NCBI RefSeq assembly: GCF_023684385.1
Contig: NZ_JAGSOJ010000001.1
Coordinates: forward strand, 372,001 to 436,000
DNA length: 64,000 bases
Source: Oceanirhabdus seepicola
GTDB lineage: Bacteria; Bacillota; Clostridia; Clostridiales; Clostridiaceae
Reading direction: 5' to 3'
Made by a program: the position numbers and the translations under genes. The notes beneath the pieces were generated by a model. The model worked only from the letters and a program-made list of their open reading frames with translations, was not told the origin of the DNA and made no database searches. Each line of letters opens with the position of its first letter. Position 1 is the stretch's first letter. Below are positions 1-64,000 of the stretch, in pieces.

Positions 1-11
1 TTAGTTTGCCT

Positions 12-956
12 TTACTTACATTTTATTTCTCCAGCAATTTTTTCGATTTTTCTTAGCCTATGATTAACTCCTGATTTACCAACGGGTGGATCAATAAGTT
101 CACCTAATTCTTTTAAAGAAATATCAGGATATTGAATTCTCAATTCAGCAACTTCTCTAAGATTCTTAGGTAATCTTTGCAAACCTATTTCTCTCTGAAT
201 AAGTTTTATACTTTCAATTTGTCTTACAGCTGCATTAACTGTCTTACTTAAATTAGCCGTTTCACAATTAACTAATCTATTAACATTATTTCTCATACTT
301 TTTACGATTCTAACATTTTCAAAAAATAATAAATTAGAATGTGCACCAACAATATTCAATACGTCTATTATTTGCTCTCCTTCTTTCAAATAAACAACAT
401 GACTACTTTTTCTCTTAATAACTTTTGAGTTTAAACCATAAGAGTTTATTAAATTCATCAATTCTTGAGCATAATCTTCATTATGAGTAACAAACTCTAA
501 ATGATAAGCTTTTTCAGGATTACTAATACTTCCTCCTCCTAATAATCCCCCTCTAAGAAATATTCTCTTAGCGTTGTCATCTATTATTATTTCTTCAGGA
601 ATCCCATAATCTAAAGTTATCTGTTCACTTCTACTCAATATCCCTATTTCTTTTAGAAAATCTTTAACGCCCATCTCTTCAGTTATCATAACCAAATAAA
701 TATTATTCTTTTTAAGTGAATTACTTCTCTTTACTAGCAATCTTGTGTGTATATTAAAATATTCTTTTAGAATTTTAAATATTAATCTTGCTATTGCAGG
801 ATTCTCTGTAGTTGACTTAAAAGCCATTCCTTTAGCTCCACTAAAACTTATTGTACCATTAACTTTCATAATACCTGAAAGAAGCGCAATAGCCTCAGTT
901 TTGCTATTTACTCCTTTTCTACATACTTCTCTTTTAACTTTAGCTGAAAATGACAT
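12..956 (-). CDS. whiA: WhiA family DNA-binding regulator
   Basis: Predicted WhiA, a protein with a homing-endonuclease-like fold fused to a C-terminal helix-turn-helix. Known relatives regulate sporulation in actinomycetes and cell division or chromosome segregation in Firmicutes. The 314-residue length is usual. The degenerate LAGLIDADG-like core RGGLLGGGS lies at residues 135-143, where the catalytic acidic residue of true endonucleases is absent. The C-terminal HTH (about 268-310) contains SLKELGELIDPPVGKSGVNH. The ATG is preceded by GGGAG at good spacing. It is the last gene of the rapZ-yvcK-whiA cluster, a very conserved Firmicutes arrangement, 42 bp after yvcK. Family assignment is secure; the target genes are not visible here. 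Confidence 0.96.
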   Translation of the reverse strand: MSFSAKVKREVCRKGVNSKTEAIALLSGIMKVNGTISFSGAKGMAFKSTTENPAIARLIFKILKEYFNIHTRLLVKRSNSLKKNNIYLVMITEEMGVKDFLKEIGILSRSEQITLDYGIPEEIIIDDNAKRIFLRGGLLGGGSISNPEKAYHLEFVTHNEDYAQELMNLINSYGLNSKVIKRKSSHVVYLKEGEQIIDVLNIVGAHSNLLFFENVRIVKSMRNNVNRLVNCETANLSKTVNAAVRQIESIKLIQREIGLQRLPKNLREVAELRIQYPDISLKELGELIDPPVGKSGVNHRLRKIEKIAGEIKCK

Positions 957-998
957 CTTACTTCTCCCTATACTTTATACTAATATTTCTCTGTTTTT

Positions 999-1964
999 CT
1001 ATACTGCATTAAAAATTATTTCTGCAAGTTTATCTGAGTCGTGTCTAGCATATTTCTTAGAAAAACTCACAATGTTCTCTTTAATAACATTATATCCACT
1101 AAGATTTTCTATATCCAGTTCAACCTTTTCAGAATTTTCCATTTCATATTTTTCAATATAAAAGTTATTTATTTCTCCTATATTAGCAATTATTTCATCA
1201 ATTATTTTAGGTGAAGAATGTTTAATAATGGCTCTTACATGATCAGATACTTTATAATTATCCGTTTCACCTTGCTGAGTCATTATGTTTGATATATATA
1301 CTTTTCTTCCATTTGCTCTAAGAAGAGCCTCCTTTATATCTTGCACCAAAAGATTTGGTATAATACTTGTATATAAACTACCTGGTCCAATTACAATAAT
1401 ATCTGAATTTTCAATAGCTTCAATTGCTTCTATAGGAGCTCTTGCTCCCCTAGGTTCAATGTTCATCCTTTTAATTCTACTTTTATGCTCTATCACTTTT
1501 TTAGGTATTTTCGATTCTCCTTTAATTATCTCACCATTTTCAAGCTCAGCAGATAATGTCATATTATCTAAGGTAACCGGTAATACCATTCCCTTAACAG
1601 CCAGTACATCACTCATCCTTTTTATTGCTTCCATAAAGTTATTATTAGATATCCCAGTCATAGCAGCCAAAAAAAGATTTCCAAAGTTCTGTCCTTTTAG
1701 ATTTCCTTCATTAAATCTAAATTGCAAAAGCTTTTCCATTAATGGTTCTGTATCTGCTAAAGCTAATATACAATTTCTTATATCTCCAGGCGGCAGAATT
1801 CCTAGATCTTTTCTAAGTATCCCAGAACCGCCCCCATCATCTCCAACAGTTACTATTGCTGTAATATCCTCTGTATATCTCTTAAGTCCTCTAAGTAGTG
1901 TAGATAATCCTGTTCCACCACCTATTACAGTAACTTTCTTATCTTTTTTTGATACTTCTATCAT
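999..1964 (-). CDS. yvcK: YvcK/CofD-like gluconeogenesis factor
   Basis: YvcK-type protein of the CofD-like superfamily. In Bacillus and relatives it binds UDP-sugars and is needed for growth on gluconeogenic carbon sources and for normal cell-wall synthesis; it localises in the cytoplasm near the membrane. Glycine-rich nucleotide-binding motifs are seen at residues 11-27 ([17 protein letters not shown]) and around 42-52 (GDDGGGSG). The protein is 321 residues and lacks the N-terminal membrane segment of longer clostridial forms. Its ATG overlaps the TGA of rapZ (ATGA), with GAGGAG upstream inside rapZ, so the two are translationally coupled. Specific biochemical function is inferred from the family. 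Confidence 0.95.
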
Positions 1965-2845
1965 AGTTTGGATACTCCTCTATTAACATCCTCAACTATA
2001 TCTCTATGTTGTACATTGACTTTATATCCTTTATGATTTAAAATTTCGTAAACTTTATTAGATATTGCGACTGATCTATGTCTTCCACCTGTGCATCCTA
2101 TAGATATAATCAGCTGCCTCTTACCTTCTTTTTTATATTTGGGGATTAGGAAGTCTAACATATCCGTTAGCTTATCAACGAAATCATTGGTCTCATCAAA
2201 AGAAAAGACATAATCCTTAACAAGTTTCTCTTCTCCTGAATATCCTTTAAGCTCTTCGATATAGTATGGATTTGGTAAAAATCTAACATCGAATACAAGG
2301 TCTGAGTCTACTGGTATTCCATATTTAAATCCAAAAGAAAGTGCCGTAACGGATATTTCCCTTTCCACTTGACCTTCTTCACCAAATAACTCTGAAATCT
2401 TATCTCTTAATTGCCAAATTGACAATTTAGATGTATTTATAATATAATTTGCATTCTCTCTAAGTTCTTTAAGGTGTTCTCGTTCTTCAGTTATTCCATC
2501 TACTACTCTTCCATTAGGTGAAAGAGGATGTTTTCTTCGTGTTTCCTTATACCTTTTAATAAGCGTCTTATCATCAGCTTCTAAGTACAGAATATCATAT
2601 CTATACCCTTGTTTCTTTAATTCTGAAAGACTCTCGAAGGTCTTATGAAAGAAATCTCCGCCTCTTATATCTATCACCAAAGCAATCTTATTTATCTTAC
2701 CTTGTGATTTGTAACAAGCATCTGCGAATTTACACATTAATGTTGGTGGTAAATTATCAACACAAAAATATCCTAAATCTTCAAAACATCTCATAGCCTG
2801 TGATTTACCTGCTCCTGAAAGTCCTGTTACTACAACAAATTTCAT
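1961..2845 (-). CDS. rapZ: RapZ/YvcJ nucleotide-binding protein
   Basis: RapZ (YvcJ) family P-loop protein: in E. coli RapZ is an RNA-binding adaptor controlling glucosamine-6-phosphate synthase sRNAs, and in Bacillus YvcJ hydrolyses nucleotides and affects competence. The Walker A GLSGAGKS lies at residues 8-15 and the C-terminal signature GCTGGRHRS near residue 250. I chose the ATG giving MKFVVVTG. An in-frame GTG nine bases upstream overlaps the ribosome binding site GAGGTG, and a second ATG at 2848 is equally possible. At 294 residues it has the usual length. First gene of the rapZ-yvcK-whiA operon; the region upstream is filled by a repeat arm and an unrelated small gene. Confidence 0.95.
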
Positions 2846-2924
2846 CATACTCACCTCAACAAAAATTATATCATAATTATCATATTTAAACTACATTGAG
2901 AATTGATAGAAAAGCATTAAAAGA

Positions 2925-3045
2925 AATGGATAATTGATAATGGATAATGAATAATGATGGATGTTTCTGCTCTATGAGCATAAACTGCATTTTATTATTT
3001 ATAAAACAATAAGCGATTACTTGACAGTGAAAAACTGTATCCACA
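2925..3045. repeat. Palindromic repeat family, left arm (element 1)
   Basis: Arm of the two-armed hairpin repeat described in the findings. It starts with the typical quasi-tandem tip (TAATGGATAATGAATAATG), then GATGGATGTTTCTGC with a short stem TGCTC/GAGCA, a diverged middle, and a third hairpin ACAGT/ACTGT. It is the most diverged arm. Its partner faces it at 3490-3622, with the gene 3068-3406 in between. Confidence 0.6.
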
Positions 3046-3067
3046 AAATAATGGTATCAATAGTTTT

Positions 3068-3406
3068 TTATCTAATTAAATTTAATTGTTTCCATATTTC
3101 TTCTTTAATTTTATCCAAAATCTCATTTGCTTTTTTCCTCTCTTCAAAATCTTCTCTCCATATATAAAAGTCTGTTAAACCACCATGAGTAGGAAAAAGC
3201 CCCTTATATATTTTCCCAATTTCACTAATAACTTCATTAAAATTATACTCTTTTAAATTAATACTTTTATCTAAGCTTTTTATTATATATATAATTTTCC
3301 TCATTACATAATCAATTTCATTTGTATCTTCTTTCCTTAAAACATTAGCTAACTCAGTAAATAAATTTAATATTTTCTTAGCGGTCTCTTTTTGCTTTTC
3401 ATTCAC
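3068..3406 (-). CDS. Small conserved-looking protein of unknown function
   Basis: A 112-residue soluble, mostly helical protein, rich in Lys and Glu, with no membrane segment or signal peptide. A distinctive stretch near residues 75-90 reads GGLTDFYIWREDFEERKKAN, resembling small proteins annotated only as domains of unknown function; I do not recognise a function. The start is GTG, 10 nt after AAGGAG; no ATG is better placed. The gene sits between two facing arms of the palindromic repeat family, close to both (about 22 bp from the left arm and 84 bp from the right), so it may have arrived as a unit with the repeat. No clear promoter was found. Confidence 0.75.
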   Translation of the reverse strand: MNEKQKETAKKILNLFTELANVLRKEDTNEIDYVMRKIIYIIKSLDKSINLKEYNFNEVISEIGKIYKGLFPTHGGLTDFYIWREDFEERKKANEILDKIKEEIWKQLNLIR

Positions 3407-3489
3407 AATAATTATTCTCCTTTTTATGAAAATGCTTTAACATTCTTTCATAAATAAATTTAACTTTACTCGCCCCCTTAGAGGAACCC

Positions 3490-3622
3490 TGTAAGCAAAC
3501 TACAATATTTTATCCAAGATAAAATGAGTAACACCCTCTTGTACTAAAGAACAATATAATCAAAGGTTCTGACCTAAGTCAGAACCTTCCTTCATTATCC
3601 ATTCTACATTTTCAATTTTACA
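3490..3622. repeat. Palindromic repeat family, right arm (element 1)
   Basis: Read on the minus strand from the tip: AATGTAGAATGGATAATG, then hairpin 1 GGTTCTGAC/GTCAGAACC, hairpin 2 TTGTTC/GTACAA, the conserved TTACTC, hairpin 3 ATTTTATC/GATAAAAT and the closing ATTGTA. The tip ends within seven bases of the hisC stop codon. It faces the arm at 2925-3045. Confidence 0.75.
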
Positions 3623-3628
3623 TTTGTT

Positions 3629-4714
3629 CTAAAGTATGTCTTTAAGTTCTTTTATAAATCTCTTATTCTGCTCCATTGTTCCAATGGAAACTCTTATCCA
3701 TTCTGGAGTACCTAGAAGATGTCCAGGTCTTATTATTACTCCTCTTTTTAAAAGATTATCAAACAACTGAACAGTATCAGTTTCAACATTTACAAATACG
3801 AAATTTGCATCACTAACAGCATATTCTAATCCCATGCTGTCAAATTCATTGTACAAATATTCCTTTCCTTCTTTGTTTTTATCATAAACCATTTGCAAGA
3901 ACTCATTGTCTTTTATAGCCAATGCTGCAGCCGTCTGAGCATATAAATTAACATCAAATGGTCCGATTACTCTATTAAAATATCCAACTAATTCTTCACT
4001 AGCAATACCATAACCTACTCTTAATGATGCAAGTCCATATGCTTTTGAAAAAGTTCTTAATGTTATCATATTTGGATAATCAGAAATATAATCAAGTGAA
4101 TCAGGGAAATTTTCACTAGTAACATACTCTATATAAGCTTCATCCATAACTATAAGTACGTGATCTGGTATTTTACTCAATACCTTATTAAATTCACTCT
4201 TATTAAAAGTTGTTCCTGTAGGATTATTAGGATTACAGAACCAAATTATCTTTGTTTTTTCGTTAATGCAGTTCACCATCTCTTCAATATCAAGCCCATT
4301 ATTCTTCATAGGAACCTTAATACATTTACCCCCCATAAGTTTTACAGAAGCTTCATATCTTGGGAAAGTTATCTCAGCCATTATAGATTCATCGCCTTCT
4401 TCGATAAATGTATTACAAATAACTTTGATAAGCGCATCGGAACCAGTACTACAAAACACTTGTTCATGTCTAACATTTAACTCTTCAGCAATATTGCTCT
4501 TTAACTGAAAATTTCCCGCATCTGGATACATGTAACTTTCATCAACTATTCCTCTTAAAGCATCTTTAGCTTTCTGTGAACACCCAAATGGATTCTCGTT
4601 AGACGCTAACTTTATGACATCATCTAACCCTAATTCTCTCTTTACCTCACTTATAGGTTTACCAGCCTTGTACACTCCAAGATTTAAAATTTCCTTCCTA
4701 ATTTTTAAAGCCAT
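3629..4714 (-). CDS. hisC: Histidinol-phosphate aminotransferase (class I/II PLP enzyme)
   Basis: PLP-dependent aminotransferase, HisC group: converts imidazole-acetol phosphate and glutamate to histidinol phosphate, and many stand-alone copies also act on aromatic keto acids. Visible are NPNNPTGT at residues 161-168, the cofactor-contacting DEAY at 191-194 and the Schiff-base lysine K224 in TFSKAYGLA. The length of 361 residues is normal. ATG with GGAGGGG upstream. It stands alone, with no other his gene nearby, between repeats and murB, so a role in tyrosine or phenylalanine synthesis, or an isolated his gene, are both possible. Family assignment is firm, substrate less so. Confidence 0.9.
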   Translation of the reverse strand: MALKIRKEILNLGVYKAGKPISEVKRELGLDDVIKLASNENPFGCSQKAKDALRGIVDESYMYPDAGNFQLKSNIAEELNVRHEQVFCSTGSDALIKVICNTFIEEGDESIMAEITFPRYEASVKLMGGKCIKVPMKNNGLDIEEMVNCINEKTKIIWFCNPNNPTGTTFNKSEFNKVLSKIPDHVLIVMDEAYIEYVTSENFPDSLDYISDYPNMITLRTFSKAYGLASLRVGYGIASEELVGYFNRVIGPFDVNLYAQTAAALAIKDNEFLQMVYDKNKEGKEYLYNEFDSMGLEYAVSDANFVFVNVETDTVQLFDNLLKRGVIIRPGHLLGTPEWIRVSIGTMEQNKRFIKELKDIL

Positions 4715-4839
4715 ACTTACCCCTCCATTAAATAGTCATTTTTAGACTTTTATTTATATTGTCTTTTTTCTGATAATTTTAATTATATTTTAAGGCAAAT
4801 AATTATTATAAATCATTTACCTTATAAACAATATTTGTA

Positions 4840-5754
4840 CTATTCCTCCCCAATTATCCTTACTTCTGGTTCTAGCTCCACATCATAATTTTCCTTCACC
4901 ACTTTTTGAATATGACCAATAAGGTTTAGAATATCATTTGCAGTAGCATCACCCTTGTTAATAACAAACCCTGCATGTTTATTAGATATTTGTGCTCCAC
5001 CAATCGAATAACCTTTTAACCCTGAATCTTGAATTAATTTACCTGTGTAATGCCCTGGAGCACGTTTAAATGTACTTCCTGCTGATTGAACATCCAAAGG
5101 TTGTTTTTCTTCTCTTCTATTTGTTAAATCCTCAACCTTTTCCTTAATATTTTTGTTATCACCATTATCTAACTTTATTTTCACTTCTAAAGCAATATAC
5201 CCATACTTTTGTATGGCACTATTTCTATATGATAATTCAAGTTGTTCTCTAGACAATGTTTTTATCTTTAGCTCATCGTCAATAACAACACACTCTTCAA
5301 CTATATCCTTCATTTCTCCATCATAAGCCCCAGCATTCATAGCAATTGCTCCACCAATACTGCCTGGTATACCACATGCAAATTCAAACCCTGTCAAAGA
5401 ATGTTTTGTACAAATTTTTGCAACATCTTTCAATTCTGCTCCACATTGCGCAATCACATATTTCCCTTGTACTTTTATTTCATTCAAATGTGATGTCTTA
5501 ATTATTAGTCCTCTATACCCAGCATCTCTTACAAGCACATTTGAACCATTCCCAAGAACATAATATTTCATCTTATTTTTCTTGCAAAAATCTATCATAC
5601 GTATAATATCTTCATAATTATTTGGAATAGCAAATAAATCTGCTGTTCCTCCTACTTTAAAAGTAGTATGATTCTTCAATGGTTCATTTATAATTAATTC
5701 ACAATCCTCGAGATATTCTTCTAGTTTTTCTTTAAATTTTAAAGTATTATCCAC
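4840..5754 (-). CDS. murB: UDP-N-acetylenolpyruvoylglucosamine reductase
   Basis: MurB reduces UDP-GlcNAc-enolpyruvate to UDP-MurNAc with NADPH and FAD, the second committed step of peptidoglycan precursor synthesis, in the cytoplasm. With the start chosen here the FAD-binding motifs are NGSNVLVRD (69-77) and GIPGSIGGA (128-136), and the proton-donating serine is S227 in GSTFKRAPG, the short clostridial/Bacillus-type MurB. The GTG at 5754 is preceded by GAGGTG; upstream in-frame codons would fall inside the -10 box TATACT, so a longer N-terminus is unlikely. The result is 304 residues, normal for the family. Monocistronic by position. Confidence 0.95.
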   Translation of the reverse strand: MDNTLKFKEKLEEYLEDCELIINEPLKNHTTFKVGGTADLFAIPNNYEDIIRMIDFCKKNKMKYYVLGNGSNVLVRDAGYRGLIIKTSHLNEIKVQGKYVIAQCGAELKDVAKICTKHSLTGFEFACGIPGSIGGAIAMNAGAYDGEMKDIVEECVVIDDELKIKTLSREQLELSYRNSAIQKYGYIALEVKIKLDNGDNKNIKEKVEDLTNRREEKQPLDVQSAGSTFKRAPGHYTGKLIQDSGLKGYSIGGAQISNKHAGFVINKGDATANDILNLIGHIQKVVKENYDVELEPEVRIIGEE

Positions 5755-5790
5755 AACACACCTCATTTTTACTTTTTTTATCACATATAT

Positions 5791-5820
5791 AGTATAATGG
5801 ATATTCAATTTCTTTAGCAA
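5791..5820 (-). promoter_or_regulatory. Putative sigma-A promoter of murB
   Basis: On the minus strand TTGCTA, 18 nt, TATACT, about 40 bp before the chosen GTG start. It explains why murB should not be extended further upstream. Confidence 0.5.
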
Positions 5821-5832
5821 GTATAAAAAAAT

Positions 5833-5879
5833 AAAAACGTAAAATATTTAAGCATAAAGCTTAAATATTTTACGTTTTT
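5833..5879 (-). terminator. Strong rho-independent terminator
   Basis: Near-perfect stem of about 20 bp (AAAACGTAAAATATTTAAGC and its complement) with a four-base loop, followed on the minus strand by TTTTTATTTTTTT. It would stop transcripts coming from the lipoprotein gene at 6225 before murB. On the plus strand only five T follow. Confidence 0.8.
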
Positions 5880-5885
5880 CTGAAT

Positions 5886-6200
5886 CTCACACGACTGAAG
5901 TCACGTGGTTCTTACTTCATTAAGCTTCGCCCATACTCTCAATACATTCGTAATTGTTTAAATATGTTTTAATAATTAAAACATGTTTAAACAACCCTCA
6001 TAATATTTACAACATATAGGATCTCACTTAAATACAGTAAGACTTTCACTACCAATAATCCCATTGAATTAATTGACGATAGTATAAGGCTCGATTCAAA
6101 ACCCTATTGATTGTTTATAGTATACCCAATAATTGCTTAACATATGTATATTATATTTGCCGACCGAACTCATGACTGAAGTTACGAGTTTTCGGTCGGA
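5886..6200. mobile_element. Possible IS200/IS605-type relic bounded by two hairpins
   Basis: No gene fits in this block; every frame is closed by stops. It begins with an imperfect hairpin GAATCTCACACGACTGAAGTCACGTGGTTC-like sequence (given in part: CACACGACTGAAGTCACGTG) and ends with a second one, CCGACCGAA...TTCGGTCGG enclosing CATGACTGAAGTTACG. Both hairpins share ACTGAAGT in the same place. Subterminal hairpins of this kind are typical of IS200/IS605 elements and their non-autonomous derivatives, and I recognise the general look of such ends in clostridia. No transposase remnant was recovered, so the assignment is tentative. The hairpin at 6160-6200 could also terminate the lipoprotein transcript. 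Confidence 0.4.
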
Positions 6201-6224
6201 TTTAATCAATTACTTTAAAATCTT

Positions 6225-7310
6225 TTAGACTTCAGGAGCTTCGAAAGTTTTCAATTCATCCAATGAAGACGGTACTTTAATATTACCATCAACTATCATT
6301 CCACGATATTTTTCAACTAAAGTCATAATTTCGCTATCTACTTTATCTTTTGTTGTATCTGCAATACCAACTCCATCTTCAGCTAAACCTAGTTCTACAA
6401 TTTTTCCACCTTCAAATTTCTCACCAGCTAAATCCTTTATAGCTGTATATGTTCCTGTATCAACTCTTTTTATCATACTTGATATTATTACATCTTTATA
6501 TTTTGGTAATGTTTCACTTTGGTCCATATCAACACCTATAGCATATGCTTCTTTTCCACCTTTAACTGTTTCATCTACTATTGTAAACATTCCAATTCCT
6601 ACACCACCCGCTGCGTGGTATAGAACATCGCATCCCTCGTCAATGAGAGCTTTACCTAATTCATATCCCTTATTAACATCACTAAAGCTATCTGCATACT
6701 TAACTGTTTTTCTATTCATTAACAGTTTACCTGCTTCAGGATTGACACTCATTACTCCTGCTGCAAATCCAACTTCAAATCTATTAATTAATTCAAAGTC
6801 TTTTCCTCCTATAAATCCAATTTTATTAGCTTTACTCATCTTACCAGCTATAACACCAACTAAAAATGATCCTTCATGCTCTTTAAACGAAACTGATTGA
6901 ACATTAGGCAAATCAACAGATGAATCAATAATTACAAATTTATTATCAGGATATTTTTGAGCAACATTTTTCAATGACTCAGCCATTTGAAATCCTACTC
7001 CAAATACCAAATCAGCACCATCATCTACAAGAGTTTCCAAGTTTTCTTCATAATCCTCTTTGCTTGATGATTCAATTGCTTTATATTGAATTCCAAATTC
7101 ATCTTTTGCACGTAATGCACCTTCATTTGCACTCTGGTTAAATGATTTATCATTTATACCACCTTCATCAGTAACTAACCCTACGTAATATTGTTTAGCC
7201 TTATCTCCTTCATTTTTATTACCTTCCTTATTTCCTTCAGTTTTACAAGAAACTAGAGAAATTAATAACATTACAGAAATTAAAATTGCAAATATTTTCT
7301 TTAATTTCAT
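6225..7310 (-). CDS. BMP/PnrA-family nucleoside-binding lipoprotein
   Basis: Basic membrane protein family lipoprotein, the substrate-binding part of nucleoside ABC importers (PnrA, Med). Lipid signal MKLKKIFAILISVMLLISLVSC with the lipidated cysteine at residue 22, then an acidic/Lys linker and the periplasmic-binding fold. Family motifs: VGLVTDEGGINDKSFNQSA, EHEGSFLVGVIAG and HAAGGVGIG. About 361 residues. The ATG is preceded by AAGGAGGAGAA; an in-frame start further upstream is not needed. No ATP-binding or permease genes are adjacent, so partners must be encoded elsewhere. A diverged paralogue lies just upstream (7526-8587). Confidence 0.9.
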   Translation of the reverse strand: MKLKKIFAILISVMLLISLVSCKTEGNKEGNKNEGDKAKQYYVGLVTDEGGINDKSFNQSANEGALRAKDEFGIQYKAIESSSKEDYEENLETLVDDGADLVFGVGFQMAESLKNVAQKYPDNKFVIIDSSVDLPNVQSVSFKEHEGSFLVGVIAGKMSKANKIGFIGGKDFELINRFEVGFAAGVMSVNPEAGKLLMNRKTVKYADSFSDVNKGYELGKALIDEGCDVLYHAAGGVGIGMFTIVDETVKGGKEAYAIGVDMDQSETLPKYKDVIISSMIKRVDTGTYTAIKDLAGEKFEGGKIVELGLAEDGVGIADTTKDKVDSEIMTLVEKYRGMIVDGNIKVPSSLDELKTFEAPEV

Positions 7311-7387
7311 ACTGTTCTCCTCCTTGAATATTTTTATTATAATAATATTATCTGCATAAACATTTAAAATATTTATGATATATAAAA

Positions 7388-7503
7388 ACAAAGAAAAAAG
7401 AACAAATAATAAGAGCTTTTTACCTAAGTAAAAACCCCTTATTATTTATATATTTAAAAATTTGCAGAGCAAATATTCCTAATTTGTTCTTTATTCTTTC
7501 TTC
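7388..7503. repeat. Small inverted-repeat element with internal terminator hairpin
   Basis: Outer inverted repeats AAAGAAAAAAGAACAAAT (left) and ATTTGTTCTTTATTCTTTC (right) enclose a strong hairpin AATAATAAG...CTTATTATT (7405-7447) and a small one, ATTTGCTCTGCAAAT, followed by T. The same AAGAAAAAAGAATAAAGAAC motif recurs alone near 45685 and in complement near 54465. Located between the two BMP genes, it probably ends the transcript of the upstream one. Confidence 0.55.
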
Positions 7504-7525
7504 TCTGTTCTTTATTTTCGCTTCA

Positions 7526-8587
7526 TTATTCTCTATCCTCTGTTATTTGCTTTAACAATTCTTCATAATTATCAGGCACTGTAATATTTCCATTTATTAT
7601 ATTCTTTTTTTTCTCATTGATTATATTCACTATTTCATCTTTAATGATTACATTCTTGCTATTTTTAATATCAATACCCTCATCTATTATGCCTATTTGA
7701 TAAATCTTTCCTGTAGAAAATTCATTTTTTGATAGTTCTTCTATAGCTGAGTAGATAACACTATCTATTTTCTTTTCTAGTGTTGCGATATTCAATCCTT
7801 TAAAGTCTGTTTTCAAATCTTCATTTTCTATACTTTCTCCAATAATAAAAATATCTTTCCCTTTTTCTTTTCTTTCATTTACACATGTATAAACTCCAAG
7901 TTTCGCTCCCCTTGTTGCCGTATATATGATATCACAGCTTTTATTAATAAAATTATCAGTTATCCTATATGCTTTATTTACATCAATAAAACTATTCAAA
8001 TATTCAACATTATCTTTTTTAATAAGTTTTATCCCAGCTTCTTTATTTACAGAATAAACACCTGATGCAAATCCAATTTCTAGCTGATTAATTAGGCTTA
8101 TATTTTTTCCCCCAATAAAGGCTATTTCATTTGTATCCGATGTCATTCCAGCAATTATTCCTAATAAATATGCACCTTCATTTTCCTTAAAAATAATCGA
8201 TTGAACATTATCACTATCAATTACACTATCAATAATAAGGAATTTTATATTTGGATATTTAATTGCCATTTTTTCTATACTCCATCTACATTCTTGAGAT
8301 GTCCCAATTATAAGTGAATAATTCCCTTTTGCAAAGCTTTCAATATTTTTTTCATATTCCTCATCTTCTGCGCATATTACTGCATCATAATTAACGTTTA
8401 AATTTTCCTTGCCTTTGTTCAGTGTATCAATTATTTTTTGATTGTCCATATTACCTTGTTCTAGTAAAACTCCAATTTTATGATTAATCATCTTATTCTT
8501 AGCATTATTTTCTCCACTTTTACTATCACATGATATCATAGTCATAAAAACTATAATGGTTAATAACAATATATATACTTTTTTCAT
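7526..8587 (-). CDS. Diverged BMP/PnrA-family lipoprotein
   Basis: Second member of the nucleoside-binding BMP family, 353 residues, with lipid signal MKKVYILLLTIIVFMTMISC (lipidated C20). It keeps the domain plan and motifs such as KENEGAYLLGIIAG and GGKNISLINQLEIGFASGVYSV, matching the downstream paralogue position by position, but the N-terminal ligand motif (DEGGINDKSFN in the paralogue) is replaced by LEQGNMDNQKI and the HAAGGVG motif by TATRGAKLG. So the ligand may differ. The gene starts nine bases after the uvrC stop, its AGGAGTG overlapping that stop codon, and is probably co-transcribed with uvrC. Function inferred from family only. Confidence 0.82.
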   Translation of the reverse strand: MKKVYILLLTIIVFMTMISCDSKSGENNAKNKMINHKIGVLLEQGNMDNQKIIDTLNKGKENLNVNYDAVICAEDEEYEKNIESFAKGNYSLIIGTSQECRWSIEKMAIKYPNIKFLIIDSVIDSDNVQSIIFKENEGAYLLGIIAGMTSDTNEIAFIGGKNISLINQLEIGFASGVYSVNKEAGIKLIKKDNVEYLNSFIDVNKAYRITDNFINKSCDIIYTATRGAKLGVYTCVNERKEKGKDIFIIGESIENEDLKTDFKGLNIATLEKKIDSVIYSAIEELSKNEFSTGKIYQIGIIDEGIDIKNSKNVIIKDEIVNIINEKKKNIINGNITVPDNYEELLKQITEDRE

Positions 8588-8596
8588 ATTACACTC

Positions 8597-10462
8597 CTAT
8601 TTATTTCCTTTAAAATACTTAATTATAGCATCACATGCTTTTTTATTTATAGAAGGAGTTTCTAACAATTCACCTTCTGTTGCTTTTTTTATATTCTCCA
8701 CACTTCCAAATTTCAAAAGAAGTTCTTTCCGTCTCTTTGCTCCTATATGTGGAATTTCTTCTAAAATAGAATTTAAGCTACGTTTTGTCCTTAATGATTT
8801 ATGATAAGTAATAGCAAACCTATGGACTTCATCCTGTATTCTAGTAACTAATTTCATACAATTTGATCTTTTGCTTATTGAGATTTCAATATTTTCAAAT
8901 ATTAATCCTCTAGTCCTATGCTTGTCGTCCTTAACCATACCACATACAGGAATATCAATTCCTAATTCATTTAATACTTCTTTAGCAATATTAACTTGCC
9001 CTTTTCCTCCATCCATCATAATCAAATCTGGAAATACACTAAATTTACCCTCTTCAACTTTTATTTGCTTACCTGTAATCTTCTTTATCTCATCCAAACC
9101 TCTTGAGAATCTTCTAGTTAGAATCTCTCTCATACTACCATAATCGTCTGCGCCTTCAACTGTTTTTATCTTAAATCTTCTATAGTCGCTATTCTTAGCT
9201 TTTCCATTCTGAAATACCACCATGCAACCAACAGAATCCATTCCCATAATATTTGAAATATCATATGCTTCAATTCTCTCTGGATAATCCTGCAGCTCTA
9301 AAGCATCAGCCAATTCATTTAGTGAAAGCTTGTTCAGTTCTTTATCTACCTTTGTTTTATTCTTATAAATCTCAAGTGTTTCTTTTGCATTTTTGTATAC
9401 CATTTCAAGGATTTTCTTTTTCTCACCTATCTGAGGAATTTTGATTTCTACTTTCCTCTCACCCTTTATTTTAAGCCATTCTTCAAGAATATCTTTTTCA
9501 CTTATATCTTGAACAAAGATTCTTTGTGGAATATATGCTGTCCCACTATAAAAACTCTTAATGAACTCTTTTATAATTTCTGAGCTGTTATTTTCAATTG
9601 TATTATCTATAATAAAATTCTCTCTTCCTACAATTTTCCCATCTCTCATAAAAAATATTTCAACGCAACTGTCACTTTCATCAGAGAAAACACTTATGAA
9701 ATCCTCATTTTCGAAACTTCCATTTATGATTTTTTGCTTCTCACATATTGTCTCAACTGCATTAATTTTATCTCGACATTTAGCAGCTTCTTCAAATTTC
9801 AACTCTGCGGAAAGCCTCGTCATTTCTTCTTTTAATTCTCTTACAATAACCTTATTTTTTCCTTTAAGTAATTCTTGTATATCTTCTATCATCCTATTAT
9901 ATTCACTTTTAGTTATCCGTTTTGCACATGGAGCTGTACACATTCCAATATGATAATTAAGGCATTCTTTTATTTGTTCCATATCAACTGTTACAGCTCT
10001 TCTACAAGTTCTAATAGGGTAGTTTTTCCTTATTAGTTCAATAACCTCATATACTGCTTTACCATCTGGATATGGACCAAAATATTTTGCCCCATCATTA
10101 ACAAAATTTCTACTAACAAAAACTCTAGGAAACTCTTCCTGTATCGTTACCTTTATAAAAGGATAATGTTTATCATCTTTGAGTAACACATTATATCTAG
10201 GTGTATATTTTTTTATAAGATTACACTCAAGTATAAGTGCTTCCACTTCTGAATCTGTCACTATATATTCAAATTCACTAATATTTTTAACCATCTGTAT
10301 TACCTTTTCGGAATGGTTTTTAGATGATTGAAAATATTGTCTAACTCTATTTTTTAATACTTTCGCTTTTCCAACGTAAATAATCTCCCCCGTAGAACTT
10401 TTCATCAAGTAAACACCTGGACTCTGCGGAAGATTCTTTAAATGATATTCAAAATCAAACAT
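8597..10462 (-). CDS. uvrC: Excinuclease ABC subunit C
   Basis: UvrC makes the 3' and 5' incisions beside UvrB-bound lesions in nucleotide excision repair. Domains in order: N-terminal GIY-YIG nuclease (SPGVYLMK...EIIYVGKAK, about 14-40), UVR motif binding UvrB near 200-235 (ELKFEEAAKCRDKI), RNase H-like nuclease domain with AYDISNIMGMDSVGCMVVF, and C-terminal helix-hairpin-helix pair (IPHIGAKRRKELLLKFGS). The start at 10462 (MFDFEYHLKN) follows AGGAGGG; in-frame codons upstream would overlap the preceding gene. 621 residues, typical. It lies 26 bp after the YdjM-like gene, and a LexA-like box upstream of that gene suggests SOS control of the pair. Confidence 0.96.
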   Translation of the reverse strand: MFDFEYHLKNLPQSPGVYLMKSSTGEIIYVGKAKVLKNRVRQYFQSSKNHSEKVIQMVKNISEFEYIVTDSEVEALILECNLIKKYTPRYNVLLKDDKHYPFIKVTIQEEFPRVFVSRNFVNDGAKYFGPYPDGKAVYEVIELIRKNYPIRTCRRAVTVDMEQIKECLNYHIGMCTAPCAKRITKSEYNRMIEDIQELLKGKNKVIVRELKEEMTRLSAELKFEEAAKCRDKINAVETICEKQKIINGSFENEDFISVFSDESDSCVEIFFMRDGKIVGRENFIIDNTIENNSSEIIKEFIKSFYSGTAYIPQRIFVQDISEKDILEEWLKIKGERKVEIKIPQIGEKKKILEMVYKNAKETLEIYKNKTKVDKELNKLSLNELADALELQDYPERIEAYDISNIMGMDSVGCMVVFQNGKAKNSDYRRFKIKTVEGADDYGSMREILTRRFSRGLDEIKKITGKQIKVEEGKFSVFPDLIMMDGGKGQVNIAKEVLNELGIDIPVCGMVKDDKHRTRGLIFENIEISISKRSNCMKLVTRIQDEVHRFAITYHKSLRTKRSLNSILEEIPHIGAKRRKELLLKFGSVENIKKATEGELLETPSINKKACDAIIKYFKGNK

Positions 10463-10488
10463 TGTCCTAATACCCTCCTGAATATGCC

Positions 10489-11088
10489 TTATATTGTTGG
10501 CAATGTGTATATTATATAAACTACACATAATAATAATATTACCATTTCAATAAAATCGCCAACCTTTGAACCTACTCTATATGTAATTATACCCTTAAAT
10601 TTCTTTTTTGTAATTGGATAAAATAATGGTAATCCAGCTTTTGTAAAACTATCAGTAAACAAATGTGATCCATATCCTATAGCAAATAACTGTGTTAAAT
10701 ACTTGTATTCATATTTGGTACCTGTATAATGAACAACAAACATGAATAACATCATCCCAACAAGACTATGAGTTATACCATTCCTGTGAGAAGTAAAACC
10801 AATCATTATCAATAATGCGCCTAGTGCTTTAAGTGCATTTTCACCTACATATAAATAATCAAACAATAATACGGCAATTCCTAGGCATACAAAAAAAGCT
10901 CGTTTCCCTTCTTTACTCTTAACAGGCAAAACATATTTACTTGCCTTACTTTTAGGGTGATCTATATCTGGTAAAAGACTCGCCCCCACCACAAATACTA
11001 ATTCAAAAATACTAAAATCTCTCTGCATAAGACCACTAGCAGCAATATATGCTGTAGCTCCTACACCTGCATGTGTTATTCCTCTCAT
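10489..11088 (-). CDS. YdjM-type (DUF457) membrane protein, predicted metal-dependent hydrolase
   Basis: 199-residue membrane protein of the YdjM/DUF457 group. The N-terminal motif RGITHAGVGA and the following LLPDIDHPKS carry the conserved His/Asp residues that prompted a metal-dependent hydrolase prediction; a third motif HRNGITHS is near residue 105 and GSHLFTDSFTKAG near 150. About five hydrophobic segments. The substrate is unknown for the family. ATG with AGAGGGAT upstream. It precedes uvrC by 26 bp and has an upstream LexA-like box; E. coli ydjM is itself a LexA-controlled gene, which makes the pairing notable. Confidence 0.85.
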   Translation of the reverse strand: MRGITHAGVGATAYIAASGLMQRDFSIFELVFVVGASLLPDIDHPKSKASKYVLPVKSKEGKRAFFVCLGIAVLLFDYLYVGENALKALGALLIMIGFTSHRNGITHSLVGMMLFMFVVHYTGTKYEYKYLTQLFAIGYGSHLFTDSFTKAGLPLFYPITKKKFKGIITYRVGSKVGDFIEMVILLLCVVYIIYTLPTI

Positions 11089-11166
11089 ATCTAATCCCTC
11101 TATAATATATTTTTCCTAAGTTAGACATATTCAGACTTACATTTCAATATGCCTTATATATTTTTT

Positions 11167-11205
11167 ATTATATCATTAAATATTCTTTTTTCATACATAT
11201 GTTCG
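11167..11205 (-). promoter_or_regulatory. Putative LexA-like operator and -10 box upstream of ydjM-uvrC
   Basis: CGAACATATGTATG (11192-11205, minus strand) matches the Gram-positive LexA/DinR palindrome CGAACATATGTTCG at 12 of 14 positions. A TATAAT (11167-11172) lies 19 nt downstream, so the operator would overlap the -35 position, whose own sequence is weak. About 80 bp separate the -10 box from the ydjM start. Confidence 0.5.
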
Positions 11206-11253
11206 TAATTTTAATAAATTATACATAATTTTAGAAAGCACTAGTGTAAAACA

Positions 11254-11311
11254 AATGGAGAATTGATACTGTAGAATGGAGGTTATCCACTCTACTTATC
11301 AATTCTCCATT
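11254..11311. repeat. Tip-only relic of the palindromic repeat family; terminator of the PBP gene
   Basis: Perfect outer stem AATGGAGAATTGATA / TATCAATTCTCCATT with an inner imperfect stem GTAGAATGGA / CCACTCTAC. The sequences equal the tips (TGTAGAATGGAGAATG) of the two-armed repeat family, without the three inner hairpins. It overlaps the PBP stop codon and probably terminates that operon. Left of it (11206-11253) I see nothing. Confidence 0.6.
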
Positions 11312-12725
11312 ATTCTATAAGTCCCAACTTATCAGCATACTCGACTAATTCTCTTGCAATAGTTGCTGCTCTTCCGCCACCTACTCCACCTTCTTCAATT
11401 AATACCACGAAAGATATAGATGGTTCTTCATTGCCTGCAAATCCAACAAACCACGAATGGGGAGGTCGCTCTGGAGTATTTTCATGCTCTGCTGTTCCAG
11501 TTTTACCATACACATTTAATCCAAGAATATTAGCTGCTCTTCCTGTCCCATCTTCCACCGTTTTTTTCATGTACTCTTTAACTAGTTTTGCATTCTTCGT
11601 TGATATAATTCTTTCTACCTTAACTGAATCAAAACTTTTAACAACTTGATTATTTTCGATAACCTCTGCTACTAGAAATGGTCTCATCATTATTCCCTTA
11701 TTAGCTATTACATTAGCTGTGAGTAACATTTCCATTGGTGTTGCAAGAATGCTGCTCTGTCCAATAGCACTTTGAGCTAATGTACCTATTTCTTGATAAT
11801 CAACCTCTGGAAAACTGCTATTATCAATTACAATCCCATCACAGGGTGTGTTTCTATTAAAATGAAACCTCTCAGCAGTGCTTTTTAGTTTCTTATTTCC
11901 TAACTTCAACCCTAGATCACCAAAATAAACATTACTTGAAATTTTAAAAGCTTCTTCAATATCAATTTTCCCATGAGGCTTACTATCGTAATTTGTTAAA
12001 ATATCAATTCCATTATATTTTAATACCCCAGTGTCATCAACCTTATAATCTTCCACACCTTCAATGTGCTCTAGTGCCGCTACTGCTGTAATGATTTTAA
12101 ATGTAGATGCAGGGGGATACATTCCCGAAACAGCTCTGTTTATCAATGGACTGTTCTTATCAGTAGAAATTATCTTCCAATTATCTTGAAGATAATTAGG
12201 ATCATATGAGGGTGCAGATACCATTGAATATATTTCCCCACTCTTTGGATTCATCATTATTATAGCTCCACGGTTCTTCCCCATTAGAGCGAATGCTCTA
12301 CGTTGAAGCTTTTCATTAAGAGTTGTCTTAATATCATATCCTTTATTTAGATTTTCCTTTTTTGAAAATGTAGAGAATATTCCTCCTCTTCTTTCTCCCA
12401 TTAGTTCAAGATCATATGTATTTTGTAGTCCAGTCAATCCATAGACAGGGTCCATATATCCAAGTACATGAGCAAAGGCTTTTCCACCATTATATTTTAG
12501 CTTATTTACGCCGCTTTCAACTACACTCTCCGTTAAATATTTACCGTCTCTATCAAGGATATTCCCTCTTACAACTTCACGTCTTTTACTCCAAAGCCTA
12601 TTATTGTACACGCTCATAACAACGTCTCTGCCATTAAAAATATAATAGAAACCTATATAGCTTATTATTAAAATAAAAAGCACTAAAAAAACTATTAGTA
12701 CATTCTTCATGCTTTTTCTTTTCAT
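11310..12725 (-). CDS. Class B penicillin-binding protein (transpeptidase)
   Basis: D,D-transpeptidase that cross-links peptidoglycan outside the membrane, class B (no glycosyltransferase domain). One N-terminal membrane anchor (about 8-30), a short dimerisation segment with RGNILDRDG, then the catalytic domain with STFK (nucleophile S207, K210), SSN (263-265) and KTGTAE (408-413). At 471 residues it belongs to the small clostridial/FtsI-like type found next to a SEDS glycosyltransferase. ATG overlaps the TGA of the SEDS gene, with GAGGAGGGG inside it, indicating coupled translation and a matched SEDS-PBP pair. Whether it serves elongation, division or sporulation is not decidable here. Confidence 0.93.
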   Translation of the reverse strand: MKRKSMKNVLIVFLVLFILIISYIGFYYIFNGRDVVMSVYNNRLWSKRREVVRGNILDRDGKYLTESVVESGVNKLKYNGGKAFAHVLGYMDPVYGLTGLQNTYDLELMGERRGGIFSTFSKKENLNKGYDIKTTLNEKLQRRAFALMGKNRGAIIMMNPKSGEIYSMVSAPSYDPNYLQDNWKIISTDKNSPLINRAVSGMYPPASTFKIITAVAALEHIEGVEDYKVDDTGVLKYNGIDILTNYDSKPHGKIDIEEAFKISSNVYFGDLGLKLGNKKLKSTAERFHFNRNTPCDGIVIDNSSFPEVDYQEIGTLAQSAIGQSSILATPMEMLLTANVIANKGIMMRPFLVAEVIENNQVVKSFDSVKVERIISTKNAKLVKEYMKKTVEDGTGRAANILGLNVYGKTGTAEHENTPERPPHSWFVGFAGNEEPSISFVVLIEEGGVGGGRAATIARELVEYADKLGLIE

Positions 12726-13960
12726 AAACTCCCCTCCTCAGAGATTTTCTGTACAATACCTAAAGAAAAATAAACGGTAAGCATTGAACTTCCTCCATAA
12801 CTTATTAATGGCAAAGTTATTCCTGTAAGAGGTATAACACCCATTATTCCACCTATTATGACTAATGTTTGTGCTGCTATCATTACACTTAACCCAGATA
12901 TTACAAGCATAGAAAATTTATCATTTAACATCAAGGCTATACGCATTGCTCTATAAAAAATTATAAAGTAGATTATAAGAATTGCTATACCAACCAAAAT
13001 CCCCATTTCTTCACAAATTGCTGCAAAGATATAATCTGTGGTTATTTCTGGAATTACATTGGGATTACCCAGTCCTAATCCAGTCCCAAAAAATCCTCCA
13101 GAACATATTGAAATTAACCCTTGAATAACCTGGTAAGATTCATTATAAGCATATTTCCAAGGATCCAACCATATAAGCACTCTTCTTCTAACATGATAAA
13201 AAAGTTTGTAACTCAAACCAGCACCCATTATGAAAAGCATAAAAGAAACTAGTACATATTTTCCTTTTTCCGTTCCAAGATATAACATTACTACTGAAAT
13301 AATAAATATTATCAAAGCTGACCCTAGCTCTCTCTGCAAAACCATAAATCCTAAAGATATCATTACTATCAAAGCAGGTTCAATTAATGATGCTATACTT
13401 CCTTTAATAAATTTGAATCTTTCAATCTTACCATAATCATTAAGTGCACTTGCTAAGTATAATACTAAGAATACCTTCCCTAGTTCTGATGGTTGAAAAG
13501 TAAAGTTTCCAAATACAATCCAGTTATTTGCCCCTCCTCGTGTTGTTCCAAACAACATTGCCATACTCATAAAACTTAAAGTCATAATCATAAAAAAATA
13601 CTTATATTTTAATAAGTATTTAAATCGTTTAATAATAAATTGGGTTAAAAGAAATACCCCTATTCCAACCATCATCCATATCACCTGCTTCTTTGCATCT
13701 GATATTTTTAATCGATAAAGCATTACAATACCGATCATAGATAATGAATTTGATAAAATAAATATAAATTTATCTCCTTGTGGATATAATTTCTTGAGAA
13801 TCATATTACCAAAAAAAAACACACTAAATACTACTATTCCAATAATTATGGGCAAAAAATCAAAATGATTTTTTATAACAGTAAGATTTAAAAAACAGGT
13901 AGCAATAAACCCAAATATACATAAGTTCAATTTTGTCTCATATGATGAATTCTTTAACAT
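12722..13960 (-). CDS. SEDS-family peptidoglycan polymerase (FtsW/RodA)
   Basis: Ten-transmembrane SEDS protein, the glycosyltransferase that polymerises lipid II together with a class B PBP. 412 residues, with family motifs FQPSELGKVFLVLYLAS, LQRELGSALIIF (conserved region of the polymerase), the extracellular stretch WLDPWKYAYNESYQVIQ and the C-terminal LPLISYGGSSMLT. ATG with GAGGAGAT. Lies 11 bp after the FHA gene and overlaps the PBP gene. FtsW or RodA identity cannot be settled from sequence alone, so no symbol is given. Confidence 0.93.
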   Translation of the reverse strand: MLKNSSYETKLNLCIFGFIATCFLNLTVIKNHFDFLPIIIGIVVFSVFFFGNMILKKLYPQGDKFIFILSNSLSMIGIVMLYRLKISDAKKQVIWMMVGIGVFLLTQFIIKRFKYLLKYKYFFMIMTLSFMSMAMLFGTTRGGANNWIVFGNFTFQPSELGKVFLVLYLASALNDYGKIERFKFIKGSIASLIEPALIVMISLGFMVLQRELGSALIIFIISVVMLYLGTEKGKYVLVSFMLFIMGAGLSYKLFYHVRRRVLIWLDPWKYAYNESYQVIQGLISICSGGFFGTGLGLGNPNVIPEITTDYIFAAICEEMGILVGIAILIIYFIIFYRAMRIALMLNDKFSMLVISGLSVMIAAQTLVIIGGIMGVIPLTGITLPLISYGGSSMLTVYFSLGIVQKISEEGSL

Positions 13961-13971
13961 CCCTATCTCCT

Positions 13972-14406
13972 CTATTCAATAACTCTAAAAACAGAAGTGC
14001 CCACTTTAATCAGATCACCTGAATTCAACCACACTTTCTCAGCTATTTTTTCATTGTTTAAAATTGTACCATTAGTACTGTTAAGGTCTTCTATATAATA
14101 TCCGTCTCCTACAAGCTTTATAACAGCATGTCTTCCTGATACAAACTTTTCCTCTAGTTGCACCATATTCTTTTTATCTCGTCCAATAGATAGCTTTTGG
14201 ACCACAGGTATTAATGACCCACATTTCAAATTTGTATTATTACCTGGCTCTAATACTTCAAGTCCTATTGTATTACCTTGTTGAATACTTTTTTTCTCAT
14301 TTTTATTAATGTCCTTGTACATTACTTTCAAAGCATAATATATAATTCCATATATAAAAACTATAATCAATAACTTAAAAATTAAACTCAATTTACTCAA
14401 TAACAT
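13972..14406 (-). CDS. Membrane-anchored FHA-domain protein
   Basis: 144 residues: one N-terminal transmembrane helix (about 7-28), a Lys/Asn-rich linker, then a forkhead-associated domain (about 68-142) with the phosphothreonine-binding signature GRDKKN...VSGRHAVI...LNSTNGTILN. FHA domains bind phosphothreonine peptides, so it probably links Ser/Thr kinase signalling to the SEDS-PBP pair encoded directly downstream; the same FHA-ftsW-pbp order is common in clostridia. ATG with GGAGAA. First gene of the three-gene operon. No kinase is encoded in this window. Confidence 0.9.
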   Translation of the reverse strand: MLLSKLSLIFKLLIIVFIYGIIYYALKVMYKDINKNEKKSIQQGNTIGLEVLEPGNNTNLKCGSLIPVVQKLSIGRDKKNMVQLEEKFVSGRHAVIKLVGDGYYIEDLNSTNGTILNNEKIAEKVWLNSGDLIKVGTSVFRVIE

Positions 14407-14430
14407 AATAATTCTCCATATAATAATAAG

Positions 14431-14452
14431 GTTAGTATTATTATACTAACCC
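14431..14452. terminator. Perfect 22-nt palindrome between uvrA and the FHA gene
   Basis: GGTTAGTATTATTATACTAACC, a stem of ten or eleven pairs lying 12 bp past the uvrA stop. The T-tract is poor on either strand (TTATTATTAT on the minus side), so it is a weak terminator or an RNA-end stabiliser. Confidence 0.5.
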
Positions 14453-14464
14453 ATTTTAATTTAA

Positions 14465-17284
14465 TTATACCATTTTTTTCAAATATTGTCCCGTATAAGA
14501 GTCTTTTACCTTTGATATTTCTTCAGGTGTTCCAGTGCAAAGTATGGTTCCTCCTCCGTCTCCACCTTCTGGCCCAACATCAATAATATTATCGCAACTC
14601 TTTATAACATCAAGATTGTGTTCTATAACTATAATTGTATTTCCACCATCAACTAACCTTTGTAGAATACTTATAAGTCTATTAACATCATCAATATGAA
14701 GACCAGTGGTTGGCTCATCAAGAATATACAAGGTTTTTCCAGTACTTCTTTTGGATAACTCAGTGGCTAGTTTAATTCTTTGTGCTTCTCCTCCAGATAA
14801 TTGAGTTGATGGTTGCCCTAATCTAATATATCCAAGTCCTACATCATATAATGTTTGAATTTTTTTTACTATTCTAGGGTGATTCTCAAAGAATTTAAGA
14901 CTTTCTTCAACTGTCATATCTAAAATATCACTAATATTTTTCCCTTTATATTTAACTTCTAATGTTTCTCTATTGTATCTTTTCCCTTTACAAACCTCAC
15001 ATGGTACATAAACATCAGATAAAAATTGCATTTCAATTTTTATTATTCCATCACCTTTACATGATTCACATCTTCCACCTTTAACATTAAAGCTAAATCT
15101 TCCGGGCTTATAACCTTTCATTCTAGCTTCAGTTGTGGAAGCAAACACTTCTCTAATCAAATCAAACACTCCAGTGTATGTGGCAGGATTTGACCTTGGA
15201 GTTCTACCAATGGGACTTTGATTAATATTAATTATCTTATCAATATTCTCATGACCTAATATTTCATCGTGCTTTCCAGGATTTTTTTTACTCTTTGAAA
15301 TTCTCTTAGCTAATCCTTTATATAATATTTCATTAACTAATGTACTTTTACCTGAGCCAGAAACTCCAGTAACACAGTTAAACATTCCTAAAGGAAACTC
15401 AACATTTATATTTTTAAGATTATTTTGTTTTGCTCCAGTAACTATTATTTTATTTCCATTACCAGCTCTTCTATTCTCAGGAATAAGAATTCCCTTCTCT
15501 CCCCTAAGATATTTACCTGTTATAGATTCCTTACATTGCTTAACTTCTTCAACCGTTCCAGCTGCAATAATTTCTCCACCATGTTCTCCGGCTCTTGGAC
15601 CAATATCAACTAGGAAATCTGCTTCTCTTATGGTATCTTCATCATGTTCAACAACTATCAATGTATTCCCAATATCTCTCAAATGTTTCAAAGTCATAAT
15701 AAGCTTATCATTATCACGTTGATGAAGGCCAATACTTGGTTCATCTAGTATGTATAGCACTCCAACTAAACTAGAACCAATTTGAGTTGCTAATCGTATT
15801 CTTTGCGCCTCTCCACCTGAAAGAGTTCCAGCAGCTCTAGTTAAGTTCAAATATTGTAACCCTACATTTTTTAAGAAATTTAATCTATTTTTTATCTCTT
15901 TAACTATTTGATCTGCAATTATTTTATCCTTTTCATTCAACTCTAAGTTTTCAATAAATTCAAGTTCATCGCCTATGGACATTTCACAATACTCATTTAT
16001 ATTCTTTCCACCCACTGTTACTGCAAGTACATTGTCATTAAGTCTCGCTCCTTTACATTTAGGGCATGGATTATCATTCATAAACTCTTCTACACTTCTT
16101 TTTATATAATCCGAAGAAGTTTCATAATATCTTCTTCTTAGATTATTAATTATTCCCTCATACTTGTGTCGATAGGTTCCTGTTTGAAAATCCTTTGTAA
16201 ACTCAACAGTTAATCGTTCATCACAACCATATAAAAGTGCATTATATGCCTCATCACTCATATCAGCTACAGGCTCATCTAATGAAAATCCATATACTCC
16301 TGATAATGCTTTCAATACTGATAATCTCCAAGAATCTTCTTTTAAACTACTATCACCAAATGCAGCTATAGCACCACCCATTATACTTTTGCTCTTATTA
16401 GGTATTATCAAATCCGGATCAATTTCCATTAATGTTCCTAATCCATCACATTTATCACACTTACCAAATGGAGCATTAAATGAAAACATCCTTGGTTCCA
16501 ATTCTCCCATACTTATACCACAATCAGCACATGAGAAATTCTCACTAAATAAAATATCCTCTTTCCCAATAATATTTACAATTACCAATCCTTCTGCATG
16601 AGATAACCCCATCTCAAGAGCTTCACTAAGTCTACTTTCTATACCTTCTCTTACCTTTAATCTATCTATTACAACTTCAATATTATGTTTTTTATTCTTA
16701 TCCAGTTTTATTTCATCTTCTTCTAAATCAAGTATTTCTCCATCTATTCTAGCCCTAACATAACCATTTTTTTTGATGTTTTCAAGAACTTTAATATGCT
16801 GTCCTTTTCTCCCTCTTACAATAGGTGATAAAATCTGAATTTTCTTTCCTTCTTCCAACTCCATAACTCTATCTACCATAGTATCAACACTTTGCTTTGA
16901 TATAACTTTTCCACACTTTGGACAATGAGGAACTCCTATTTTTGCATATAACAACCTTAGGTAATCATAAATCTCTGTTACAGTTCCCACTGTTGATCTT
17001 GGATTTCTACTTGTTGTTTTTTGATCTATAGATATTGCAGGAGATAACCCTTCAATATATTCCACATCAGGTTTATCCATTTGCCCCAAGAATTGTCTTG
17101 CATAAGAAGATAAAGATTCTACATACCTTCTTTGTCCTTCTGCATATATTGTATCAAATGCCAATGATGATTTCCCTGAACCTGATAATCCAGTGAAAAC
17201 TATGAATTTATCTCTAGGCATCTCTAAATCAACACTTTTTAGATTATGAACTTTTGCTCCTTTAACAACAATCTTATGTTTCAT
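14465..17284 (-). CDS. uvrA: Excinuclease ABC subunit A
   Basis: UvrA is the damage sensor of nucleotide excision repair, a dimeric ABC ATPase that loads UvrB. 939 residues, normal. Two ABC units: Walker [10 protein letters not shown] near 32-40 and [10 protein letters not shown] near 640; two signature LSGGEAQR motifs near 485 and 825; zinc fingers with [20 protein letters not shown] and CESCKGDG...[12 protein letters not shown] with AAGGAGAA, 11 bp after uvrB, so uvrB and uvrA form one operon behind the LexA-controlled promoter at 19288-19339. Confidence 0.98.
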
Positions 17285-17295
17285 TTTTTTCTCCT

Positions 17296-19275
17296 TTATT
17301 CTTCTATTTTACTCTTCATTTCCTCAATTTTATCTCTTAACTCAGCTGCTTTCTCGAATTCTAAATTTTGAGCAGCATCCATCATTTCTTTTTCAAGTGT
17401 TTTTATATTCAGTAACAACTCTTCTGTTGTGAATATTGAATCCTTGTGTGAAGCTGAATACTCTTCAACTTCTTCAGCAACAGTAACTTCAATAACATCT
17501 CTTATATCTTTATTTATAGTTTTAGGAGTTATGTTGTGCTCCTCATTATATTTCATCTGTATGGTTCTTCTTCTTTCAGTTTCCTGGATAGCTGCATTCA
17601 TAGCCTTACTTCTGTTGTCTGCATACATTATAACCTTACTTTCCGAATTCCTTGCAGCTCTTCCTATTGTTTGTACCAACGCCGTCTCCGATCTCAGAAA
17701 CCCTTGCTTATCAGCATCTAGTATTGTAACTAAGGCTACTTCTGGAATATCCAATCCTTCTCTCAAAAGGTTAATTCCAACTAGAACATCATACTTACCC
17801 ATTCTAAGTTCTTTAATTATCTTCATTCGTTCAATTGTCTTAATGTCTGAATGAAGATAATTTGTTTTCACTCCCATCTCCTTTAGATATTTTGTCAAAT
17901 CTTCAGACATTTTCTTAGTTAAAGTAGTAATAAGAACTCTAAACCCTTTATCGATAGTTTCTCTTATGGAACCATAAAGATGATCAATCTGTCCTTTAGT
18001 TTCAACAACTTCAATAATTGGATCAAGTAACCCAGTTGGTCTAATTATTTGTTCAGCAGTCTGTTTTGAATGTGTATTCTCGTATTCTCCTGGTGTAGCA
18101 CTTACAAATATCGTTTGATTAAGTTTTTTCTCAAACTCATTAAATTTAAGTGGTCTATTATCAAATGCACAAGGCAATCTAAATCCATATTGAATTAAAT
18201 TTTCTTTACGTGATCTATCTCCACCATACATTGCTCTAACTTGTGGTAATGTTACATGGCTCTCATCAATAAACAAAAGAAAATCGTCTGGGAAGAAGTC
18301 TATGAGTGTATGTGGTGCTGTTCCTGGTTCTCTTCCATCAAATATTCTGGAATAATTTTCTATACCACTGCAATATCCCATCTCTCTAATCATCTCTACA
18401 TCAAATCTTGTTCTCTGTTTAAGTCTTTGAGCCTCTAAAAGAAATCCATCTCCCTCAAGCTCAATAAGTCTATCTTTCAAGTCACCTTCAATCTGGGCGA
18501 TAGCATTTTCTATCTTTTCTTTAGAAGTTGCAAAGTGAGACGCAGGAAATATACTAATATGTTTCAAACGCCCAACTGTATCTCCTGTTAAAGCATCAAA
18601 CTCTCTTATTCTTTCTATCTCATCACCAAAAAACTCAACCCTTATTGCCTTACTTGAAGATGAAGCTGGAAAAATATCTAGCACATCTCCTCTAACTCTA
18701 AAAGTTCCTCTGACAAAGTTAATATCATTTCTTTCGTATTGAATATCTACAAGTTTCCTTATGACTTCATTTCTTTCCTTTATCATTCCTTCTCTTAAAG
18801 AAACAGAAAGCTTTTTATATTCCTCTGGATTACCTAATCCATATATACAAGAAACAGAAGCTACAACAATAACATCTCTTCTCTCAAGCAATGCCGAAGT
18901 AGCTGAGTGACGAAGTTTATCTATCTCATCATTTACAGATGCATCTTTCTCAATAAATGTATCCGTTTGTGGAATATAAGCTTCTGGTTGATAATAGTCA
19001 TAGTAGGACACAAAATATTCTACACAACTATCAGGGAAAAACTCTTTAAATTCAGAGCATAACTGTGCAGCTAATGTTTTGTTATGTGCTAAAACTAGTG
19101 TAGGTTTTTGCACTCTCTCAATAACATTCGCCATTGTAAATGTCTTTCCAGATCCAGTTACTCCTAATAAAGTTTGAAATTTCTCACTATTGTTTACGCC
19201 TTTTACCAGTTCATCAATAGCTCTTGGCTGATCTCCTTTAGGTTTATATTCTGAAACTATCTTAAATTGATTCAT
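17296..19275 (-). CDS. uvrB: Excinuclease ABC subunit B
   Basis: UvrB verifies DNA damage and recruits UvrC. Helicase-fold protein of 659 residues with Walker A GVTGSGKT (39-46), the beta-hairpin region [12 protein letters not shown], Walker B/DESH motif [11 protein letters not shown], motif [11 protein letters not shown], and C-terminal UVR motif ([24 protein letters not shown]) that binds UvrC. ATG with GGAGGGGG. Preceded by a consensus promoter and a LexA box within 13-64 bp, the classical SOS arrangement. First gene of uvrB-uvrA. Confidence 0.98.
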
Positions 19276-19287
19276 AATCCCCCTCCG

Positions 19288-19301
19288 TAAACATACGTTC
19301 G
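19288..19301 (-). promoter_or_regulatory. LexA (SOS) box of uvrBA
   Basis: Minus-strand CGAACGTATGTTTA contains GAAC-4-GTTT, the Gram-positive LexA half-site pair with one mismatch in the second half. It lies directly downstream of the -10 box and upstream of the ribosome binding site, where bound LexA would block transcription. Confidence 0.75.
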
Positions 19302-19310
19302 TTATATACT

Positions 19311-19339
19311 ATATTAGTATTGATTTCTAATAATGTCAA
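19311..19339 (-). promoter_or_regulatory. Sigma-A promoter of uvrBA
   Basis: Consensus TTGACA (19334-19339), exactly 17 nt, TAATAT (19311-19316) on the minus strand. The LexA box follows nine bases after the -10 box. Confidence 0.75.
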
Positions 19340-19362
19340 GAACTAAAACAAATATAAGTTTT

Positions 19363-19395
19363 AAAAACTCAAGGCAACCAATAGTTACCTTGAGT
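19363..19395 (-). terminator. Rho-independent terminator of the ftsEX-ctpA-PDZ operon
   Basis: Stem ACTCAAGG/CCTTGAGT with the inner extension GTAAC...GTTGC, followed on the minus strand by TTTTT. The stop codon of the PDZ gene lies inside the stem. It separates that operon from uvrBA. Confidence 0.8.
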
Positions 19396-20665
19396 CTTTA
19401 TTTTTATCTTCCATTACATTTTTAATAATATCCTTAAATTTAGTATTTGATACATTTTGATATTCTTTTTTAGGTACAAATATGATTCCAAACCGTTCAC
19501 TTTTACTTATTTGCTCATAAGCTACCTCTAATATTTTCTCATCATTTCTTTTTAATTTCAAAACAATTTTACTTCCACATTCTTTTAATAACTTAGGAAA
19601 AGAAATTTCATCTTCAATTACATCTCCATTAACCGTTAAAATAATATCTCCGCTTTTTACACCCATCTTATCTGCTAATGAATTTTTACCAACCTCTAAA
19701 ACCCTAATTCCTAATTTCTCATTAAAAAACTTTGGCTTGTCATTCTTCTCTTTATATCGTTCATACCTAATCATAAGTTCATGAAGTGTAGGCATCAATA
19801 TAATAGCTATTAGTTGAAGAAAGTATGATTCAATAATTAATTGTGATATCCCAACTAATATAAACCCGAACATAAAAATTAAACTTCCTGAAATAAAACT
19901 CTTACTCCTTTTACTTTTCGTAAATGTTACACTATTATAACCTATCACAGCTACAACAGGTATCATGGATAAAAATAAACTCTCAAGCTGCATATTATTC
20001 AAGGTTCCTTTTAAAATAGGCCACCAATTACCAATAGCAATCTCTTCTCCAATGTAATATTGTTCTTTATACATAAAAACCAATAAAACCATAGGGATTG
20101 TATAATACCTATTAAGAGCGAATCCTCCAATAGTCACGTTATCTCTGTTTGTAAATACCGGCAGAGCACCTTTATGACCATCTATAGCCACAATAAAACC
20201 TTCAACCATGTGCAATACGCCCACTAATGCAATTAAAGAAACAATATTTATATCTAAAATATCTATCTTATTCACCAAAAAAAATTCATTACTTAAAATG
20301 TTCAATAAACTTAATAGCCCTAAGATTGCTCCTGAATAAGAAAAACAAATAAACCTTGGTTTAAACATCATAAGTATCACAGATATTAAAAACATTAGTA
20401 CTATAGCACTACCATCTTTAAATGTAATCCCAAGATAGGTGCATATAACACTTGCACCTATTCCTCCTAGAATACCCAAAACAATTTGAGACAAAGTTAG
20501 TTCTAAAGCACTATGTCGTTCACTTCCTAAAATCATCTTCTCAATAATTCTACTTTTTCTATTTTTACTATACAGTACTAATCCCAATATGAATAAAATC
20601 ACTAGAAAAGCAGGGTTAGTTATGGTATAGCTTATAGCTTTCAATGAGTAAAAAACTATATCCAT
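19385..20665 (-). CDS. Multi-spanning membrane protein with C-terminal PDZ domain
   Basis: 426 residues. The first 310 or so hold many hydrophobic segments (about eight to ten helices). A PDZ domain follows at about 320-400 (LEVGKNSLADKMGVKSGDIILTVNG). A short charged tail ends the protein. It starts five bases after the ctpA stop, with AAGG at short spacing. The order ftsE-ftsX-ctpA-PDZ is conserved in clostridia, suggesting a shared role in cell envelope or division control, perhaps as scaffold for a protease substrate; the exact role is unknown. Its stop codon is embedded in the terminator. Confidence 0.85.
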   Translation of the reverse strand: MDIVFYSLKAISYTITNPAFLVILFILGLVLYSKNRKSRIIEKMILGSERHSALELTLSQIVLGILGGIGASVICTYLGITFKDGSAIVLMFLISVILMMFKPRFICFSYSGAILGLLSLLNILSNEFFLVNKIDILDINIVSLIALVGVLHMVEGFIVAIDGHKGALPVFTNRDNVTIGGFALNRYYTIPMVLLVFMYKEQYYIGEEIAIGNWWPILKGTLNNMQLESLFLSMIPVVAVIGYNSVTFTKSKRSKSFISGSLIFMFGFILVGISQLIIESYFLQLIAIILMPTLHELMIRYERYKEKNDKPKFFNEKLGIRVLEVGKNSLADKMGVKSGDIILTVNGDVIEDEISFPKLLKECGSKIVLKLKRNDEKILEVAYEQISKSERFGIIFVPKKEYQNVSNTKFKDIIKNVMEDKNKDSR

Positions 20666-20670
20666 GTACC

Positions 20671-21996
20671 TTATTCCTCTATCTTTCCTTTAATAACTTC
20701 TAAAGCTTTTTGAAATTGATTATCGGTATCTCTTTCCCCTCTTATGAATGTTTCTTCATCTAATTCAACTTCTATGTCAGGCATTATACCCTTTTTATGA
20801 ATGTTCTCTCCATTAGGAGTATAATATTTAGAAACAGTTAGCTTTAAAGCTGTTCCATCGCCAAATCCATCAATTGTTCTACTTAATATTGTTTGAACAA
20901 TCCCCTTACCAAAACTTTTTTCTCCTATTAATGTGGCTCTCTCATAATCCCTAAGAGCTCCACTAAGTATTTCTGAAGCACTTGCAGATCCTTTATTTAT
21001 AAGCACTACCATTGGGATATCTTCCCCTATTCCGCCTTTTGATTTGTAAACTTCTTCATTTCCATATTTATCTACGGTATATACTATTTTATCCCCTTTG
21101 GGAATAAAATTCGATGCTACTCCAGTGCAAGCACTCACAAGTCCTCCTGGATTTCCTCTTAAATCAAGAATTAATCCCTCTGCGCCTTCTTGTTTTAATT
21201 CTTCCAATTTATTTTTAAAGTCATCAGATGTTGTTTGTGAGAACATCGTTATTCCAATATAACCAATATTATCATCAATCATCTCTCCGCCTACAGTTTT
21301 TAACTTAATTTCTGCTCTTATAATATCAATATCAAAGGGTTCCGTTCCTTCTCTTATTATATTCAAAGTAACTTTACCGCCTTCTTTTCCTTTCATCATT
21401 CCAACAGCTTTATCAATTTCTTTACCTATTTCAATATTATTTACTTTATTTATAATATCTCCTGGTAATAAACCGGCTTTATCCGCAGGTGAATCTTTAA
21501 ATGGACTTATTACAACTACTCTATCTTCTATCACTCCCACAGTAATTCCAAGTCCAACATAACTTCCACTTGTCTCCTGTGTTAATCTCGTATAATCTTC
21601 TTTATTAAGATAGCCTGAATAGGGATCCCCAAGAGCTTCAACCATTCCTTTATATGCTCCATCAAAAATCTTTTCATTATCAATTTCACCATCATAATAT
21701 TCATTGATTTTATTATAAATTAAATCTATCCTCTCGCCTATTTCACTTGAATTTCCTTTTTCATCTTTTACCAACTCATTACCAACATTAAACTCTACTC
21801 CATTTTTTCCAATGTAAATTGTAAGTCCATTGACAAAATATACAGAAAGAATACTTGCGAGAATCACAATTATTATTCCAACTCCAATAATATTTCTAAA
21901 CTTTCTATTCACATCGCTTTTTCTTACCCACTGTTCTGAGCTCTCATGATCATTTCCATGTTTTTCATCATGTTCAAAGGAATTGCCACCCTGCAT
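20671..21996 (-). CDS. ctpA: Carboxy-terminal processing protease (S41)
   Basis: CtpA-type serine protease, membrane-anchored and acting outside the cell. One transmembrane helix at about 35-56, a helical region, PDZ domain at about 135-225 (SYVGLGITVG...DSPADKAGLLPGDIINKV), then the S41 catalytic domain with the Ser in NKGSASASEI and the Lys in GEKSFGKG, the usual Ser-Lys dyad. 441 residues. ATG with GAGGTGAT. It sits between ftsX and the PDZ membrane protein; in related bacteria such proteases affect peptidoglycan hydrolases or sporulation signalling, and the neighbourhood suggests an envelope target. Confidence 0.94.
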   Translation of the reverse strand: MQGGNSFEHDEKHGNDHESSEQWVRKSDVNRKFRNIIGVGIIIVILASILSVYFVNGLTIYIGKNGVEFNVGNELVKDEKGNSSEIGERIDLIYNKINEYYDGEIDNEKIFDGAYKGMVEALGDPYSGYLNKEDYTRLTQETSGSYVGLGITVGVIEDRVVVISPFKDSPADKAGLLPGDIINKVNNIEIGKEIDKAVGMMKGKEGGKVTLNIIREGTEPFDIDIIRAEIKLKTVGGEMIDDNIGYIGITMFSQTTSDDFKNKLEELKQEGAEGLILDLRGNPGGLVSACTGVASNFIPKGDKIVYTVDKYGNEEVYKSKGGIGEDIPMVVLINKGSASASEILSGALRDYERATLIGEKSFGKGIVQTILSRTIDGFGDGTALKLTVSKYYTPNGENIHKKGIMPDIEVELDEETFIRGERDTDNQFQKALEVIKGKIEE

Positions 21997-22056
21997 TTAT
22001 ATCACCTCATATAATTTTTTTAGGTATCTTAAATATAATATCAACTAAAAGACACC

Positions 22057-22953
22057 TTAAACTTTCAAGAATCTTCTTATTGATAAAATACTTCCAAAAG
22101 CTCCTATGAAAATTCCACCTAAAATAAACTGCCACACCATACTCTTCAATATGACATTAGGTGTAGCAAAAGAAACAAATAGAATATTTTTCAACATATC
22201 ATATATCAAAATATAAAATCCATATAAAATTACCAATGAAATAACACTTCCGACTAATCCAATTATAATTCCTTCTATGATAAAAGGACATCTTATAAAC
22301 CAATCCGTAGCACCAACATATTTCATTATATTTATTTCTTTTTTTCTAGAGTAAACGGTTAATTTTATTGTGTTCATAATAAGGAATATTGATACAATAA
22401 ATAATAATACAAAAATTACTATAGCTGAAACCTTCATAACACTAATGATTTTAGTTATCTTTTCTATTACATCCTTTGCTGTTGTAACATCATATATCCC
22501 CTCATACCCTTTAATATTCTGCACAATACCATCTATGTACGAACCATCTTCAGCCTTTACTACAAGAACAACAGGAAGAGGATTCACCTCTAAAAAATCC
22601 TCAAACAATTTTCTTGCTTCTTCAGCATCCTCACCATGAGATTCTATAAAGGCGTCTCTACCTTCCGCCTTAGATATTTCTTTCATTTCTTTAAATCCAT
22701 CACTATTTTTAATTGTAGCCTTTAACTTATTTTTCTGTTCAATTGTTATATTATCTTCTAAAGCCACCCTAACTTCTAAAGTTGATCCAATCTGATCCAT
22801 AAACATCCTTACATTCAAAGCAACCATCAAAAACAAACCAAATATCAGTAATGTTGTAGTAACCGTGGCTATAGATGCAAATGTCAGGGTTTTGTTTCTA
22901 GACAAACTTTTAGAGGCATCTGTTGTAAAATATCTCAAAGTATTAATCTTCAT
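22057..22953 (-). CDS. ftsX: Cell-division ABC transporter permease FtsX
   Basis: FtsX forms with FtsE a complex that activates peptidoglycan hydrolases during division or elongation rather than moving a solute. 298 residues: one N-terminal helix (about 22-45), an extracellular domain (about 46-165) and three further helices in the FtsX/MacB fold (about 170-295), including YSRKKEINIMKYVGATDWFIR. Start chosen at MKINTLRYF after GGGGGAGG; the codons upstream lie in ftsE. It overlaps the end of ftsE by 11 bp, indicating coupling. Confidence 0.95.
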   Translation of the reverse strand: MKINTLRYFTTDASKSLSRNKTLTFASIATVTTTLLIFGLFLMVALNVRMFMDQIGSTLEVRVALEDNITIEQKNKLKATIKNSDGFKEMKEISKAEGRDAFIESHGEDAEEARKLFEDFLEVNPLPVVLVVKAEDGSYIDGIVQNIKGYEGIYDVTTAKDVIEKITKIISVMKVSAIVIFVLLFIVSIFLIMNTIKLTVYSRKKEINIMKYVGATDWFIRCPFIIEGIIIGLVGSVISLVILYGFYILIYDMLKNILFVSFATPNVILKSMVWQFILGGIFIGAFGSILSIRRFLKV

Positions 22954-23629
22954 AATGATACCTCCCCCTTCTCTCATCTCTAGCAATAACACCTTTTTCT
23001 ATAGCTATTACTCTTTTTTTCATAATATCTACAATATTTTTAGCATGAGTAGCCATCACGATAGTGGTACCAGACCTATTAATATCGTTCAATATTTCCA
23101 TAATTTCCAATGCAGTCTCCGGATCTAAATTCCCAGTTGGCTCGTCCGCAATTAAAAGAGACGGGTTATTAACGATAGCTCTTGCTATTGCAACTCTCTG
23201 CTGCTCCCCTCCTGAAAGTTCATTAGGAAAAGCCTTATATTTTTTTGAAAGACCTACCAGAGATAAAACCATAGGAACCTTCTTTCTAATATCTTTATGG
23301 GATTCTTCTATTACTCTCATTGCAAATGCAACATTTTCATATACGTTTAAGGATGGTATTAACTTAAAGTCCTGAAACACAACTCCAACTTTCCTCCTAT
23401 AATACGGTATCTTTTGATGTGGCAATCTTGTTATATCCTTTTTATTCACAAGTATTCTACCTGTTGTTGTTTCAACCTCTTTCGTCAATAGTTTTATAAA
23501 AGTTGATTTTCCTGAACCACTTGGTCCAACCATAAATACAAAATCACCTCTATCTATTTTAACATTTACATTAGAAAGAGCTAACACGTTGTTATCATAA
23601 ATTTTAGTTACATTTCTGAACTCTATCAT
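22943..23629 (-). CDS. ftsE: Cell-division ATP-binding protein FtsE
   Basis: ABC ATPase partner of FtsX, cytoplasmic. 228 residues with Walker A GPSGSGKST (36-44), Q-loop VFQDFKLIPSLNVYEN, signature LSGGEQQRVAIARAI and Walker B LLIADEPTGNLD, then the H-loop MATHAK. ATG with GAGGGGAG. First gene of ftsE-ftsX-ctpA-PDZ. Upstream 23630-23750 is AT-rich and probably contains the promoter, but I could not single out a convincing one. Confidence 0.97.
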   Translation of the reverse strand: MIEFRNVTKIYDNNVLALSNVNVKIDRGDFVFMVGPSGSGKSTFIKLLTKEVETTTGRILVNKKDITRLPHQKIPYYRRKVGVVFQDFKLIPSLNVYENVAFAMRVIEESHKDIRKKVPMVLSLVGLSKKYKAFPNELSGGEQQRVAIARAIVNNPSLLIADEPTGNLDPETALEIMEILNDINRSGTTIVMATHAKNIVDIMKKRVIAIEKGVIARDERRGRYHYED

Positions 23630-23751
23630 TCTAATCTCCCCTCAAACATGAATCATAAATGTCTATATTTATTCCTAATTATAACACAATTATTTATAAA
23701 TTTTAGATTTGTTAATATTTTTTTCAATATTTATCACATATATTATAACAT

Positions 23752-23774
23752 AAAAAAGGCGCGTTATACGCGCT
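23752..23774 (-). terminator. Rho-independent terminator
   Basis: GCGCG/CGCGC stem with a short TTATA loop, followed on the minus strand by CTTTTTTAT. Probably terminates the small membrane gene at 23873-24235, about 100 bp upstream of it. Confidence 0.75.
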
Positions 23775-23872
23775 CAAGTTATTGAAACTCTGAATATGTA
23801 AATCAGAATAAAAATAATGTGTTCTACCTTTTCACCTATTTGTATATATATTGAAAATATTATACTATAATT

Positions 23873-24235
23873 CTAAACTGTAAACATATAATATCTCAAT
23901 ACATCAATAATTGCCAAATAAATATATTGAACAAAACAAACTGTAAATATAACTCCAACTAAATTCATTTTATAGAAGTGTTTTCTCCACTCTTTTTGAT
24001 GATTTAAATCTCTCATATGTTTTGGTTTTACAAATGCAACAGCTGCAATAAATAATCCAAAGGATGATATCCATACACCAATATAAAATATCCATGATAA
24101 TATATCTCCTACTGATAATGCGGATTTTGAGATTCCCAAAATCACTCCAACAACTGCCCCTAATAATGCTATAGGTAAAAAAATCAAGCTAGCTATTTTT
24201 ACACAAGTAAAAACATCATAAATTTTTTCATTCAC
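23873..24235 (-). CDS. Small membrane protein of unknown function
   Basis: 120 residues with three predicted transmembrane helices (about 11-35, 43-66 and 88-112) and a basic loop KPKHMRDLNHQKEWRKHFYK between the second and third. I do not recognise the family. Start chosen at GTG (VNEKIYDVF), 8 nt after GGAG; a TTG six codons upstream would overlap that binding site. It is a single gene between ftsE and the transketolase pair, with terminators on both sides (23752-23774 and 24300-24330). Confidence 0.72.
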   Translation of the reverse strand: MNEKIYDVFTCVKIASLIFLPIALLGAVVGVILGISKSALSVGDILSWIFYIGVWISSFGLFIAAVAFVKPKHMRDLNHQKEWRKHFYKMNLVGVIFTVCFVQYIYLAIIDVLRYYMFTV

Positions 24236-24299
24236 GTCTCTCACTCCACTCAAGTAATAAATTAATATTCATGTAACTAATTATATCACATATAAAAAT

Positions 24300-24330
24300 A
24301 AAGAGTAAGCTAATGAAAGCTTACTCTTTG
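24300..24330 (-). terminator. Rho-independent terminator of the transketolase operon
   Basis: AAAGAGTAAGC/GCTTACTCTTT stem with an eight-base loop, then ATTTTTAT on the minus strand, 17 bp past the stop. Confidence 0.8.
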
Positions 24331-24346
24331 TTAACATTTTATAAAA

Positions 24347-25288
24347 TTATTTTCTTAACTCTAATCCTTTTTTAACAGCCTTAACTATTTCATCCGCAGT
24401 TAATCCATATTTTTCTAATAATTCTACAGGAGAACCACTTTCTCCAAATGTATCCTTAACACCAACTCTAAGTACAGGTACAGGATATGTAGAAGTTACA
24501 ACTTCTGCAACTGCTGATCCTAAACCACCAATTACACTATGCTCCTCAGCTGTAACAATAACACCACAATCTCTAGCAGCTGCTGCGATTGCATCTTCAT
24601 CAATAGGCTTTATTGTATGGATATTTATAACTCTTGCTTTAATTCCTTCTTCTGCAAGTATATTATAAGCCTCTAATGCTGCGTCAACCATCATTCCAGT
24701 AGCAATAATAGCCACTTCGTTTCCTTCTCTTAATTTAACAGCTTTACCCATTTCAAATTTATATTCTTGATTATCGTTAATTACATTAACACCTAATCTA
24801 CCTAATCTTACATAACATGGTCCATTGTATTCAGCAACAGCTTTAACAGCAGCACTTGCTTCCACAGCATCACTAGGACAGATAACAACCATGTTAGGTA
24901 TACTTCTCATTAATGAAATATCCTCTATAGCTTGATGAGATGCTCCATCTTCACCAACTGTTATACCAGCATGTGTAGCACATACTTTAACATTTAATTT
25001 TGGATAGGCAATACTGTTTCTAATTTGTTCGAAAGCTCTACCAGCAGCAAAAATTGCAAATGTACTAGCGAATGGTATTTTACCACAAGTTGCTAATCCC
25101 GCTGCTACAGTCATCATGTTTCCTTCTGCTATTCCCATATTTAAGAATCTTTCAGGACATTCTCCTTTAAACACAGCAGTCTTAGTTGATTTTGATAAGT
25201 CTGCATCTAAAACAACTATATTCTCATTTTGCTTTCCAATTTCAGCAAGAGTATTTCCGTATGCTTCTCTAGTAGCAATCTTCTTCAT
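24347..25288 (-). CDS. Transketolase, C-terminal subunit
   Basis: Pyrimidine-binding and C-terminal domains of a split transketolase, which moves two-carbon units between sugar phosphates in the non-oxidative pentose phosphate pathway with thiamine diphosphate. 313 residues, with the cofactor-activating glutamate region NMGIAEGNMM and the conserved THAGITVGEDGASHQAIED, followed by the ferredoxin-like C-terminal domain. Its ATG overlaps the last base of the N-terminal subunit's TAA, and GGAGGTGAC lies within that gene, so synthesis is coupled. The two together correspond to one full-length enzyme. Confidence 0.94.
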   Translation of the reverse strand: MKKIATREAYGNTLAEIGKQNENIVVLDADLSKSTKTAVFKGECPERFLNMGIAEGNMMTVAAGLATCGKIPFASTFAIFAAGRAFEQIRNSIAYPKLNVKVCATHAGITVGEDGASHQAIEDISLMRSIPNMVVICPSDAVEASAAVKAVAEYNGPCYVRLGRLGVNVINDNQEYKFEMGKAVKLREGNEVAIIATGMMVDAALEAYNILAEEGIKARVINIHTIKPIDEDAIAAAARDCGVIVTAEEHSVIGGLGSAVAEVVTSTYPVPVLRVGVKDTFGESGSPVELLEKYGLTADEIVKAVKKGLELRK

Positions 25289-26112
25289 TATTTGTCACCT
25301 CCGATTTCAGCTAAAGCTTGCTCGCACTGTTCTTTAGATGGTGCAGCACCATGCCATCCAGCTTGATTTTCCATAAAAGAAACACCCTTACCTTTTATAG
25401 TCTTACATACTACAACAGTAGGTTTATCTTTAACATTTTTAGCTTCATTAATAGCATTTTTTATAGCCTCTATGTCATGTCCATCTATACATATAACATT
25501 CCACCCAAATGCTTCGAATTTCTCATCGATAGGTAGAGAATTCATTACTTTTGTAATATCTCCATCAATTTGTAAACCATTAAAATCTACAAATGCTGTT
25601 AAATTATTTAATTTATAATGCGAAGCACACATTGTAGCTTCCCAAACTTGACCTTCTCCTAATTCCCCATCTCCAAGAAGAGTGTATACTCTATACTCTT
25701 TATTATCTAACTTTCCAGCTAAAGCCATTCCTACAGCAGCAGAAATTCCTTGGCCTAAAGAACCAGTAGACATATCAACACCAGGTATGTAATTCATATT
25801 TGGATGACCTTGTAGAATTGCTCCAGTTTTTCTTAACTTCATTAATTCTTCTTTCGCAAAAAAACCTCTTTCAGCTAAAGCGGCATATAGTACAGGTGCT
25901 GCATGCCCTTTTGATAATACAAATCTATCCCTATCTGGATTTGAACAATTTTCAGGATTTATATTCATCTCATCAAAATATAATGTTGTCATAATTTCAA
26001 CAGCTGATAAAGATCCCCCTGGATGCCCTGATTTTGACTCAGTAAGCATTTTTACAATGTCTTTTCTAAGAATTTTCGCTACTTCACGTAATTCTTCACA
26101 TGTTTTTTTCAT
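25288..26112 (-). CDS. Transketolase, N-terminal subunit
   Basis: Thiamine-diphosphate-binding half of a split transketolase, 274 residues. Motifs: SKSGHPGGSLS (substrate/cofactor histidine), LSKGHAAPVLYAAL and the ThDP/Mg motif GDGELGEGQVWEA followed by N in FVDFNGLQ. Start at MKKTCEELRE after GGAGGCGG; five upstream codons would include that site. The 5' region contains two inverted repeats, one terminator-like, only about 27 bp from the start codon. Two-gene operon with the C-terminal subunit. Confidence 0.94.
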   Translation of the reverse strand: MKKTCEELREVAKILRKDIVKMLTESKSGHPGGSLSAVEIMTTLYFDEMNINPENCSNPDRDRFVLSKGHAAPVLYAALAERGFFAKEELMKLRKTGAILQGHPNMNYIPGVDMSTGSLGQGISAAVGMALAGKLDNKEYRVYTLLGDGELGEGQVWEATMCASHYKLNNLTAFVDFNGLQIDGDITKVMNSLPIDEKFEAFGWNVICIDGHDIEAIKNAINEAKNVKDKPTVVVCKTIKGKGVSFMENQAGWHGAAPSKEQCEQALAEIGGDK

Positions 26113-26398
26113 AAATACCGCCTCCATACGAGAAAAATTCTACAAAATGTGATGATTTTGTAGTTCTCTGAAATAAAATGAATTTGATTGATTATGTAAT
26201 TTTATATTTGTTTGAAAGTTTTTTCATTTTATTTCTTTTATTTATATAATCCGAAAAAAATTTTTACTTTTTCGGAATCACTCTTATCCACATTTACATT
26301 ATAGCAAGTTTTTTCTTAAATACAATATTTTTATATGTGATATATTATTTCATATAAATTTTCACATGTAAAATATTCATATATTTATAAAATAAGGA
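26113..26398 (-). promoter_or_regulatory. Transketolase leader region with terminator-like hairpin
   Basis: Region of about 285 bp without a gene. Minus-strand features in order of transcription: an imperfect palindrome around 26310-26370, a hairpin CCGAAAAA/TTTTTCGG (26251-26275), and a hairpin CTACAAAAT/ATTTTGTAG (26140-26163) followed by AATTTTTC just upstream of GGAGGCGG. The last has the form of an intrinsic terminator within the leader, which would allow attenuation. No recognised riboswitch motif. Confidence 0.4.
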
Positions 26399-26418
26399 AA
26401 GCGCACAAAAGTGCGCTT
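26399..26418 (-). terminator. Terminator of the alr-mazF transcript
   Basis: Perfect stem AAGCGCAC/GTGCGCTT with a four-base loop, eight bases past the mazF stop; T-rich on both strands (TTTCCTTATTTT on minus, TTATTTTA on plus). Confidence 0.75.
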
Positions 26419-26426
26419 ATTTTACA

Positions 26427-26777
26427 TTAAAGTCCCAAACTTATAAGCAAAGCTTCATCTACTTTTGCCATATCATTATCTGTCATGTGACCAATTTTTT
26501 CTTTCAGTCTTCTTTTATCAAGTGTTCTAATCTGCTCCAACAAAACTACAGAATCTTTATTCAATCCATATTCCTCTGATGATATTTCCACATGTGTTGG
26601 TAACTTAGCCTTATTGATTTGGGAAGTAATCGCTGAAATTATTACAGTTGGACTATATTTATTTCCAACGTCGTTCTGAATTATAATAACTGGTCTAATA
26701 CCGCCTTGCTCTGAACCAACAACAGGACTTAAATCAGCATAAAATATATCTCCTCGTTTCACTATTGTCGTTGTCAT
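26427..26777 (-). CDS. mazF: MazF/NdoA-type mRNA interferase toxin
   Basis: Type II toxin, a sequence-specific endoribonuclease (EndoA/NdoA in Bacillus, cutting UACAU). 116 residues, the usual length, with [29 protein letters not shown], then [15 protein letters not shown] and the C-terminal [13 protein letters not shown]. Catalytic residues expected in the RGDI and T..S segments are present. Start chosen at ATG giving MTTTIVKRG; an alternative is the GTG five codons later. It overlaps the upstream antitoxin gene by 44 bp in another frame, so translation is coupled. Located downstream of alr, a conserved chromosomal position in Firmicutes. Confidence 0.94.
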
Positions 26778-27057
26778 TAGGCATATCACACTCCGAAAGC
26801 TGAGTCTCGTATTCATTTAACTCTAAGCTATAATTATTTATACCCCATTCACAAAGTTCTAGATTAATATTTGCCATATCTAAATATCCAGTCTTCATCT
26901 TTTCAGTTTGTGCTATTTTTTTCTTCTCTTCAATATATAATATTATAGCTTCTTTTATAAATTCATTTCTTTTTTTACTGTCTAGCTTAAGTGCTTCATT
27001 AAATTCATTATAAAGTGTTTCCGAGAGGTTAACTACTAATTTCTTATTTTGAGACAT
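26734..27057 (-). CDS. Ribbon-helix-helix antitoxin partner of MazF
   Basis: 107 residues. The N-terminal 45 residues form a ribbon-helix-helix DNA-binding motif ([34 protein letters not shown]). The C-terminal part is acidic and Asn-rich, the usual toxin-blocking tail. ATG with GAGGAAAT. The last 44 bases overlap mazF, an unusually long overlap that places the antitoxin's terminal residues (after DMPNDND) in a region also coding for the toxin N-terminus. Likely also represses its own promoter in the 135-bp gap to alr. Confidence 0.88.
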
Positions 27058-27192
27058 TATATTTCCTCTACCTCCTATTTAGCCGAAGCATAAATATGTA
27101 TAAACCTAAGTATATTATATTTCAACTTTTGTCAATATGTCAAAGCATTTGTCGTATTTATAAATATTTTTTTAACAAAAGGATGATTTCGT

Positions 27193-28350
27193 TCACACAT
27201 ATTTCCTTATTTTCATCACTTTACTATTTTCGACATATACTCTTGGAACTCTTTTCCCTATCATGCAAAGTACTTCATAGCTTATAGTATTTAAACCAGA
27301 AGCAATATAATCTGCATTAAGTTTATTGTTCCCATCTTCTCCAATTAATATTACTTCATCTCCAATATTTACATTATCAATCTGAGTCAAGTCAATCATA
27401 CATTGATCCATACAAATCCGTCCCACTACTGGTACAATTTTACCACTTACAATTGCTTTAGCAAACCCTGATAGCATCCTAGAATATCCATCAGCATATC
27501 CTATTGGCAAAGTACCTATTATTGATTCACCATCACATTGATACTTTCTACCATATCCAATATACTCATTTTTTTCTACTTTTTTAATATTAGCTATTTT
27601 TGCTTTTAAACTTAATACAGGTTTAAGATCAATTTTATCTTTTCTTACTTCATCAGATGGATAATATCCATATAAAATTATACCTGGTCTAACCATATCA
27701 TAATGATATTCTGGAAGGTCAATTATTGCAGCGCTATTCCCAATATGTTTTGTGTTGAAAAATATTTCTTTCTCTTTTAATTTTTCTATGAAATATCTAT
27801 ATCTTTTGTTTTGCATTTCTGAATATTCTTTCTTTTCATTGTCTGCATCAGAAAAATGCGAAAATAGTCCTTCCATTACTATGTTTGTCAATTTTGAAAT
27901 TTGAGATATTTCCTCAATACTTTCTTCTGTTGGTAAAAATCCGATTCTCCCCATTCCACTATCAACTTTTATGTGAATTTTCGCAATTTTCCCTCTTCTT
28001 TTAGCCTCATTTGACAAAGCTTTTGCAAATTCATAACTCAATACTGTACATTCTAAGTCATACTCTACAATATCTTTTACTTGATCTTGCGTAGTCCAAC
28101 CTAAAACAAGTATAGGAGCTTTAATTCCACCTTCTCTTAGCTCTCTACCCTCATCTGCTATTGCTACTGCTAATTTATCAGCGCCGTTTTTCAAAAGAAT
28201 TGGTGCAGTATCAAGTGCTCCATGACCATAAGCATCAGCTTTGACTACGGCCATAATTTCTTTACTTTTTGATACACGCCTAATTTCCCTCATATTATGT
28301 GCCAAATTATCCAGATTAATTTCAGCCCACACTGGTCTAATATTTCTCAT
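27193..28350 (-). CDS. alr: Alanine racemase
   Basis: PLP enzyme interconverting L- and D-alanine for peptidoglycan. 385 residues; cofactor lysine K37 in AVVKADAYGHG, second catalytic tyrosine in IGYGRKYQ (about 265), and the carbamylated/arginine region FSHFSDAD. ATG with GGGAGGAAAA, 21 bp after the GerS-like lipoprotein gene, so probably co-transcribed. The same order lipoprotein-alr-antitoxin-mazF is found in C. difficile (gerS-alr2 locus). Confidence 0.96.
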   Translation of the reverse strand: MRNIRPVWAEINLDNLAHNMREIRRVSKSKEIMAVVKADAYGHGALDTAPILLKNGADKLAVAIADEGRELREGGIKAPILVLGWTTQDQVKDIVEYDLECTVLSYEFAKALSNEAKRRGKIAKIHIKVDSGMGRIGFLPTEESIEEISQISKLTNIVMEGLFSHFSDADNEKKEYSEMQNKRYRYFIEKLKEKEIFFNTKHIGNSAAIIDLPEYHYDMVRPGIILYGYYPSDEVRKDKIDLKPVLSLKAKIANIKKVEKNEYIGYGRKYQCDGESIIGTLPIGYADGYSRMLSGFAKAIVSGKIVPVVGRICMDQCMIDLTQIDNVNIGDEVILIGEDGNNKLNADYIASGLNTISYEVLCMIGKRVPRVYVENSKVMKIRKYV

Positions 28351-28371
28351 TTTTCCTCCCCACCCCTACTG

Positions 28372-28995
28372 TTAATCACTGTTAAGAAGTCTTTTAGTAT
28401 CGAAAAAATCGTCTCTTATCTCAGCATTCCCCTCGAATTTACTGTAAGTGATTTTCATTCTAACCTTTTTATCCCCATCATAAACCTGAATCCTATTCGG
28501 ATTTCCATCTTCAGTGTTTATGTATATCACAGCCTTATCTAAATTACGATTATTGCTGCATAGTATTAATTCAACTAATAGGTACCGTTTTCCTTCTTCA
28601 TCAGCATATTTAGTTTTAATTTTTTCATCACAATACAACTTTTCAATATATTTATCTAAAAAAGTTAATTCGTAAATATTATTATCATAGATTCTACTTT
28701 GAATTGTCATTCTCTTATGTTTAATATCATTATCGATTATTTTATTAGGAAGTAACCATATTTGCCTGTCCTCATTAATCTTTATATAACTCCCTGTATC
28801 TTTCTTAAATAACTGATAAATATCATATTCTTTTTTCTGAACGTCATTTATAATTTCAAGCTTTGCCGTACATTCATAAGTCTTTAAACCCTTTATGTAC
28901 TCTATAGTTTTATTTGGATCCTCACTTTTATCACAAGATATTAAACTCAGCAGAATAATACACATTGTTATAGATCCTAGAATAAACCTTCTCAT
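28372..28995 (-). CDS. GerS-like lipoprotein (LolA-like fold expected)
   Basis: 207-residue lipoprotein: signal MRRFILGSITMCIILLSLISC with lipidated cysteine at residue 21, then a beta-rich domain. Length, signal and position directly upstream of alr match GerS of C. difficile, a lipoprotein needed for cortex modification and spore germination, and related clostridial LolA-like proteins. Start at MRRFILG after GGAGGAG; the in-frame ATG five codons upstream overlaps that site. Inference: a role in sporulation or germination. The sequence similarity itself was judged by eye, so identity as a functional GerS is uncertain. Confidence 0.7.
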   Translation of the reverse strand: MRRFILGSITMCIILLSLISCDKSEDPNKTIEYIKGLKTYECTAKLEIINDVQKKEYDIYQLFKKDTGSYIKINEDRQIWLLPNKIIDNDIKHKRMTIQSRIYDNNIYELTFLDKYIEKLYCDEKIKTKYADEEGKRYLLVELILCSNNRNLDKAVIYINTEDGNPNRIQVYDGDKKVRMKITYSKFEGNAEIRDDFFDTKRLLNSD

Positions 28996-29083
28996 TTTCA
29001 ACTCCTCCATAAAATTGCTTTTCTTTATATTACTATTCTTATTATCTTAAGTACAAATATATGATGAAATAAGAAAATCTCTT

Positions 29084-29345
29084 TTAGGCGTATGTAAATA
29101 AATAACAAGTCAAAGATGCAACGGATATTTTGCGGAGTACGAAGAGTTGGGTTCCGCTGATAGCAGTTCTATCAGTAAGTTCCAAGGATCAAGTAATCCA
29201 CAAAATAGACTAGCATACAGAAAGAAATTCACCTTATGATTCTTGATATAGAAAATAGTGAAGGTTCAACACTTTTTCTATATCAAGATATAAATGATAA
29301 TTTCTTTCTGTATAACTGACTTGTTATTTATTTGAATATGCCTTA
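29084..29345. mobile_element. MITE-like element, family TTAGGCATATTC (copy 1)
   Basis: Terminal inverted repeats of about 28 bp: left begins TTAGGCGTATGTAAATAAAT, right (complement) begins TAAGGCATATTCAAATAAAT, both continuing AACAAGTCA. No coding capacity. Inside is a long nested hairpin (about 29216-29314): outer stem ATACAGAAAGAAATT/AATTTCTTTCTGTAT and inner stem CTTGATATAGAAAA/TTTTCTATATCAAG. A shorter relative lies at 33982-34085. Confidence 0.8.
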
Positions 29346-29454
29346 ACTGCTGCATGTAAATTTTATATTATAAAAATAAATACCACAATAACCATGAACA
29401 TTGAATTTTTCATGATGTGTGGACTGTTCTTTTAAATCACGCTACGCGTGGTTT

Positions 29455-29600
29455 AAAAGAGTTGAGAGTGGAAAGTGGAGAGTTGAGAACGATGGATGTT
29501 TCTGCTTACGTTGAAACTACATCTTATTGTTCTTTAGAACAAGGGGGTTTTACTCATTTTATCTTTAGATAAAATATTGTGTTTCTAATATTAAAACTCC
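29455..29600. repeat. Palindromic repeat family, left arm (element 2)
   Basis: Tip of GTTGAGAGTGGAAAGTGGAG type, then GATGGATGTTTCTGC with a weakened hairpin 1, ACTACATCTTATTG, hairpin 2 TTGTTC/GAACAA, TTTTACTC, hairpin 3 ATTTTATCT/AGATAAAAT and ATTGTG. Just before it (29430-29461) is another hairpin, TTTTAAATCACGC/GCGTGGTTTAAAA. The facing arm is at 30596-30722, with the membrane protein gene between. The stretch 29346-29429 shows nothing else. Confidence 0.75.
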
Positions 29601-29727
29601 ATTGTTTTTAGTAAGAATTTAACTTATTAAAATTATTAAATGTACTAACCTTAAGAAGTAACTTTATTTATTTGGCTACTTTTAAGTTTGTTGGTGAAAG
29701 TATGCATTCATTGTATATGTTAAATAT

Positions 29728-29756
29728 TTGAAATAATTTTCAAAATTTTGTATAAT
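29728..29756 (+). promoter_or_regulatory. Promoter of the orphan membrane protein gene
   Basis: TTGAAA, 17 nt, TATAAT, about 120 bp upstream of the start codon. The gene thus carries its own promoter inside the repeat-bounded segment. Confidence 0.6.
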
Positions 29757-29876
29757 CTAATAAATATGAGACAGTTAAAGCAAAACATATTTGTATTGTG
29801 AGGCAAAAAAGAATATTTTCAAATTTAGAATAGTAAGATATTGTAAATTAGTTTTAGACTATGGAGGGAATTATTT

Positions 29877-30323
29877 ATGAAAGTAAAATCGTGGATAAAA
29901 TATTTTGGTTATACTTGTCTAATTCTTATAATAGTGTTTTGGGGACAACACGTTTTTGAAATTATTAGAAAAAATAATCAAAGGTTTAATTTTTACACAT
30001 TTTATAATACTGCTATGTATATTAGTTTTTATGGAAGCATTGGGTTGTTTTTTGGTTTAGAGCATTTACTTTCTGAAATAAAGAAAAAAGGGAAGTGGAT
30101 GATCAATTGGCCCAAAATAATATTTATGGGAATACCATCATTATACTTTTCATTTGGTATTGCTATTTACTACATGGATACCCCAATTATTCGCGATGTT
30201 ATAGCATATCCCATTGTTGTATTGTTAAGAAATGGTTCAGTATTTATGCCAGTTTTTCAAATGACGCTTGGATACTCAATCATTACAAGTTTTTATAAGG
30301 ACAATAAAAATTTATCGATATAG
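29877..30323 (+). CDS. Orphan four-helix membrane protein, unknown function
   Basis: 148 residues with four predicted transmembrane helices (about 9-25, 42-64, 81-100 and 112-140). Basic loop SEIKKKGKWMINWPKI between helices two and three. No family recognised. ATG with GGAGGG at 8-nt spacing and a good promoter upstream. It is the only plus-strand gene in a long minus-strand region and lies between two facing arms of the palindromic repeat (29455-29600 and 30596-30722), suggesting it was captured or inserted with the repeat. Its own terminator is at 30552-30592, more than 200 bp downstream; the intervening 230 bp hold nothing recognisable. Confidence 0.7.
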   Translation: MKVKSWIKYFGYTCLILIIVFWGQHVFEIIRKNNQRFNFYTFYNTAMYISFYGSIGLFFGLEHLLSEIKKKGKWMINWPKIIFMGIPSLYFSFGIAIYYMDTPIIRDVIAYPIVVLLRNGSVFMPVFQMTLGYSIITSFYKDNKNLSI

Positions 30324-30551
30324 TTAATGCACAGTATTTCTTATGTTACGATATAGAAACTAATAATCACGTAATCAATTAAGACAAAAAAAGAGTTTAA
30401 TGCATAAAAAACCCAAACAACACTTTACTATAAATACCAATTAAAGAATCCACTGAAAGTTTCCTTTTAAAGCATCATATCATCAACACTATTTTAAAAC
30501 ATAGCCATTTATTTATTTTTGAAATAGTATATTAAATCGCTTATAAAAATC

Positions 30552-30592
30552 AAAAGGTTGGTGACAAATAATATTAGTCTCCAACCTTTATT
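30552..30592 (+). terminator. Rho-independent terminator
   Basis: AAAGGTTGG/CCAACCTTT stem with an imperfect inner part (AGACT/AGTCT-like), followed by ATTATACT. Serves the plus-strand gene 29877-30323. Confidence 0.65.
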
Positions 30593-30595
30593 ATA

Positions 30596-30722
30596 CTATA
30601 ATACAATGTTTCATTTATTATGAAACGAGTATCACCCTATTGTCCAATGAACAATATAATTAAAATTTCTCGAAGAGAAATGTCCATCATTCTCCATTCT
30701 ACATTTTCCATTATCCATTAAT
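30596..30722. repeat. Palindromic repeat family, right arm (element 2)
   Basis: Minus-strand reading from the tip: AATGGATAATGGAAAATGTA, GAATGATGGAC, hairpin 1 ATTTCTC/GAGAAAT, hairpin 2 TTGTTC/GGACAA, ATACTC, hairpin 3 GTTTCAT/ATGAAAC, ATTGTA. Stems 1 and 3 have different sequences from those of the partner arm but remain paired. The tip ends 14 bp from the nnr stop codon. Confidence 0.75.
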
Positions 30723-30735
30723 TTAGGGCGTGCTT

Positions 30736-32229
30736 TTAAGTGAGTTCTTTTATTGTTTTTGAAATATTATCTATAATATCCGTAGCTGTAACAACAAATT
30801 TATGTTCTGATACTTTATCTCCACACTCACCATGTGCATAAACCCCTATACATGAAGCATCCATAGGTGAATATCCTTGGGCACACAATGAAGCAATTAT
30901 TCCTGTTAAGCAATCACCCATTCCACCATTTGCCATAGCACCATTCCCTGTTGGATTTATATAACTAACCTCTCCATTAGTTATTATGGTATTATAGCCT
31001 TTTAAAACAACTATTACTCCATATTCTCTTGCAAATTCCTTAGCTATTTCAATTCTATCACTTTGAATTTTTTTTATTTCCATACCAGTCAATCTTGCCA
31101 TCTCTCCTGGATGAGGTGTAATAATAACATTACCCTTAGCTTCTTTTAAGAGATTAGTTTTTCCTTCAAGCACATTTATAGCATCTGCATCTATAACAAT
31201 TGTACCATCAGTATTCTTCAAAACTCTTTTTACATTATTTAAAGTTTCATTTGACTTTCCTAAACCAGGTCCTATAGCAATACTATTTACTTTTCCCATC
31301 AAGGTTTCAATACCTTGACTATCATCATTTTTTTTCCACATTGCCTCAGGAACAAAATTTCTAACTGCTTGCAAAGCGTCTTCACAACTTATGAGTGTAG
31401 TTAGTCCTGCCCCAGATTTAACTGCTGCCTTAGTCGCTATAGTTGATGCTCCTGTCATACCTTCTGATCCTGCTATTACCATAACATGACCATAATTTCC
31501 TTTATGAGAATATAGAGCTCTTTCTTTTGTCTTCTTTTGAATAAATTTTCTCTCTAAGAAAAATTCCTTATTATGATATTTATCTACCACAAAATCAGGT
31601 ATGCCAATCTTTTCTATCACTACTTCACCAGTATATTCATGGCTTCCATAATTCAAAAATCCCCTTTTATATGTCTCAAAAGTAATAGTTTTACTGGCTT
31701 TAATACAATTCCCAAAAACTTCACCAGTATCACCACTGAATCCCGATGGCACATCTATTGATATAGTTTTCTTTGAAGTTTCATTAATCACTGTTATTGC
31801 TAGGTCATACACACCTCTAACTTCTCGCTTCAATCCTATTCCAAATATACCATCTACAACAACATCACTTCTTATAATAGAATCTCTCAAAAATTCAATA
31901 TCTTCAACATTACTTATATTTGTAATTTTCACTCCCATATTACATAAGATATCATGATTTACTCCACAATCTTTACTCATAGGATTCAACCCTATTGAAA
32001 ATACACTTACTTTCTTACCAGCAGCAATAAGGTGCCTAGTAACAGCAAGCGCATCTCCTCCATTATTTCCTCTTCCACATATAACTACATAATACTCCTT
32101 TTCATTCAACATCAAATGTTTTACAACCCCTAATGCGGCATTCTCCATAAGTATAATACTAGGTATTCCTAATTTCTCTATGGAATATTTATCAATTTCC
32201 CTGATTAATTCTCCCTTTGAAACTTTCAT
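30736..32229 (-). CDS. nnr: Bifunctional NAD(P)HX epimerase/dehydratase
   Basis: Metabolite-repair enzyme restoring hydrated NAD(P)H. The N-terminal domain (about 1-210) is the NAD(P)HX epimerase (YjeF_N) with GRGNNGGDALAVTRHL and VDGIFGIGL; the C-terminal domain (about 225-490) is the ADP-dependent dehydratase, ribokinase fold, with VIAGSEGMTGA, GPGLGKS, TPHPGEMARL and the catalytic GGMGDCLTGII. 497 residues, normal for the fusion. ATG with GGGAGGT. It overlaps the acpS 3' end by 38 bp, a common acpS-nnr arrangement in Firmicutes. Confidence 0.95.
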   Translation of the reverse strand: MKVSKGELIREIDKYSIEKLGIPSIILMENAALGVVKHLMLNEKEYYVVICGRGNNGGDALAVTRHLIAAGKKVSVFSIGLNPMSKDCGVNHDILCNMGVKITNISNVEDIEFLRDSIIRSDVVVDGIFGIGLKREVRGVYDLAITVINETSKKTISIDVPSGFSGDTGEVFGNCIKASKTITFETYKRGFLNYGSHEYTGEVVIEKIGIPDFVVDKYHNKEFFLERKFIQKKTKERALYSHKGNYGHVMVIAGSEGMTGASTIATKAAVKSGAGLTTLISCEDALQAVRNFVPEAMWKKNDDSQGIETLMGKVNSIAIGPGLGKSNETLNNVKRVLKNTDGTIVIDADAINVLEGKTNLLKEAKGNVIITPHPGEMARLTGMEIKKIQSDRIEIAKEFAREYGVIVVLKGYNTIITNGEVSYINPTGNGAMANGGMGDCLTGIIASLCAQGYSPMDASCIGVYAHGECGDKVSEHKFVVTATDIIDNISKTIKELT

Positions 32230-32599
32230 TTTTTACCTCCCAAATAGCATACGCGATGGCATTATCCCTTCCATGGGATATACTAATATGAATAGCATAA
32301 TCACCATATTTTGAAGCAATTTTTTCTGCCTCACCTTTTAATACAACTATAGGTTTTCCCAAAGAGTTCCTATCTACTATAATATCTTTAAATTTTATTC
32401 CTCTAAATCCAGTGCCTAACGCTTTTACTATTGCTTCCTTAGCCGCAAACCTTCCAGCGATAAATTCTGGTTTCATATTTCTCATTTTAAAATATTCTAT
32501 TTCTCTATTGTGAAACATTTTAGTTAAAAAAGCTTCTCTATTAAGAGCTTTTTCAATTCTATCTATCTCAATAATATCAGTTCCAATTCCTTTTACCAC
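32192..32599 (-). CDS. acpS: Holo-[acyl-carrier-protein] synthase
   Basis: AcpS transfers phosphopantetheine from CoA to acyl carrier protein. 135 residues; Mg-binding D8 in GIGTDIIEIDRI and E55 in FAAKEAIVKALGTGFRG, plus HISISHGRDNAIAYAI near the C-terminus. GTG start after GGAGGATAAAT; the overlapping ATG reads into an immediate stop in another frame. Overlaps nnr. Slightly longer C-terminus than usual (NESFKGRINQGN), which is the stretch overlapping nnr. Confidence 0.94.
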   Translation of the reverse strand: MVKGIGTDIIEIDRIEKALNREAFLTKMFHNREIEYFKMRNMKPEFIAGRFAAKEAIVKALGTGFRGIKFKDIIVDRNSLGKPIVVLKGEAEKIASKYGDYAIHISISHGRDNAIAYAIWEVKNESFKGRINQGN

Positions 32600-32648
32600 A
32601 TTTATCCTCCTTTATAAGTAACAATAGTTATTTTTATATCTATATCTT

Positions 32649-32676
32649 ATTATAATACATAAACATGAAATGTTAA
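32649..32676 (-). promoter_or_regulatory. Putative promoter of acpS-nnr
   Basis: TTAACA, 16 nt, TATAAT on the minus strand, 50 bp upstream of the acpS start. The remainder of the gap to 32797 shows nothing clear. Confidence 0.5.
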
Positions 32677-32797
32677 AAAAAATTAATATGTATTTTTTTT
32701 GAAAATAGCATGCAAAAGGTATGCTTCTCCCTTGTATTACTTTCATATTCCATGACCTACAACTGATAACTAATAGGAAAATTTTGTAATTCGCATA

Positions 32798-32826
32798 GAA
32801 AAAAAATAAGAGGTTAATACCTCTTA
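32798..32826 (-). terminator. Rho-independent terminator
   Basis: AAGAGGTATTAACCTCTT stem-loop immediately at the stop codon of the 104-residue gene, followed by ATTTTTTTTC on the minus strand. Confidence 0.85.
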
Positions 32827-33138
32827 CAAATTAAATCTCAATTCATCAATTTCATTACTAAAAATTTCTATGAAGTGTATTGGTGATATTAAATATGTGT
32901 AAGCTTTATTAAATATATTTAGAACCTTATCACGGTCTGAACTTATCAACTCTTCCCCATCTCTTTCAATATTTACAAGTTCTCCGTTTATGAAATCTCT
33001 TCGTTCTATTTCTATACCATAGAACATTTTATTTTTTACTATTCCTTTTCTACCTTCAACTTCTACAATCCTGTAACAATAATCTCTTCTAAGTCCTTCA
33101 TCTTCTACGCTCTTTTCTTTACTCAATATTATCTTCAT
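32824..33138 (-). CDS. Conserved clostridial protein (DUF6514-like)
   Basis: 104 residues, soluble, alpha/beta by appearance: N-terminal strand pair (MKIILSKEKS...YCYRIVEVEGRKGIV), a middle stretch YGIEIERRDF, and a C-terminal helix with SPIHFIEIFSNEIDELRF. It resembles the small clostridial family I know as DUF6514; function unknown. ATG with GGGGGAGG. Single gene with its own terminator; the upstream 33139-33202 likely has the promoter. Confidence 0.7.
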   Translation of the reverse strand: MKIILSKEKSVEDEGLRRDYCYRIVEVEGRKGIVKNKMFYGIEIERRDFINGELVNIERDGEELISSDRDKVLNIFNKAYTYLISPIHFIEIFSNEIDELRFNL

Positions 33139-33202
33139 GTTAAACCTCCCCCTAAAATTAGCCCCCTGTACATTTACTTTATATATTTATAATATCAGTT
33201 GA

Positions 33203-33268
33203 TATAAAAAAAAACTGTCATAATTTATATGCTTGTACTAAAAACTTTTCTATAAATTACGACAGTTT
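33203..33268 (-). terminator. Long terminator hairpin of the small-multidrug-export-like gene
   Basis: 18-bp inverted repeat AAACTGTCATAATTTATA with one mismatch, 21-nt loop, followed on the minus strand by nine T. Between it and the gene (33269-33471, about 200 bp) I see only a 15-bp palindrome TACCAGTTACTGGTA (33311-33325) and a weak hairpin GCG/CGC, so the transcript has a long 3' end. Confidence 0.7.
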
Positions 33269-33471
33269 ATATATTATTATAACTATAAATATTATTTTTT
33301 TTACATTCCCCTACCAGTTACTGGTATTACCGCGTGATTATTGCGCTTTTTTGTCATTTTAACCATTCAATTATTTGAATTTCGTAGATGATGTTTTTTT
33401 CTTAAAACCATCTAATTTTAATATTTCCACAACTTTTTCACAATAATCTTCGCAAGTTACAGTATTATTTA

Positions 33472-33942
33472 TTAATTTATTAATAAATATTTTATCATTG
33501 AAGGGAAAAGCGTAAATACAATTGTTATTACAACTGCTGAAATAAACGCGCCAACTGCTGCACAAACAAATGATTTCTTTTTATCAAGATTTAAAAAACT
33601 TGCAACAGCAGTTCCTGTCCATACTCCTGTAGTTGGTAACGGAATTGCAATAAATATTATTAAAGCAAGTTCTTCATATTTTTCAAATTTTCCTCTATTC
33701 TTATCAAGCTTTCTCTGAATAAAGTTATAAAAACCCCTAAAACATTTAAATCTTCCTAAAAGATCAAATATCTTATTAAATAGTAATAAAATAAATGGAA
33801 CTGGTAATAGGCTCCCTAAATAACTAACTAAAAAAACAACAAATGGGTCTATATTAGTACTTAATAACCCATAAGGAATAGAACCCCTCTGTTCAATAAT
33901 TGGAGTCGCTGACATTATTAACATTATCAATAGTTCTTTCAT
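33472..33942 (-). CDS. Small multi-drug export-type membrane protein
   Basis: 156-residue membrane protein of the 'small multi-drug export' family (PF06695-type), related to the DedA superfamily by fold. N-terminal motif MSATPIIEQRGSIPYGL, a basic loop NFIQRKLDKNRGKFEKYEE, and IPLPTTGVWTGTAVASFLNLDKKKSF, which is the family signature; four to five helices. Start at MKELLIML after GGGAGGAAAAA; the in-frame ATG six codons upstream precedes that site. Transport substrate is not established for the family despite its name. Stand-alone gene. Confidence 0.82.
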   Translation of the reverse strand: MKELLIMLIMSATPIIEQRGSIPYGLLSTNIDPFVVFLVSYLGSLLPVPFILLLFNKIFDLLGRFKCFRGFYNFIQRKLDKNRGKFEKYEELALIIFIAIPLPTTGVWTGTAVASFLNLDKKKSFVCAAVGAFISAVVITIVFTLFPSMIKYLLIN

Positions 33943-33981
33943 TTTTTCCTCCCGAATCATAGATTTATTAATACAATTTAA

Positions 33982-34085
33982 TTAAGCGTATAAAAATAAA
34001 TAACAAGCAAAAGATGCTCCGAAGATTTTGATGCATACATAATCCTTAAGACCTATGACTAGTTATTTTTTTGAATATCCCTTAA
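33982..34085. mobile_element. MITE-like element, family TTAGGCATATTC (copy 2, shortened)
   Basis: Left end TTAAGCGTATAAAAATAAAT followed by AACAAGCAAAAGATGC matches copy 1 (AACAAGTCAAAGATGC). The right end, in complement, reads TTAAGGGATATTCAAAAAAA, continuing TAACTAGTC. The nested hairpin of copy 1 is missing, leaving 104 bp. The following 34086-34225 shows nothing recognisable; a hairpin AGCACC/GGTGCT followed on the minus strand by TTTTT is at 34230-34252. Confidence 0.65.
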
Positions 34086-34265
34086 GTATATTTAACAAAT
34101 CTATTATCTAGTTCCTTCAAATTTCATCAACTGAATGACTTCACATATTATCTTATCACCTAATCTATATTTTAACAACAAACAGCAATTAATGGAAATA
34201 ATGGAGAAATGAGGGTAAAAAGCACCCTGCTGGTGCTGTATTTTCATTATTTAAATTTAAAGTAG

Positions 34266-34306
34266 CTTAAAAAGCCTTAATCAGGCTTTTTAAAAGCCTG
34301 ATTAAG
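34266..34306 (-). terminator. Rho-independent terminator of ssb
   Basis: CTTAATCAGGCTTTT/AAAAGCCTGATTAAG, a perfect 15-bp stem beginning at the stop codon, followed by GGCTTTTTAAG on the minus strand. Confidence 0.85.
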
Positions 34307-34652
34307 AAACTTCTTCAGCTTCTTCTCTTTTTTCTTTGGTATCAAGGAAATTTATTTGTTCAGCTTCAACTTCAGCAAAGAATCGTTTTACTCCTTCTTT
34401 ATTTTCATAGTTTCCTGTTCTCAACTTACCAATAACATTAACTAATCTACCTCTTGAAAGAGATTCAACAATACTTTCCGATCTTTTACCCCACAATACC
34501 ACCTGAACAAAATCAGCATCACGCTCACCTGTTGCCTTAACATATTTGCGATTAACTGCTAAAACAAACTTTAAATAAGGAAATTCTTTTTCAGAAGTAT
34601 ATCTCACTTCCGGTTTTTTTACAATTCTTCCCAATAACAATACTTTGTTCAT
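34302..34652 (-). CDS. ssb: Single-stranded DNA-binding protein, short paralogue
   Basis: OB-fold SSB protein, 116 residues. Motifs: N-terminal MNKVLLLGRIVKKPEVRYT, central FKLAVNRKY-like KFVLAVNRKYVKATGERDADFVQ (quoted in part) and VVLWGKRSESIVESLSRGRLVNVIGKL. It ends EEAEEVS and lacks the acidic DDDIPF-type tip that recruits repair and replication partners, and the disordered tail is only a few residues. Housekeeping ssb normally lies between rpsF and rpsR; this isolated gene is probably a second SSB with a restricted role. ATG with GGAGG. Confidence 0.88.
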   Translation of the reverse strand: MNKVLLLGRIVKKPEVRYTSEKEFPYLKFVLAVNRKYVKATGERDADFVQVVLWGKRSESIVESLSRGRLVNVIGKLRTGNYENKEGVKRFFAEVEAEQINFLDTKEKREEAEEVS

Positions 34653-34804
34653 TATAAAACCTCCATAAATTTAATATATTAGAATTATATCCATATTGCT
34701 TTTTTATAATCATTTATGGTGAAAATCTCATTTTTTTTGAATATCAGTATTATTTATTGCTTAAAATAGATGTATATATTTAATGAAAGAGGTGATTAAT
34801 TAAA

Positions 34805-35002
34805 TTGTTTATTAACAGAAAAATTTATTCAAAAGATATTTCCTCTATTCACTTCGAAAGTAATGAAACAAAAGGAACTTTTGAAGCATATGATTCTCAA
34901 GGCAATCTTGTAAAATCTTGGAACACTATTGCTCACAACCTAGCACAGTTTGACTCTATGTCTAGAAATTTTTACAATGAACTAAACGACGAAAACCCCT
35001 AA
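34805..35002 (+). CDS. Small protein of unknown function, TTG start
   Basis: 65 residues, soluble, with a possible beta-hairpin EAYDSQGNLVKSW and an amphipathic C-terminal helix. No family recognised. There is no ATG; translation would start at TTG, seven bases after GAGGTGATT, an excellent binding site that supports this as a real gene. Divergent from ssb. The end of the gene is followed at once by the palindromic repeat 35003-35252. Confidence 0.55.
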   Translation: MFINRKIYSKDISSIHFESNETKGTFEAYDSQGNLVKSWNTIAHNLAQFDSMSRNFYNELNDENP

Positions 35003-35252
35003 AACAAATGTATAATTGATAATTGATAATGGATAATGATGGATGTTTCTGCTTACCCAGAAACTACATCTTATTTTTCTTTAAAACAAGAGGTTTTTAC
35101 TCATTTTATCTTTTAGATAAAATATTGTATTCAAAGTACAAGGTTTCATTAAAAATGAAACGAGTAAACCTATATTATCCAAGGAACAACAAAATTAAAA
35201 TTTCACGGAGTGAAATGTCCATCATTCTCCATTCTACATTATCCATTATCCA
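35003..35252. repeat. Palindromic repeat family, compact two-armed element (element 3)
   Basis: Best-preserved copy. Left arm: tip TTGATAATTGATAATGGATA, hairpin 1 TTTCTG/CAGAAA, hairpin 2, TTTTTACTC, hairpin 3 ATTTTATCT/AGATAAAAT, ATTGTA. Right arm (minus strand): tip AATGGATAATGGATAATGTA, hairpin 1 ATTTCAC/GTGAAAT, hairpin 2 TTGTTC/GGATAA, TTTACTC, hairpin 3 GTTTCATT/AATGAAAC, TTGTA. Arms meet in the middle with no gene between them. It fills the gap between two convergent genes exactly, from the stop codon of one to that of the other. Confidence 0.85.
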
Positions 35253-36071
35253 TTATGCTTTTTCGATTTTTTCATTTAAAAAAGCATTAAGCTCTCCTCC
35301 AATCAAAATCATCATCGAAGTTATGTAAATCCAAGTCATTAATATAATAACTGCTCCTAAACTTCCATACACTTTAGAATAATTCGCAAAATTATTAACA
35401 TAAAAAGAAAATCCTAAAGATGATATAAACCATCCTAAAGTTGTAAATAATGCACCTGGAATGACTTTTATAATCTTTAATTTTCTCGCTGGGAAAGTAC
35501 AATACATTCCCACGAAGACACTGAAAATTAAAAATAACGTAAATGCCATTCTATAGAAATCCCAAAAATATTTGAAATTTCCAAGTCCATCAAACCAATT
35601 AATAACAGTATTCCCTATAACTTCTCCAAAGATTATTAATGTAAAACTAAATATTATTATTACAGCTAATGCTATAGTATAAATAATTGAGATAAAAAAG
35701 ATATATATAATATTTCTATTTTCTTTAACGTTATAAGCAGTATTTAAACCATCCATAATTGCTCTTATTCCTCCTGAACCCGCATATAAAGCAAATAATA
35801 TACCAAATGATAACAAATTTTGATTACTATTTTGAAAAGTATCAATTATTACTGATTGTACTAGTTCATAAGCGCTTTCAGGCAAGTACTTACCAAATTC
35901 TTGAAGTATAGATTCCACGCTAATTTTACTATAACTAACAAGAGTTAAAAGAAAAATCATAAATGGGAAAAAAGATAACAATGAAAAATATGATAACACA
36001 GCTGCTACTTTTGAAATTTGATCATCTAATATTTTTTTTATTAGTGCTACTATTTTGCTTATAAAATTCAT
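35253..36071 (-). CDS. YihY/BrkB-family membrane protein
   Basis: 272-residue integral membrane protein of the YihY (former 'ribonuclease BN') family, about six helices. Family stretches: LSYFSLLSFFPFMIFLLTL, the glycine-rich YAGSGGIRAIMDGLNTAYNV and GALFTTLGWFISSLGFSFYVNNFANYSKVYGSLGAVI in part. Function unknown; the nuclease name is historical. ATG with GGAGGG. Its TAA lies at the very edge of the palindromic repeat, one base from the tip. Confidence 0.88.
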   Translation of the reverse strand: MNFISKIVALIKKILDDQISKVAAVLSYFSLLSFFPFMIFLLTLVSYSKISVESILQEFGKYLPESAYELVQSVIIDTFQNSNQNLLSFGILFALYAGSGGIRAIMDGLNTAYNVKENRNIIYIFFISIIYTIALAVIIIFSFTLIIFGEVIGNTVINWFDGLGNFKYFWDFYRMAFTLFLIFSVFVGMYCTFPARKLKIIKVIPGALFTTLGWFISSLGFSFYVNNFANYSKVYGSLGAVIILMTWIYITSMMILIGGELNAFLNEKIEKA

Positions 36072-36287
36072 AGTTCCCTCCAGATTTGATTTGTTGATTT
36101 ATCATTTTTGTATTAGCTTATCCATATTTTCTACAAATCAATCTTCTTAAACATTTAAATAAAGGTTTATCATTGAAGCTTTTATTAACTAATTATTAAT
36201 TTTTTTGATATTTTGTTTATTTTAAAGTAAAATAATGTTATAAATAAGTTGATTCTCAATAAATATCTCAGACAAGAAGGTGAATTT

Positions 36288-37730
36288 ATGGAATTATTTA
36301 AATGGATTGTAACATTTTTACCTTTTATTAATTTTATTTTTGCATTAATATTAATATTTTTTGAAAGAAGAAATGTCAGTACAACTCTAGCTTGGTTGAT
36401 GATTTTCTATTTTGTACCTGGTTTTGGATTTATATTATATTTAACTTTTGGACAAAATTTAAGCCGAGAAAAAATATTCAGATTAAAAAAACATGAAGAT
36501 AGGGTAATTAAAGAATATTTACTTGAAAATGAAAAACTAATTAAACATAATAAATCATTTAATAGCGATGATATGAAATATTATGAAGATTTAATGAAGT
36601 TGAATTTCAATAATGGTAATTCCCCCTTAACAGAAGATAATACAGTTGAAATTTTCACAGATGGGATTAGTAAATTTGATGATCTTCTAAAGGAAATTAA
36701 AAACGCTAAAAAATTCATACACATCGGCTATTATATTATAAAGAACGATGACTTAGGTAAGAAAATCCTTAACGCTTTAGTTGAAAAAGCAAAAGAAGGT
36801 GTTGAAGTAAGATTATTGTATGATCAATTAGGATCCAGAACCTTAAGAAAAAGGCATCTTAAACCTTTAATAGATGCAGGGGGTAAATATGCAATTTTCT
36901 TTCCATCATTACTATATATAGTTAATTATAGAATAAATTATAGAAACCACCGTAAAATAGTTGTAATTGACAATACAATTGGTTATGTAGGTGGATTCAA
37001 TATTGGTGATGAATATCTGGGTAAGAGTAAAAAATTTGGTTATTGGAGAGATACCCATATAAAAATCACTGGTGAAGCTATAGTTACTTTGCATTTAAGG
37101 TTTTTATTAGATTGGAGATATTCATCAGGTGAAACAGATGTATTAATTGAGAAATATCTCAGTTCCTCAGTTTCTAAAGGCGATATTGGTATGCAAATTG
37201 TATCTAGTGGTCCTGATACAGAATTAGAAGAGATTAAATTTGGTTACGTTAAAATGATACAAGATGCAAAAGAATGCATACTTATTCAAACCCCTTATTT
37301 AGTCCTAGATGATTGTATAAAAGAATCATTAAAAATCGCATCATTATCCGGGGTAGATGTTCGAATAATGATTCCTAATAAACCTGATCATCCGTTTGTT
37401 TATTGGGCTAGTTATCATAATGCAGGCGAATTAATCCGTGCTGGTGCAAAAATATATACATACGAAAAGGGATTCCTTCATGCTAAAACCGTAGTAGTAG
37501 ATAATAAAGTATGTTCAGTAGGAACTGCAAATATGGACATTCGATCATTTAGATTGAATTTTGAAGTAAACGCCTTTATATATAACAAAGATATATCAAT
37601 GGAATTAAGAGATGTTTTTTATGCAGATATCAGTGATTGTAAAGAACTTACTCCTGATGTTTACAAATCAAGAAGTGCTCTTATTAAATTCAAGGAATCA
37701 ATTAGTAGATTATTATCACCTATTTTATAA
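36288..37730 (+). CDS. cls: Cardiolipin synthase
   Basis: Phospholipase D-superfamily enzyme joining two phosphatidylglycerols into cardiolipin at the membrane. 480 residues, typical. Two N-terminal transmembrane helices (about 4-26 and 33-55), then two HKD motifs: HRKIVVID (H221) and HAKTVVVD (H398), each followed by the expected GGFN or GTAN sequences. Start chosen at MELFKWIVTF after AGAAGGTG; a TTG 13 codons upstream is unlikely. Promoter probably within 36190-36235 (TTGATA, 17 nt, TAAAAT). Followed by a strong palindromic terminator. Confidence 0.94.
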   Translation: MELFKWIVTFLPFINFIFALILIFFERRNVSTTLAWLMIFYFVPGFGFILYLTFGQNLSREKIFRLKKHEDRVIKEYLLENEKLIKHNKSFNSDDMKYYEDLMKLNFNNGNSPLTEDNTVEIFTDGISKFDDLLKEIKNAKKFIHIGYYIIKNDDLGKKILNALVEKAKEGVEVRLLYDQLGSRTLRKRHLKPLIDAGGKYAIFFPSLLYIVNYRINYRNHRKIVVIDNTIGYVGGFNIGDEYLGKSKKFGYWRDTHIKITGEAIVTLHLRFLLDWRYSSGETDVLIEKYLSSSVSKGDIGMQIVSSGPDTELEEIKFGYVKMIQDAKECILIQTPYLVLDDCIKESLKIASLSGVDVRIMIPNKPDHPFVYWASYHNAGELIRAGAKIYTYEKGFLHAKTVVVDNKVCSVGTANMDIRSFRLNFEVNAFIYNKDISMELRDVFYADISDCKELTPDVYKSRSALIKFKESISRLLSPIL

Positions 37731-37741
37731 AAATGCTATAT

Positions 37742-37779
37742 AATAAAGATAAGCTAGTTATAACTAGCTTATCTTTATT
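37742..37779. terminator. Perfect 38-nt palindromic terminator
   Basis: AATAAAGATAAGCTAGTTA followed by its exact complement, then TTTG. A 19-bp perfect palindrome terminating cls; it ends 16 bp before the next gene's ATG. Confidence 0.8.
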
Positions 37780-37795
37780 TTGTTAGGAGATAATT

Positions 37796-39418
37796 ATGAA
37801 ATATATACATCGCTTTTTAATTTTTACAATATTTCTTGTATTGATATGCTTTAATAATTCACATTTAGCATATTCAATTAACAACACAATAACAGACTAC
37901 AATTTTGATGAATGGTATTATTTTAATGATAAAGATTTCCTTTCTCAAAATTATGGGATTATAGATAATAAAATATCTCAATACATTGTCTCTACTGGTG
38001 AAGGTTCAATTTCAATTCCAATAGATTTTAAAGGTAACTACGGAATTTATGTATCAATTATTGGAGACAGTAGCGAATTTATTGTTTCTACTACAAATAA
38101 TAAATTTATTGTTGATCCAAGAACTGAATTTTTTTCAAGAAATCGTAATAAGAATACATTAAAGGAGTTATTTATATCAAATATTTCACTTGATAATGAG
38201 GATAAAATTGAAATCATATTTAATTCTCCAAATGCAAAACTAGTTAATTTGAGATTATTAAAACTTACAGATGAAGAATACACTCAGTGGTTAGCGCCTG
38301 AATCAAATAATAAAAATTTTTTATTTGATAATGATCTTTATACTGATTTCTTTCAAGGAGAAAACTCGTCTTATAATATGTTTAAATATAACACTATTGA
38401 ACAATATGAGAATTTATCAGTGAACATTCTTAATTATTGCGTAGGAACTACCTTTTTCCCATTTTATAATAGTTCTTATGCTGGAGAACCCTATGGTAGT
38501 TTTAATAAATATAAAAACGCTGTAAGGGTAGGCGATATTACAGCCTACAATGACTTTATGAATCTATACAACACCTATGGTGATCCTATTAAAATTATTA
38601 GTTCTTCTGAAAAAACTTTTGATTTATTTTTAACCTTCAGAATGAATTCATTTCTCCCTAACGATTATAGAGGGTTCTTAAATGGAAACATATATAATGA
38701 TTTTAGCAGTAAAACACAAAAGTTCAATCATAAGATTAGTTTTTACTATGAGGATTATCGGGAATACTTGTTAAACATAATTCTTGAATCCACAGAGAAA
38801 TTTCATCCTAAAGGAATAACTCTGGATTTTTCAAGAACACCAAATTTCTTTGGATATGAATTATTAAACCGTAATGCACGAAAAAAAATACTTTCGGAAT
38901 TTGTTAAGACCATAAGAGAAGAGGTTCCTGATGATATAAAAATAATGGTTAGATTCCCATATAACTATACAAATTATGATTTAGATGTGCCACTTTGGAT
39001 TTCAGAAGCTTATGTTGATTACATATCCCCAACAAGTTTAAAATATGAAGAGTTCTTTGATATCACTCCTTTTGTAGAAATGGTTAAAGATTCTTCTGTT
39101 AAATTGTATCCTAGTATAACCTCTAATTTAGGTGGAGAAGACCTTGATATTAACAGTGAAAAATCATATCAAAATAAAGGATTATTTGGTATCAACAACG
39201 AATACTTATCTGTAAGTGATTATTTATTACGAGCTATAGAACTTTATGAAAAAGGTGCCCATGGTGTTTTACTTTTTAATGTTAACACACAAATTGGGGA
39301 ACCGGCTCTCATACCTACTAAGCTTAAACTGCTCAATGGTGTTGATAGCTTAGAGAAATGGTATTACTTTGAGTATTTATTAGAATCTAAAGATAAAGAG
39401 ATTAAATTTATTGATTAG
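37796..39418 (+). CDS. Secreted protein, TIM-barrel glycoside-hydrolase-like
   Basis: 540 residues with a cleavable signal peptide (MKYIHRFLIF...NNSHLAYS, cleavage after about residue 27). An N-terminal beta-rich region (about 30-160) precedes a domain with the flavour of family-10-like glycosyl hydrolases (COG1649-like): YYEDYREYLLNIILESTEKF, FHPKGITLDFSRTPNFFGYE, VPDDIKIMVRFPY and AYVDYISPTS, resembling successive barrel strands with acidic residues. I cannot name the substrate; a cell-wall or exopolysaccharide target is possible. ATG with TTAGGAG. It is followed 11 bp later by the PII-like gene and may share a transcript with it. Confidence 0.6.
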   Translation: MKYIHRFLIFTIFLVLICFNNSHLAYSINNTITDYNFDEWYYFNDKDFLSQNYGIIDNKISQYIVSTGEGSISIPIDFKGNYGIYVSIIGDSSEFIVSTTNNKFIVDPRTEFFSRNRNKNTLKELFISNISLDNEDKIEIIFNSPNAKLVNLRLLKLTDEEYTQWLAPESNNKNFLFDNDLYTDFFQGENSSYNMFKYNTIEQYENLSVNILNYCVGTTFFPFYNSSYAGEPYGSFNKYKNAVRVGDITAYNDFMNLYNTYGDPIKIISSSEKTFDLFLTFRMNSFLPNDYRGFLNGNIYNDFSSKTQKFNHKISFYYEDYREYLLNIILESTEKFHPKGITLDFSRTPNFFGYELLNRNARKKILSEFVKTIREEVPDDIKIMVRFPYNYTNYDLDVPLWISEAYVDYISPTSLKYEEFFDITPFVEMVKDSSVKLYPSITSNLGGEDLDINSEKSYQNKGLFGINNEYLSVSDYLLRAIELYEKGAHGVLLFNVNTQIGEPALIPTKLKLLNGVDSLEKWYYFEYLLESKDKEIKFID

Positions 39419-39429
39419 GAGGAATTCAC

Positions 39430-39774
39430 ATGCAAATGTTGATTATGGTTCTAAATAATGTAAGTCATTTAGAACATATTTTAAATGAGTTTGAAAGCAA
39501 TGGAGTACACGGAGCAACAATTATTGATAGTACTGGAATGGCTAAAGTAATTAACCACGCTAAGCCAAATGAATTACCTATTTTCGGTTCCTTGAGAATG
39601 CTAATGAATGAACAACGCCCTTTCAATAAAACTATATTTACAGTGATAAAAGATGACCAAGTACAAACAGCAATGTCTGCAATTAAAAATGTTGTTGGTG
39701 ATCTTTCTAAACCTGATGTAGGTATTGTTTTCACAGTTCCTGTTTCCTTCTGGGAAGGGATAAATGTAGATTAA
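39430..39774 (+). CDS. PII-like signalling protein
   Basis: 114 residues with the ferredoxin-like beta-alpha-beta pattern of PII-like proteins: MLIMVLNNVSHLEHILNEF, GVHGATIIDST, FGSLRMLMN, NKTIFTVIKDDQVQTAMSAI and the C-terminal GIVFTVPVSFWEG. PII-like proteins bind small effectors (nucleotides, cyclic nucleotides, bicarbonate-linked signals) and regulate membrane transporters next to them. Canonical PII motifs (uridylylated Tyr51 in the T-loop) are absent, so it is not GlnB/GlnK. ATG with GGAGGAATTCAC. Immediately followed by the antiporter gene, its likely target; the effector is unknown. Confidence 0.72.
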   Translation: MQMLIMVLNNVSHLEHILNEFESNGVHGATIIDSTGMAKVINHAKPNELPIFGSLRMLMNEQRPFNKTIFTVIKDDQVQTAMSAIKNVVGDLSKPDVGIVFTVPVSFWEGINVD

Positions 39775-39798
39775 ATGAATTTCGATCGAATTATATAA
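39775..39798 (+). CDS. Seven-codon mini-ORF linking PII-like and antiporter genes
   Basis: The PII-like stop TAA is followed without gap by ATG AAT TTC GAT CGA ATT ATA TAA, and this is followed without gap by the antiporter ATG. No Shine-Dalgarno sequence precedes the antiporter, so reinitiation through this mini-ORF is a plausible way to translate it. Whether the peptide MNFDRII is made is unknown. Confidence 0.4.
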   Translation: MNFDRII

Positions 39799-40983
39799 AT
39801 GCATTCTTTTCTATATGTTGGAATAATACTAATAACAGGTATTATTTTCGGAAGACTCTGTAAAAAGATTAATCTTCCTGAAGTAACAGGGTATCTAATA
39901 GGTGGTTTATTAGTAGGACATTCATTTTTAGGTTTTATTCCTCTCAGTGCAGCCAAAGAATTATCTCTAATTTCTGAAGCTGCGCTTGGATTTATTGCTT
40001 TCTCTATTGGTCTAGAATTCAATTTCGTTCATTTGAAAAAAATCGGAAAATCAGCTTTTATAATCACTTTATTTCAAGTAATATCTACCATGACTTTCAT
40101 AACTATTGGGATGCTTATTCTAAATAAAAATCTTCCTTTTAGTTTAGTAATTGGGGCCATTGGTACTGCTACAGCTCCAGCTGCTACAATAATGATAGTA
40201 AAACAATATAACGCAAAAGGACCTGTAGTAAATACATTGTTACCAGTTGTAGCTATTGATGATGCACTAGGAGTAATCATTTTCGGCATATCTTTAGCAG
40301 TAGCAAAATCACTCTTGATTCCAACTGGTAATGTTATAAGTTCAATATTACATCCTTTTATTGAGATTCTTCTGGCATTTATTATAGGAGTATCCCTTGG
40401 ATTAATATTAGCTTTCTCACTAAATAAATCAGAAGGGAAAAACAAAATGCTTTCTGTTGTCGTAGCTATTATGATGATTGCTATAGGGGTCTCCTCTGAA
40501 TTTAATATTTCCCCATTATTACTATGCATGACAATTGGCGGAACAGTTACTAATATTTTACCAAATACGAAACCATTACATGAAATATCAGATCGCTTTA
40601 CTCCACCAATATTTATAGCCTTCTTCACTTTGGCTGGTGCTGAACTTGATATAAGTACACTAAGTAAGATTGGGTATATCGGTATTGCTTATATAATTTT
40701 CAGAATTGTCGGAAAAATCTTCGGTGCTTTTCTTGGTGCTAAAATTGTTCATTCACCAAAAGTTGTACAAAAGTATCTTGGGCTTACACTTATACCTCAA
40801 GCTGGGGTTGCAATTGGATTAGCACTAATTGCAGAAAATTCACTCCCTAATGGAGACACTATAAGAACAATTATACTTGCTGCAACTGTAATTTATGAAT
40901 TAATTGGTCCTCTAATGACCAAATATGCACTTTTCAAAGCTGGAGAGGCCCATATTGACAAAAAAAAATCTTTAAGTATATAA
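39799..40983 (+). CDS. Cation/proton antiporter, CPA2 (NapA/KefB-type)
   Basis: 394 residues, about twelve transmembrane helices. Na+ or K+/H+ exchanger of the monovalent cation:proton antiporter-2 family. Signatures: GYLIGGLLVGHSFLG, ALGFIAFSIGLEF, the unwound helix region GTATAPAATIMIVKQY and VVAIDDALGVIIFGI with the paired acidic residues DD that carry ions. It has no C-terminal RCK/TrkA domain, so a separate regulator is needed; the PII-like protein encoded just upstream is the obvious candidate. The ATG has no binding site of its own (see the mini-ORF). Confidence 0.9.
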   Translation: MHSFLYVGIILITGIIFGRLCKKINLPEVTGYLIGGLLVGHSFLGFIPLSAAKELSLISEAALGFIAFSIGLEFNFVHLKKIGKSAFIITLFQVISTMTFITIGMLILNKNLPFSLVIGAIGTATAPAATIMIVKQYNAKGPVVNTLLPVVAIDDALGVIIFGISLAVAKSLLIPTGNVISSILHPFIEILLAFIIGVSLGLILAFSLNKSEGKNKMLSVVVAIMMIAIGVSSEFNISPLLLCMTIGGTVTNILPNTKPLHEISDRFTPPIFIAFFTLAGAELDISTLSKIGYIGIAYIIFRIVGKIFGAFLGAKIVHSPKVVQKYLGLTLIPQAGVAIGLALIAENSLPNGDTIRTIILAATVIYELIGPLMTKYALFKAGEAHIDKKKSLSI

Positions 40984-41000
40984 TTAGGCATAGACATGCC

Positions 41001-41179
41001 TTAGTTTGTTAACAAAGTTACAATATATTGTTTTCACTCTGTTTTCTGTCTTTAGAATGTCCGGCTGTTTAAAAAGTTCAAGATCAAGGAACTAGGCAAA
41101 CAACAGAGTGTACGCATTATGTACTCGAGCAGCGCATAGATCCTTAGTGACGCCGAGATTGGACTTTTTAAACAGCCTA
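41001..41179. mobile_element. MITE-like element, family GGCTGTT(T/G)AAAAAG (copy 1)
   Basis: 179 bp homologous in complement to 58361-58539. It starts TTAGTTTGTTAACAAAGTTA, then CAATATATTGTTTT, and contains a 120-bp part with its own inverted ends GGCTGTTTAAAAAGTTCAAG and (complement) GGCTGTTTAAAAAGTCCAAT. In this copy the outermost ends extend to a perfect 10-bp inverted repeat CATGCCTTAG (40995-41004 and 41177-41186). No coding capacity. The remainder of the gap to 41263 shows nothing further. Confidence 0.75.
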
Positions 41180-41263
41180 AGGCATGAATGTGCTTATTTT
41201 TTTGTACATATAAATGATGCAACTTTGAATTACACTTATTAACTGAATTTAGCGAGGTGTGAC

Positions 41264-41938
41264 ATGCAGAAAATACTTATTATTGAAGATGAAGTGAAGA
41301 TTTTAAACATTATGTATGATTATTTTAGTAAAGAAGGCTTTGAAGTTATTCGAGCCTGTGATGGAATTCAAGGACTAGAAGTTTTTGAAACCACCTCTGT
41401 AGATCTAGTTATTTTAGATATTATGATGCCTCGGTTGGATGGGTGGACCGTATGCAGAAGAATACGAAAAAAATCTGCTGTTCCAATTATAATACTCACT
41501 GCTCGAAACCATGAAGAAGATATGTTAATGGGATTTGAACTTAAAGCAGATGAATATGTGACAAAACCTTTCAGTCCAGCGGTATTGATTGCACGAGCAA
41601 AAATGCTCTTAAAGCGTACAGAAGGTACCATTTTATCAGATAGTAATATACTAAAAAAAGACGGATTAAAGATTAATCTTGATTCACATAATGTTTTTAT
41701 TGATGACTCTCAAATAAATCTCTCTCCAAAGGAATATGATTTGTTAGTTTATTTCATTAAAAACTCAGGTATTGCACTTTCGAGAGATTCAATCTTAAAT
41801 ACAGTATGGGGATTTGATTATTTTGGAAATACCAGGGTTGTTGACACTCATGTAAAAAAATTAAGAAAAGTCATGGGACATAAAGCTTATATGATACAAA
41901 CTGTTTTTGGTATAGGCTATAAATTTGAGGTGGAATAA
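41264..41938 (+). CDS. OmpR-family response regulator
   Basis: 224 residues. Receiver domain (1-118) with acidic pocket E8/D9, phosphoacceptor D52 in LDIMMPRLDGW and the conserved K in VTKPFSP; OmpR-type winged-helix DNA-binding domain (about 130-222) with LSPKEYDLLVYFIKN and VVDTHVKKLRKVMG. ATG with GCGAGGTG. Its stop overlaps the ATG of the sensor kinase, forming a two-gene operon. Signal and targets unknown. Confidence 0.95.
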   Translation: MQKILIIEDEVKILNIMYDYFSKEGFEVIRACDGIQGLEVFETTSVDLVILDIMMPRLDGWTVCRRIRKKSAVPIIILTARNHEEDMLMGFELKADEYVTKPFSPAVLIARAKMLLKRTEGTILSDSNILKKDGLKINLDSHNVFIDDSQINLSPKEYDLLVYFIKNSGIALSRDSILNTVWGFDYFGNTRVVDTHVKKLRKVMGHKAYMIQTVFGIGYKFEVE

Positions 41939-43803
41939 TGAAACTAAAAGGAATTGTTTTCAAACTCTTTATTCTTATATTATCTGTTGTTTTGATTATT
42001 CAAATTTTCCAATTTACATTTCAAAGTATTTTTTTAGGGACATTCTATGAAACAAGCATGATAAATAACATTGAATCAAAAATAAGTTCATTAAAAACTA
42101 GTTTAACTAAAGAGTACTCTGAAAAGCTTCCAAGCACCCCTCAAGGTGCAAATAAGTTAAATAACACTTTATTAAAATTTTCTCATAAGAATAGTTCTGC
42201 AGTAATCATTTATGATTTATATGGAAACTCTCGTTTTGGCATTCCATCCAATCAATCAGAAGGATTATTATATGTTAAAGTTGGAGATAACGATCAAGTC
42301 AAGGTTGATATTTCTCCTGAAGCCTTAAAAGAACTTGTTTCTACTCCCTCTTTCTCATTAGGTTCAGATATTATAATAAAAGGTGAATTTATTATTTCAG
42401 AAAATATCATGTATCCTCTAGAAATCTTAATTGATAATGATTCCTTTATTGTGAATGACATTTATGAATCTGCTGACTCTAATTCTGAAAAAACTTCTAA
42501 AAATAATAATTATAATCAGAATGATGATTATTATGAAAATATTTCAGAGTTTAACTGCGAGATTGTTTTCATTAATTACACTGATATAACTTATAATATT
42601 TGGGACTCTTATGACTCTCTAGAATCCATTTTATTTAATGAATTCAATAATTATTTAGATTTAAATAATGAGAATCAAAGTATTGATATTCTAAATCTTG
42701 AAGAAGTATACTATAAAACAGATACAGAATTTTATGAGACAGAATCAATTGTTTTCTTCGAACCTATAAAATTAAATAATGAACAATTTATACTTGGAGT
42801 TTCTATTCCCTATACCCCTATTGAAAATACTGTGTATATTATACAAAACTATTATGTATATTATTTCTTTTTTGCTCTTATAGTTATTATTGTAGCTTCT
42901 TTTTTATTATCAAAATTATTATCTTCACCATTGTTAAAACTAAACCAAACTGCACATAAAATGGCATCTTTAGATTTCTCAAAAAAATGTGATATCGTTT
43001 CAAATGATGAGCTAGGTACGCTTTCTGAAAGTCTTAATACATTATCTAGTAATCTGCAATGTTATAAAACTGATCTTGATTCTGCGAATATAAAACTAAA
43101 AGAACAATTAGACTTTAAAGAAATGCAAGAAAATATACGGAAAGAATTCATGGCAAATATATCCCATGAATTAAAGACACCTTTAACAGTAATGAATGGT
43201 ATCTTAGAAGGAATTGAAGATAACATCTATACTGAATCCCCAGAAAAATATCTAGGTATTTTAAAAGAAGAAGTGGATTATATGAAATCAATGGTATATG
43301 AATTACTAGAATTATCAAAATTAGATTCCCCTTCATTTAAGCTTAACAAAAGCATTGTGAATTTAAATGATATATTCTTAAAAATAAATAATAAATTTCA
43401 TACCCTAGTTAGAGAGAAATCATTGACAGTAAATTTCAACTATGAGGATGGCTTTGTTATAGGGGATAGAAATAAATTGACTGAAGTAATTAGTAATTTA
43501 TTTCTTAATGCTATCAAATACTCTCCTTCTAATGAAGAAATAAATGTACTTATCACAAACATCAATGATAGGGTTATGTTTTCTATAGAAAATACCGGTA
43601 CTCATATTCCTATTGAGGATATTCCAAAAGTTTGGCAAGAATTTTATCGAGTTGAGAAATCGCGAAATAGAGATTCAGGCGGAACTGGACTAGGCTTATT
43701 GATAGTAAAGAAAATATTAGATAAACATGGATCTTCATATAATGTAGTTAATACTTCAAATGGAGTACAGTTTTCTTTTGAAGTGGCTTCTGTTAAAGAG
43801 TGA
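41938..43803 (+). CDS. Membrane sensor histidine kinase
   Basis: 621 residues. Transmembrane helix about 7-33, a large extracellular domain (about 34-302), second helix about 303-325, HAMP domain (326-380), HisKA with phosphorylated H410 in FMANISHELKTPLT, and HATPase with N-box LFLNAIKYSPSNEE, G1-like SIENTGTHI and GGTGLGLLIVKK. The sensor domain is interrupted by a Ser/Asn/Asp-rich stretch at about 177-200 (ADSNSEKTSKNNNYNQNDDY), unusual for a compact ligand domain. Start overlaps the response regulator stop (TAATG). Confidence 0.94.
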   Translation: MKLKGIVFKLFILILSVVLIIQIFQFTFQSIFLGTFYETSMINNIESKISSLKTSLTKEYSEKLPSTPQGANKLNNTLLKFSHKNSSAVIIYDLYGNSRFGIPSNQSEGLLYVKVGDNDQVKVDISPEALKELVSTPSFSLGSDIIIKGEFIISENIMYPLEILIDNDSFIVNDIYESADSNSEKTSKNNNYNQNDDYYENISEFNCEIVFINYTDITYNIWDSYDSLESILFNEFNNYLDLNNENQSIDILNLEEVYYKTDTEFYETESIVFFEPIKLNNEQFILGVSIPYTPIENTVYIIQNYYVYYFFFALIVIIVASFLLSKLLSSPLLKLNQTAHKMASLDFSKKCDIVSNDELGTLSESLNTLSSNLQCYKTDLDSANIKLKEQLDFKEMQENIRKEFMANISHELKTPLTVMNGILEGIEDNIYTESPEKYLGILKEEVDYMKSMVYELLELSKLDSPSFKLNKSIVNLNDIFLKINNKFHTLVREKSLTVNFNYEDGFVIGDRNKLTEVISNLFLNAIKYSPSNEEINVLITNINDRVMFSIENTGTHIPIEDIPKVWQEFYRVEKSRNRDSGGTGLGLLIVKKILDKHGSSYNVVNTSNGVQFSFEVASVKE

Positions 43804-43829
43804 TTATAGGAAAATTTTCACATTAATCG

Positions 43830-43858
43830 TTGACTTTTTGAGTTCTTTATGGGATAAT
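43830..43858 (+). promoter_or_regulatory. Promoter of the zinc-ribbon protein gene
   Basis: TTGACT, 17 nt, GATAAT, about 108 bp upstream of the start codon, after the end of the kinase gene. Confidence 0.6.
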
Positions 43859-43965
43859 TAACCTTAAACTTGAGTATTTAAATATCCTTCTAATTTTTTC
43901 AAAATTTTCTATTTAGAAGCGACATTTATCTACAATTGTATTTTGAATTATTAGGAGGCAGTAAA

Positions 43966-44127
43966 ATGGAAGATAAGAAGATAACATGTAAAGAATGCGG
44001 AAATGAATTTATATTCACTGCAGGAGAGCAAGAATTCTATAAAGAAAAAGGATTCGAAAACGAACCAAAAAAATGCAAAGAATGTAGAGCAAAAGCAAAA
44101 GAAAGAAGAAACAATTATTCAAGATAA
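43966..44127 (+). CDS. Small zinc-ribbon protein
   Basis: 53 residues, of the 'probable zinc-binding domain' type (zinc-ribbon with CKECGNEF at 8-15 and KKCKECRAKAKERR at the C-terminus), giving two CxxC pairs for one zinc, and a conserved FTAGEQEFYKEKGFENEP between them. Basic tail suggests nucleic-acid binding. Start at MEDKKITC after GGAGG; ten upstream codons are out of position. Common in clostridia; function unknown. Confidence 0.85.
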   Translation: MEDKKITCKECGNEFIFTAGEQEFYKEKGFENEPKKCKECRAKAKERRNNYSR

Positions 44128-44262
44128 TAAATAGATAAACTACTTTGTAAATTTATCTATAAAGAACCAAGAATAAATATTGTTGATATTTTTAATACTT
44201 AAGAATATCTTATATTTAGTTTTATATGAGATATATCTATAATATAATATGTTGCTTATTAC

Positions 44263-44296
44263 AAAGGTAATCCCCTGAAGATTACCTTTTATTTTT
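44263..44296 (+). terminator. Rho-independent terminator
   Basis: AAAGGTAAT/ATTACCTTT stem followed by TATTTTTG on the plus strand; ends the zinc-ribbon transcript about 135 bp past its stop. The gap 44128-44262 is AT-rich and otherwise featureless; 44297-44395 shows nothing. Confidence 0.75.
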
Positions 44297-44395
44297 GTTA
44301 TTCTTCTTGTTTTGATTCAGTTTTAATCCATTTGAAAACTATGAATAACAGTATTCCTTCATAAATATTTTCGTAATATACTCTTCTGTGAAATA

Positions 44396-45661
44396 TTATA
44401 CCTCACTATCAATTTGCTTCTCATTTGATATATTTTTAGGATAATTTATTTTAATACAAAGCACCATAATAACAGAACACACAATAAATAAGACTTCTAT
44501 TTTAAAATATTCAGCAATGAATCCCATTATAGGTGCAAATATTATTATTACTAATGATTTTAATTGACTATTTACAGATAGCACTGAAGCTCTTGAATCC
44601 TTATCTACTAGTTCACCAAGCACATCCAACATGAAGGGTTTTCTAGTATTTTTTAAAATAAAAATAATAAAATAACATAAAATAATAAGAACATAGCTAT
44701 TCAACTTGATTCCTAAACTTAAAAATAAGAATACTATTGCTGTTACACCAAAATAAATATTTAATAAGCTTTCTGATTTAAAAAATTTATTCAATAGATA
44801 TGCATTTTTGGATCCAATTGAACTAAAAATATTAAATACAAAATAGATTATTCCTAAAGATATTTTTAGATATAACTCCCCTTCACTTTCACTATATCCC
44901 ACAAATGAAACCAAAATCATGACCTTCAAAATAGGTTGAATATAATCTTTAATTACATCTATAACACCTGTATATATAGAAGATCCAATTAAAACTTTTC
45001 TTATAGACTTCTGACTAAATGTATATTTCACCTTCAACATTGATTCTTTTATTAAAAATTTCAAATCAAACTTACAATCCCCATGTCTATCAAGTTCTTT
45101 AGGATATGATATTATTAATAGCATGTCTAAAACATATGGTACTATTGATAAAAGAAATATCCATTTCATTGAAGGCATATTAAGTATAAACACTATTGAC
45201 AGAAGTGCTGAAATTGCTGAACCTAATAATGAAAAGGATCTTGTCCTACCATAAACTAAGCTCTTATGTTTTCCCCAACCTTTCAAATCAAGGTATTCAA
45301 GTATCATTGCTTTGTGAGTTCCTGATCTAAAAGCTTCTCCCAATCCATAAAAGATCATTGCTATTGATATAAGAAAAATTCCTTTTCCAAAAAAGAATAA
45401 TATAAATGATATTATATAGAATATAAAACACATTACTAATTCTTTCTTCTTTCCATATATATCAGCAATTACTCCTGAAGGTATTTCAAATACGTATATT
45501 ATTATTTCTTTTAAGGCTATAAGACCTCCGATATCTATCAAATTCAATCCCATACTTAATAGATATACAATCAAGTATGGTTCAAAAAACTTGAGGTTTT
45601 TAAAGAATCCATAAAAACAGAATTTCCATACTTGCTTATCTTTTTTTATTACTATCCCCAT
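44396..45661 (-). CDS. Major facilitator superfamily transporter
   Basis: 421 residues, twelve predicted helices. MFS motif-like loop IPSGVIADIYGKKKELVMC between helices two and three, and LGEAFRSGTHKAMILEYL, resembling the transporters often annotated as tetracycline-resistance-like or uncharacterised multidrug efflux MFS of clostridia. Start at MGIVIKKDKQ after GGAGGG; a GTG four codons upstream overlaps that site. Single gene; substrate unknown. The gap 45662-45797 holds AAGAATAAAGAAC repeats and a small hairpin AGCACC/GGTGCT. Confidence 0.85.
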   Translation of the reverse strand: MGIVIKKDKQVWKFCFYGFFKNLKFFEPYLIVYLLSMGLNLIDIGGLIALKEIIIYVFEIPSGVIADIYGKKKELVMCFIFYIISFILFFFGKGIFLISIAMIFYGLGEAFRSGTHKAMILEYLDLKGWGKHKSLVYGRTRSFSLLGSAISALLSIVFILNMPSMKWIFLLSIVPYVLDMLLIISYPKELDRHGDCKFDLKFLIKESMLKVKYTFSQKSIRKVLIGSSIYTGVIDVIKDYIQPILKVMILVSFVGYSESEGELYLKISLGIIYFVFNIFSSIGSKNAYLLNKFFKSESLLNIYFGVTAIVFLFLSLGIKLNSYVLIILCYFIIFILKNTRKPFMLDVLGELVDKDSRASVLSVNSQLKSLVIIIFAPIMGFIAEYFKIEVLFIVCSVIMVLCIKINYPKNISNEKQIDSEV

Positions 45662-45797
45662 AGCACCCTCCACTTATCAATAAAAGAATAAAGAAAAAAG
45701 AATAAAGAACAAATCAGGTTATTTTTCTTTATAAATAAGTATAGCACCATATAGGTGCTTTATCATAAAATATATGATTAAATTACATAAAATATTA

Positions 45798-46037
45798 TTA
45801 TGAATTTACAGTCTCTAATATTAACTCTATGTTTTCTTGCTCAAGATCTTTAATGTGAGCATCACAATTATAATCTAATTCCATTTCAAAATATGAAACA
45901 ATATCCTCATAAACAGCTACATCATTTAACTCACCCATTACAGCTTCTTGTAATGAAATAAAATTAGCATAATTATCATAATCAACCTTATCAAGAATTG
46001 TCATAAACTCATCTCTACTTAAGCGCTCAAATTCCAT
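45798..46037 (-). CDS. Small acidic protein of unknown function
   Basis: 79 residues, strongly acidic and helical (EFERLSRDEFMTILDKVDYDN...), no membrane segment, one cysteine. No recognised family. ATG with AAGGAGAGAG and a good promoter upstream (46118-46146), which supports it as a real gene. Stands alone between the MFS transporter and a DUF3267 protein. Confidence 0.7.
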   Translation of the reverse strand: MEFERLSRDEFMTILDKVDYDNYANFISLQEAVMGELNDVAVYEDIVSYFEMELDYNCDAHIKDLEQENIELILETVNS

Positions 46038-46117
46038 ATTTAGCTCTCTCCTTTATTAAGTAATATTCCAAAAAACAATAAATATTTTTTGTAAAGTTTT
46101 TATAAACTTTTGAATTA

Positions 46118-46146
46118 ATTATACTTTAAAAATCTGAGAGTATCAA
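46118..46146 (-). promoter_or_regulatory. Promoter of the 79-residue gene
   Basis: TTGATA, 17 nt, TATAAT on the minus strand, 81 bp before the start codon. The rest of the 46038-46315 gap shows no gene or repeat. Confidence 0.6.
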
Positions 46147-46315
46147 TAGAAATTTTAAGTTTTTTTATGTTTTTTAACCCCCTCTCGAAGCCTACTATGA
46201 CTCACTCAACATATTATTTTACACTTTTTCCAAGGGGATTTCAAGAGGAATTTTTCATAAATAATTTTTCCACTAATAAACTACATTTTTCTTAACATTT
46301 TAATAATCAATATCC

Positions 46316-46353
46316 AAAAGAAGTTAGAAATAAAAACTTCTTCTAACTTCTTT
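46316..46353 (-). terminator. Terminator of the DUF3267 gene
   Basis: GAAGTTAGAA/TTCTAACTTC stem with an 11-nt loop, directly after the stop codon; only a short T stretch follows on the minus strand. Confidence 0.6.
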
Positions 46354-46356
46354 TTC

Positions 46357-46905
46357 TTAAGAATTATTTCTTTTTATATACACTTCACACCCAATATCAT
46401 TTTCACAATCATACACTTGTGCATTCTTAGGAAATTTTCTCAATTCAATAAACATAGAGAAGTCTCCAACCCCTCCTGAAATCAGAAGTGCCCCTACAAC
46501 TATGAACACATAGCTGCCATTAATAATTCCAAATACCCACGGAAGGATTCCTGTAATAATCGTTGGAAGTATCAATACCACTCCCATAAACCTATTCTCT
46601 ACCCTAACTTTACAGTGAACATACGGACATAAGTATTCTTTATGAAATCCAAACTTAATGTTTCTCCATGAAATTCTACTATAGTATCTGAAGGAAAGTG
46701 CATGTATTATCTCATGAACTACTATTCCTACACCATATAGACCAATAGCAAGTATAACTCCATAATAATAAAATTTCACATTTATACCATGTAAAGTTAC
46801 ATTGCTAATAATGCCTATTACCAGTGCTATTATAAACACCTTTATACTCTCATTAGCAAGAAAGTGTATCTCAGGCTTTATCTCTACTCGCTCATATCCA
46901 TCCAT
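46357..46905 (-). CDS. DUF3267-type putative membrane zinc metalloprotease
   Basis: 182 residues with four transmembrane helices (about 20-38, 45-70, 107-125, 130-148). HExxH motif HEIIH at residues 64-68 within a helix, followed by ALSFRYYSRISWRNIKFGFHKEY, typical of the DUF3267 family related to site-2-type proteases. A further conserved acid is expected in SGGVGDFSMFIEL. Substrate unknown. ATG after GGGGAGGTG at a longish 10-11 nt spacing. Located 32 bp downstream of addA and possibly co-transcribed. Confidence 0.8.
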   Translation of the reverse strand: MDGYERVEIKPEIHFLANESIKVFIIALVIGIISNVTLHGINVKFYYYGVILAIGLYGVGIVVHEIIHALSFRYYSRISWRNIKFGFHKEYLCPYVHCKVRVENRFMGVVLILPTIITGILPWVFGIINGSYVFIVVGALLISGGVGDFSMFIELRKFPKNAQVYDCENDIGCEVYIKRNNS

Positions 46906-46937
46906 GAGCTAAAACACCTCCCCATATATGCCATCTA

Positions 46938-49900
46938 CTAAATTAATACTGCTTTATCCATACTAAAAAGATATAAATATTTTTCTTTAACTTTTTTTCC
47001 AGTTACATATTCCAATGCATCTGAGTAATATTTTAACTGACTTTTATATTTTTCAATTACTTCATTCAGCGTCTCTTCAGTGACATAATCAGTCTTATAA
47101 TCAATTAATTTAAATCCATCCTCTTCTTCAATATATAGATCTATTATCCCCTGAAGTTTTATAGAATCATCGTTATATTTTCCTCCATGTTCAAGTCCTC
47201 CAAGTTCTTGAAAAACTTCATAAGCCTTAATATTTAGAGCAAATTGACGTTCACGATATACTCTATCTTCTTTAAACGCCCTGACAATTTCTCCTCCTAT
47301 TTCTGATTTTACTAAATTTAAGATTTTCTTAGGATTTACTGAATTCCCTTCTTCAAAGGTAATTAGTTCTTTGTTAATCATCTCATTTATCTGACTCTTG
47401 ATTTCATCTATACTTTCTGTTCTACTAAAATCAATATATTGAACAACATTATGCATTGCTGTCCCCTTCTCAGCTGGTGTAAGTCCTTTTTTCTCTTCCA
47501 TAAACAATGGTCGTTTCTTTAAAGATGGCATTACGCGTTCTTTAGTAACAGCTACTTCATTTGACATATCCATTGTCTGCTCTCTCTTCTTTAATTCTGT
47601 TACAGTCAATACAGTTGGTAATCCAATCCCTTCTTCAAATTCATACTTATATGACAACCTATCATCTACTGCATCTTTATATTTATTTGTAGTTTGTTCG
47701 CTAAGAAGTTCAAATATCTTCTGAGATATTTTTTCATTGTTTTCAACTCTCTTATCATTTAACATATCAATGATTTCGTATCTATCCCAAAAATGAACAC
47801 TCCATCTAGAGTCATGATTAAACATTGAAAATGCTTCTGTAATAAGAAAATCATTTCTTTCTCTTAAGTTTTTACCATCCCTATGAAGAAGCAATGAGCT
47901 TACTATCCAATCCAAATAACTTTTGCAACCTAATACGCTACTACTCATTATTTTCCTATTATCATGAAGAAGACCTTTTGCTATGGATTTCAAATATTTA
48001 TCAATATCCTTAACAGTGGATGTTAATATTAACTTTTCTCTTGCTCTTGTAAAAGCAACATAAAGTATCCTCATTTCCTCGGAAATAGTTTCCTTTTTCA
48101 TTTTAGATTTTATTATTTCTTTATATAATGTGGGATAACTGATTCTCATATCAAGATTCACATAATCAGGTCCGAATCCTAATTTATCATGAAATAGGAT
48201 ATTACCATTAAGATCCTGTAGATTAAATTGTTTCCCTAGAGTACTTAAGAATACTATAGGAAATTCTAACCCTTTACTCTTATGTATACTCATGATTCTA
48301 ACAACATTCTCATTCTCACCAATTACCTTGGCAGCCCCCATATCACCACTACTCTTCTTTAACTTATTTATAAAGTTTATAAAGTTAAATAACCCTTTAT
48401 AACTTGTATTCTCAAAATTCTTAGCTCTTTGATAAAGTACTTTAAGGTTCCCTTGCTTCTGTATTCCACCACCAAGAGACCCAACAAATCCATAGTATCC
48501 AGTTTCAGTTATTAACATCCAGATAAACTGATCAAGTGGCATATACCTACTTTTCTCTCTCCACTCTTGTAAATTATCAATAAATACCTTTAGCGCATAC
48601 TGCAGTTCCTCTCTTAATTCAATCTCTTCTTCAGAATTCAACTCTCCATTACTATATTTCACACATGCTTCATAAAAACTATCTTTTGGATTCCCCTTTC
48701 TAATATCAACAAAATCCTCAGGTAAAAATCCCCCTATAGATGATCTCATAGTTGCAATAAGATGAATATCTTGCATTGGATTATCAACTATATGCAATAA
48801 TGATAATACTGTTTTTACCTCTACTGCTTCAAAGTATCCATTTCCCACATCAGCATAAACAGGAACTTCTCGTTTTTTTAATTCCTCCATAATAACTTCA
48901 GATGATGTGGATGTACTTCTTAAAAGAATAACTATATCTCTATATTGAGCATTTCTATATTCTTTAAAGTTTTTATCAAAAACAAGAAATTCTTTATTAT
49001 TAATTAATTCACTTATCTTATTGGCTATGAATCTTGCCTCAATTTGAATTTTGGATAATTCTTCTTCCTCATCACTACAATCTTGAAATTCTATTTCTTC
49101 ATTATCGGGGTTTTCCATTTCAATCATGTGTAGTTCTACATCTCCCCCGATTTCTCCTTCAACATTTTCCTCATCCCCAAAGAAAGCACCAAAATTTAAT
49201 CTCTCTTTATCATCATAATTTAATTCTCCAGCTTCCTTACTCATTATTAGTTCGAATATGAAATTTACGCTATTTACTATATTTTCACGGCTCCTGAAAT
49301 TCTTATAAAGGAGAATTTTTCTGTATTTTCCCTCTTCCTCTTTGTTATATATCTCATATTTATCCATAAATAACTTTGGATTAGCCTGCCTAAATCTATA
49401 TATACTCTGTTTAACATCTCCAACCATAAAAATATTAGGTTCCCCTAAAGGTTCTCTTGAAATCATATTCAATATTACTTCTTGAACCATGTTAGAATCT
49501 TGATACTCATCTATTAATATCTCATCATATTTTACTCGTAATTCTTTAGCTGTGTTAGATGGAATATACCAACCATCTTTTATAATTTTTTCTCCATTTT
49601 CTTCTTTACTAACTAATAGTTCTAATGCATAGTGCTCAAAATCAGTGAAATCTATTAGCCCTCTTTCACGTTTCTTTCTCTTAAACTCATTATTAAATGA
49701 TATTAGTAGTTCCTTCAATGAAATCATAATACCATACATGCTATTTATATCCTCAACAGCACTCTTTCCGCAGGAATTATTCAATTTATCTTTAATCTTC
49801 TCAATATTTTTCTTCACAGTATTTCTAATATCAGTAGCTCTATCCTTACTTCTTTTATCTTTAATATTTCTTATTGTCTTTAATCTTCCAAATGAAATGT

Positions 49901-50762
49901 TATTAATACTTCCAATCATCTCATCTAGTCCTTGAGTACCAAGGTGCATTGCTAATTCAATTGCTTCAAGTTCTTGTTTAAACATTTCCTCATAGGGAAG
50001 TAACTCTTCACAACTTAAAACAACATTTACTCCCTCTTCCATCTGAAGATAAGCTCCCCTTAGTTCTGAAAGAATATCCTCAATCAATATATCGCCCCAT
50101 ACAGTTCCATCCATTGATTCTCTATCACCAAGATTAAATTCTTCACACTTTTCTTCAAGCCATTTAAAAGGTTCAGGTAAACTCATTATCTTATTGAAAA
50201 TACTAAGCAAAAGTTCTTTAAGTCCATTATCATCTCTATTTGAACAAAATGCCTCAACAAGTATTTCGAAATTCTTTTCTCCCTCTCTCATTCTTATATA
50301 TTTCTCTTCAAATACCTCATCCATAGCTTCATTCTTTATAAGTTCTATCTCTGTTGGATCACACACTCTAAATCCTGGATCAATATCCAACATGTGAAAA
50401 TTGTTCTTTATAACTTCTAAACAGAATGAATGTATAGTTGTTATGCTTGCCCTGTTTAGTAAAGTAAGCTGCCTTTGAAGATTCTTTGATGATTTATAAT
50501 CACTGTCACTTTGAGCCATATTAATTGCTTCTGATATAGCCATTCCTATTCTCTCTCTCATCTCTGAAGCTGCAGCATTAGTAAATGTTACAATAAGTAA
50601 TCTATCTATATCAATAGGATTTTCCTTGTGAGTTATCATCTCAATTATTCTTTGAACTAAAACTGCAGTTTTTCCAGATCCTGCGGCTGCTGCAACAAGA
50701 AGGTTGCAATCTCTGGTGTGTATTGCACTACTCTGTTCTTTGGTCCATTTTACATCTCCCAT
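46938..50762 (-). CDS. addA: ATP-dependent helicase/nuclease AddA
   Basis: UvrD-family 3'-5' helicase plus nuclease subunit of AddAB, the Firmicutes counterpart of RecBCD, resecting double-strand breaks up to a Chi site. 1274 residues. Walker A AAAAGSGKTAVL (about 24-35), motif II IDEYQDSNMVQ, QxxR-type QSIYRFRQAN, motif VI FTRAREKL, and the C-terminal RecB-like nuclease with HNVVQYIDF, LQGIIDLYIEEEDG and LIDYKTDY. Its ATG follows the addB stop TAA directly, with GGAGGAGG inside addB, so the two are coupled. Confidence 0.97.
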   Translation of the reverse strand: MGDVKWTKEQSSAIHTRDCNLLVAAAAGSGKTAVLVQRIIEMITHKENPIDIDRLLIVTFTNAAASEMRERIGMAISEAINMAQSDSDYKSSKNLQRQLTLLNRASITTIHSFCLEVIKNNFHMLDIDPGFRVCDPTEIELIKNEAMDEVFEEKYIRMREGEKNFEILVEAFCSNRDDNGLKELLLSIFNKIMSLPEPFKWLEEKCEEFNLGDRESMDGTVWGDILIEDILSELRGAYLQMEEGVNVVLSCEELLPYEEMFKQELEAIELAMHLGTQGLDEMIGSINNISFGRLKTIRNIKDKRSKDRATDIRNTVKKNIEKIKDKLNNSCGKSAVEDINSMYGIMISLKELLISFNNEFKRKKRERGLIDFTDFEHYALELLVSKEENGEKIIKDGWYIPSNTAKELRVKYDEILIDEYQDSNMVQEVILNMISREPLGEPNIFMVGDVKQSIYRFRQANPKLFMDKYEIYNKEEEGKYRKILLYKNFRSRENIVNSVNFIFELIMSKEAGELNYDDKERLNFGAFFGDEENVEGEIGGDVELHMIEMENPDNEEIEFQDCSDEEEELSKIQIEARFIANKISELINNKEFLVFDKNFKEYRNAQYRDIVILLRSTSTSSEVIMEELKKREVPVYADVGNGYFEAVEVKTVLSLLHIVDNPMQDIHLIATMRSSIGGFLPEDFVDIRKGNPKDSFYEACVKYSNGELNSEEEIELREELQYALKVFIDNLQEWREKSRYMPLDQFIWMLITETGYYGFVGSLGGGIQKQGNLKVLYQRAKNFENTSYKGLFNFINFINKLKKSSGDMGAAKVIGENENVVRIMSIHKSKGLEFPIVFLSTLGKQFNLQDLNGNILFHDKLGFGPDYVNLDMRISYPTLYKEIIKSKMKKETISEEMRILYVAFTRAREKLILTSTVKDIDKYLKSIAKGLLHDNRKIMSSSVLGCKSYLDWIVSSLLLHRDGKNLRERNDFLITEAFSMFNHDSRWSVHFWDRYEIIDMLNDKRVENNEKISQKIFELLSEQTTNKYKDAVDDRLSYKYEFEEGIGLPTVLTVTELKKREQTMDMSNEVAVTKERVMPSLKKRPLFMEEKKGLTPAEKGTAMHNVVQYIDFSRTESIDEIKSQINEMINKELITFEEGNSVNPKKILNLVKSEIGGEIVRAFKEDRVYRERQFALNIKAYEVFQELGGLEHGGKYNDDSIKLQGIIDLYIEEEDGFKLIDYKTDYVTEETLNEVIEKYKSQLKYYSDALEYVTGKKVKEKYLYLFSMDKAVLI

Positions 50763-53700
50763 TTACTTTTCCTCCTCCTGTGTCATTTCTTTATCTTTAT
50801 CTTTATCCTCTTCCTTTTCTGCTTTATCATCTTTATTTAAAATATCCCATATAACATTATCCTTAATATCATTAATAATCCTATAATTATTCTCTTTTAA
50901 AAGTGGATCAAAAGCACAAACATGAGAATAATCACAATATGTGCAGGGAGTATCACCTGTTGAAGTTTTATATGGCATAATATCAATATTCCCACTTAAT
51001 ATATTGGAACATGTCTCCTTTAGTTTACTACGTACATGTTCTCTAAGTAGTTCAAACTCCTCTAGGGAAGCCATATTAGTACCCGTTCCCTCTCTCAAAC
51101 TTCCATCCTTCTTTAAACCCGCTGGAATTATTAAAGATAGTCCTTGGATATCATCATCCATCTTTGTAACTATTTGACTATCTTTCAATACAATTCCCTT
51201 CATTTTTAATTTCTTAAGTATTTCATCCTGTAATTTATCTATATTTATCTTTCCATTTGTCTTTATAATTGGATCATCAATTTTAAGATAGAATATGCCT
51301 GCTGGAAACACAGGAAGCGACTCTCTAATTTCTTCCCGTTTCAACATAGCATCAAGATAAGTAACTAATTGTAATTGAAGTCCATAGTATACCTGTGATA
51401 ATTTTAATGATTTATTTCCTGATTTATAATCAATTATTCTGAAATACTCTTCTGAATCCATTATCAGTCTATCCACTCTATCTATTTTACCAATCAATTT
51501 CACCTTAGTTCCATTATCAAGTGTTATCTCTATTGGAGAATAATCTCTTCCCCCAAACTCCATCTCATACCCATAAGGCAAGAACTCACTTCGTTTCATA
51601 TGCTGAATCACTACCCAAACAGATTTATTTAAAACCCTCTTAATTCTTCCCCCAAAATATTCATACTTAGGTGATGCTTTAAAAATTCTACCTATAGGTT
51701 CTTCCATTCCCGCTTCAATAATATTACTAATCTTATCTTTGCACCAGGAATCTTCAAGTTCATTCCACTGCCTTTTTTCACTCTCTACCTCTTTAGAAAA
51801 TCTATCAATTACAGTATGCATGAAAGAACCAAGATCAGGAGCTGATAATTCAAATATTTTTCTATCCTTTGCTTTCAATCCATATCTTATAAAATACGAA
51901 AATGGACATTCATTATATTTTTCAAGCTTAGATACACTAAATAAATTATCCTTTGAATATAAGTTCTTAACACTATCCTCATTGAGACTCCCTACTTGAT
52001 TCTCATAATCAAAAAATGTTATAAGACTTTCTATTCTCTCTCCATATCCATTATTTTGCTGAAACCATTTATATACCTCTCTCCAAAATTCGTGAATTTC
52101 TCCTTCTACCTCACCTTTTCTTATGGATAATATTAAATTATTAAACGCAGCTGTCTTACTAGGTATCAGTTCATCTATTCTCTTAGTTATAATATTGGTG
52201 TCTTCCTTTATTTTAGGAAAAATACTCTTCATTCTAGAAATAATCATTGAAGCCCTTAATGTCTTTCCTTCCGAATTTCCAACTGGATAACTCACCCTTA
52301 AAACTTTACTAGGGATTGATAATGTAGTATATATTAAATATTGCTCTTCAAAAGCCTTGGATTTTGTATCCTTTGCAACTTCAATCCCCTCTTCTCTTAA
52401 AGCAATCCTATCGAAATCTGATAATATCCCCTCTTCAAATTCACCACTTGGGAAAACTCCATCATTAACTCCTAATATGAAAAGATATTTTGTCTCATGA
52501 CTTTTTATTCGCTCAATGCTACTTACCATAACTTGATCTAATGTATTTGGGATAAATCCCATTTTATGTTGTTGTAATCCCATTTTAAGAATATCTGTGA
52601 ACTTATCAATAGTCATCTTACTTCCTTTGAATCCTTCCACCATCTGATCCATAACATCAATAATTACATTCCATATGTGACCATATTCACTTGAGAGTTC
52701 GCTTTCTCCTCTATTCTCGAACCCTTGTATCAATTCACTTATAATATCATACAGTCCTAGTTTATCCATGAAAGAAAATAGCCCAACTGCAATATCTTCA
52801 CACATTCTATTTCCTTTAATAGAATCATGGAAAGGAGTTATATGTTGAATAAGTAACCTTCTTATATTATCTAATTTATTAACTCTCTGAACTATTTCCT
52901 TAAAATTCTTTTCTTCATCTCTATTCTCTACAGGAAGATCTCCTAAAATATCTATATCCTCCTGATCTAAATTTAATTCAACTTTATGTTTCTCTGGAAT
53001 TTCACCATCTCTTATTATCTCAATTAATCTATTTTCATCTATTTCTTCTATCTCTTCTCCTTCAATGGATACATCATAATATTTATTAAACTCTTTCTTC
53101 AGATTAAACACATCAATTAATCTGTTATACCAAATTGAATCATCATTCCATTTTTTCTTCCCTTTGATTCCACTCATGAGTATGTAATTTTCAAGTAGAT
53201 CTATCCCCTCTTGCTCCCATCCTAAAAGACCACATTTTAGAAATCTAAAAACAGACTCATAGTTCCATTTCCTATTGTATATTTCCATAGATGAGAGTAA
53301 AAGTATCACAATAGGATTGGATGATGCTTCTTTCTTCTTATCTATAAAAAAAGGAACGTTATTTTCACTGAATATTGATTTTATTATATTTTCATAGCTA
53401 TCCAACTTTCGTGATACAACAGCTATTTCATTAAACCTTGCCCCTCTTTCTCTAACAAGCTTCAATATTTCACCTGATAGATTTTCGACTTCTGAATATG
53501 GATTCAACCCTTTAAATATACTTATATCTTTAACTTCTTTTTTATATGGATAAAATGGATATTTAAAATAATTCTCTTCTAAGTACTGTAATTCCTGACT
53601 TTCGAATCTCTTCTTATTGTTTTCACTCAAATCAATTGGTTCCTTTAATGAGATACCATTGTTCTCACAAATCTTAATTATTCTCTCTTCTGTCAAAATA

Positions 53701-54440
53701 ATTGGGCTAAGCACCTCTGCCATTTCCTTTTCTCTAACATTTATATCCATATTTAAAGTAATATTAACTTCTTTGGCTCTATTTAATAGTTCTTCAATTA
53801 TGTCATATTGTTGTGGAGTGAATCCACTAAATTCATCAATCCAAATTAATGATTCATCAAATATATGACAATCACCAAGCTTTTCTGCCATTAATTTCAA
53901 ATCATCATCACTATCTATATATCCCTCATGTAATTTACTATCAAACTTTGAAAAAATATTTTCTAAATCATTTATTTTATTATATAGGAGTGTGTTTTCC
54001 CCTACTTTTATTTTTATATCATTTAATCCATCAGGTGTTACATTATATCTTTTAAATTCAGAAATTATAGTTAAAAGCTTATCTACAAAGCCACTATGTG
54101 CGGCTGCCTTTGAAAAAACTCTCAGTTCATCCTCTACCTCTTCTAAAACACTGTATAATATCATGCTTTTCCCGCACTTATCAATATGCTTTTTCACTAC
54201 TCCTCCACATTCTTTAAAAACCCAGTAGGCCATTCTCTTAAATGTCAATACATATACATTATTGAGACCTACTCCTCCAATTGCTTCTATAACTTTCTTT
54301 TCACTTTGAAACGATAATTGTTCTGGTACAAGCAATATAAGCTTTTCTTTCTTATTGCCATTCACTCTTTTTTTTATTTCATCTATACAATAGGTACTTT
54401 TCCCCTTACCTGCTCTTCCATATATAAACCTTAAACTCAT
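50763..54440 (-). CDS. addB: ATP-dependent nuclease subunit AddB
   Basis: Second subunit of AddAB, 1225 residues. N-terminal P-loop GRAGKGKST (8-16) belongs to the degenerate helicase half, which is thought to recognise Chi; the C-terminal nuclease has GKIDRVDRL...FRIIDYKSGNK. An iron-sulfur cluster is indicated by YNECPFSYFIRYG and the later CTYCDYSHVC, the four-cysteine staple of AddB. Very acidic Lys/Glu/Asp-rich C-terminus. ATG with GGAGGAATC. First gene of addB-addA. Confidence 0.97.
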   Translation of the reverse strand: MSLRFIYGRAGKGKSTYCIDEIKKRVNGNKKEKLILLVPEQLSFQSEKKVIEAIGGVGLNNVYVLTFKRMAYWVFKECGGVVKKHIDKCGKSMILYSVLEEVEDELRVFSKAAAHSGFVDKLLTIISEFKRYNVTPDGLNDIKIKVGENTLLYNKINDLENIFSKFDSKLHEGYIDSDDDLKLMAEKLGDCHIFDESLIWIDEFSGFTPQQYDIIEELLNRAKEVNITLNMDINVREKEMAEVLSPIILTEERIIKICENNGISLKEPIDLSENNKKRFESQELQYLEENYFKYPFYPYKKEVKDISIFKGLNPYSEVENLSGEILKLVRERGARFNEIAVVSRKLDSYENIIKSIFSENNVPFFIDKKKEASSNPIVILLLSSMEIYNRKWNYESVFRFLKCGLLGWEQEGIDLLENYILMSGIKGKKKWNDDSIWYNRLIDVFNLKKEFNKYYDVSIEGEEIEEIDENRLIEIIRDGEIPEKHKVELNLDQEDIDILGDLPVENRDEEKNFKEIVQRVNKLDNIRRLLIQHITPFHDSIKGNRMCEDIAVGLFSFMDKLGLYDIISELIQGFENRGESELSSEYGHIWNVIIDVMDQMVEGFKGSKMTIDKFTDILKMGLQQHKMGFIPNTLDQVMVSSIERIKSHETKYLFILGVNDGVFPSGEFEEGILSDFDRIALREEGIEVAKDTKSKAFEEQYLIYTTLSIPSKVLRVSYPVGNSEGKTLRASMIISRMKSIFPKIKEDTNIITKRIDELIPSKTAAFNNLILSIRKGEVEGEIHEFWREVYKWFQQNNGYGERIESLITFFDYENQVGSLNEDSVKNLYSKDNLFSVSKLEKYNECPFSYFIRYGLKAKDRKIFELSAPDLGSFMHTVIDRFSKEVESEKRQWNELEDSWCKDKISNIIEAGMEEPIGRIFKASPKYEYFGGRIKRVLNKSVWVVIQHMKRSEFLPYGYEMEFGGRDYSPIEITLDNGTKVKLIGKIDRVDRLIMDSEEYFRIIDYKSGNKSLKLSQVYYGLQLQLVTYLDAMLKREEIRESLPVFPAGIFYLKIDDPIIKTNGKINIDKLQDEILKKLKMKGIVLKDSQIVTKMDDDIQGLSLIIPAGLKKDGSLREGTGTNMASLEEFELLREHVRSKLKETCSNILSGNIDIMPYKTSTGDTPCTYCDYSHVCAFDPLLKENNYRIINDIKDNVIWDILNKDDKAEKEEDKDKDKEMTQEEEK

Positions 54441-54592
54441 TATGATTCCTCCACTATCTTCTTTATTCTCTGTTTTTTATTCTTTTTCTCTATTATAACA
54501 TTTCCATTAAAAGTTCAATCATTATATTTTCCCATTTATATAATTAAAAATCCTATTCATAGGTTACTTGGAAAATTATAAAGGAATTTTTA

Positions 54593-54621
54593 TTGACTTA
54601 TAATAATAACTATTATATAAT
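54593..54621 (+). promoter_or_regulatory. Promoter of the rubrerythrin gene, with possible PerR-like operator
   Basis: TTGACT (54593-54598), 17 nt, TATAAT (54616-54621). The spacer contains the imperfect palindrome TTATAATAATAACTATTATA, similar in composition to PerR boxes (TTATAATNATTATAA). Transcription would start near 54628, leaving an 88-nt leader. Confidence 0.65.
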
Positions 54622-54715
54622 AATCACTGTAGATAAGTTTTCTACACATTATTTTATATAAGGTTATATAAAAATTTAAGGGTCAAATTAATGTACTATT
54701 GAGGAGGAAATTATT

Positions 54716-55258
54716 ATGAAACATGTTTGTTTAGTATGTGGTTACGTTCACGAGGGAGAGACTGCACCAGAAAAGTGCCCAGTATGTTCAGCAGGAGCCG
54801 CAAAGTTTGAAATATTAGATGAAAACAATATGAAATGGGTAGATGAACACGTAATAGGTGTTGCTCAAGGCGTTGACGAGGAAGTAGTTAAAGGGTTAAG
54901 AGAGAATTTCATTGGAGAATGTACTGAAGTTGGTATGTACTTAGCAATGAGTAGACAAGCTGATAGAGAAGGTTACCCTGAGGTAGCTGAAGCATATAAA
55001 AGAATCGCATTTGAAGAAGCAGAACACGCTGCAAAATTTGCTGAATTACTTGGTGAAGTTGTAACTACTTCTACTAAGAAGAACTTACAAATGAGAGTTG
55101 AAGCAGAATATGGAGCTAACAAAGGTAAGAAGGATTTAGCTACTTTAGCTAAGAAATTAAACCTTGATGCTATTCATGATACAGTTCATGAAATGTGTAA
55201 AGATGAAGCTAGACACGGCGCTGCTTTTAAAGGATTATTAGATAGACACTTTAAGTAA
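54716..55258 (+). CDS. Reverse rubrerythrin
   Basis: Peroxide-scavenging non-haem iron protein, cytoplasmic. 180 residues in reverse domain order: rubredoxin-type Cys4 site first (C5, C8, C21, C24 in [20 protein letters not shown]), then a ferritin-like four-helix diiron domain with ExxH ligands in [14 protein letters not shown] and [11 protein letters not shown]. In C. acetobutylicum such proteins reduce H2O2 and are strongly PerR-controlled. ATG with GAGGAGG. Codon use looks more biased than in the neighbours, as for a highly expressed gene. Confidence 0.95.
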
Positions 55259-55279
55259 AAAAGGCCTAAGGCCTTTTTT
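55257..55279 (+). terminator. Rho-independent terminator of rubrerythrin
   Basis: AAAAAAGGCC/GGCCTTTTTT stem with a three-base loop right after the stop codon, strand-symmetric with six T at its end. Confidence 0.85.
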
Positions 55280-55488
55280 AAGTTGAGAGTGGAAAGTTGA
55301 GAGTTGAGAACGATGGATGTTTCTGACTCAAGTCAGAAACTACATCTTATTGGTTATGAAACAATTAGGATTTTACTCCTTTCATTAATAATGAAACATT
55401 GTATTAGAAATTCACTATTTTGTCCTTATTCTATAGACCAACAAAATAAAACTATAGAGACTTTGATAATCCTCTATAGCTTTAATTA
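55280..55488. repeat. Palindromic repeat family, compact element (element 4)
   Basis: Left arm well preserved: tip AGTTGAGAGTGGAAAGTTGA, hairpin 1 TTTCTGACT/AGTCAGAAA, ACTACATCTTATTG, hairpin 2, TTTTACTC, hairpin 3 TTTCATT/AATGAAA, ATTGTA. The right arm is degenerate but still begins with a hairpin CTATAGAG/CTCTATAG (55451-55480) that probably terminates the chemoreceptor gene. It lies between the convergent rubrerythrin and chemoreceptor genes. Confidence 0.7.
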
Positions 55489-55489
55489 T

Positions 55490-57244
55490 TTATTTTAATT
55501 TTAAGTTATTAATTTTTCCTATCAATTCTGAAGATATTCCATTTAAGTCTTCAATTAATTCTTCTAATTTCAACATATTATTGGTATTATTATCTATACT
55601 TGCTGACATTTCCTCAGTTGATGCTGAATTTTCTTCAGATGCTTTTACAATATTATTAATTTCATTTGTTATTATCTCTGAACCTGCTGACATTTCTTCT
55701 GTTGATGAAGATACCTCTTCAATTTCTCTTGATACTATACTTGTTGCTTCATATATTTTAGAAAACTTTTCGTCTAATTCACTAACAAGTTCAAATTCTT
55801 TTTCAGTTCTAACAGAAACCTCATTCATGGCATTTCCTGTTTCTTTAATTCCATTTTGGATTTCTTGTACCACTAAGAATATCTCTTCTACAGATTTATT
55901 AGATTCTTCTGCAAGCTTTCTTACCTCCTCCGCGACTACAGCAAATCCTCTTCCTTGCTCCCCAGCTCTTGCAGCCTCAATAGAAGCATTTAAAGCTAGT
56001 AAGTTAGTTTGTGATGCAATTGCTGAAATTGTATCAGCTATCATATTTATCTCTTGTGATTTCACTGTAAGTTGGTTGAAAAGATTATGTGTGTTTGTTA
56101 CTACTTCTGTTATTTTATTCGAATACTCTTTAAGTTCATCCATAGTCTTGTCACCTTGCTCAGCTTCTTCAAATGCTTTATTACCTTCAACTGCTACTAA
56201 TTGAGAGTTATTAGCTATCTGAAGAACTGCTCCATTTATACCATTAAGTTTTTCAGAAGCCTCTATAAGACTATTATTTTGAAAAGAAATTCTTTCTGAA
56301 ATCCCCTTAACCGCTTCATCCATTTCTACAAATTCGTCAGTTGCCATATGTGATATATCATGTAATGTAACACATACTTCATCAACTTTAACAACAGTCT
56401 TATTTACCTTTAATAACATATCTTGAAGTGAATCTAACATTTCATTTATATACTCTGCAAGTGTTCCCATTTCATCATTACTTTCAATCTCTAATCTTTT
56501 AGTTAAATCCCCTTCTAAGTTAGACATATCTTTCATTTTTTCTACGATTATATCTATAGAGGCTGTCTGACGTTTTGTAATTCTATTAATTAAAAATCTT
56601 ATTACTAGTAATGAAACTATCATAAAGATAATACCAATACCTAATATGATTAATTCAATTTTTATTAGCAAATCAAACTCTAAATCTACACCAATTATTA
56701 ATTTACCATTCCCTGTAAGCAGAGGCACGTAAACTCTCATACTTTGAGAAATCTCTCTTAAGTTATTACTATTATTACTAACTACAATTTCTTCACCTTC
56801 AATAGCCTTGTTAAAGTATTTCTCATATTTGCCTGGATTATAGTTTTGTCCAATATTATCATTATCTGATTTATTATTATCATTTTCTGATTTATTGAAA
56901 CAATATACCCATTGGTCATTTTCACTCTTTTCTAATATGTAAATTCCACTTATAAACCCTTTTGTATCACCCAATATCATATCTATGTTTTCATTAACTT
57001 TTTTCATGATTTCTTTATTATCTTTGATAGATTGTCCAACATCTAATTGAACCTCTTTTAATTCATCATTAATTCGACTTACCATGGATGGTATTACTAT
57101 CTCAGTTATTTTCTTAGTCATTGAGTGCATACCACTATATAAGCCTACTCCAGCTAATAGAAATATAAATATCAATAATGCCATAATACTATTAGAAATC
57201 TTTTTTCTTAAAGTTGTTTTTTTCCTTTTGGATCCGTTAATCAC
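55490..57244 (-). CDS. Methyl-accepting chemotaxis protein
   Basis: 584 residues: transmembrane helix about 18-40, extracellular sensor domain (about 41-193) with Asn/Asp-rich [18 protein letters not shown], second helix about 195-217, HAMP (about 218-275) and the cytoplasmic signalling domain with hairpin tip [41 protein letters not shown]. Ligand unknown. GTG start 5-6 nt after GGGAGTGG; the overlapping ATG hits an immediate stop. No other chemotaxis gene nearby. Confidence 0.92.
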
Positions 57245-57446
57245 ATAACCACTCCCTATCTTGTATAATCATGTATAATTATAATTTAACATATTTTTCA
57301 GTTTATTAGTCAATTTATAATAAATTATAACAGAATTTTAATAATTTTAATATGATAAAGATTTATCTATGTTTTTTATATTATTAAATTCCACTAGTCT
57401 CCTTATATAAGATAAACAACATTTTCGCATGAGTTAAAATTCGCAT

Positions 57447-57475
57447 TTGACTTTTTAAATGTAAAGCATTATAAT
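57447..57475 (+). promoter_or_regulatory. Promoter of the methyltransferase gene
   Basis: TTGACT, exactly 17 nt, TATAAT, 35 bp upstream of the ATG. The rest of 57245-57446 is AT-rich; on the minus strand it contains a direct repeat TTATACATGATTATACA just before the chemoreceptor start. Confidence 0.7.
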
Positions 57476-57510
57476 TTCTGTATAAATTTACACATTAAGG
57501 AGGAGATATT

Positions 57511-58395
57511 ATGAATAGCGGTTATAAAAACGAGCAAACTACAATTGATTATTATGATAGTGACTACCCATCTCTATATTTTTCAAAATACAAAGAAAAC
57601 CTGGATAATACATTTCAGTATCAAGGCATAAATAAAGATGTTGAAAAATACCTAAACATTCTAGATAAATTAAATATACCTAATAAAGAAGTATTAGAAC
57701 TATGTTGTGGAACTGGTCGAATTGCCCTTCCTCTTGCAAATGCAGGTTACATAATAACTGGGGTGGATATTTTACAGGGAATGCTTGATAAATTCAAAAC
57801 TAATCTTAATGACAATTATCCAAATTTAAATGATAATATTTCACTTATCAATCAAGATATAACCTCTCTTTCACTAAATAAAAAATTTCAAGTAGCTATT
57901 TTAGGATTCAATGCTTTATTACAAATTCCTGATTTTAATAAACAGCTTAAAGCATTAGAATGCGTTAATAATCACCTTAATGAAGATGGTCTACTTTTAC
58001 TAGACATTGTAAATCCTTTTATTCAGAATTTCAAAGGAGATAATACCCCTAAAGCAATTTTTACTAGACGAAATACAACAACCGGAAATACCTATACCCG
58101 ATTTTCTCTTACTAGCCCAATAAATGCTGAACAAGTACAAGTACTCTCTGGTTGGTATGATGAAATACTTACTAATGGAAATGTAAAGCGTTCCCCCTAT
58201 TCGATGAGATGGCGACTACTCTTCAGATATGAGTTAGAGATGATGTTGGATACAGCAGGATTTGATGTAGTAAGTATCTCTAGTGGTTATAATGATTCTC
58301 CTCTTGTTCCTTATAGTTTAAATATGTTTGTAAAGGCTAAGAAAAGGAGTTCAAAATATCAGGCTGTTGAAAAAGCCCAATCTCATCGTCACTAA
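57511..58395 (+). CDS. Class I SAM-dependent methyltransferase
   Basis: 294 residues. Rossmann-fold methyltransferase with motif I VLELCCGTGRIALPLA (about 66-81), acidic loop GVDILQGML, motif post-II LINQDITSLSL and motif IV VAILGFNALLQI; C-terminal half with RWRLLFRYELEMMLDTAGFDVV, as in Methyltransf_25-type enzymes. Substrate unknown. ATG with AAGGAGGAG. The last twelve codons (QAVEKAQSHRH and stop) lie inside a MITE copy that starts at 58361, so the native C-terminus has been replaced; the family core ends just before it (NMFVKAKK). Confidence 0.85.
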   Translation: MNSGYKNEQTTIDYYDSDYPSLYFSKYKENLDNTFQYQGINKDVEKYLNILDKLNIPNKEVLELCCGTGRIALPLANAGYIITGVDILQGMLDKFKTNLNDNYPNLNDNISLINQDITSLSLNKKFQVAILGFNALLQIPDFNKQLKALECVNNHLNEDGLLLLDIVNPFIQNFKGDNTPKAIFTRRNTTTGNTYTRFSLTSPINAEQVQVLSGWYDEILTNGNVKRSPYSMRWRLLFRYELEMMLDTAGFDVVSISSGYNDSPLVPYSLNMFVKAKKRSSKYQAVEKAQSHRH

Positions 58396-58539
58396 GACTC
58401 GTTGTGCTGCTCGAGTACTATTTGTACACTCCTCTGCTCGCTCCTCTTGTTCCTTGACCTTGGGCTTTTTCAACGCCTGAAACTCTCAAGACAGAGAACA
58501 GAGCAAAAACAATATATTGTAACTTTGTCAACAAGCTAA
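58361..58539. mobile_element. MITE-like element, family GGCTGTT(T/G)AAAAAG (copy 2)
   Basis: Complement of the 41001-41179 element over its whole length. Ends of the inner part: AGGCTGTTGAAAAAGCCCAA and, in complement, AGGCGTTGAAAAAGCCCAAG, followed by ACAATATATTGTAACTTTGT shared with copy 1. The element overlaps the 3' end of the methyltransferase gene and probably also terminates it. The following 58540-58743 is AT-rich leader of the CoA-transferase genes without a clear promoter. Confidence 0.78.
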
Positions 58540-58743
58540 AAATATTAATCTAATACCCATTATAAGTATTTAATTCTCAGAAATTCACGTTCCATATCCC
58601 TAATATTGAAATTTTTCTTTCATTTTATTTTGTTTAAAAAATATTTATGTTATTTTTGGTAATATTCCTTTGAAAGTTTGTCCTTTATGAGGTATATTTA
58701 TAATAGTAAGAAAATTTATAATCTTAGATTAGGAGGCGGTATT

Positions 58744-59397
58744 ATGAAGAAGCTTGTTTCTATTGAAAAAGCTATTTCTCATATTGAAGATGGAATGACG
58801 ATAATGATTGGTGGTTTCCTTGCAGTCGGAACTCCTGAAAAGATAATTGATGCCCTTGTTGAAAAAGGTGTTAATAATCTTACAATTATTGCCAACGACA
58901 CTTCATTTGTAGATAAAGGGTTAGGCAAATTAATTGCTAATAAGCAAGCTAAAAAAGTTATAGCTTCTCACATTGGTACAAATAAAGAGACAGGAAGACA
59001 GATGACTGAAGGCGAAACTGAAGTTATCTTAGTTCCACAAGGAACTTTAGCAGAACAAGTTAGATCTGCTGGTGCTGGTCTAGGTGGATTCCTTACTCCA
59101 ACTGGTTTAGGCACAATTGTTGAAGAAGGAAAAGATAAAATCGTTATAGATGGGCAAACATATCTTTTAGAGAAGCCTCTTAAAGCTGATGTAGCACTTA
59201 TCCACGCAACTGTAGTAGACGAAAAAGGAAATTGCTATCACGCAAAAGCTACAAAAAATTTCAATTCTCTTATGGCTACTGCAGCTGATGTTGTTATAGT
59301 AGAGGCTGAAAAAATTGTTCCTGTTGGTGAGTTAGATCCTGATATGGTCAATACTCCAAGCTTATTTGTTGATTACATAGTAGAGGGGGATAAATAA
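58744..59397 (+). CDS. ctfA: Acetoacetate/butyrate CoA-transferase, alpha subunit
   Basis: Subunit A of a 3-oxoacid CoA-transferase (CtfA/AtoD), which moves CoA between acetoacetyl-CoA and acetate or butyrate in fermentative metabolism. 217 residues; oxyanion and CoA-binding motif GGFLAVGTPEKIIDALV near residues 23-39, and GTLAEQVRSAGAGLGGFLTPTG. Start at MKKLVSIEKA after GGAGGCGG; upstream in-frame codons are not needed. One-base gap to ctfB. The symbol follows clostridial usage; atoD is equivalent. Confidence 0.92.
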   Translation: MKKLVSIEKAISHIEDGMTIMIGGFLAVGTPEKIIDALVEKGVNNLTIIANDTSFVDKGLGKLIANKQAKKVIASHIGTNKETGRQMTEGETEVILVPQGTLAEQVRSAGAGLGGFLTPTGLGTIVEEGKDKIVIDGQTYLLEKPLKADVALIHATVVDEKGNCYHAKATKNFNSLMATAADVVIVEAEKIVPVGELDPDMVNTPSLFVDYIVEGDK

Positions 59398-59398
59398 T

Positions 59399-60058
59399 AT
59401 GGATAAAGGTCAAATAAGAGAATTAATAGCTAAAAGAGTTGCAAAAGAATTTAATGATGGCGATGTTGTTAATCTTGGTATAGGATTACCTACTCTTGTT
59501 GCCAATTATCTTCCAGATGATATTGATGTTCTTCTTCAATCTGAGAATGGTTTTGTAGGACTTGGTCCTGCACCAGAGGAAGGAAAAGAAGATAAGGATA
59601 TTGCAAATGCAGGTGCTCAACCCGTTACTATACTTCCTGGTGGAGCATTCTTTAATAGTGCAGAATCATTTACAATAATTAGAGGTGGCCATGTTGACGC
59701 AACTGTTCTTGGAGCACTTCAGGTTGACGCAAAAGGAAATCTAGCAAACTGGATGATACCTGGGAAAATGGTTCCTGGTATGGGTGGTGCTATGGATCTT
59801 GTTGTTGGAGCAAAAAAAGTTATAATAGCTATGGAGCACACTCAAAAAGGAAACCACAAGATTCTTAAAGAGTGTACACTTCCACTTACAGCAGCTAATC
59901 AAGTTAACCTTATTATCACAGAGATGGCTGTTATTGAAGTTACTTCAGATGGACTTATTCTTAGAGAGATTGGTCCTGAAGCAACAATTGAAGATATTAA
60001 AGCAGCTACTGGTGCTGATTTAATTGTGGCTGATGATGTGAAGAAAATGGAAATATAA
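59399..60058 (+). CDS. ctfB: Acetoacetate/butyrate CoA-transferase, beta subunit
   Basis: Subunit B (CtfB/AtoA) carrying the catalytic glutamate that forms the enzyme-CoA thioester, seen in SENGFVGLGP (E51 approximately). 219 residues, with GGHVDATVLGALQVDAKGNLANW and PGKMVPGMGGAMDLVVGAKKV. ATG one base after the ctfA stop, with GAGGGGGA inside ctfA. No adc or adhE gene is adjacent, so its place in acetone/butanol formation or in acetoacetate/amino acid use cannot be decided here. Confidence 0.93.
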   Translation: MDKGQIRELIAKRVAKEFNDGDVVNLGIGLPTLVANYLPDDIDVLLQSENGFVGLGPAPEEGKEDKDIANAGAQPVTILPGGAFFNSAESFTIIRGGHVDATVLGALQVDAKGNLANWMIPGKMVPGMGGAMDLVVGAKKVIIAMEHTQKGNHKILKECTLPLTAANQVNLIITEMAVIEVTSDGLILREIGPEATIEDIKAATGADLIVADDVKKMEI

Positions 60059-60063
60059 ACACA

Positions 60064-60270
60064 CTTAAATGATTGTGAATGATGGAGAGTTCTGACTTGG
60101 TTCAGAACTCTCCATTTTGTTGGTCTTTAAAACAAGATATTTCCACTCATTTCACCTTTTAGATATAATGTTGTAGTTTTTATACAATGTTTCTTGTACC
60201 TTAGCTAAATGAAAGGAGTAAAATTCTATTGTTGAATGAACAATAAGATTTTACTCCTAACAATAAATGC
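60064..60270. repeat. Palindromic repeat family, compact element (element 5)
   Basis: Left arm: tip GTGAATGATG, very long hairpin 1 TGGAGAGTTCTGA/TCAGAACTCTCCA (60082-60115) followed by TTTTG, hairpin 2, CCACTC, a weak hairpin 3 and GTTGTA. Right arm (minus strand): a 43-nt hairpin GGAGTAAAAT...ATTTTACTCC (60216-60258) with internal TATTGTTC/CAACAATA, then CTTTCAT and a late GAAACATTGTA. Both long stems probably act as terminators for the two convergent genes that flank it. Confidence 0.75.
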
Positions 60271-60297
60271 TCTATAATTTTTTACTTTTATACTGGA

Positions 60298-63200
60298 TTA
60301 AGGGTTTTGTAATATTTTAAATTTAATAGATAAAGATTCTGAAATTGTTTCATCTTCCAAAGAAGAAACACTATCATATATAATTAAACTATAACTTTCA
60401 CCTGGAGTGTACTGTGATAATGGTACAACTTCAACATAATCTTCATTCACTTTTATCTCACAATTAAAAATCTCACCATTTTTATCAAGAATTACAATCC
60501 CTCTATCTGTATCATTACTTTCAACTTTTTTATTGAATTTAACAGTCCATGTTTTATTTGCCTTTACTTCATAATCAAATTTTGATTCTTTTCCATCAAA
60601 AGCATTTAAAAGGTTCTTTCTTTGAACTATTGAGAATTTGTTAAATTTCTCAACCCAAACAGATATTCCAGTAATATTTCCTTCTTTATCATATTGTAAT
60701 TCACCACGTTCAAATTTATTTTTGCCCTCACTATCTTCTACAAGTACCATTAAAGACTTTAAAAACTCCTCACGTTTTGTTTCTTCTTTTGGTATTTCCA
60801 TATCTTCAATAGGTAATGTTACTTCTGTCTTTCCAGAATAATTTGTTTCAAATACTAAAGGTTTTGCAACTAATTTTGCTCCTTTATCTAGTTTGTCTGT
60901 TAACTCATTAGCATCTTTAATTTCTTTTTTATTCGCTTCACGCATCTGAATTTTAATATCTTTTTCTTTTGAGTTAATAATAGTTTTCCTAGGAATTCTA
61001 ATATCAATTTTATCTGTCTTAACTTTTAAACCAATTTTATTATCGCTTAGTTTATTTAAAAATCCACTTGTTAAATTTACTTCTATTTCGTCAGCTTCAT
61101 CAATACTATCGTTTTCTAGTTGAATTACTGCAAATTTAACACGCTTATCTTTTAGTTCTTTTCTAATATCACCAAAATCTTTGTTGCTAACTATAACTTT
61201 ATCCTTAATTTTACTGTTTGTATTTTCAGTTCTAGACACATTAAGCTTAAGTGCTGAAAGTTCATCAATAGCTTTATTTTTATTTATTGATCGCCACGTA
61301 CTATGCTTAGGAGAATTTATCTCATCTTTATCTCGAGATTTATCTGTGTTATGATATCCATTTCTTATTTTTTGATAATTAGCTACTATATTCATATCTC
61401 CATCTACCGTAACGTTTATAGTGGGATTACTTCCTGTTATATCTCCAGTCCACCTCGCAAACTCATAGCCCTCTTTTGGAGTTGCTGTAAGCACTACTTC
61501 TTCTCCAAGCTCATACCCTTTTCTATTCGGCTCCCTGGTTACTATTCCATATTCACTTGTTACTTCAATAATATTATTCCTATAAACACCTTTCATTAAC
61601 AAAGCATCTTGGAAAGAATAATCTTCAGTTATTTTATATGACGCAAGTACAACAATATCGCCCTCTTGCTGTACCATTAACCTACCATTCCTATCAATTG
61701 AGGCAATCGCATCACCTTCTAAAAGTTGCCAATCAACACTTTCAGAATTAACATTTAGCTTTTCTCCATTTTCTTGAACACCTACAAGTTTCAAATCAAC
61801 TACTTCCCCTATTGAGATTTTCTCAAGGTTTGGTGATAAATACACTTTAGTAATTGGCTTTAAATCGCCATTAATCACTTGAATCTCAGAAGCTGTTTCA
61901 TTGCCTACAGCATCTGTAGCAAAAATACTGATTATATCATTGTATTGGTTTTTGATTCTTATTGACTTTTCAAATCTACCTTTATCATCCACACTAACCT
62001 TTTCTCCATTAATAGTTAGTTCTGCCCCTGCATCAGTTGTTCCTTTTACAACAGCAATTCCATTTTCTACAATTCCATTTGATAACGGACTATCTAACAA
62101 CAAAATTGGAGGTTTAGTATCAATATTAAACCTATATCTTTCTATAGCTATATCATTATTTTTATTCCTTGCAACTACATCAACTATATGTTCTCCATCT
62201 GTTAATTGAAAGAAATTAACATCAAAGTTTTCTCCACTTACATCCATATATTTTTTTGAATTTATATATACTTCAGCCTCAATTTCTTCATTTGCCTCAA
62301 CATTGATAGTTATATTTCTCTCTGTTACTCCAATTGACTCTTTATCTTGACTATTAATAAATTTCTTGAATTTATGCTTACTATCCATTTTTATACTTAC
62401 TTTTGGAGGTGTCGGCTCAGGTAAAAATACTTCTTCACTATAAGTAGTTGGTCCATAGAATTGTTTCCCATTTTCCTCTCCTACAGGGGTTATACCAATT
62501 TTATAGCTTTTACCCGTTTCAAGTCCAAGCATTTTACCAGAATTACTATCTGTATACTTTCCACCAATAACAGCTTCTCTCTTTTTCCCTTCAATATAAG
62601 CTGAGCCAAATTCTTCGATTATTTCATTTTCACTATTAAATACTTCTATATAATAGCCCTTTGTGTTTTCCTCATTACTAGGCACCCATGTTGCCTTTAA
62701 ATATCCATTTCCATTTGCAGTACCTTCCACTGTTTTTACAGCCTCTGGTGCCTTATCATTGAAAATATGAATTTTTTCTGAATATATATTACTATAAGCG
62801 CTATCCTCTGTTGATAGTGCGACATTAATATAGTAGTTTCCTGTTTGAACGTCATCAGGAATATTAATATTTTTTGTCCCGAAAGACGGATCACAATCTT
62901 CAACTAGAAGTCTACCTACACTTTCCTTGTTATCTGATAAGTAAATATCTATTTTAGATAACTCTTTATAATTCTCACCTTCCCAGTTAACTATTATTTC
63001 TTCGCTAACTTTAAATTCTTTATCTCCATTTAAGTCTATACTTTTTAGTTCAGGTAATGGTTCAACTTCAGCCATTTTGGGTTCCATAATCTCATTTGAA
63101 ATAACATTCCAGTTACCTTCTATTTTTTCAGTAAATCCTATAACCATATAATTTTGAGATTGTCCAACTTCATTCTCCCCTATTCTAGTGTAATAATTGT

Positions 63201-64000
63201 CACCTTCCTTTAACTCTAATTCTGTTCCATCTGGCCTAGTAACCGTTAAGCTTGGTAGGTTTCTTCCATAAGGAATTTCCAATAAATAATCACTTTTATT
63301 ATTAAGATTTATAGTGATTTGCTTACTATCCTCTGACATTATTATTCCAGGCTCCGTTGCAACACTTGACCTAATAGGAAAGTCTTCTAAGGACGCTACA
63401 ACATTATCATATGAATCAATATCAAAAATATTGTAACGAGTTTTTGGATTTATCATCTTCATATTCGTACCATAAACTATTGTACCGTCATTTTTATCAT
63501 CTTTTACTTCCATTTCATATATTCCGGCTTTCGAGTCCATACAAATAAGTGGATAGACATCTCCATAAGCTAACGGATTTTTCGTTTTTACTGAAAAGTC
63601 TACATCAAATCCGCCATCCCAGTAATATTTACCAGCTATTCTTACTTTTGCTACCAAAGCATTTATCTCACCTGCACCCCATAGCTTTTTATTATTTATC
63701 CCCGCTGTTGCTCTTGCTAAAGTTTTTCCTCCAACAAAAGGCACCTCTTTAGGCACAACAAATTTAACTGAACCTCTACCTTCATACTCTATATCTGATA
63801 TGTAAATTTCTCCATCACCTACAATTAACCCATCAGCGATATCGATAGTTCCTCCACAAAGAACATAAAAATCTTCATCTCCATCTGTATCCCAAGAACC
63901 CTCAATATAAGCAGTGTCGAATATTGGAACTTTAGCAATGTCTAAATCTCCATCTATTCTCATCATCCTTTTATTGAATCGTCCTTCGAACTCACCATCA
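60298..64000 (-). CDS. Large cell-surface/adhesin-like protein, 5' end outside the window
   Basis: At least 1,233 residues; the reading frame stays open through the last base, so the N-terminus and signal peptide are missing here. Visible order: a beta-rich region with repeated 'GSWDTDGDEDFYV'-like strands, Ig-like and fibronectin-type modules (VEPLPELKSIDLNGDKEF; KAPEAVKTVEG; GNYYINVALSTEDS), domains with SPLSNGIVENGIAVVKGTT (bacterial Ig), a Big2-like stretch (ASIDRNGRLMVQQEGDIVV), an InlB-type repeat (YEFARWTGDITG...NIVANYQ), a Lys/Asp/Asn-rich spacer, and a C-terminal SbsA-like Ig domain. No LPXTG or SLH motif at the C-terminus. Probable surface-exposed adhesin or S-layer-associated protein; a hidden N-terminal enzyme domain is possible. 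Confidence 0.8.
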   Translation of the reverse strand, partial: DGEFEGRFNKRMMRIDGDLDIAKVPIFDTAYIEGSWDTDGDEDFYVLCGGTIDIADGLIVGDGEIYISDIEYEGRGSVKFVVPKEVPFVGGKTLARATAGINNKKLWGAGEINALVAKVRIAGKYYWDGGFDVDFSVKTKNPLAYGDVYPLICMDSKAGIYEMEVKDDKNDGTIVYGTNMKMINPKTRYNIFDIDSYDNVVASLEDFPIRSSVATEPGIIMSEDSKQITINLNNKSDYLLEIPYGRNLPSLTVTRPDGTELELKEGDNYYTRIGENEVGQSQNYMVIGFTEKIEGNWNVISNEIMEPKMAEVEPLPELKSIDLNGDKEFKVSEEIIVNWEGENYKELSKIDIYLSDNKESVGRLLVEDCDPSFGTKNINIPDDVQTGNYYINVALSTEDSAYSNIYSEKIHIFNDKAPEAVKTVEGTANGNGYLKATWVPSNEENTKGYYIEVFNSENEIIEEFGSAYIEGKKREAVIGGKYTDSNSGKMLGLETGKSYKIGITPVGEENGKQFYGPTTYSEEVFLPEPTPPKVSIKMDSKHKFKKFINSQDKESIGVTERNITINVEANEEIEAEVYINSKKYMDVSGENFDVNFFQLTDGEHIVDVVARNKNNDIAIERYRFNIDTKPPILLLDSPLSNGIVENGIAVVKGTTDAGAELTINGEKVSVDDKGRFEKSIRIKNQYNDIISIFATDAVGNETASEIQVINGDLKPITKVYLSPNLEKISIGEVVDLKLVGVQENGEKLNVNSESVDWQLLEGDAIASIDRNGRLMVQQEGDIVVLASYKITEDYSFQDALLMKGVYRNNIIEVTSEYGIVTREPNRKGYELGEEVVLTATPKEGYEFARWTGDITGSNPTINVTVDGDMNIVANYQKIRNGYHNTDKSRDKDEINSPKHSTWRSINKNKAIDELSALKLNVSRTENTNSKIKDKVIVSNKDFGDIRKELKDKRVKFAVIQLENDSIDEADEIEVNLTSGFLNKLSDNKIGLKVKTDKIDIRIPRKTIINSKEKDIKIQMREANKKEIKDANELTDKLDKGAKLVAKPLVFETNYSGKTEVTLPIEDMEIPKEETKREEFLKSLMVLVEDSEGKNKFERGELQYDKEGNITGISVWVEKFNKFSIVQRKNLLNAFDGKESKFDYEVKANKTWTVKFNKKVESNDTDRGIVILDKNGEIFNCEIKVNEDYVEVVPLSQYTPGESYSLIIYDSVSSLEDETISESLSIKFKILQNP

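Follow-up and report, generated by a model that had tools for sequence, protein, structure and literature searches.

MITEs and mobile insertion cassettes of the IS231 type are short, transposase-less elements with inverted ends that sometimes carry passenger genes. REP/RAYT systems and the IS200/IS605 family have subterminal hairpins and a replication-linked orientation, and an orientation bias of this kind is also found in single-strand transposons and endonuclease-less group II introns. To our knowledge, no catalytic activity has been assigned to the S23/IVP family of four-helix-bundle proteins (PF05635, 23S rRNA IVP). Intervening sequences of the S23p type sit inside 23S rRNA genes and are cut out of the transcript by RNase III. 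The 23S rRNA intervening sequence (IVS) of Coxiella burnetii has an S23/IVP gene between complementary ends, with tandem GACAGAT heptamers immediately before the S23p ORF; the relevant sections of the report call the function and origin of S23p and the IVS unclear, give mobility as one hypothesis and draw no link between the IVS and free-standing IVP genes (PMC4990558). According to an excerpt of PMC10053308, PF05635 resembles the DGR accessory protein Avd in sequence and structure. Tandem heptanucleotides, mostly between genes, are described in parts of two further reports, namely the dispersed TAACTGA repeats of Beggiatoaceae, read as regulatory sites (PMC4679880), and several families of Geobacter metallireducens, also read as regulatory, one class being depicted as looping onto the opposite strand (PMC2700814). 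A description of IVP genes flanked by heptamers outside rRNA was not found in open-licence PubMed Central literature, including excerpts of PMC4990558, PMC10053308, PMC4679880, PMC5524665 and PMC2700814.

The repeat described here was found in a window of 64,000 nucleotides, that is, positions 372,001 to 436,000 of contig NZ_JAGSOJ010000001.1 of Oceanirhabdus seepicola (GCF_023684385.1), whose genome of 5,335,032 bases is called G000 below; a second Oceanirhabdus genome, G001, matches Oceanirhabdus sp. W0125-5. The copy at 35007 to 35256 (given as 35003 to 35252 in an earlier note on this DNA) is an imperfect palindrome of approximately 250 bases, in which the inverted repeat 35007 to 35049 and 35212 to 35254 is 81% complementary. 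Its predicted fold was far better than that of shuffled sequences, both as DNA (z −7.37; 0 of 200 shuffles equally good) and as RNA of either strand (z −7.30 and −7.32; again 0 of 200). The copy consists of heptamer tips, hairpin 1, hairpin 2, a TTTACTC/GAGTAAA stem and, inside it, a closed cluster in which the left and right copies of hairpin 3 flank a central hairpin, and the same plan runs through an alignment of 30 copies of the family. The tip heptamers vary, being GATAATK in the window copy and GAGAGTK or GACAGTK elsewhere in the family. The parts of this copy and the other members of the family in the window are as follows.

2909 to 3021, plus strand: left-type arm of the second cargo-bearing copy (BLAST, left-arm model)
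3068 to 3406, minus strand: cargo ORF, 112 aa (ORF reading, site comparison)
3457 to 3631, minus strand: facing arm of the second cargo-bearing copy (BLAST, left-arm model)
29454 to 29583, plus strand: left arm of a cargo-bearing copy (BLAST, left-arm model)
29877 to 30323, plus strand: cargo ORF, 148 aa, membrane-like by eye (ORF reading)
30589 to 30720, plus strand: right arm of the same cargo-bearing copy (BLAST, right-arm model)
35007 to 35044, plus strand: left tip, heptamer repeats of the GATAATK type, pairing with the right tip (direct reading)
35045 to 35064, plus strand: hairpin 1, left arm (fold; covariation)
35069 to 35090, boundaries approximate, plus strand: hairpin 2, left arm, degenerate here (family alignment; without covariation support)
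35096 to 35102, plus strand: TTTACTC, partner of GAGTAAA at 35162 to 35168 (fold; 89% paired, no covariation)
35103 to 35123, plus strand: hairpin 3, left arm (fold; covariation)
35125 to 35141, plus strand: central hairpin TTGTA ... TACAA, the cargo position in other copies (fold, cargo copies)
35143 to 35161, plus strand: hairpin 3, right arm (fold; covariation)
35162 to 35168, plus strand: GAGTAAA, partner of TTTACTC (fold)
35172 to 35193, boundaries approximate, plus strand: hairpin 2, right arm (family alignment; without covariation support)
35200 to 35216, plus strand: hairpin 1, right arm (fold; covariation)
35217 to 35256, plus strand: right tip, inverted heptamer repeats (inverted-repeat and fold analysis)
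55285 to 55424, plus strand: degenerate further copy (BLAST, left-arm model)
60069 to 60250, plus strand: degenerate further copy (BLAST, left-arm model)

BLAST of the copy against the window recovered the five loci of the earlier note (approximately 2909 to 3631, 29454 to 30720, 34992 to 35278, 55285 to 55424 and 60069 to 60250); two of the five are split by a gene, and the note had missed that arms enclose genes. Genome-wide, BLAST gave at least 62 matches (palindromic copies counted on both strands; best 40 of 261 candidates scored). Models of the left and right arms, each built from 29 copies, gave at least 145 matches, right arms partly included, and at least 141 matches, many of them left arms, respectively, in G000 (best 150 candidates scored for each). 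When merged, they marked at least 208 distinct arms, comprising 80 facing pairs and 48 unpaired arms, the partners of which may fall below the best 150 scored. The facing arms were separated by 11 nt or less in 61 pairs and by 81 to 2,780 nt in 19. G001 held at least 142 arm matches, all 142 scored candidates being positive. In a model search of 30 genomes (G000 and 29 relatives), both Oceanirhabdus genomes were positive and 0 of the 28 other relatives matched. No Rfam 15 family reached its gathering cut-off anywhere in the window, and no rRNA match was found there either.

The Oceanirhabdus repeat, like a MITE, is short, multicopy, without a transposase and bounded by inverted ends; it differs from MITEs and IS231-type cassettes in its long multi-hairpin arms and heptamer tips, and may differ also in its parent gene, no transposase having been recognised by eye among its cargo, and in target duplication, none being obvious at one clean empty site. 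The window copy, which is intergenic, lies outside 23S rRNA and has no gene between its arms, shares with the 23S IVS the complementary ends with heptamer repeats. The IVS sit in 23S rRNA, whereas the Oceanirhabdus repeats are intergenic, mostly lack the IVP gene and number well over a hundred copies; the structured arms, too, belong to the Clostridiaceae elements and not to the 23S IVS.

The link with S23/IVP comes from the genes themselves. PF05635 genes number one in G000 and two in G001, and all three adjoin arms of the repeat and read from right to left. Two of them, one in each genome, are enclosed by facing arms; the third, in G001, has two right-type arms upstream and no left arm within approximately 1.5 kb downstream. 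At the protein level, the Oceanirhabdus product is recognised by TIGR02436 and has a structural match in 2RLD. No other candidate core gene was seen in the family. We propose, with a probability of roughly 0.6, that the repeat is a non-autonomous, MITE-like derivative, devoid of the IVP gene, of a mobile element that carries an S23/IVP four-helix-bundle gene between the same arms.

Reverse transcriptases were considered as well. The two Oceanirhabdus genomes hold five reverse transcriptase matches at four loci; four of the five lie at three loci with Rfam group II intron parts, and the fourth locus, L275, is without them. All six Rfam matches among L051, L080 and L274 to L277 were group II intron parts, located in L274, L276 and L277. 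A DGR at the G001 IVP gene that lies approximately 3 kb from a reverse transcriptase was rejected, because that ORF follows group II intron domains, and no DGR was recognised at these four loci. The reverse transcriptase-like ORF of L275 (G000 C2:403672) is 497 aa long; neither Rfam group II intron parts nor matches to the right-arm model were present in the 5 kb around it. At L274:5886-7875, beside the group II intron parts near a G001 IVP gene, an IstB/IstA-like transposon pair was seen by eye. In another genome (G395), the loci L287 and L288 show a weak IVP match that is multi-copy and identical between them; it scores 33 bits, less than the PF05635 cut-off, and an Rfam RT-9 RNA lies close by, so that a link between this IVP-like protein and a reverse transcriptase system is possible.

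Heptamers followed by an IVP gene and inverted heptamers are the layout of many free-standing IVP genes across phyla. Searching the genome collection for the three IVP sequences turned up 37 loci, of which two are from Oceanirhabdus and one, L151, was omitted since its contig ends beside the gene. Period-7 repeats with at least 17 of 28 matches were present on both flanks in 25 of the remaining 34 loci, compared to at most 1 of 34 for each of the control periods 5, 6, 8, 9 and 11, and to 2 of 72 control genes in the same loci. A sample of 398 Bacillota genomes gave 30 further IVP loci, 29 after removal of one without a clean frame (the frame of L267 is doubtful); here, at 19 of 28 matches or more, heptamers lay on both flanks in 12 of 29 loci, where other periods gave no more than 2, and on one flank or more in 20. 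Nine of the 34 first-set loci and 17 of the 29 Bacillota loci thus do not have heptamers on both flanks. The two flanks of a locus matched each other as inverted repeats better than they matched the flanks of different loci (mean 22.1 compared to 13.7 in the first set, and 18.4 compared to 9.9 in Bacillota), and by rank 16 of the 34 loci and 15 of the 29 reached p below 0.05; direct, non-inverted matching of own flanks was also high (16.3 in the first set; 16.7 in Bacillota, where the inverted value was 18.4). The structured arms are not a general feature, since the GGATG motif with its hairpin occurred at chance level, in 2 of 64 loci (0 to 4 in shuffles and 2 in the outward control), one of the two being the flgK locus, and a general hairpin arm was not found beyond Clostridiaceae; the cross-phylum link therefore rests on the heptamers. 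The Geobacter and Beggiatoaceae heptanucleotide families may be tips of IVP-type elements. In Maribacter (L142 and L144), the IVP gene lies between thiamine-phosphate synthase-like and thiD-like genes, in what by eye resembles a thiamine gene cluster, and is an apparent insertion into it.

The layout recurs in the 23S IVS examined. None of the 34 first-set loci lay inside 23S rRNA, and two of the 30 Bacillota loci did (L262, and L272, which is the same place as L282); L279, L280 and L283 are further 23S rRNA copies in two genomes. At L262, L279 and L282, from three genomes, 23S rRNA directly bounds heptamers, IVP region and inverted heptamers, and these rRNA insertions seem to be elements of one type with the free-standing IVP loci. 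We extend the proposal tentatively, at somewhat short of even odds, to a new class of mobile element that spans phyla and combines an S23/IVP gene with inverted heptamer ends and no known transposase; 23S IVS would be its insertions into rRNA, and the Oceanirhabdus repeats its amplified, non-autonomous, gene-swapping derivatives, which would go into the template of the lagging strand in folded, single-stranded form. If free-standing IVP loci, 23S insertions and palindromes are one element, then the origin of rRNA IVS and the role of S23/IVP become testable, because the ends of the element are defined, a protein that may act in trans is at hand, and non-autonomous copies can be compared with empty sites. 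If true, the proposal would also enlarge the range of mobile elements by one for which no transposase is known, and would offer a natural example of a dispersed repeat that may swap the single genes enclosed by its arms.

Comparison of 0.95 Mb each of G000 and G001 revealed shared sites as well as sites filled in one genome only. At the only clean empty site found in Oceanirhabdus there is no clear target duplication, and the flank AAAACAAAT is also present in the empty allele; a second empty site retains short tip remnants. Sites e1, e2, e5 to e8 and s1 to s3 are too diverged or rearranged for exact junctions. Both ends of Oceanirhabdus copies, read inward by eye, are roughly TAAAA(C/G)NWAATG, and many copies come after the T-run of a terminator or a stop codon. 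The flgK–flgL junction was viewed at 30 loci of Clostridiaceae (50 of 58 genomes matched). The next ORF follows within 44 nt in 21 of the 30, including one (L321) with the flgL motif approximately 90 nt away, and two loci carry IVP inserts that start at or near the flgK stop codon, of 598 nt with strong heptamers (L299) and of 729 nt with weak heptamers of 12/21 (L308). L320 holds a 173-nt insert without the IVP gene, which has heptamers and a GGATG-hairpin arm resembling the Oceanirhabdus left arm, and some other loci hold shorter inverted inserts.

The orientation of the copies is linked to replication. With the origin and terminus of G001 set by GC skew and gene direction, 46 of 51 two-armed G001 copies were oriented consistently with their replichore; this set comprises copies retrieved because they resemble the one in the window, and the ORF calls around them are mechanical. 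Genes of at least 150 aa pointed the opposite way relative to the replichore in 187 of 224 cases (overlapping stretches included), and the 3′ end of a gene faced the right end in 65 of the 78 copies with both neighbours known. Nevertheless, orientation tracks replication even between symmetric genes, since all 15 copies whose neighbouring genes converge (11) or diverge (4) follow the replichore, two of them lying 1.6 kb apart. Of the five copies against the replichore, three are between genes running their way and two have one neighbour unknown. Given this orientation, the IVP-coding strand, which reads from right to left, is the lagging-strand template. The replication-linked orientation suggests that a single strand enters at the fork, and DNA and RNA fit alike.

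Considering these results, we propose the following scenario for the IVP-type element. The element would pass through a folded single strand, either of DNA or of RNA entering single-stranded DNA, and this strand would be fixed on the lagging-strand template, often directly downstream of a stop codon or next to a terminator. The IVP protein may bind the folded arms or the heptamers and may act in trans on copies lacking its gene, and the dispersed arms could then serve as homology for swapping whichever gene lies between them. The Oceanirhabdus repeat thus works like a single-strand mobile element, a statement about its behaviour and not about membership of a known transposon family.

The likeliest alternative, which we nevertheless regard as unlikely, is that the repeat is a MITE moved by an ordinary host enzyme, such as a Y1/HUH REP-associated transposase, and that IVP is a captured passenger. 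Y1_Tnp protein matches are indeed present (five in G000 and nine in G001), and single-strand transposition is brought to mind by the replication-linked orientation and by the absence of a clear target duplication. The cargo varies among copies, so IVP could be one passenger among many, and three IVP genes in two genomes are a small number. However, none of the four Y1 loci examined, out of the 14 matches, holds an arm according to the left-arm model, and the arms, of approximately 125 nt with inverted tips, are unlike those of REP/RAYT and IS200/IS605. Furthermore, all three Oceanirhabdus IVP genes adjoin arms, and IVP genes often retain heptamer tips in taxa in which arms were not found. Derivation from an IVP-carrying element is thus preferred to movement by such an enzyme.

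Facing arm pairs enclosing 300 to 3,500 nt numbered 14 in the available sequence; 11 of them contain one ORF of at least 75 aa, two contain two and one contains none. By eye, the cargo includes serine hydrolase-like, S41-peptidase-like and glyoxalase-like proteins and a methyltransferase with a helix–turn–helix, and inspection of the 14 translated copies by eye revealed no transposase. The 148-aa cargo ORF at 29877 to 30323 has no Pfam family above cut-off. Four orthologous cargo sites, picked for visible cargo in at least one species, were compared between G000 and G001, and in all four the cargo differed while the flanks were alignable on both sides. At 29454 to 30720 of the window both arms align, and homology stops approximately 10 and 60 nt inside the arms, where G001 has, instead of the 148-aa ORF of G000, an ORF of 286 aa that is unrelated to it. 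One arm fails to align between species at each of the remaining three sites. C1:356523 (G000 356523-359257) has an S41-like protein in place of an acetyltransferase-like protein and a 309-aa ORF; C6:74300 has no cargo as opposed to a 452-aa ORF; and C1:374956 (window 2909 to 3631) has the 112-aa ORF as opposed to none, the G001 site being approximately 400 nt shorter.

Such differences, with homology ending close to both inner arm ends at 29454 to 30720, are what might be left by an old, immobile repeat family that now serves mainly as scattered homology for RecA-type gene exchange between strains. Many copies are common to orthologous sites, and arm types have been switched in place, also in the window copy, whose ortholog in the other species joins, in its second arm, a hairpin 1 of the left type to a hairpin 3 of the right type. 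We nonetheless consider an immobile family improbable, more so than movement by a host transposase, because it leaves the origin, copy number, tip classes and filled and empty sites unexplained and because one arm is unalignable at three of the four cargo sites. In the mobile, IVP-derived reading, gene exchange would act on copies that had inserted. Within-element copying as the source of 'LL' copies was rejected, as the partner arm was nearer than the closest arm elsewhere in 0 of 13 (within mean 0.68) and as the second arm of the LL copy orthologous to the window copy is a hybrid.

Covariation was scored in 82 two-armed copies from both Oceanirhabdus genomes (83 extracted, one dropped for length) as double changes against the largest of 300 shuffles, which ignore the relatedness of copies. 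The helices were named by hand because stems whose loops vary escaped RNAalifold when the full alignment was folded; in the 26-pair RNAalifold structure, pairing fell from 97% to at most 56% when partners were slid. Hairpin 1 covaried on the left (39 double changes compared to a shuffle maximum of 11) and on the right (32 compared to 18), as did hairpin 3 on the right (18 compared to 11) and on the left (5 compared to 3) and the outer tips (61 compared to 40). Hairpin 2 (left, 2 compared to 10; right, 8 compared to 10), the central hairpin (2 compared to 10) and the inner TTTACTC/GAGTAAA stem (1 compared to 6) did not exceed the shuffles in the same 82 copies. In 73 of the 83 copies the two tips belonged to one heptamer class (Fisher p 8e-9).

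The structured multicopy family with compensatory stems reported in the earlier note is thus real, and the statistical check bears out covariation in two of the three hairpins that it had assigned to each arm, hairpins 1 and 3, but not in hairpin 2. Its view of TTTACTC and ATTGTA as conserved unpaired motifs is contradicted by the predicted fold, in which both are paired across the arms, though without covariation support. The family matched no known RNA family in Rfam, either in the window or at the arms in L051, L080 and L274 to L277, and a simple terminator was rejected, the hairpins being A+T-rich without a T-run by eye and several copies lying beside separate terminators.

The earlier note had also taken the covariation as a sign of selection on a folded RNA or DNA. 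Departures from pairing over the nine named helices comprised 130 G-U and 170 A-C, and therefore gave no clear RNA signature on the left-to-right strand. The balance goes both ways in single helices (centre, 32 G-U compared to 15 A-C; hairpin 2 right, 13 compared to 57), and in the RNAalifold pair set 90 G-U stood against 19 A-C, 65 of the 90 coming from one T-G pair. Nine two-armed orthologous sites were then compared between G000 and G001, a tenth with a truncated copy being left out; each hairpin was located in its own copy, which favours paired hairpins and led to a few picks on a neighbouring hairpin. Under this procedure, hairpin 1 left had eight two-sided changes with pairing kept, one one-sided and two broken, hairpin 1 right had four, none and three, respectively, and hairpin 3 was mostly intact. 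Many broken hairpin 3 pairs in a forced alignment of 14 orthologous sites were rejected as an artefact, four sites having no assigned orientation and loop lengths having shifted the partners. Given the few one-sided intermediates, template-switch correction or exchange between copies would fit as well as stepwise selection, so that the compensatory stems stand and their attribution to selection does not follow from them. A regulatory RNA or 3′ UTR/terminator family held in place by selection, although in keeping with the gene 3′ ends that face the right end and with the covariation of hairpins 1 and 3, including the hairpin 1 pairing kept in most changed pairs at the nine orthologous sites, is highly improbable in view of the missing Rfam match in the window, the lack of a clear G-U excess, the orientation between symmetric genes and the presence or absence of copies that differs between species.

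A single right arm was seen at 2293972 to 2294059 of G001. One half-copy of G001 (site s1), absent from G000, has its start close to the palindrome centre, as a truncated insertion would.
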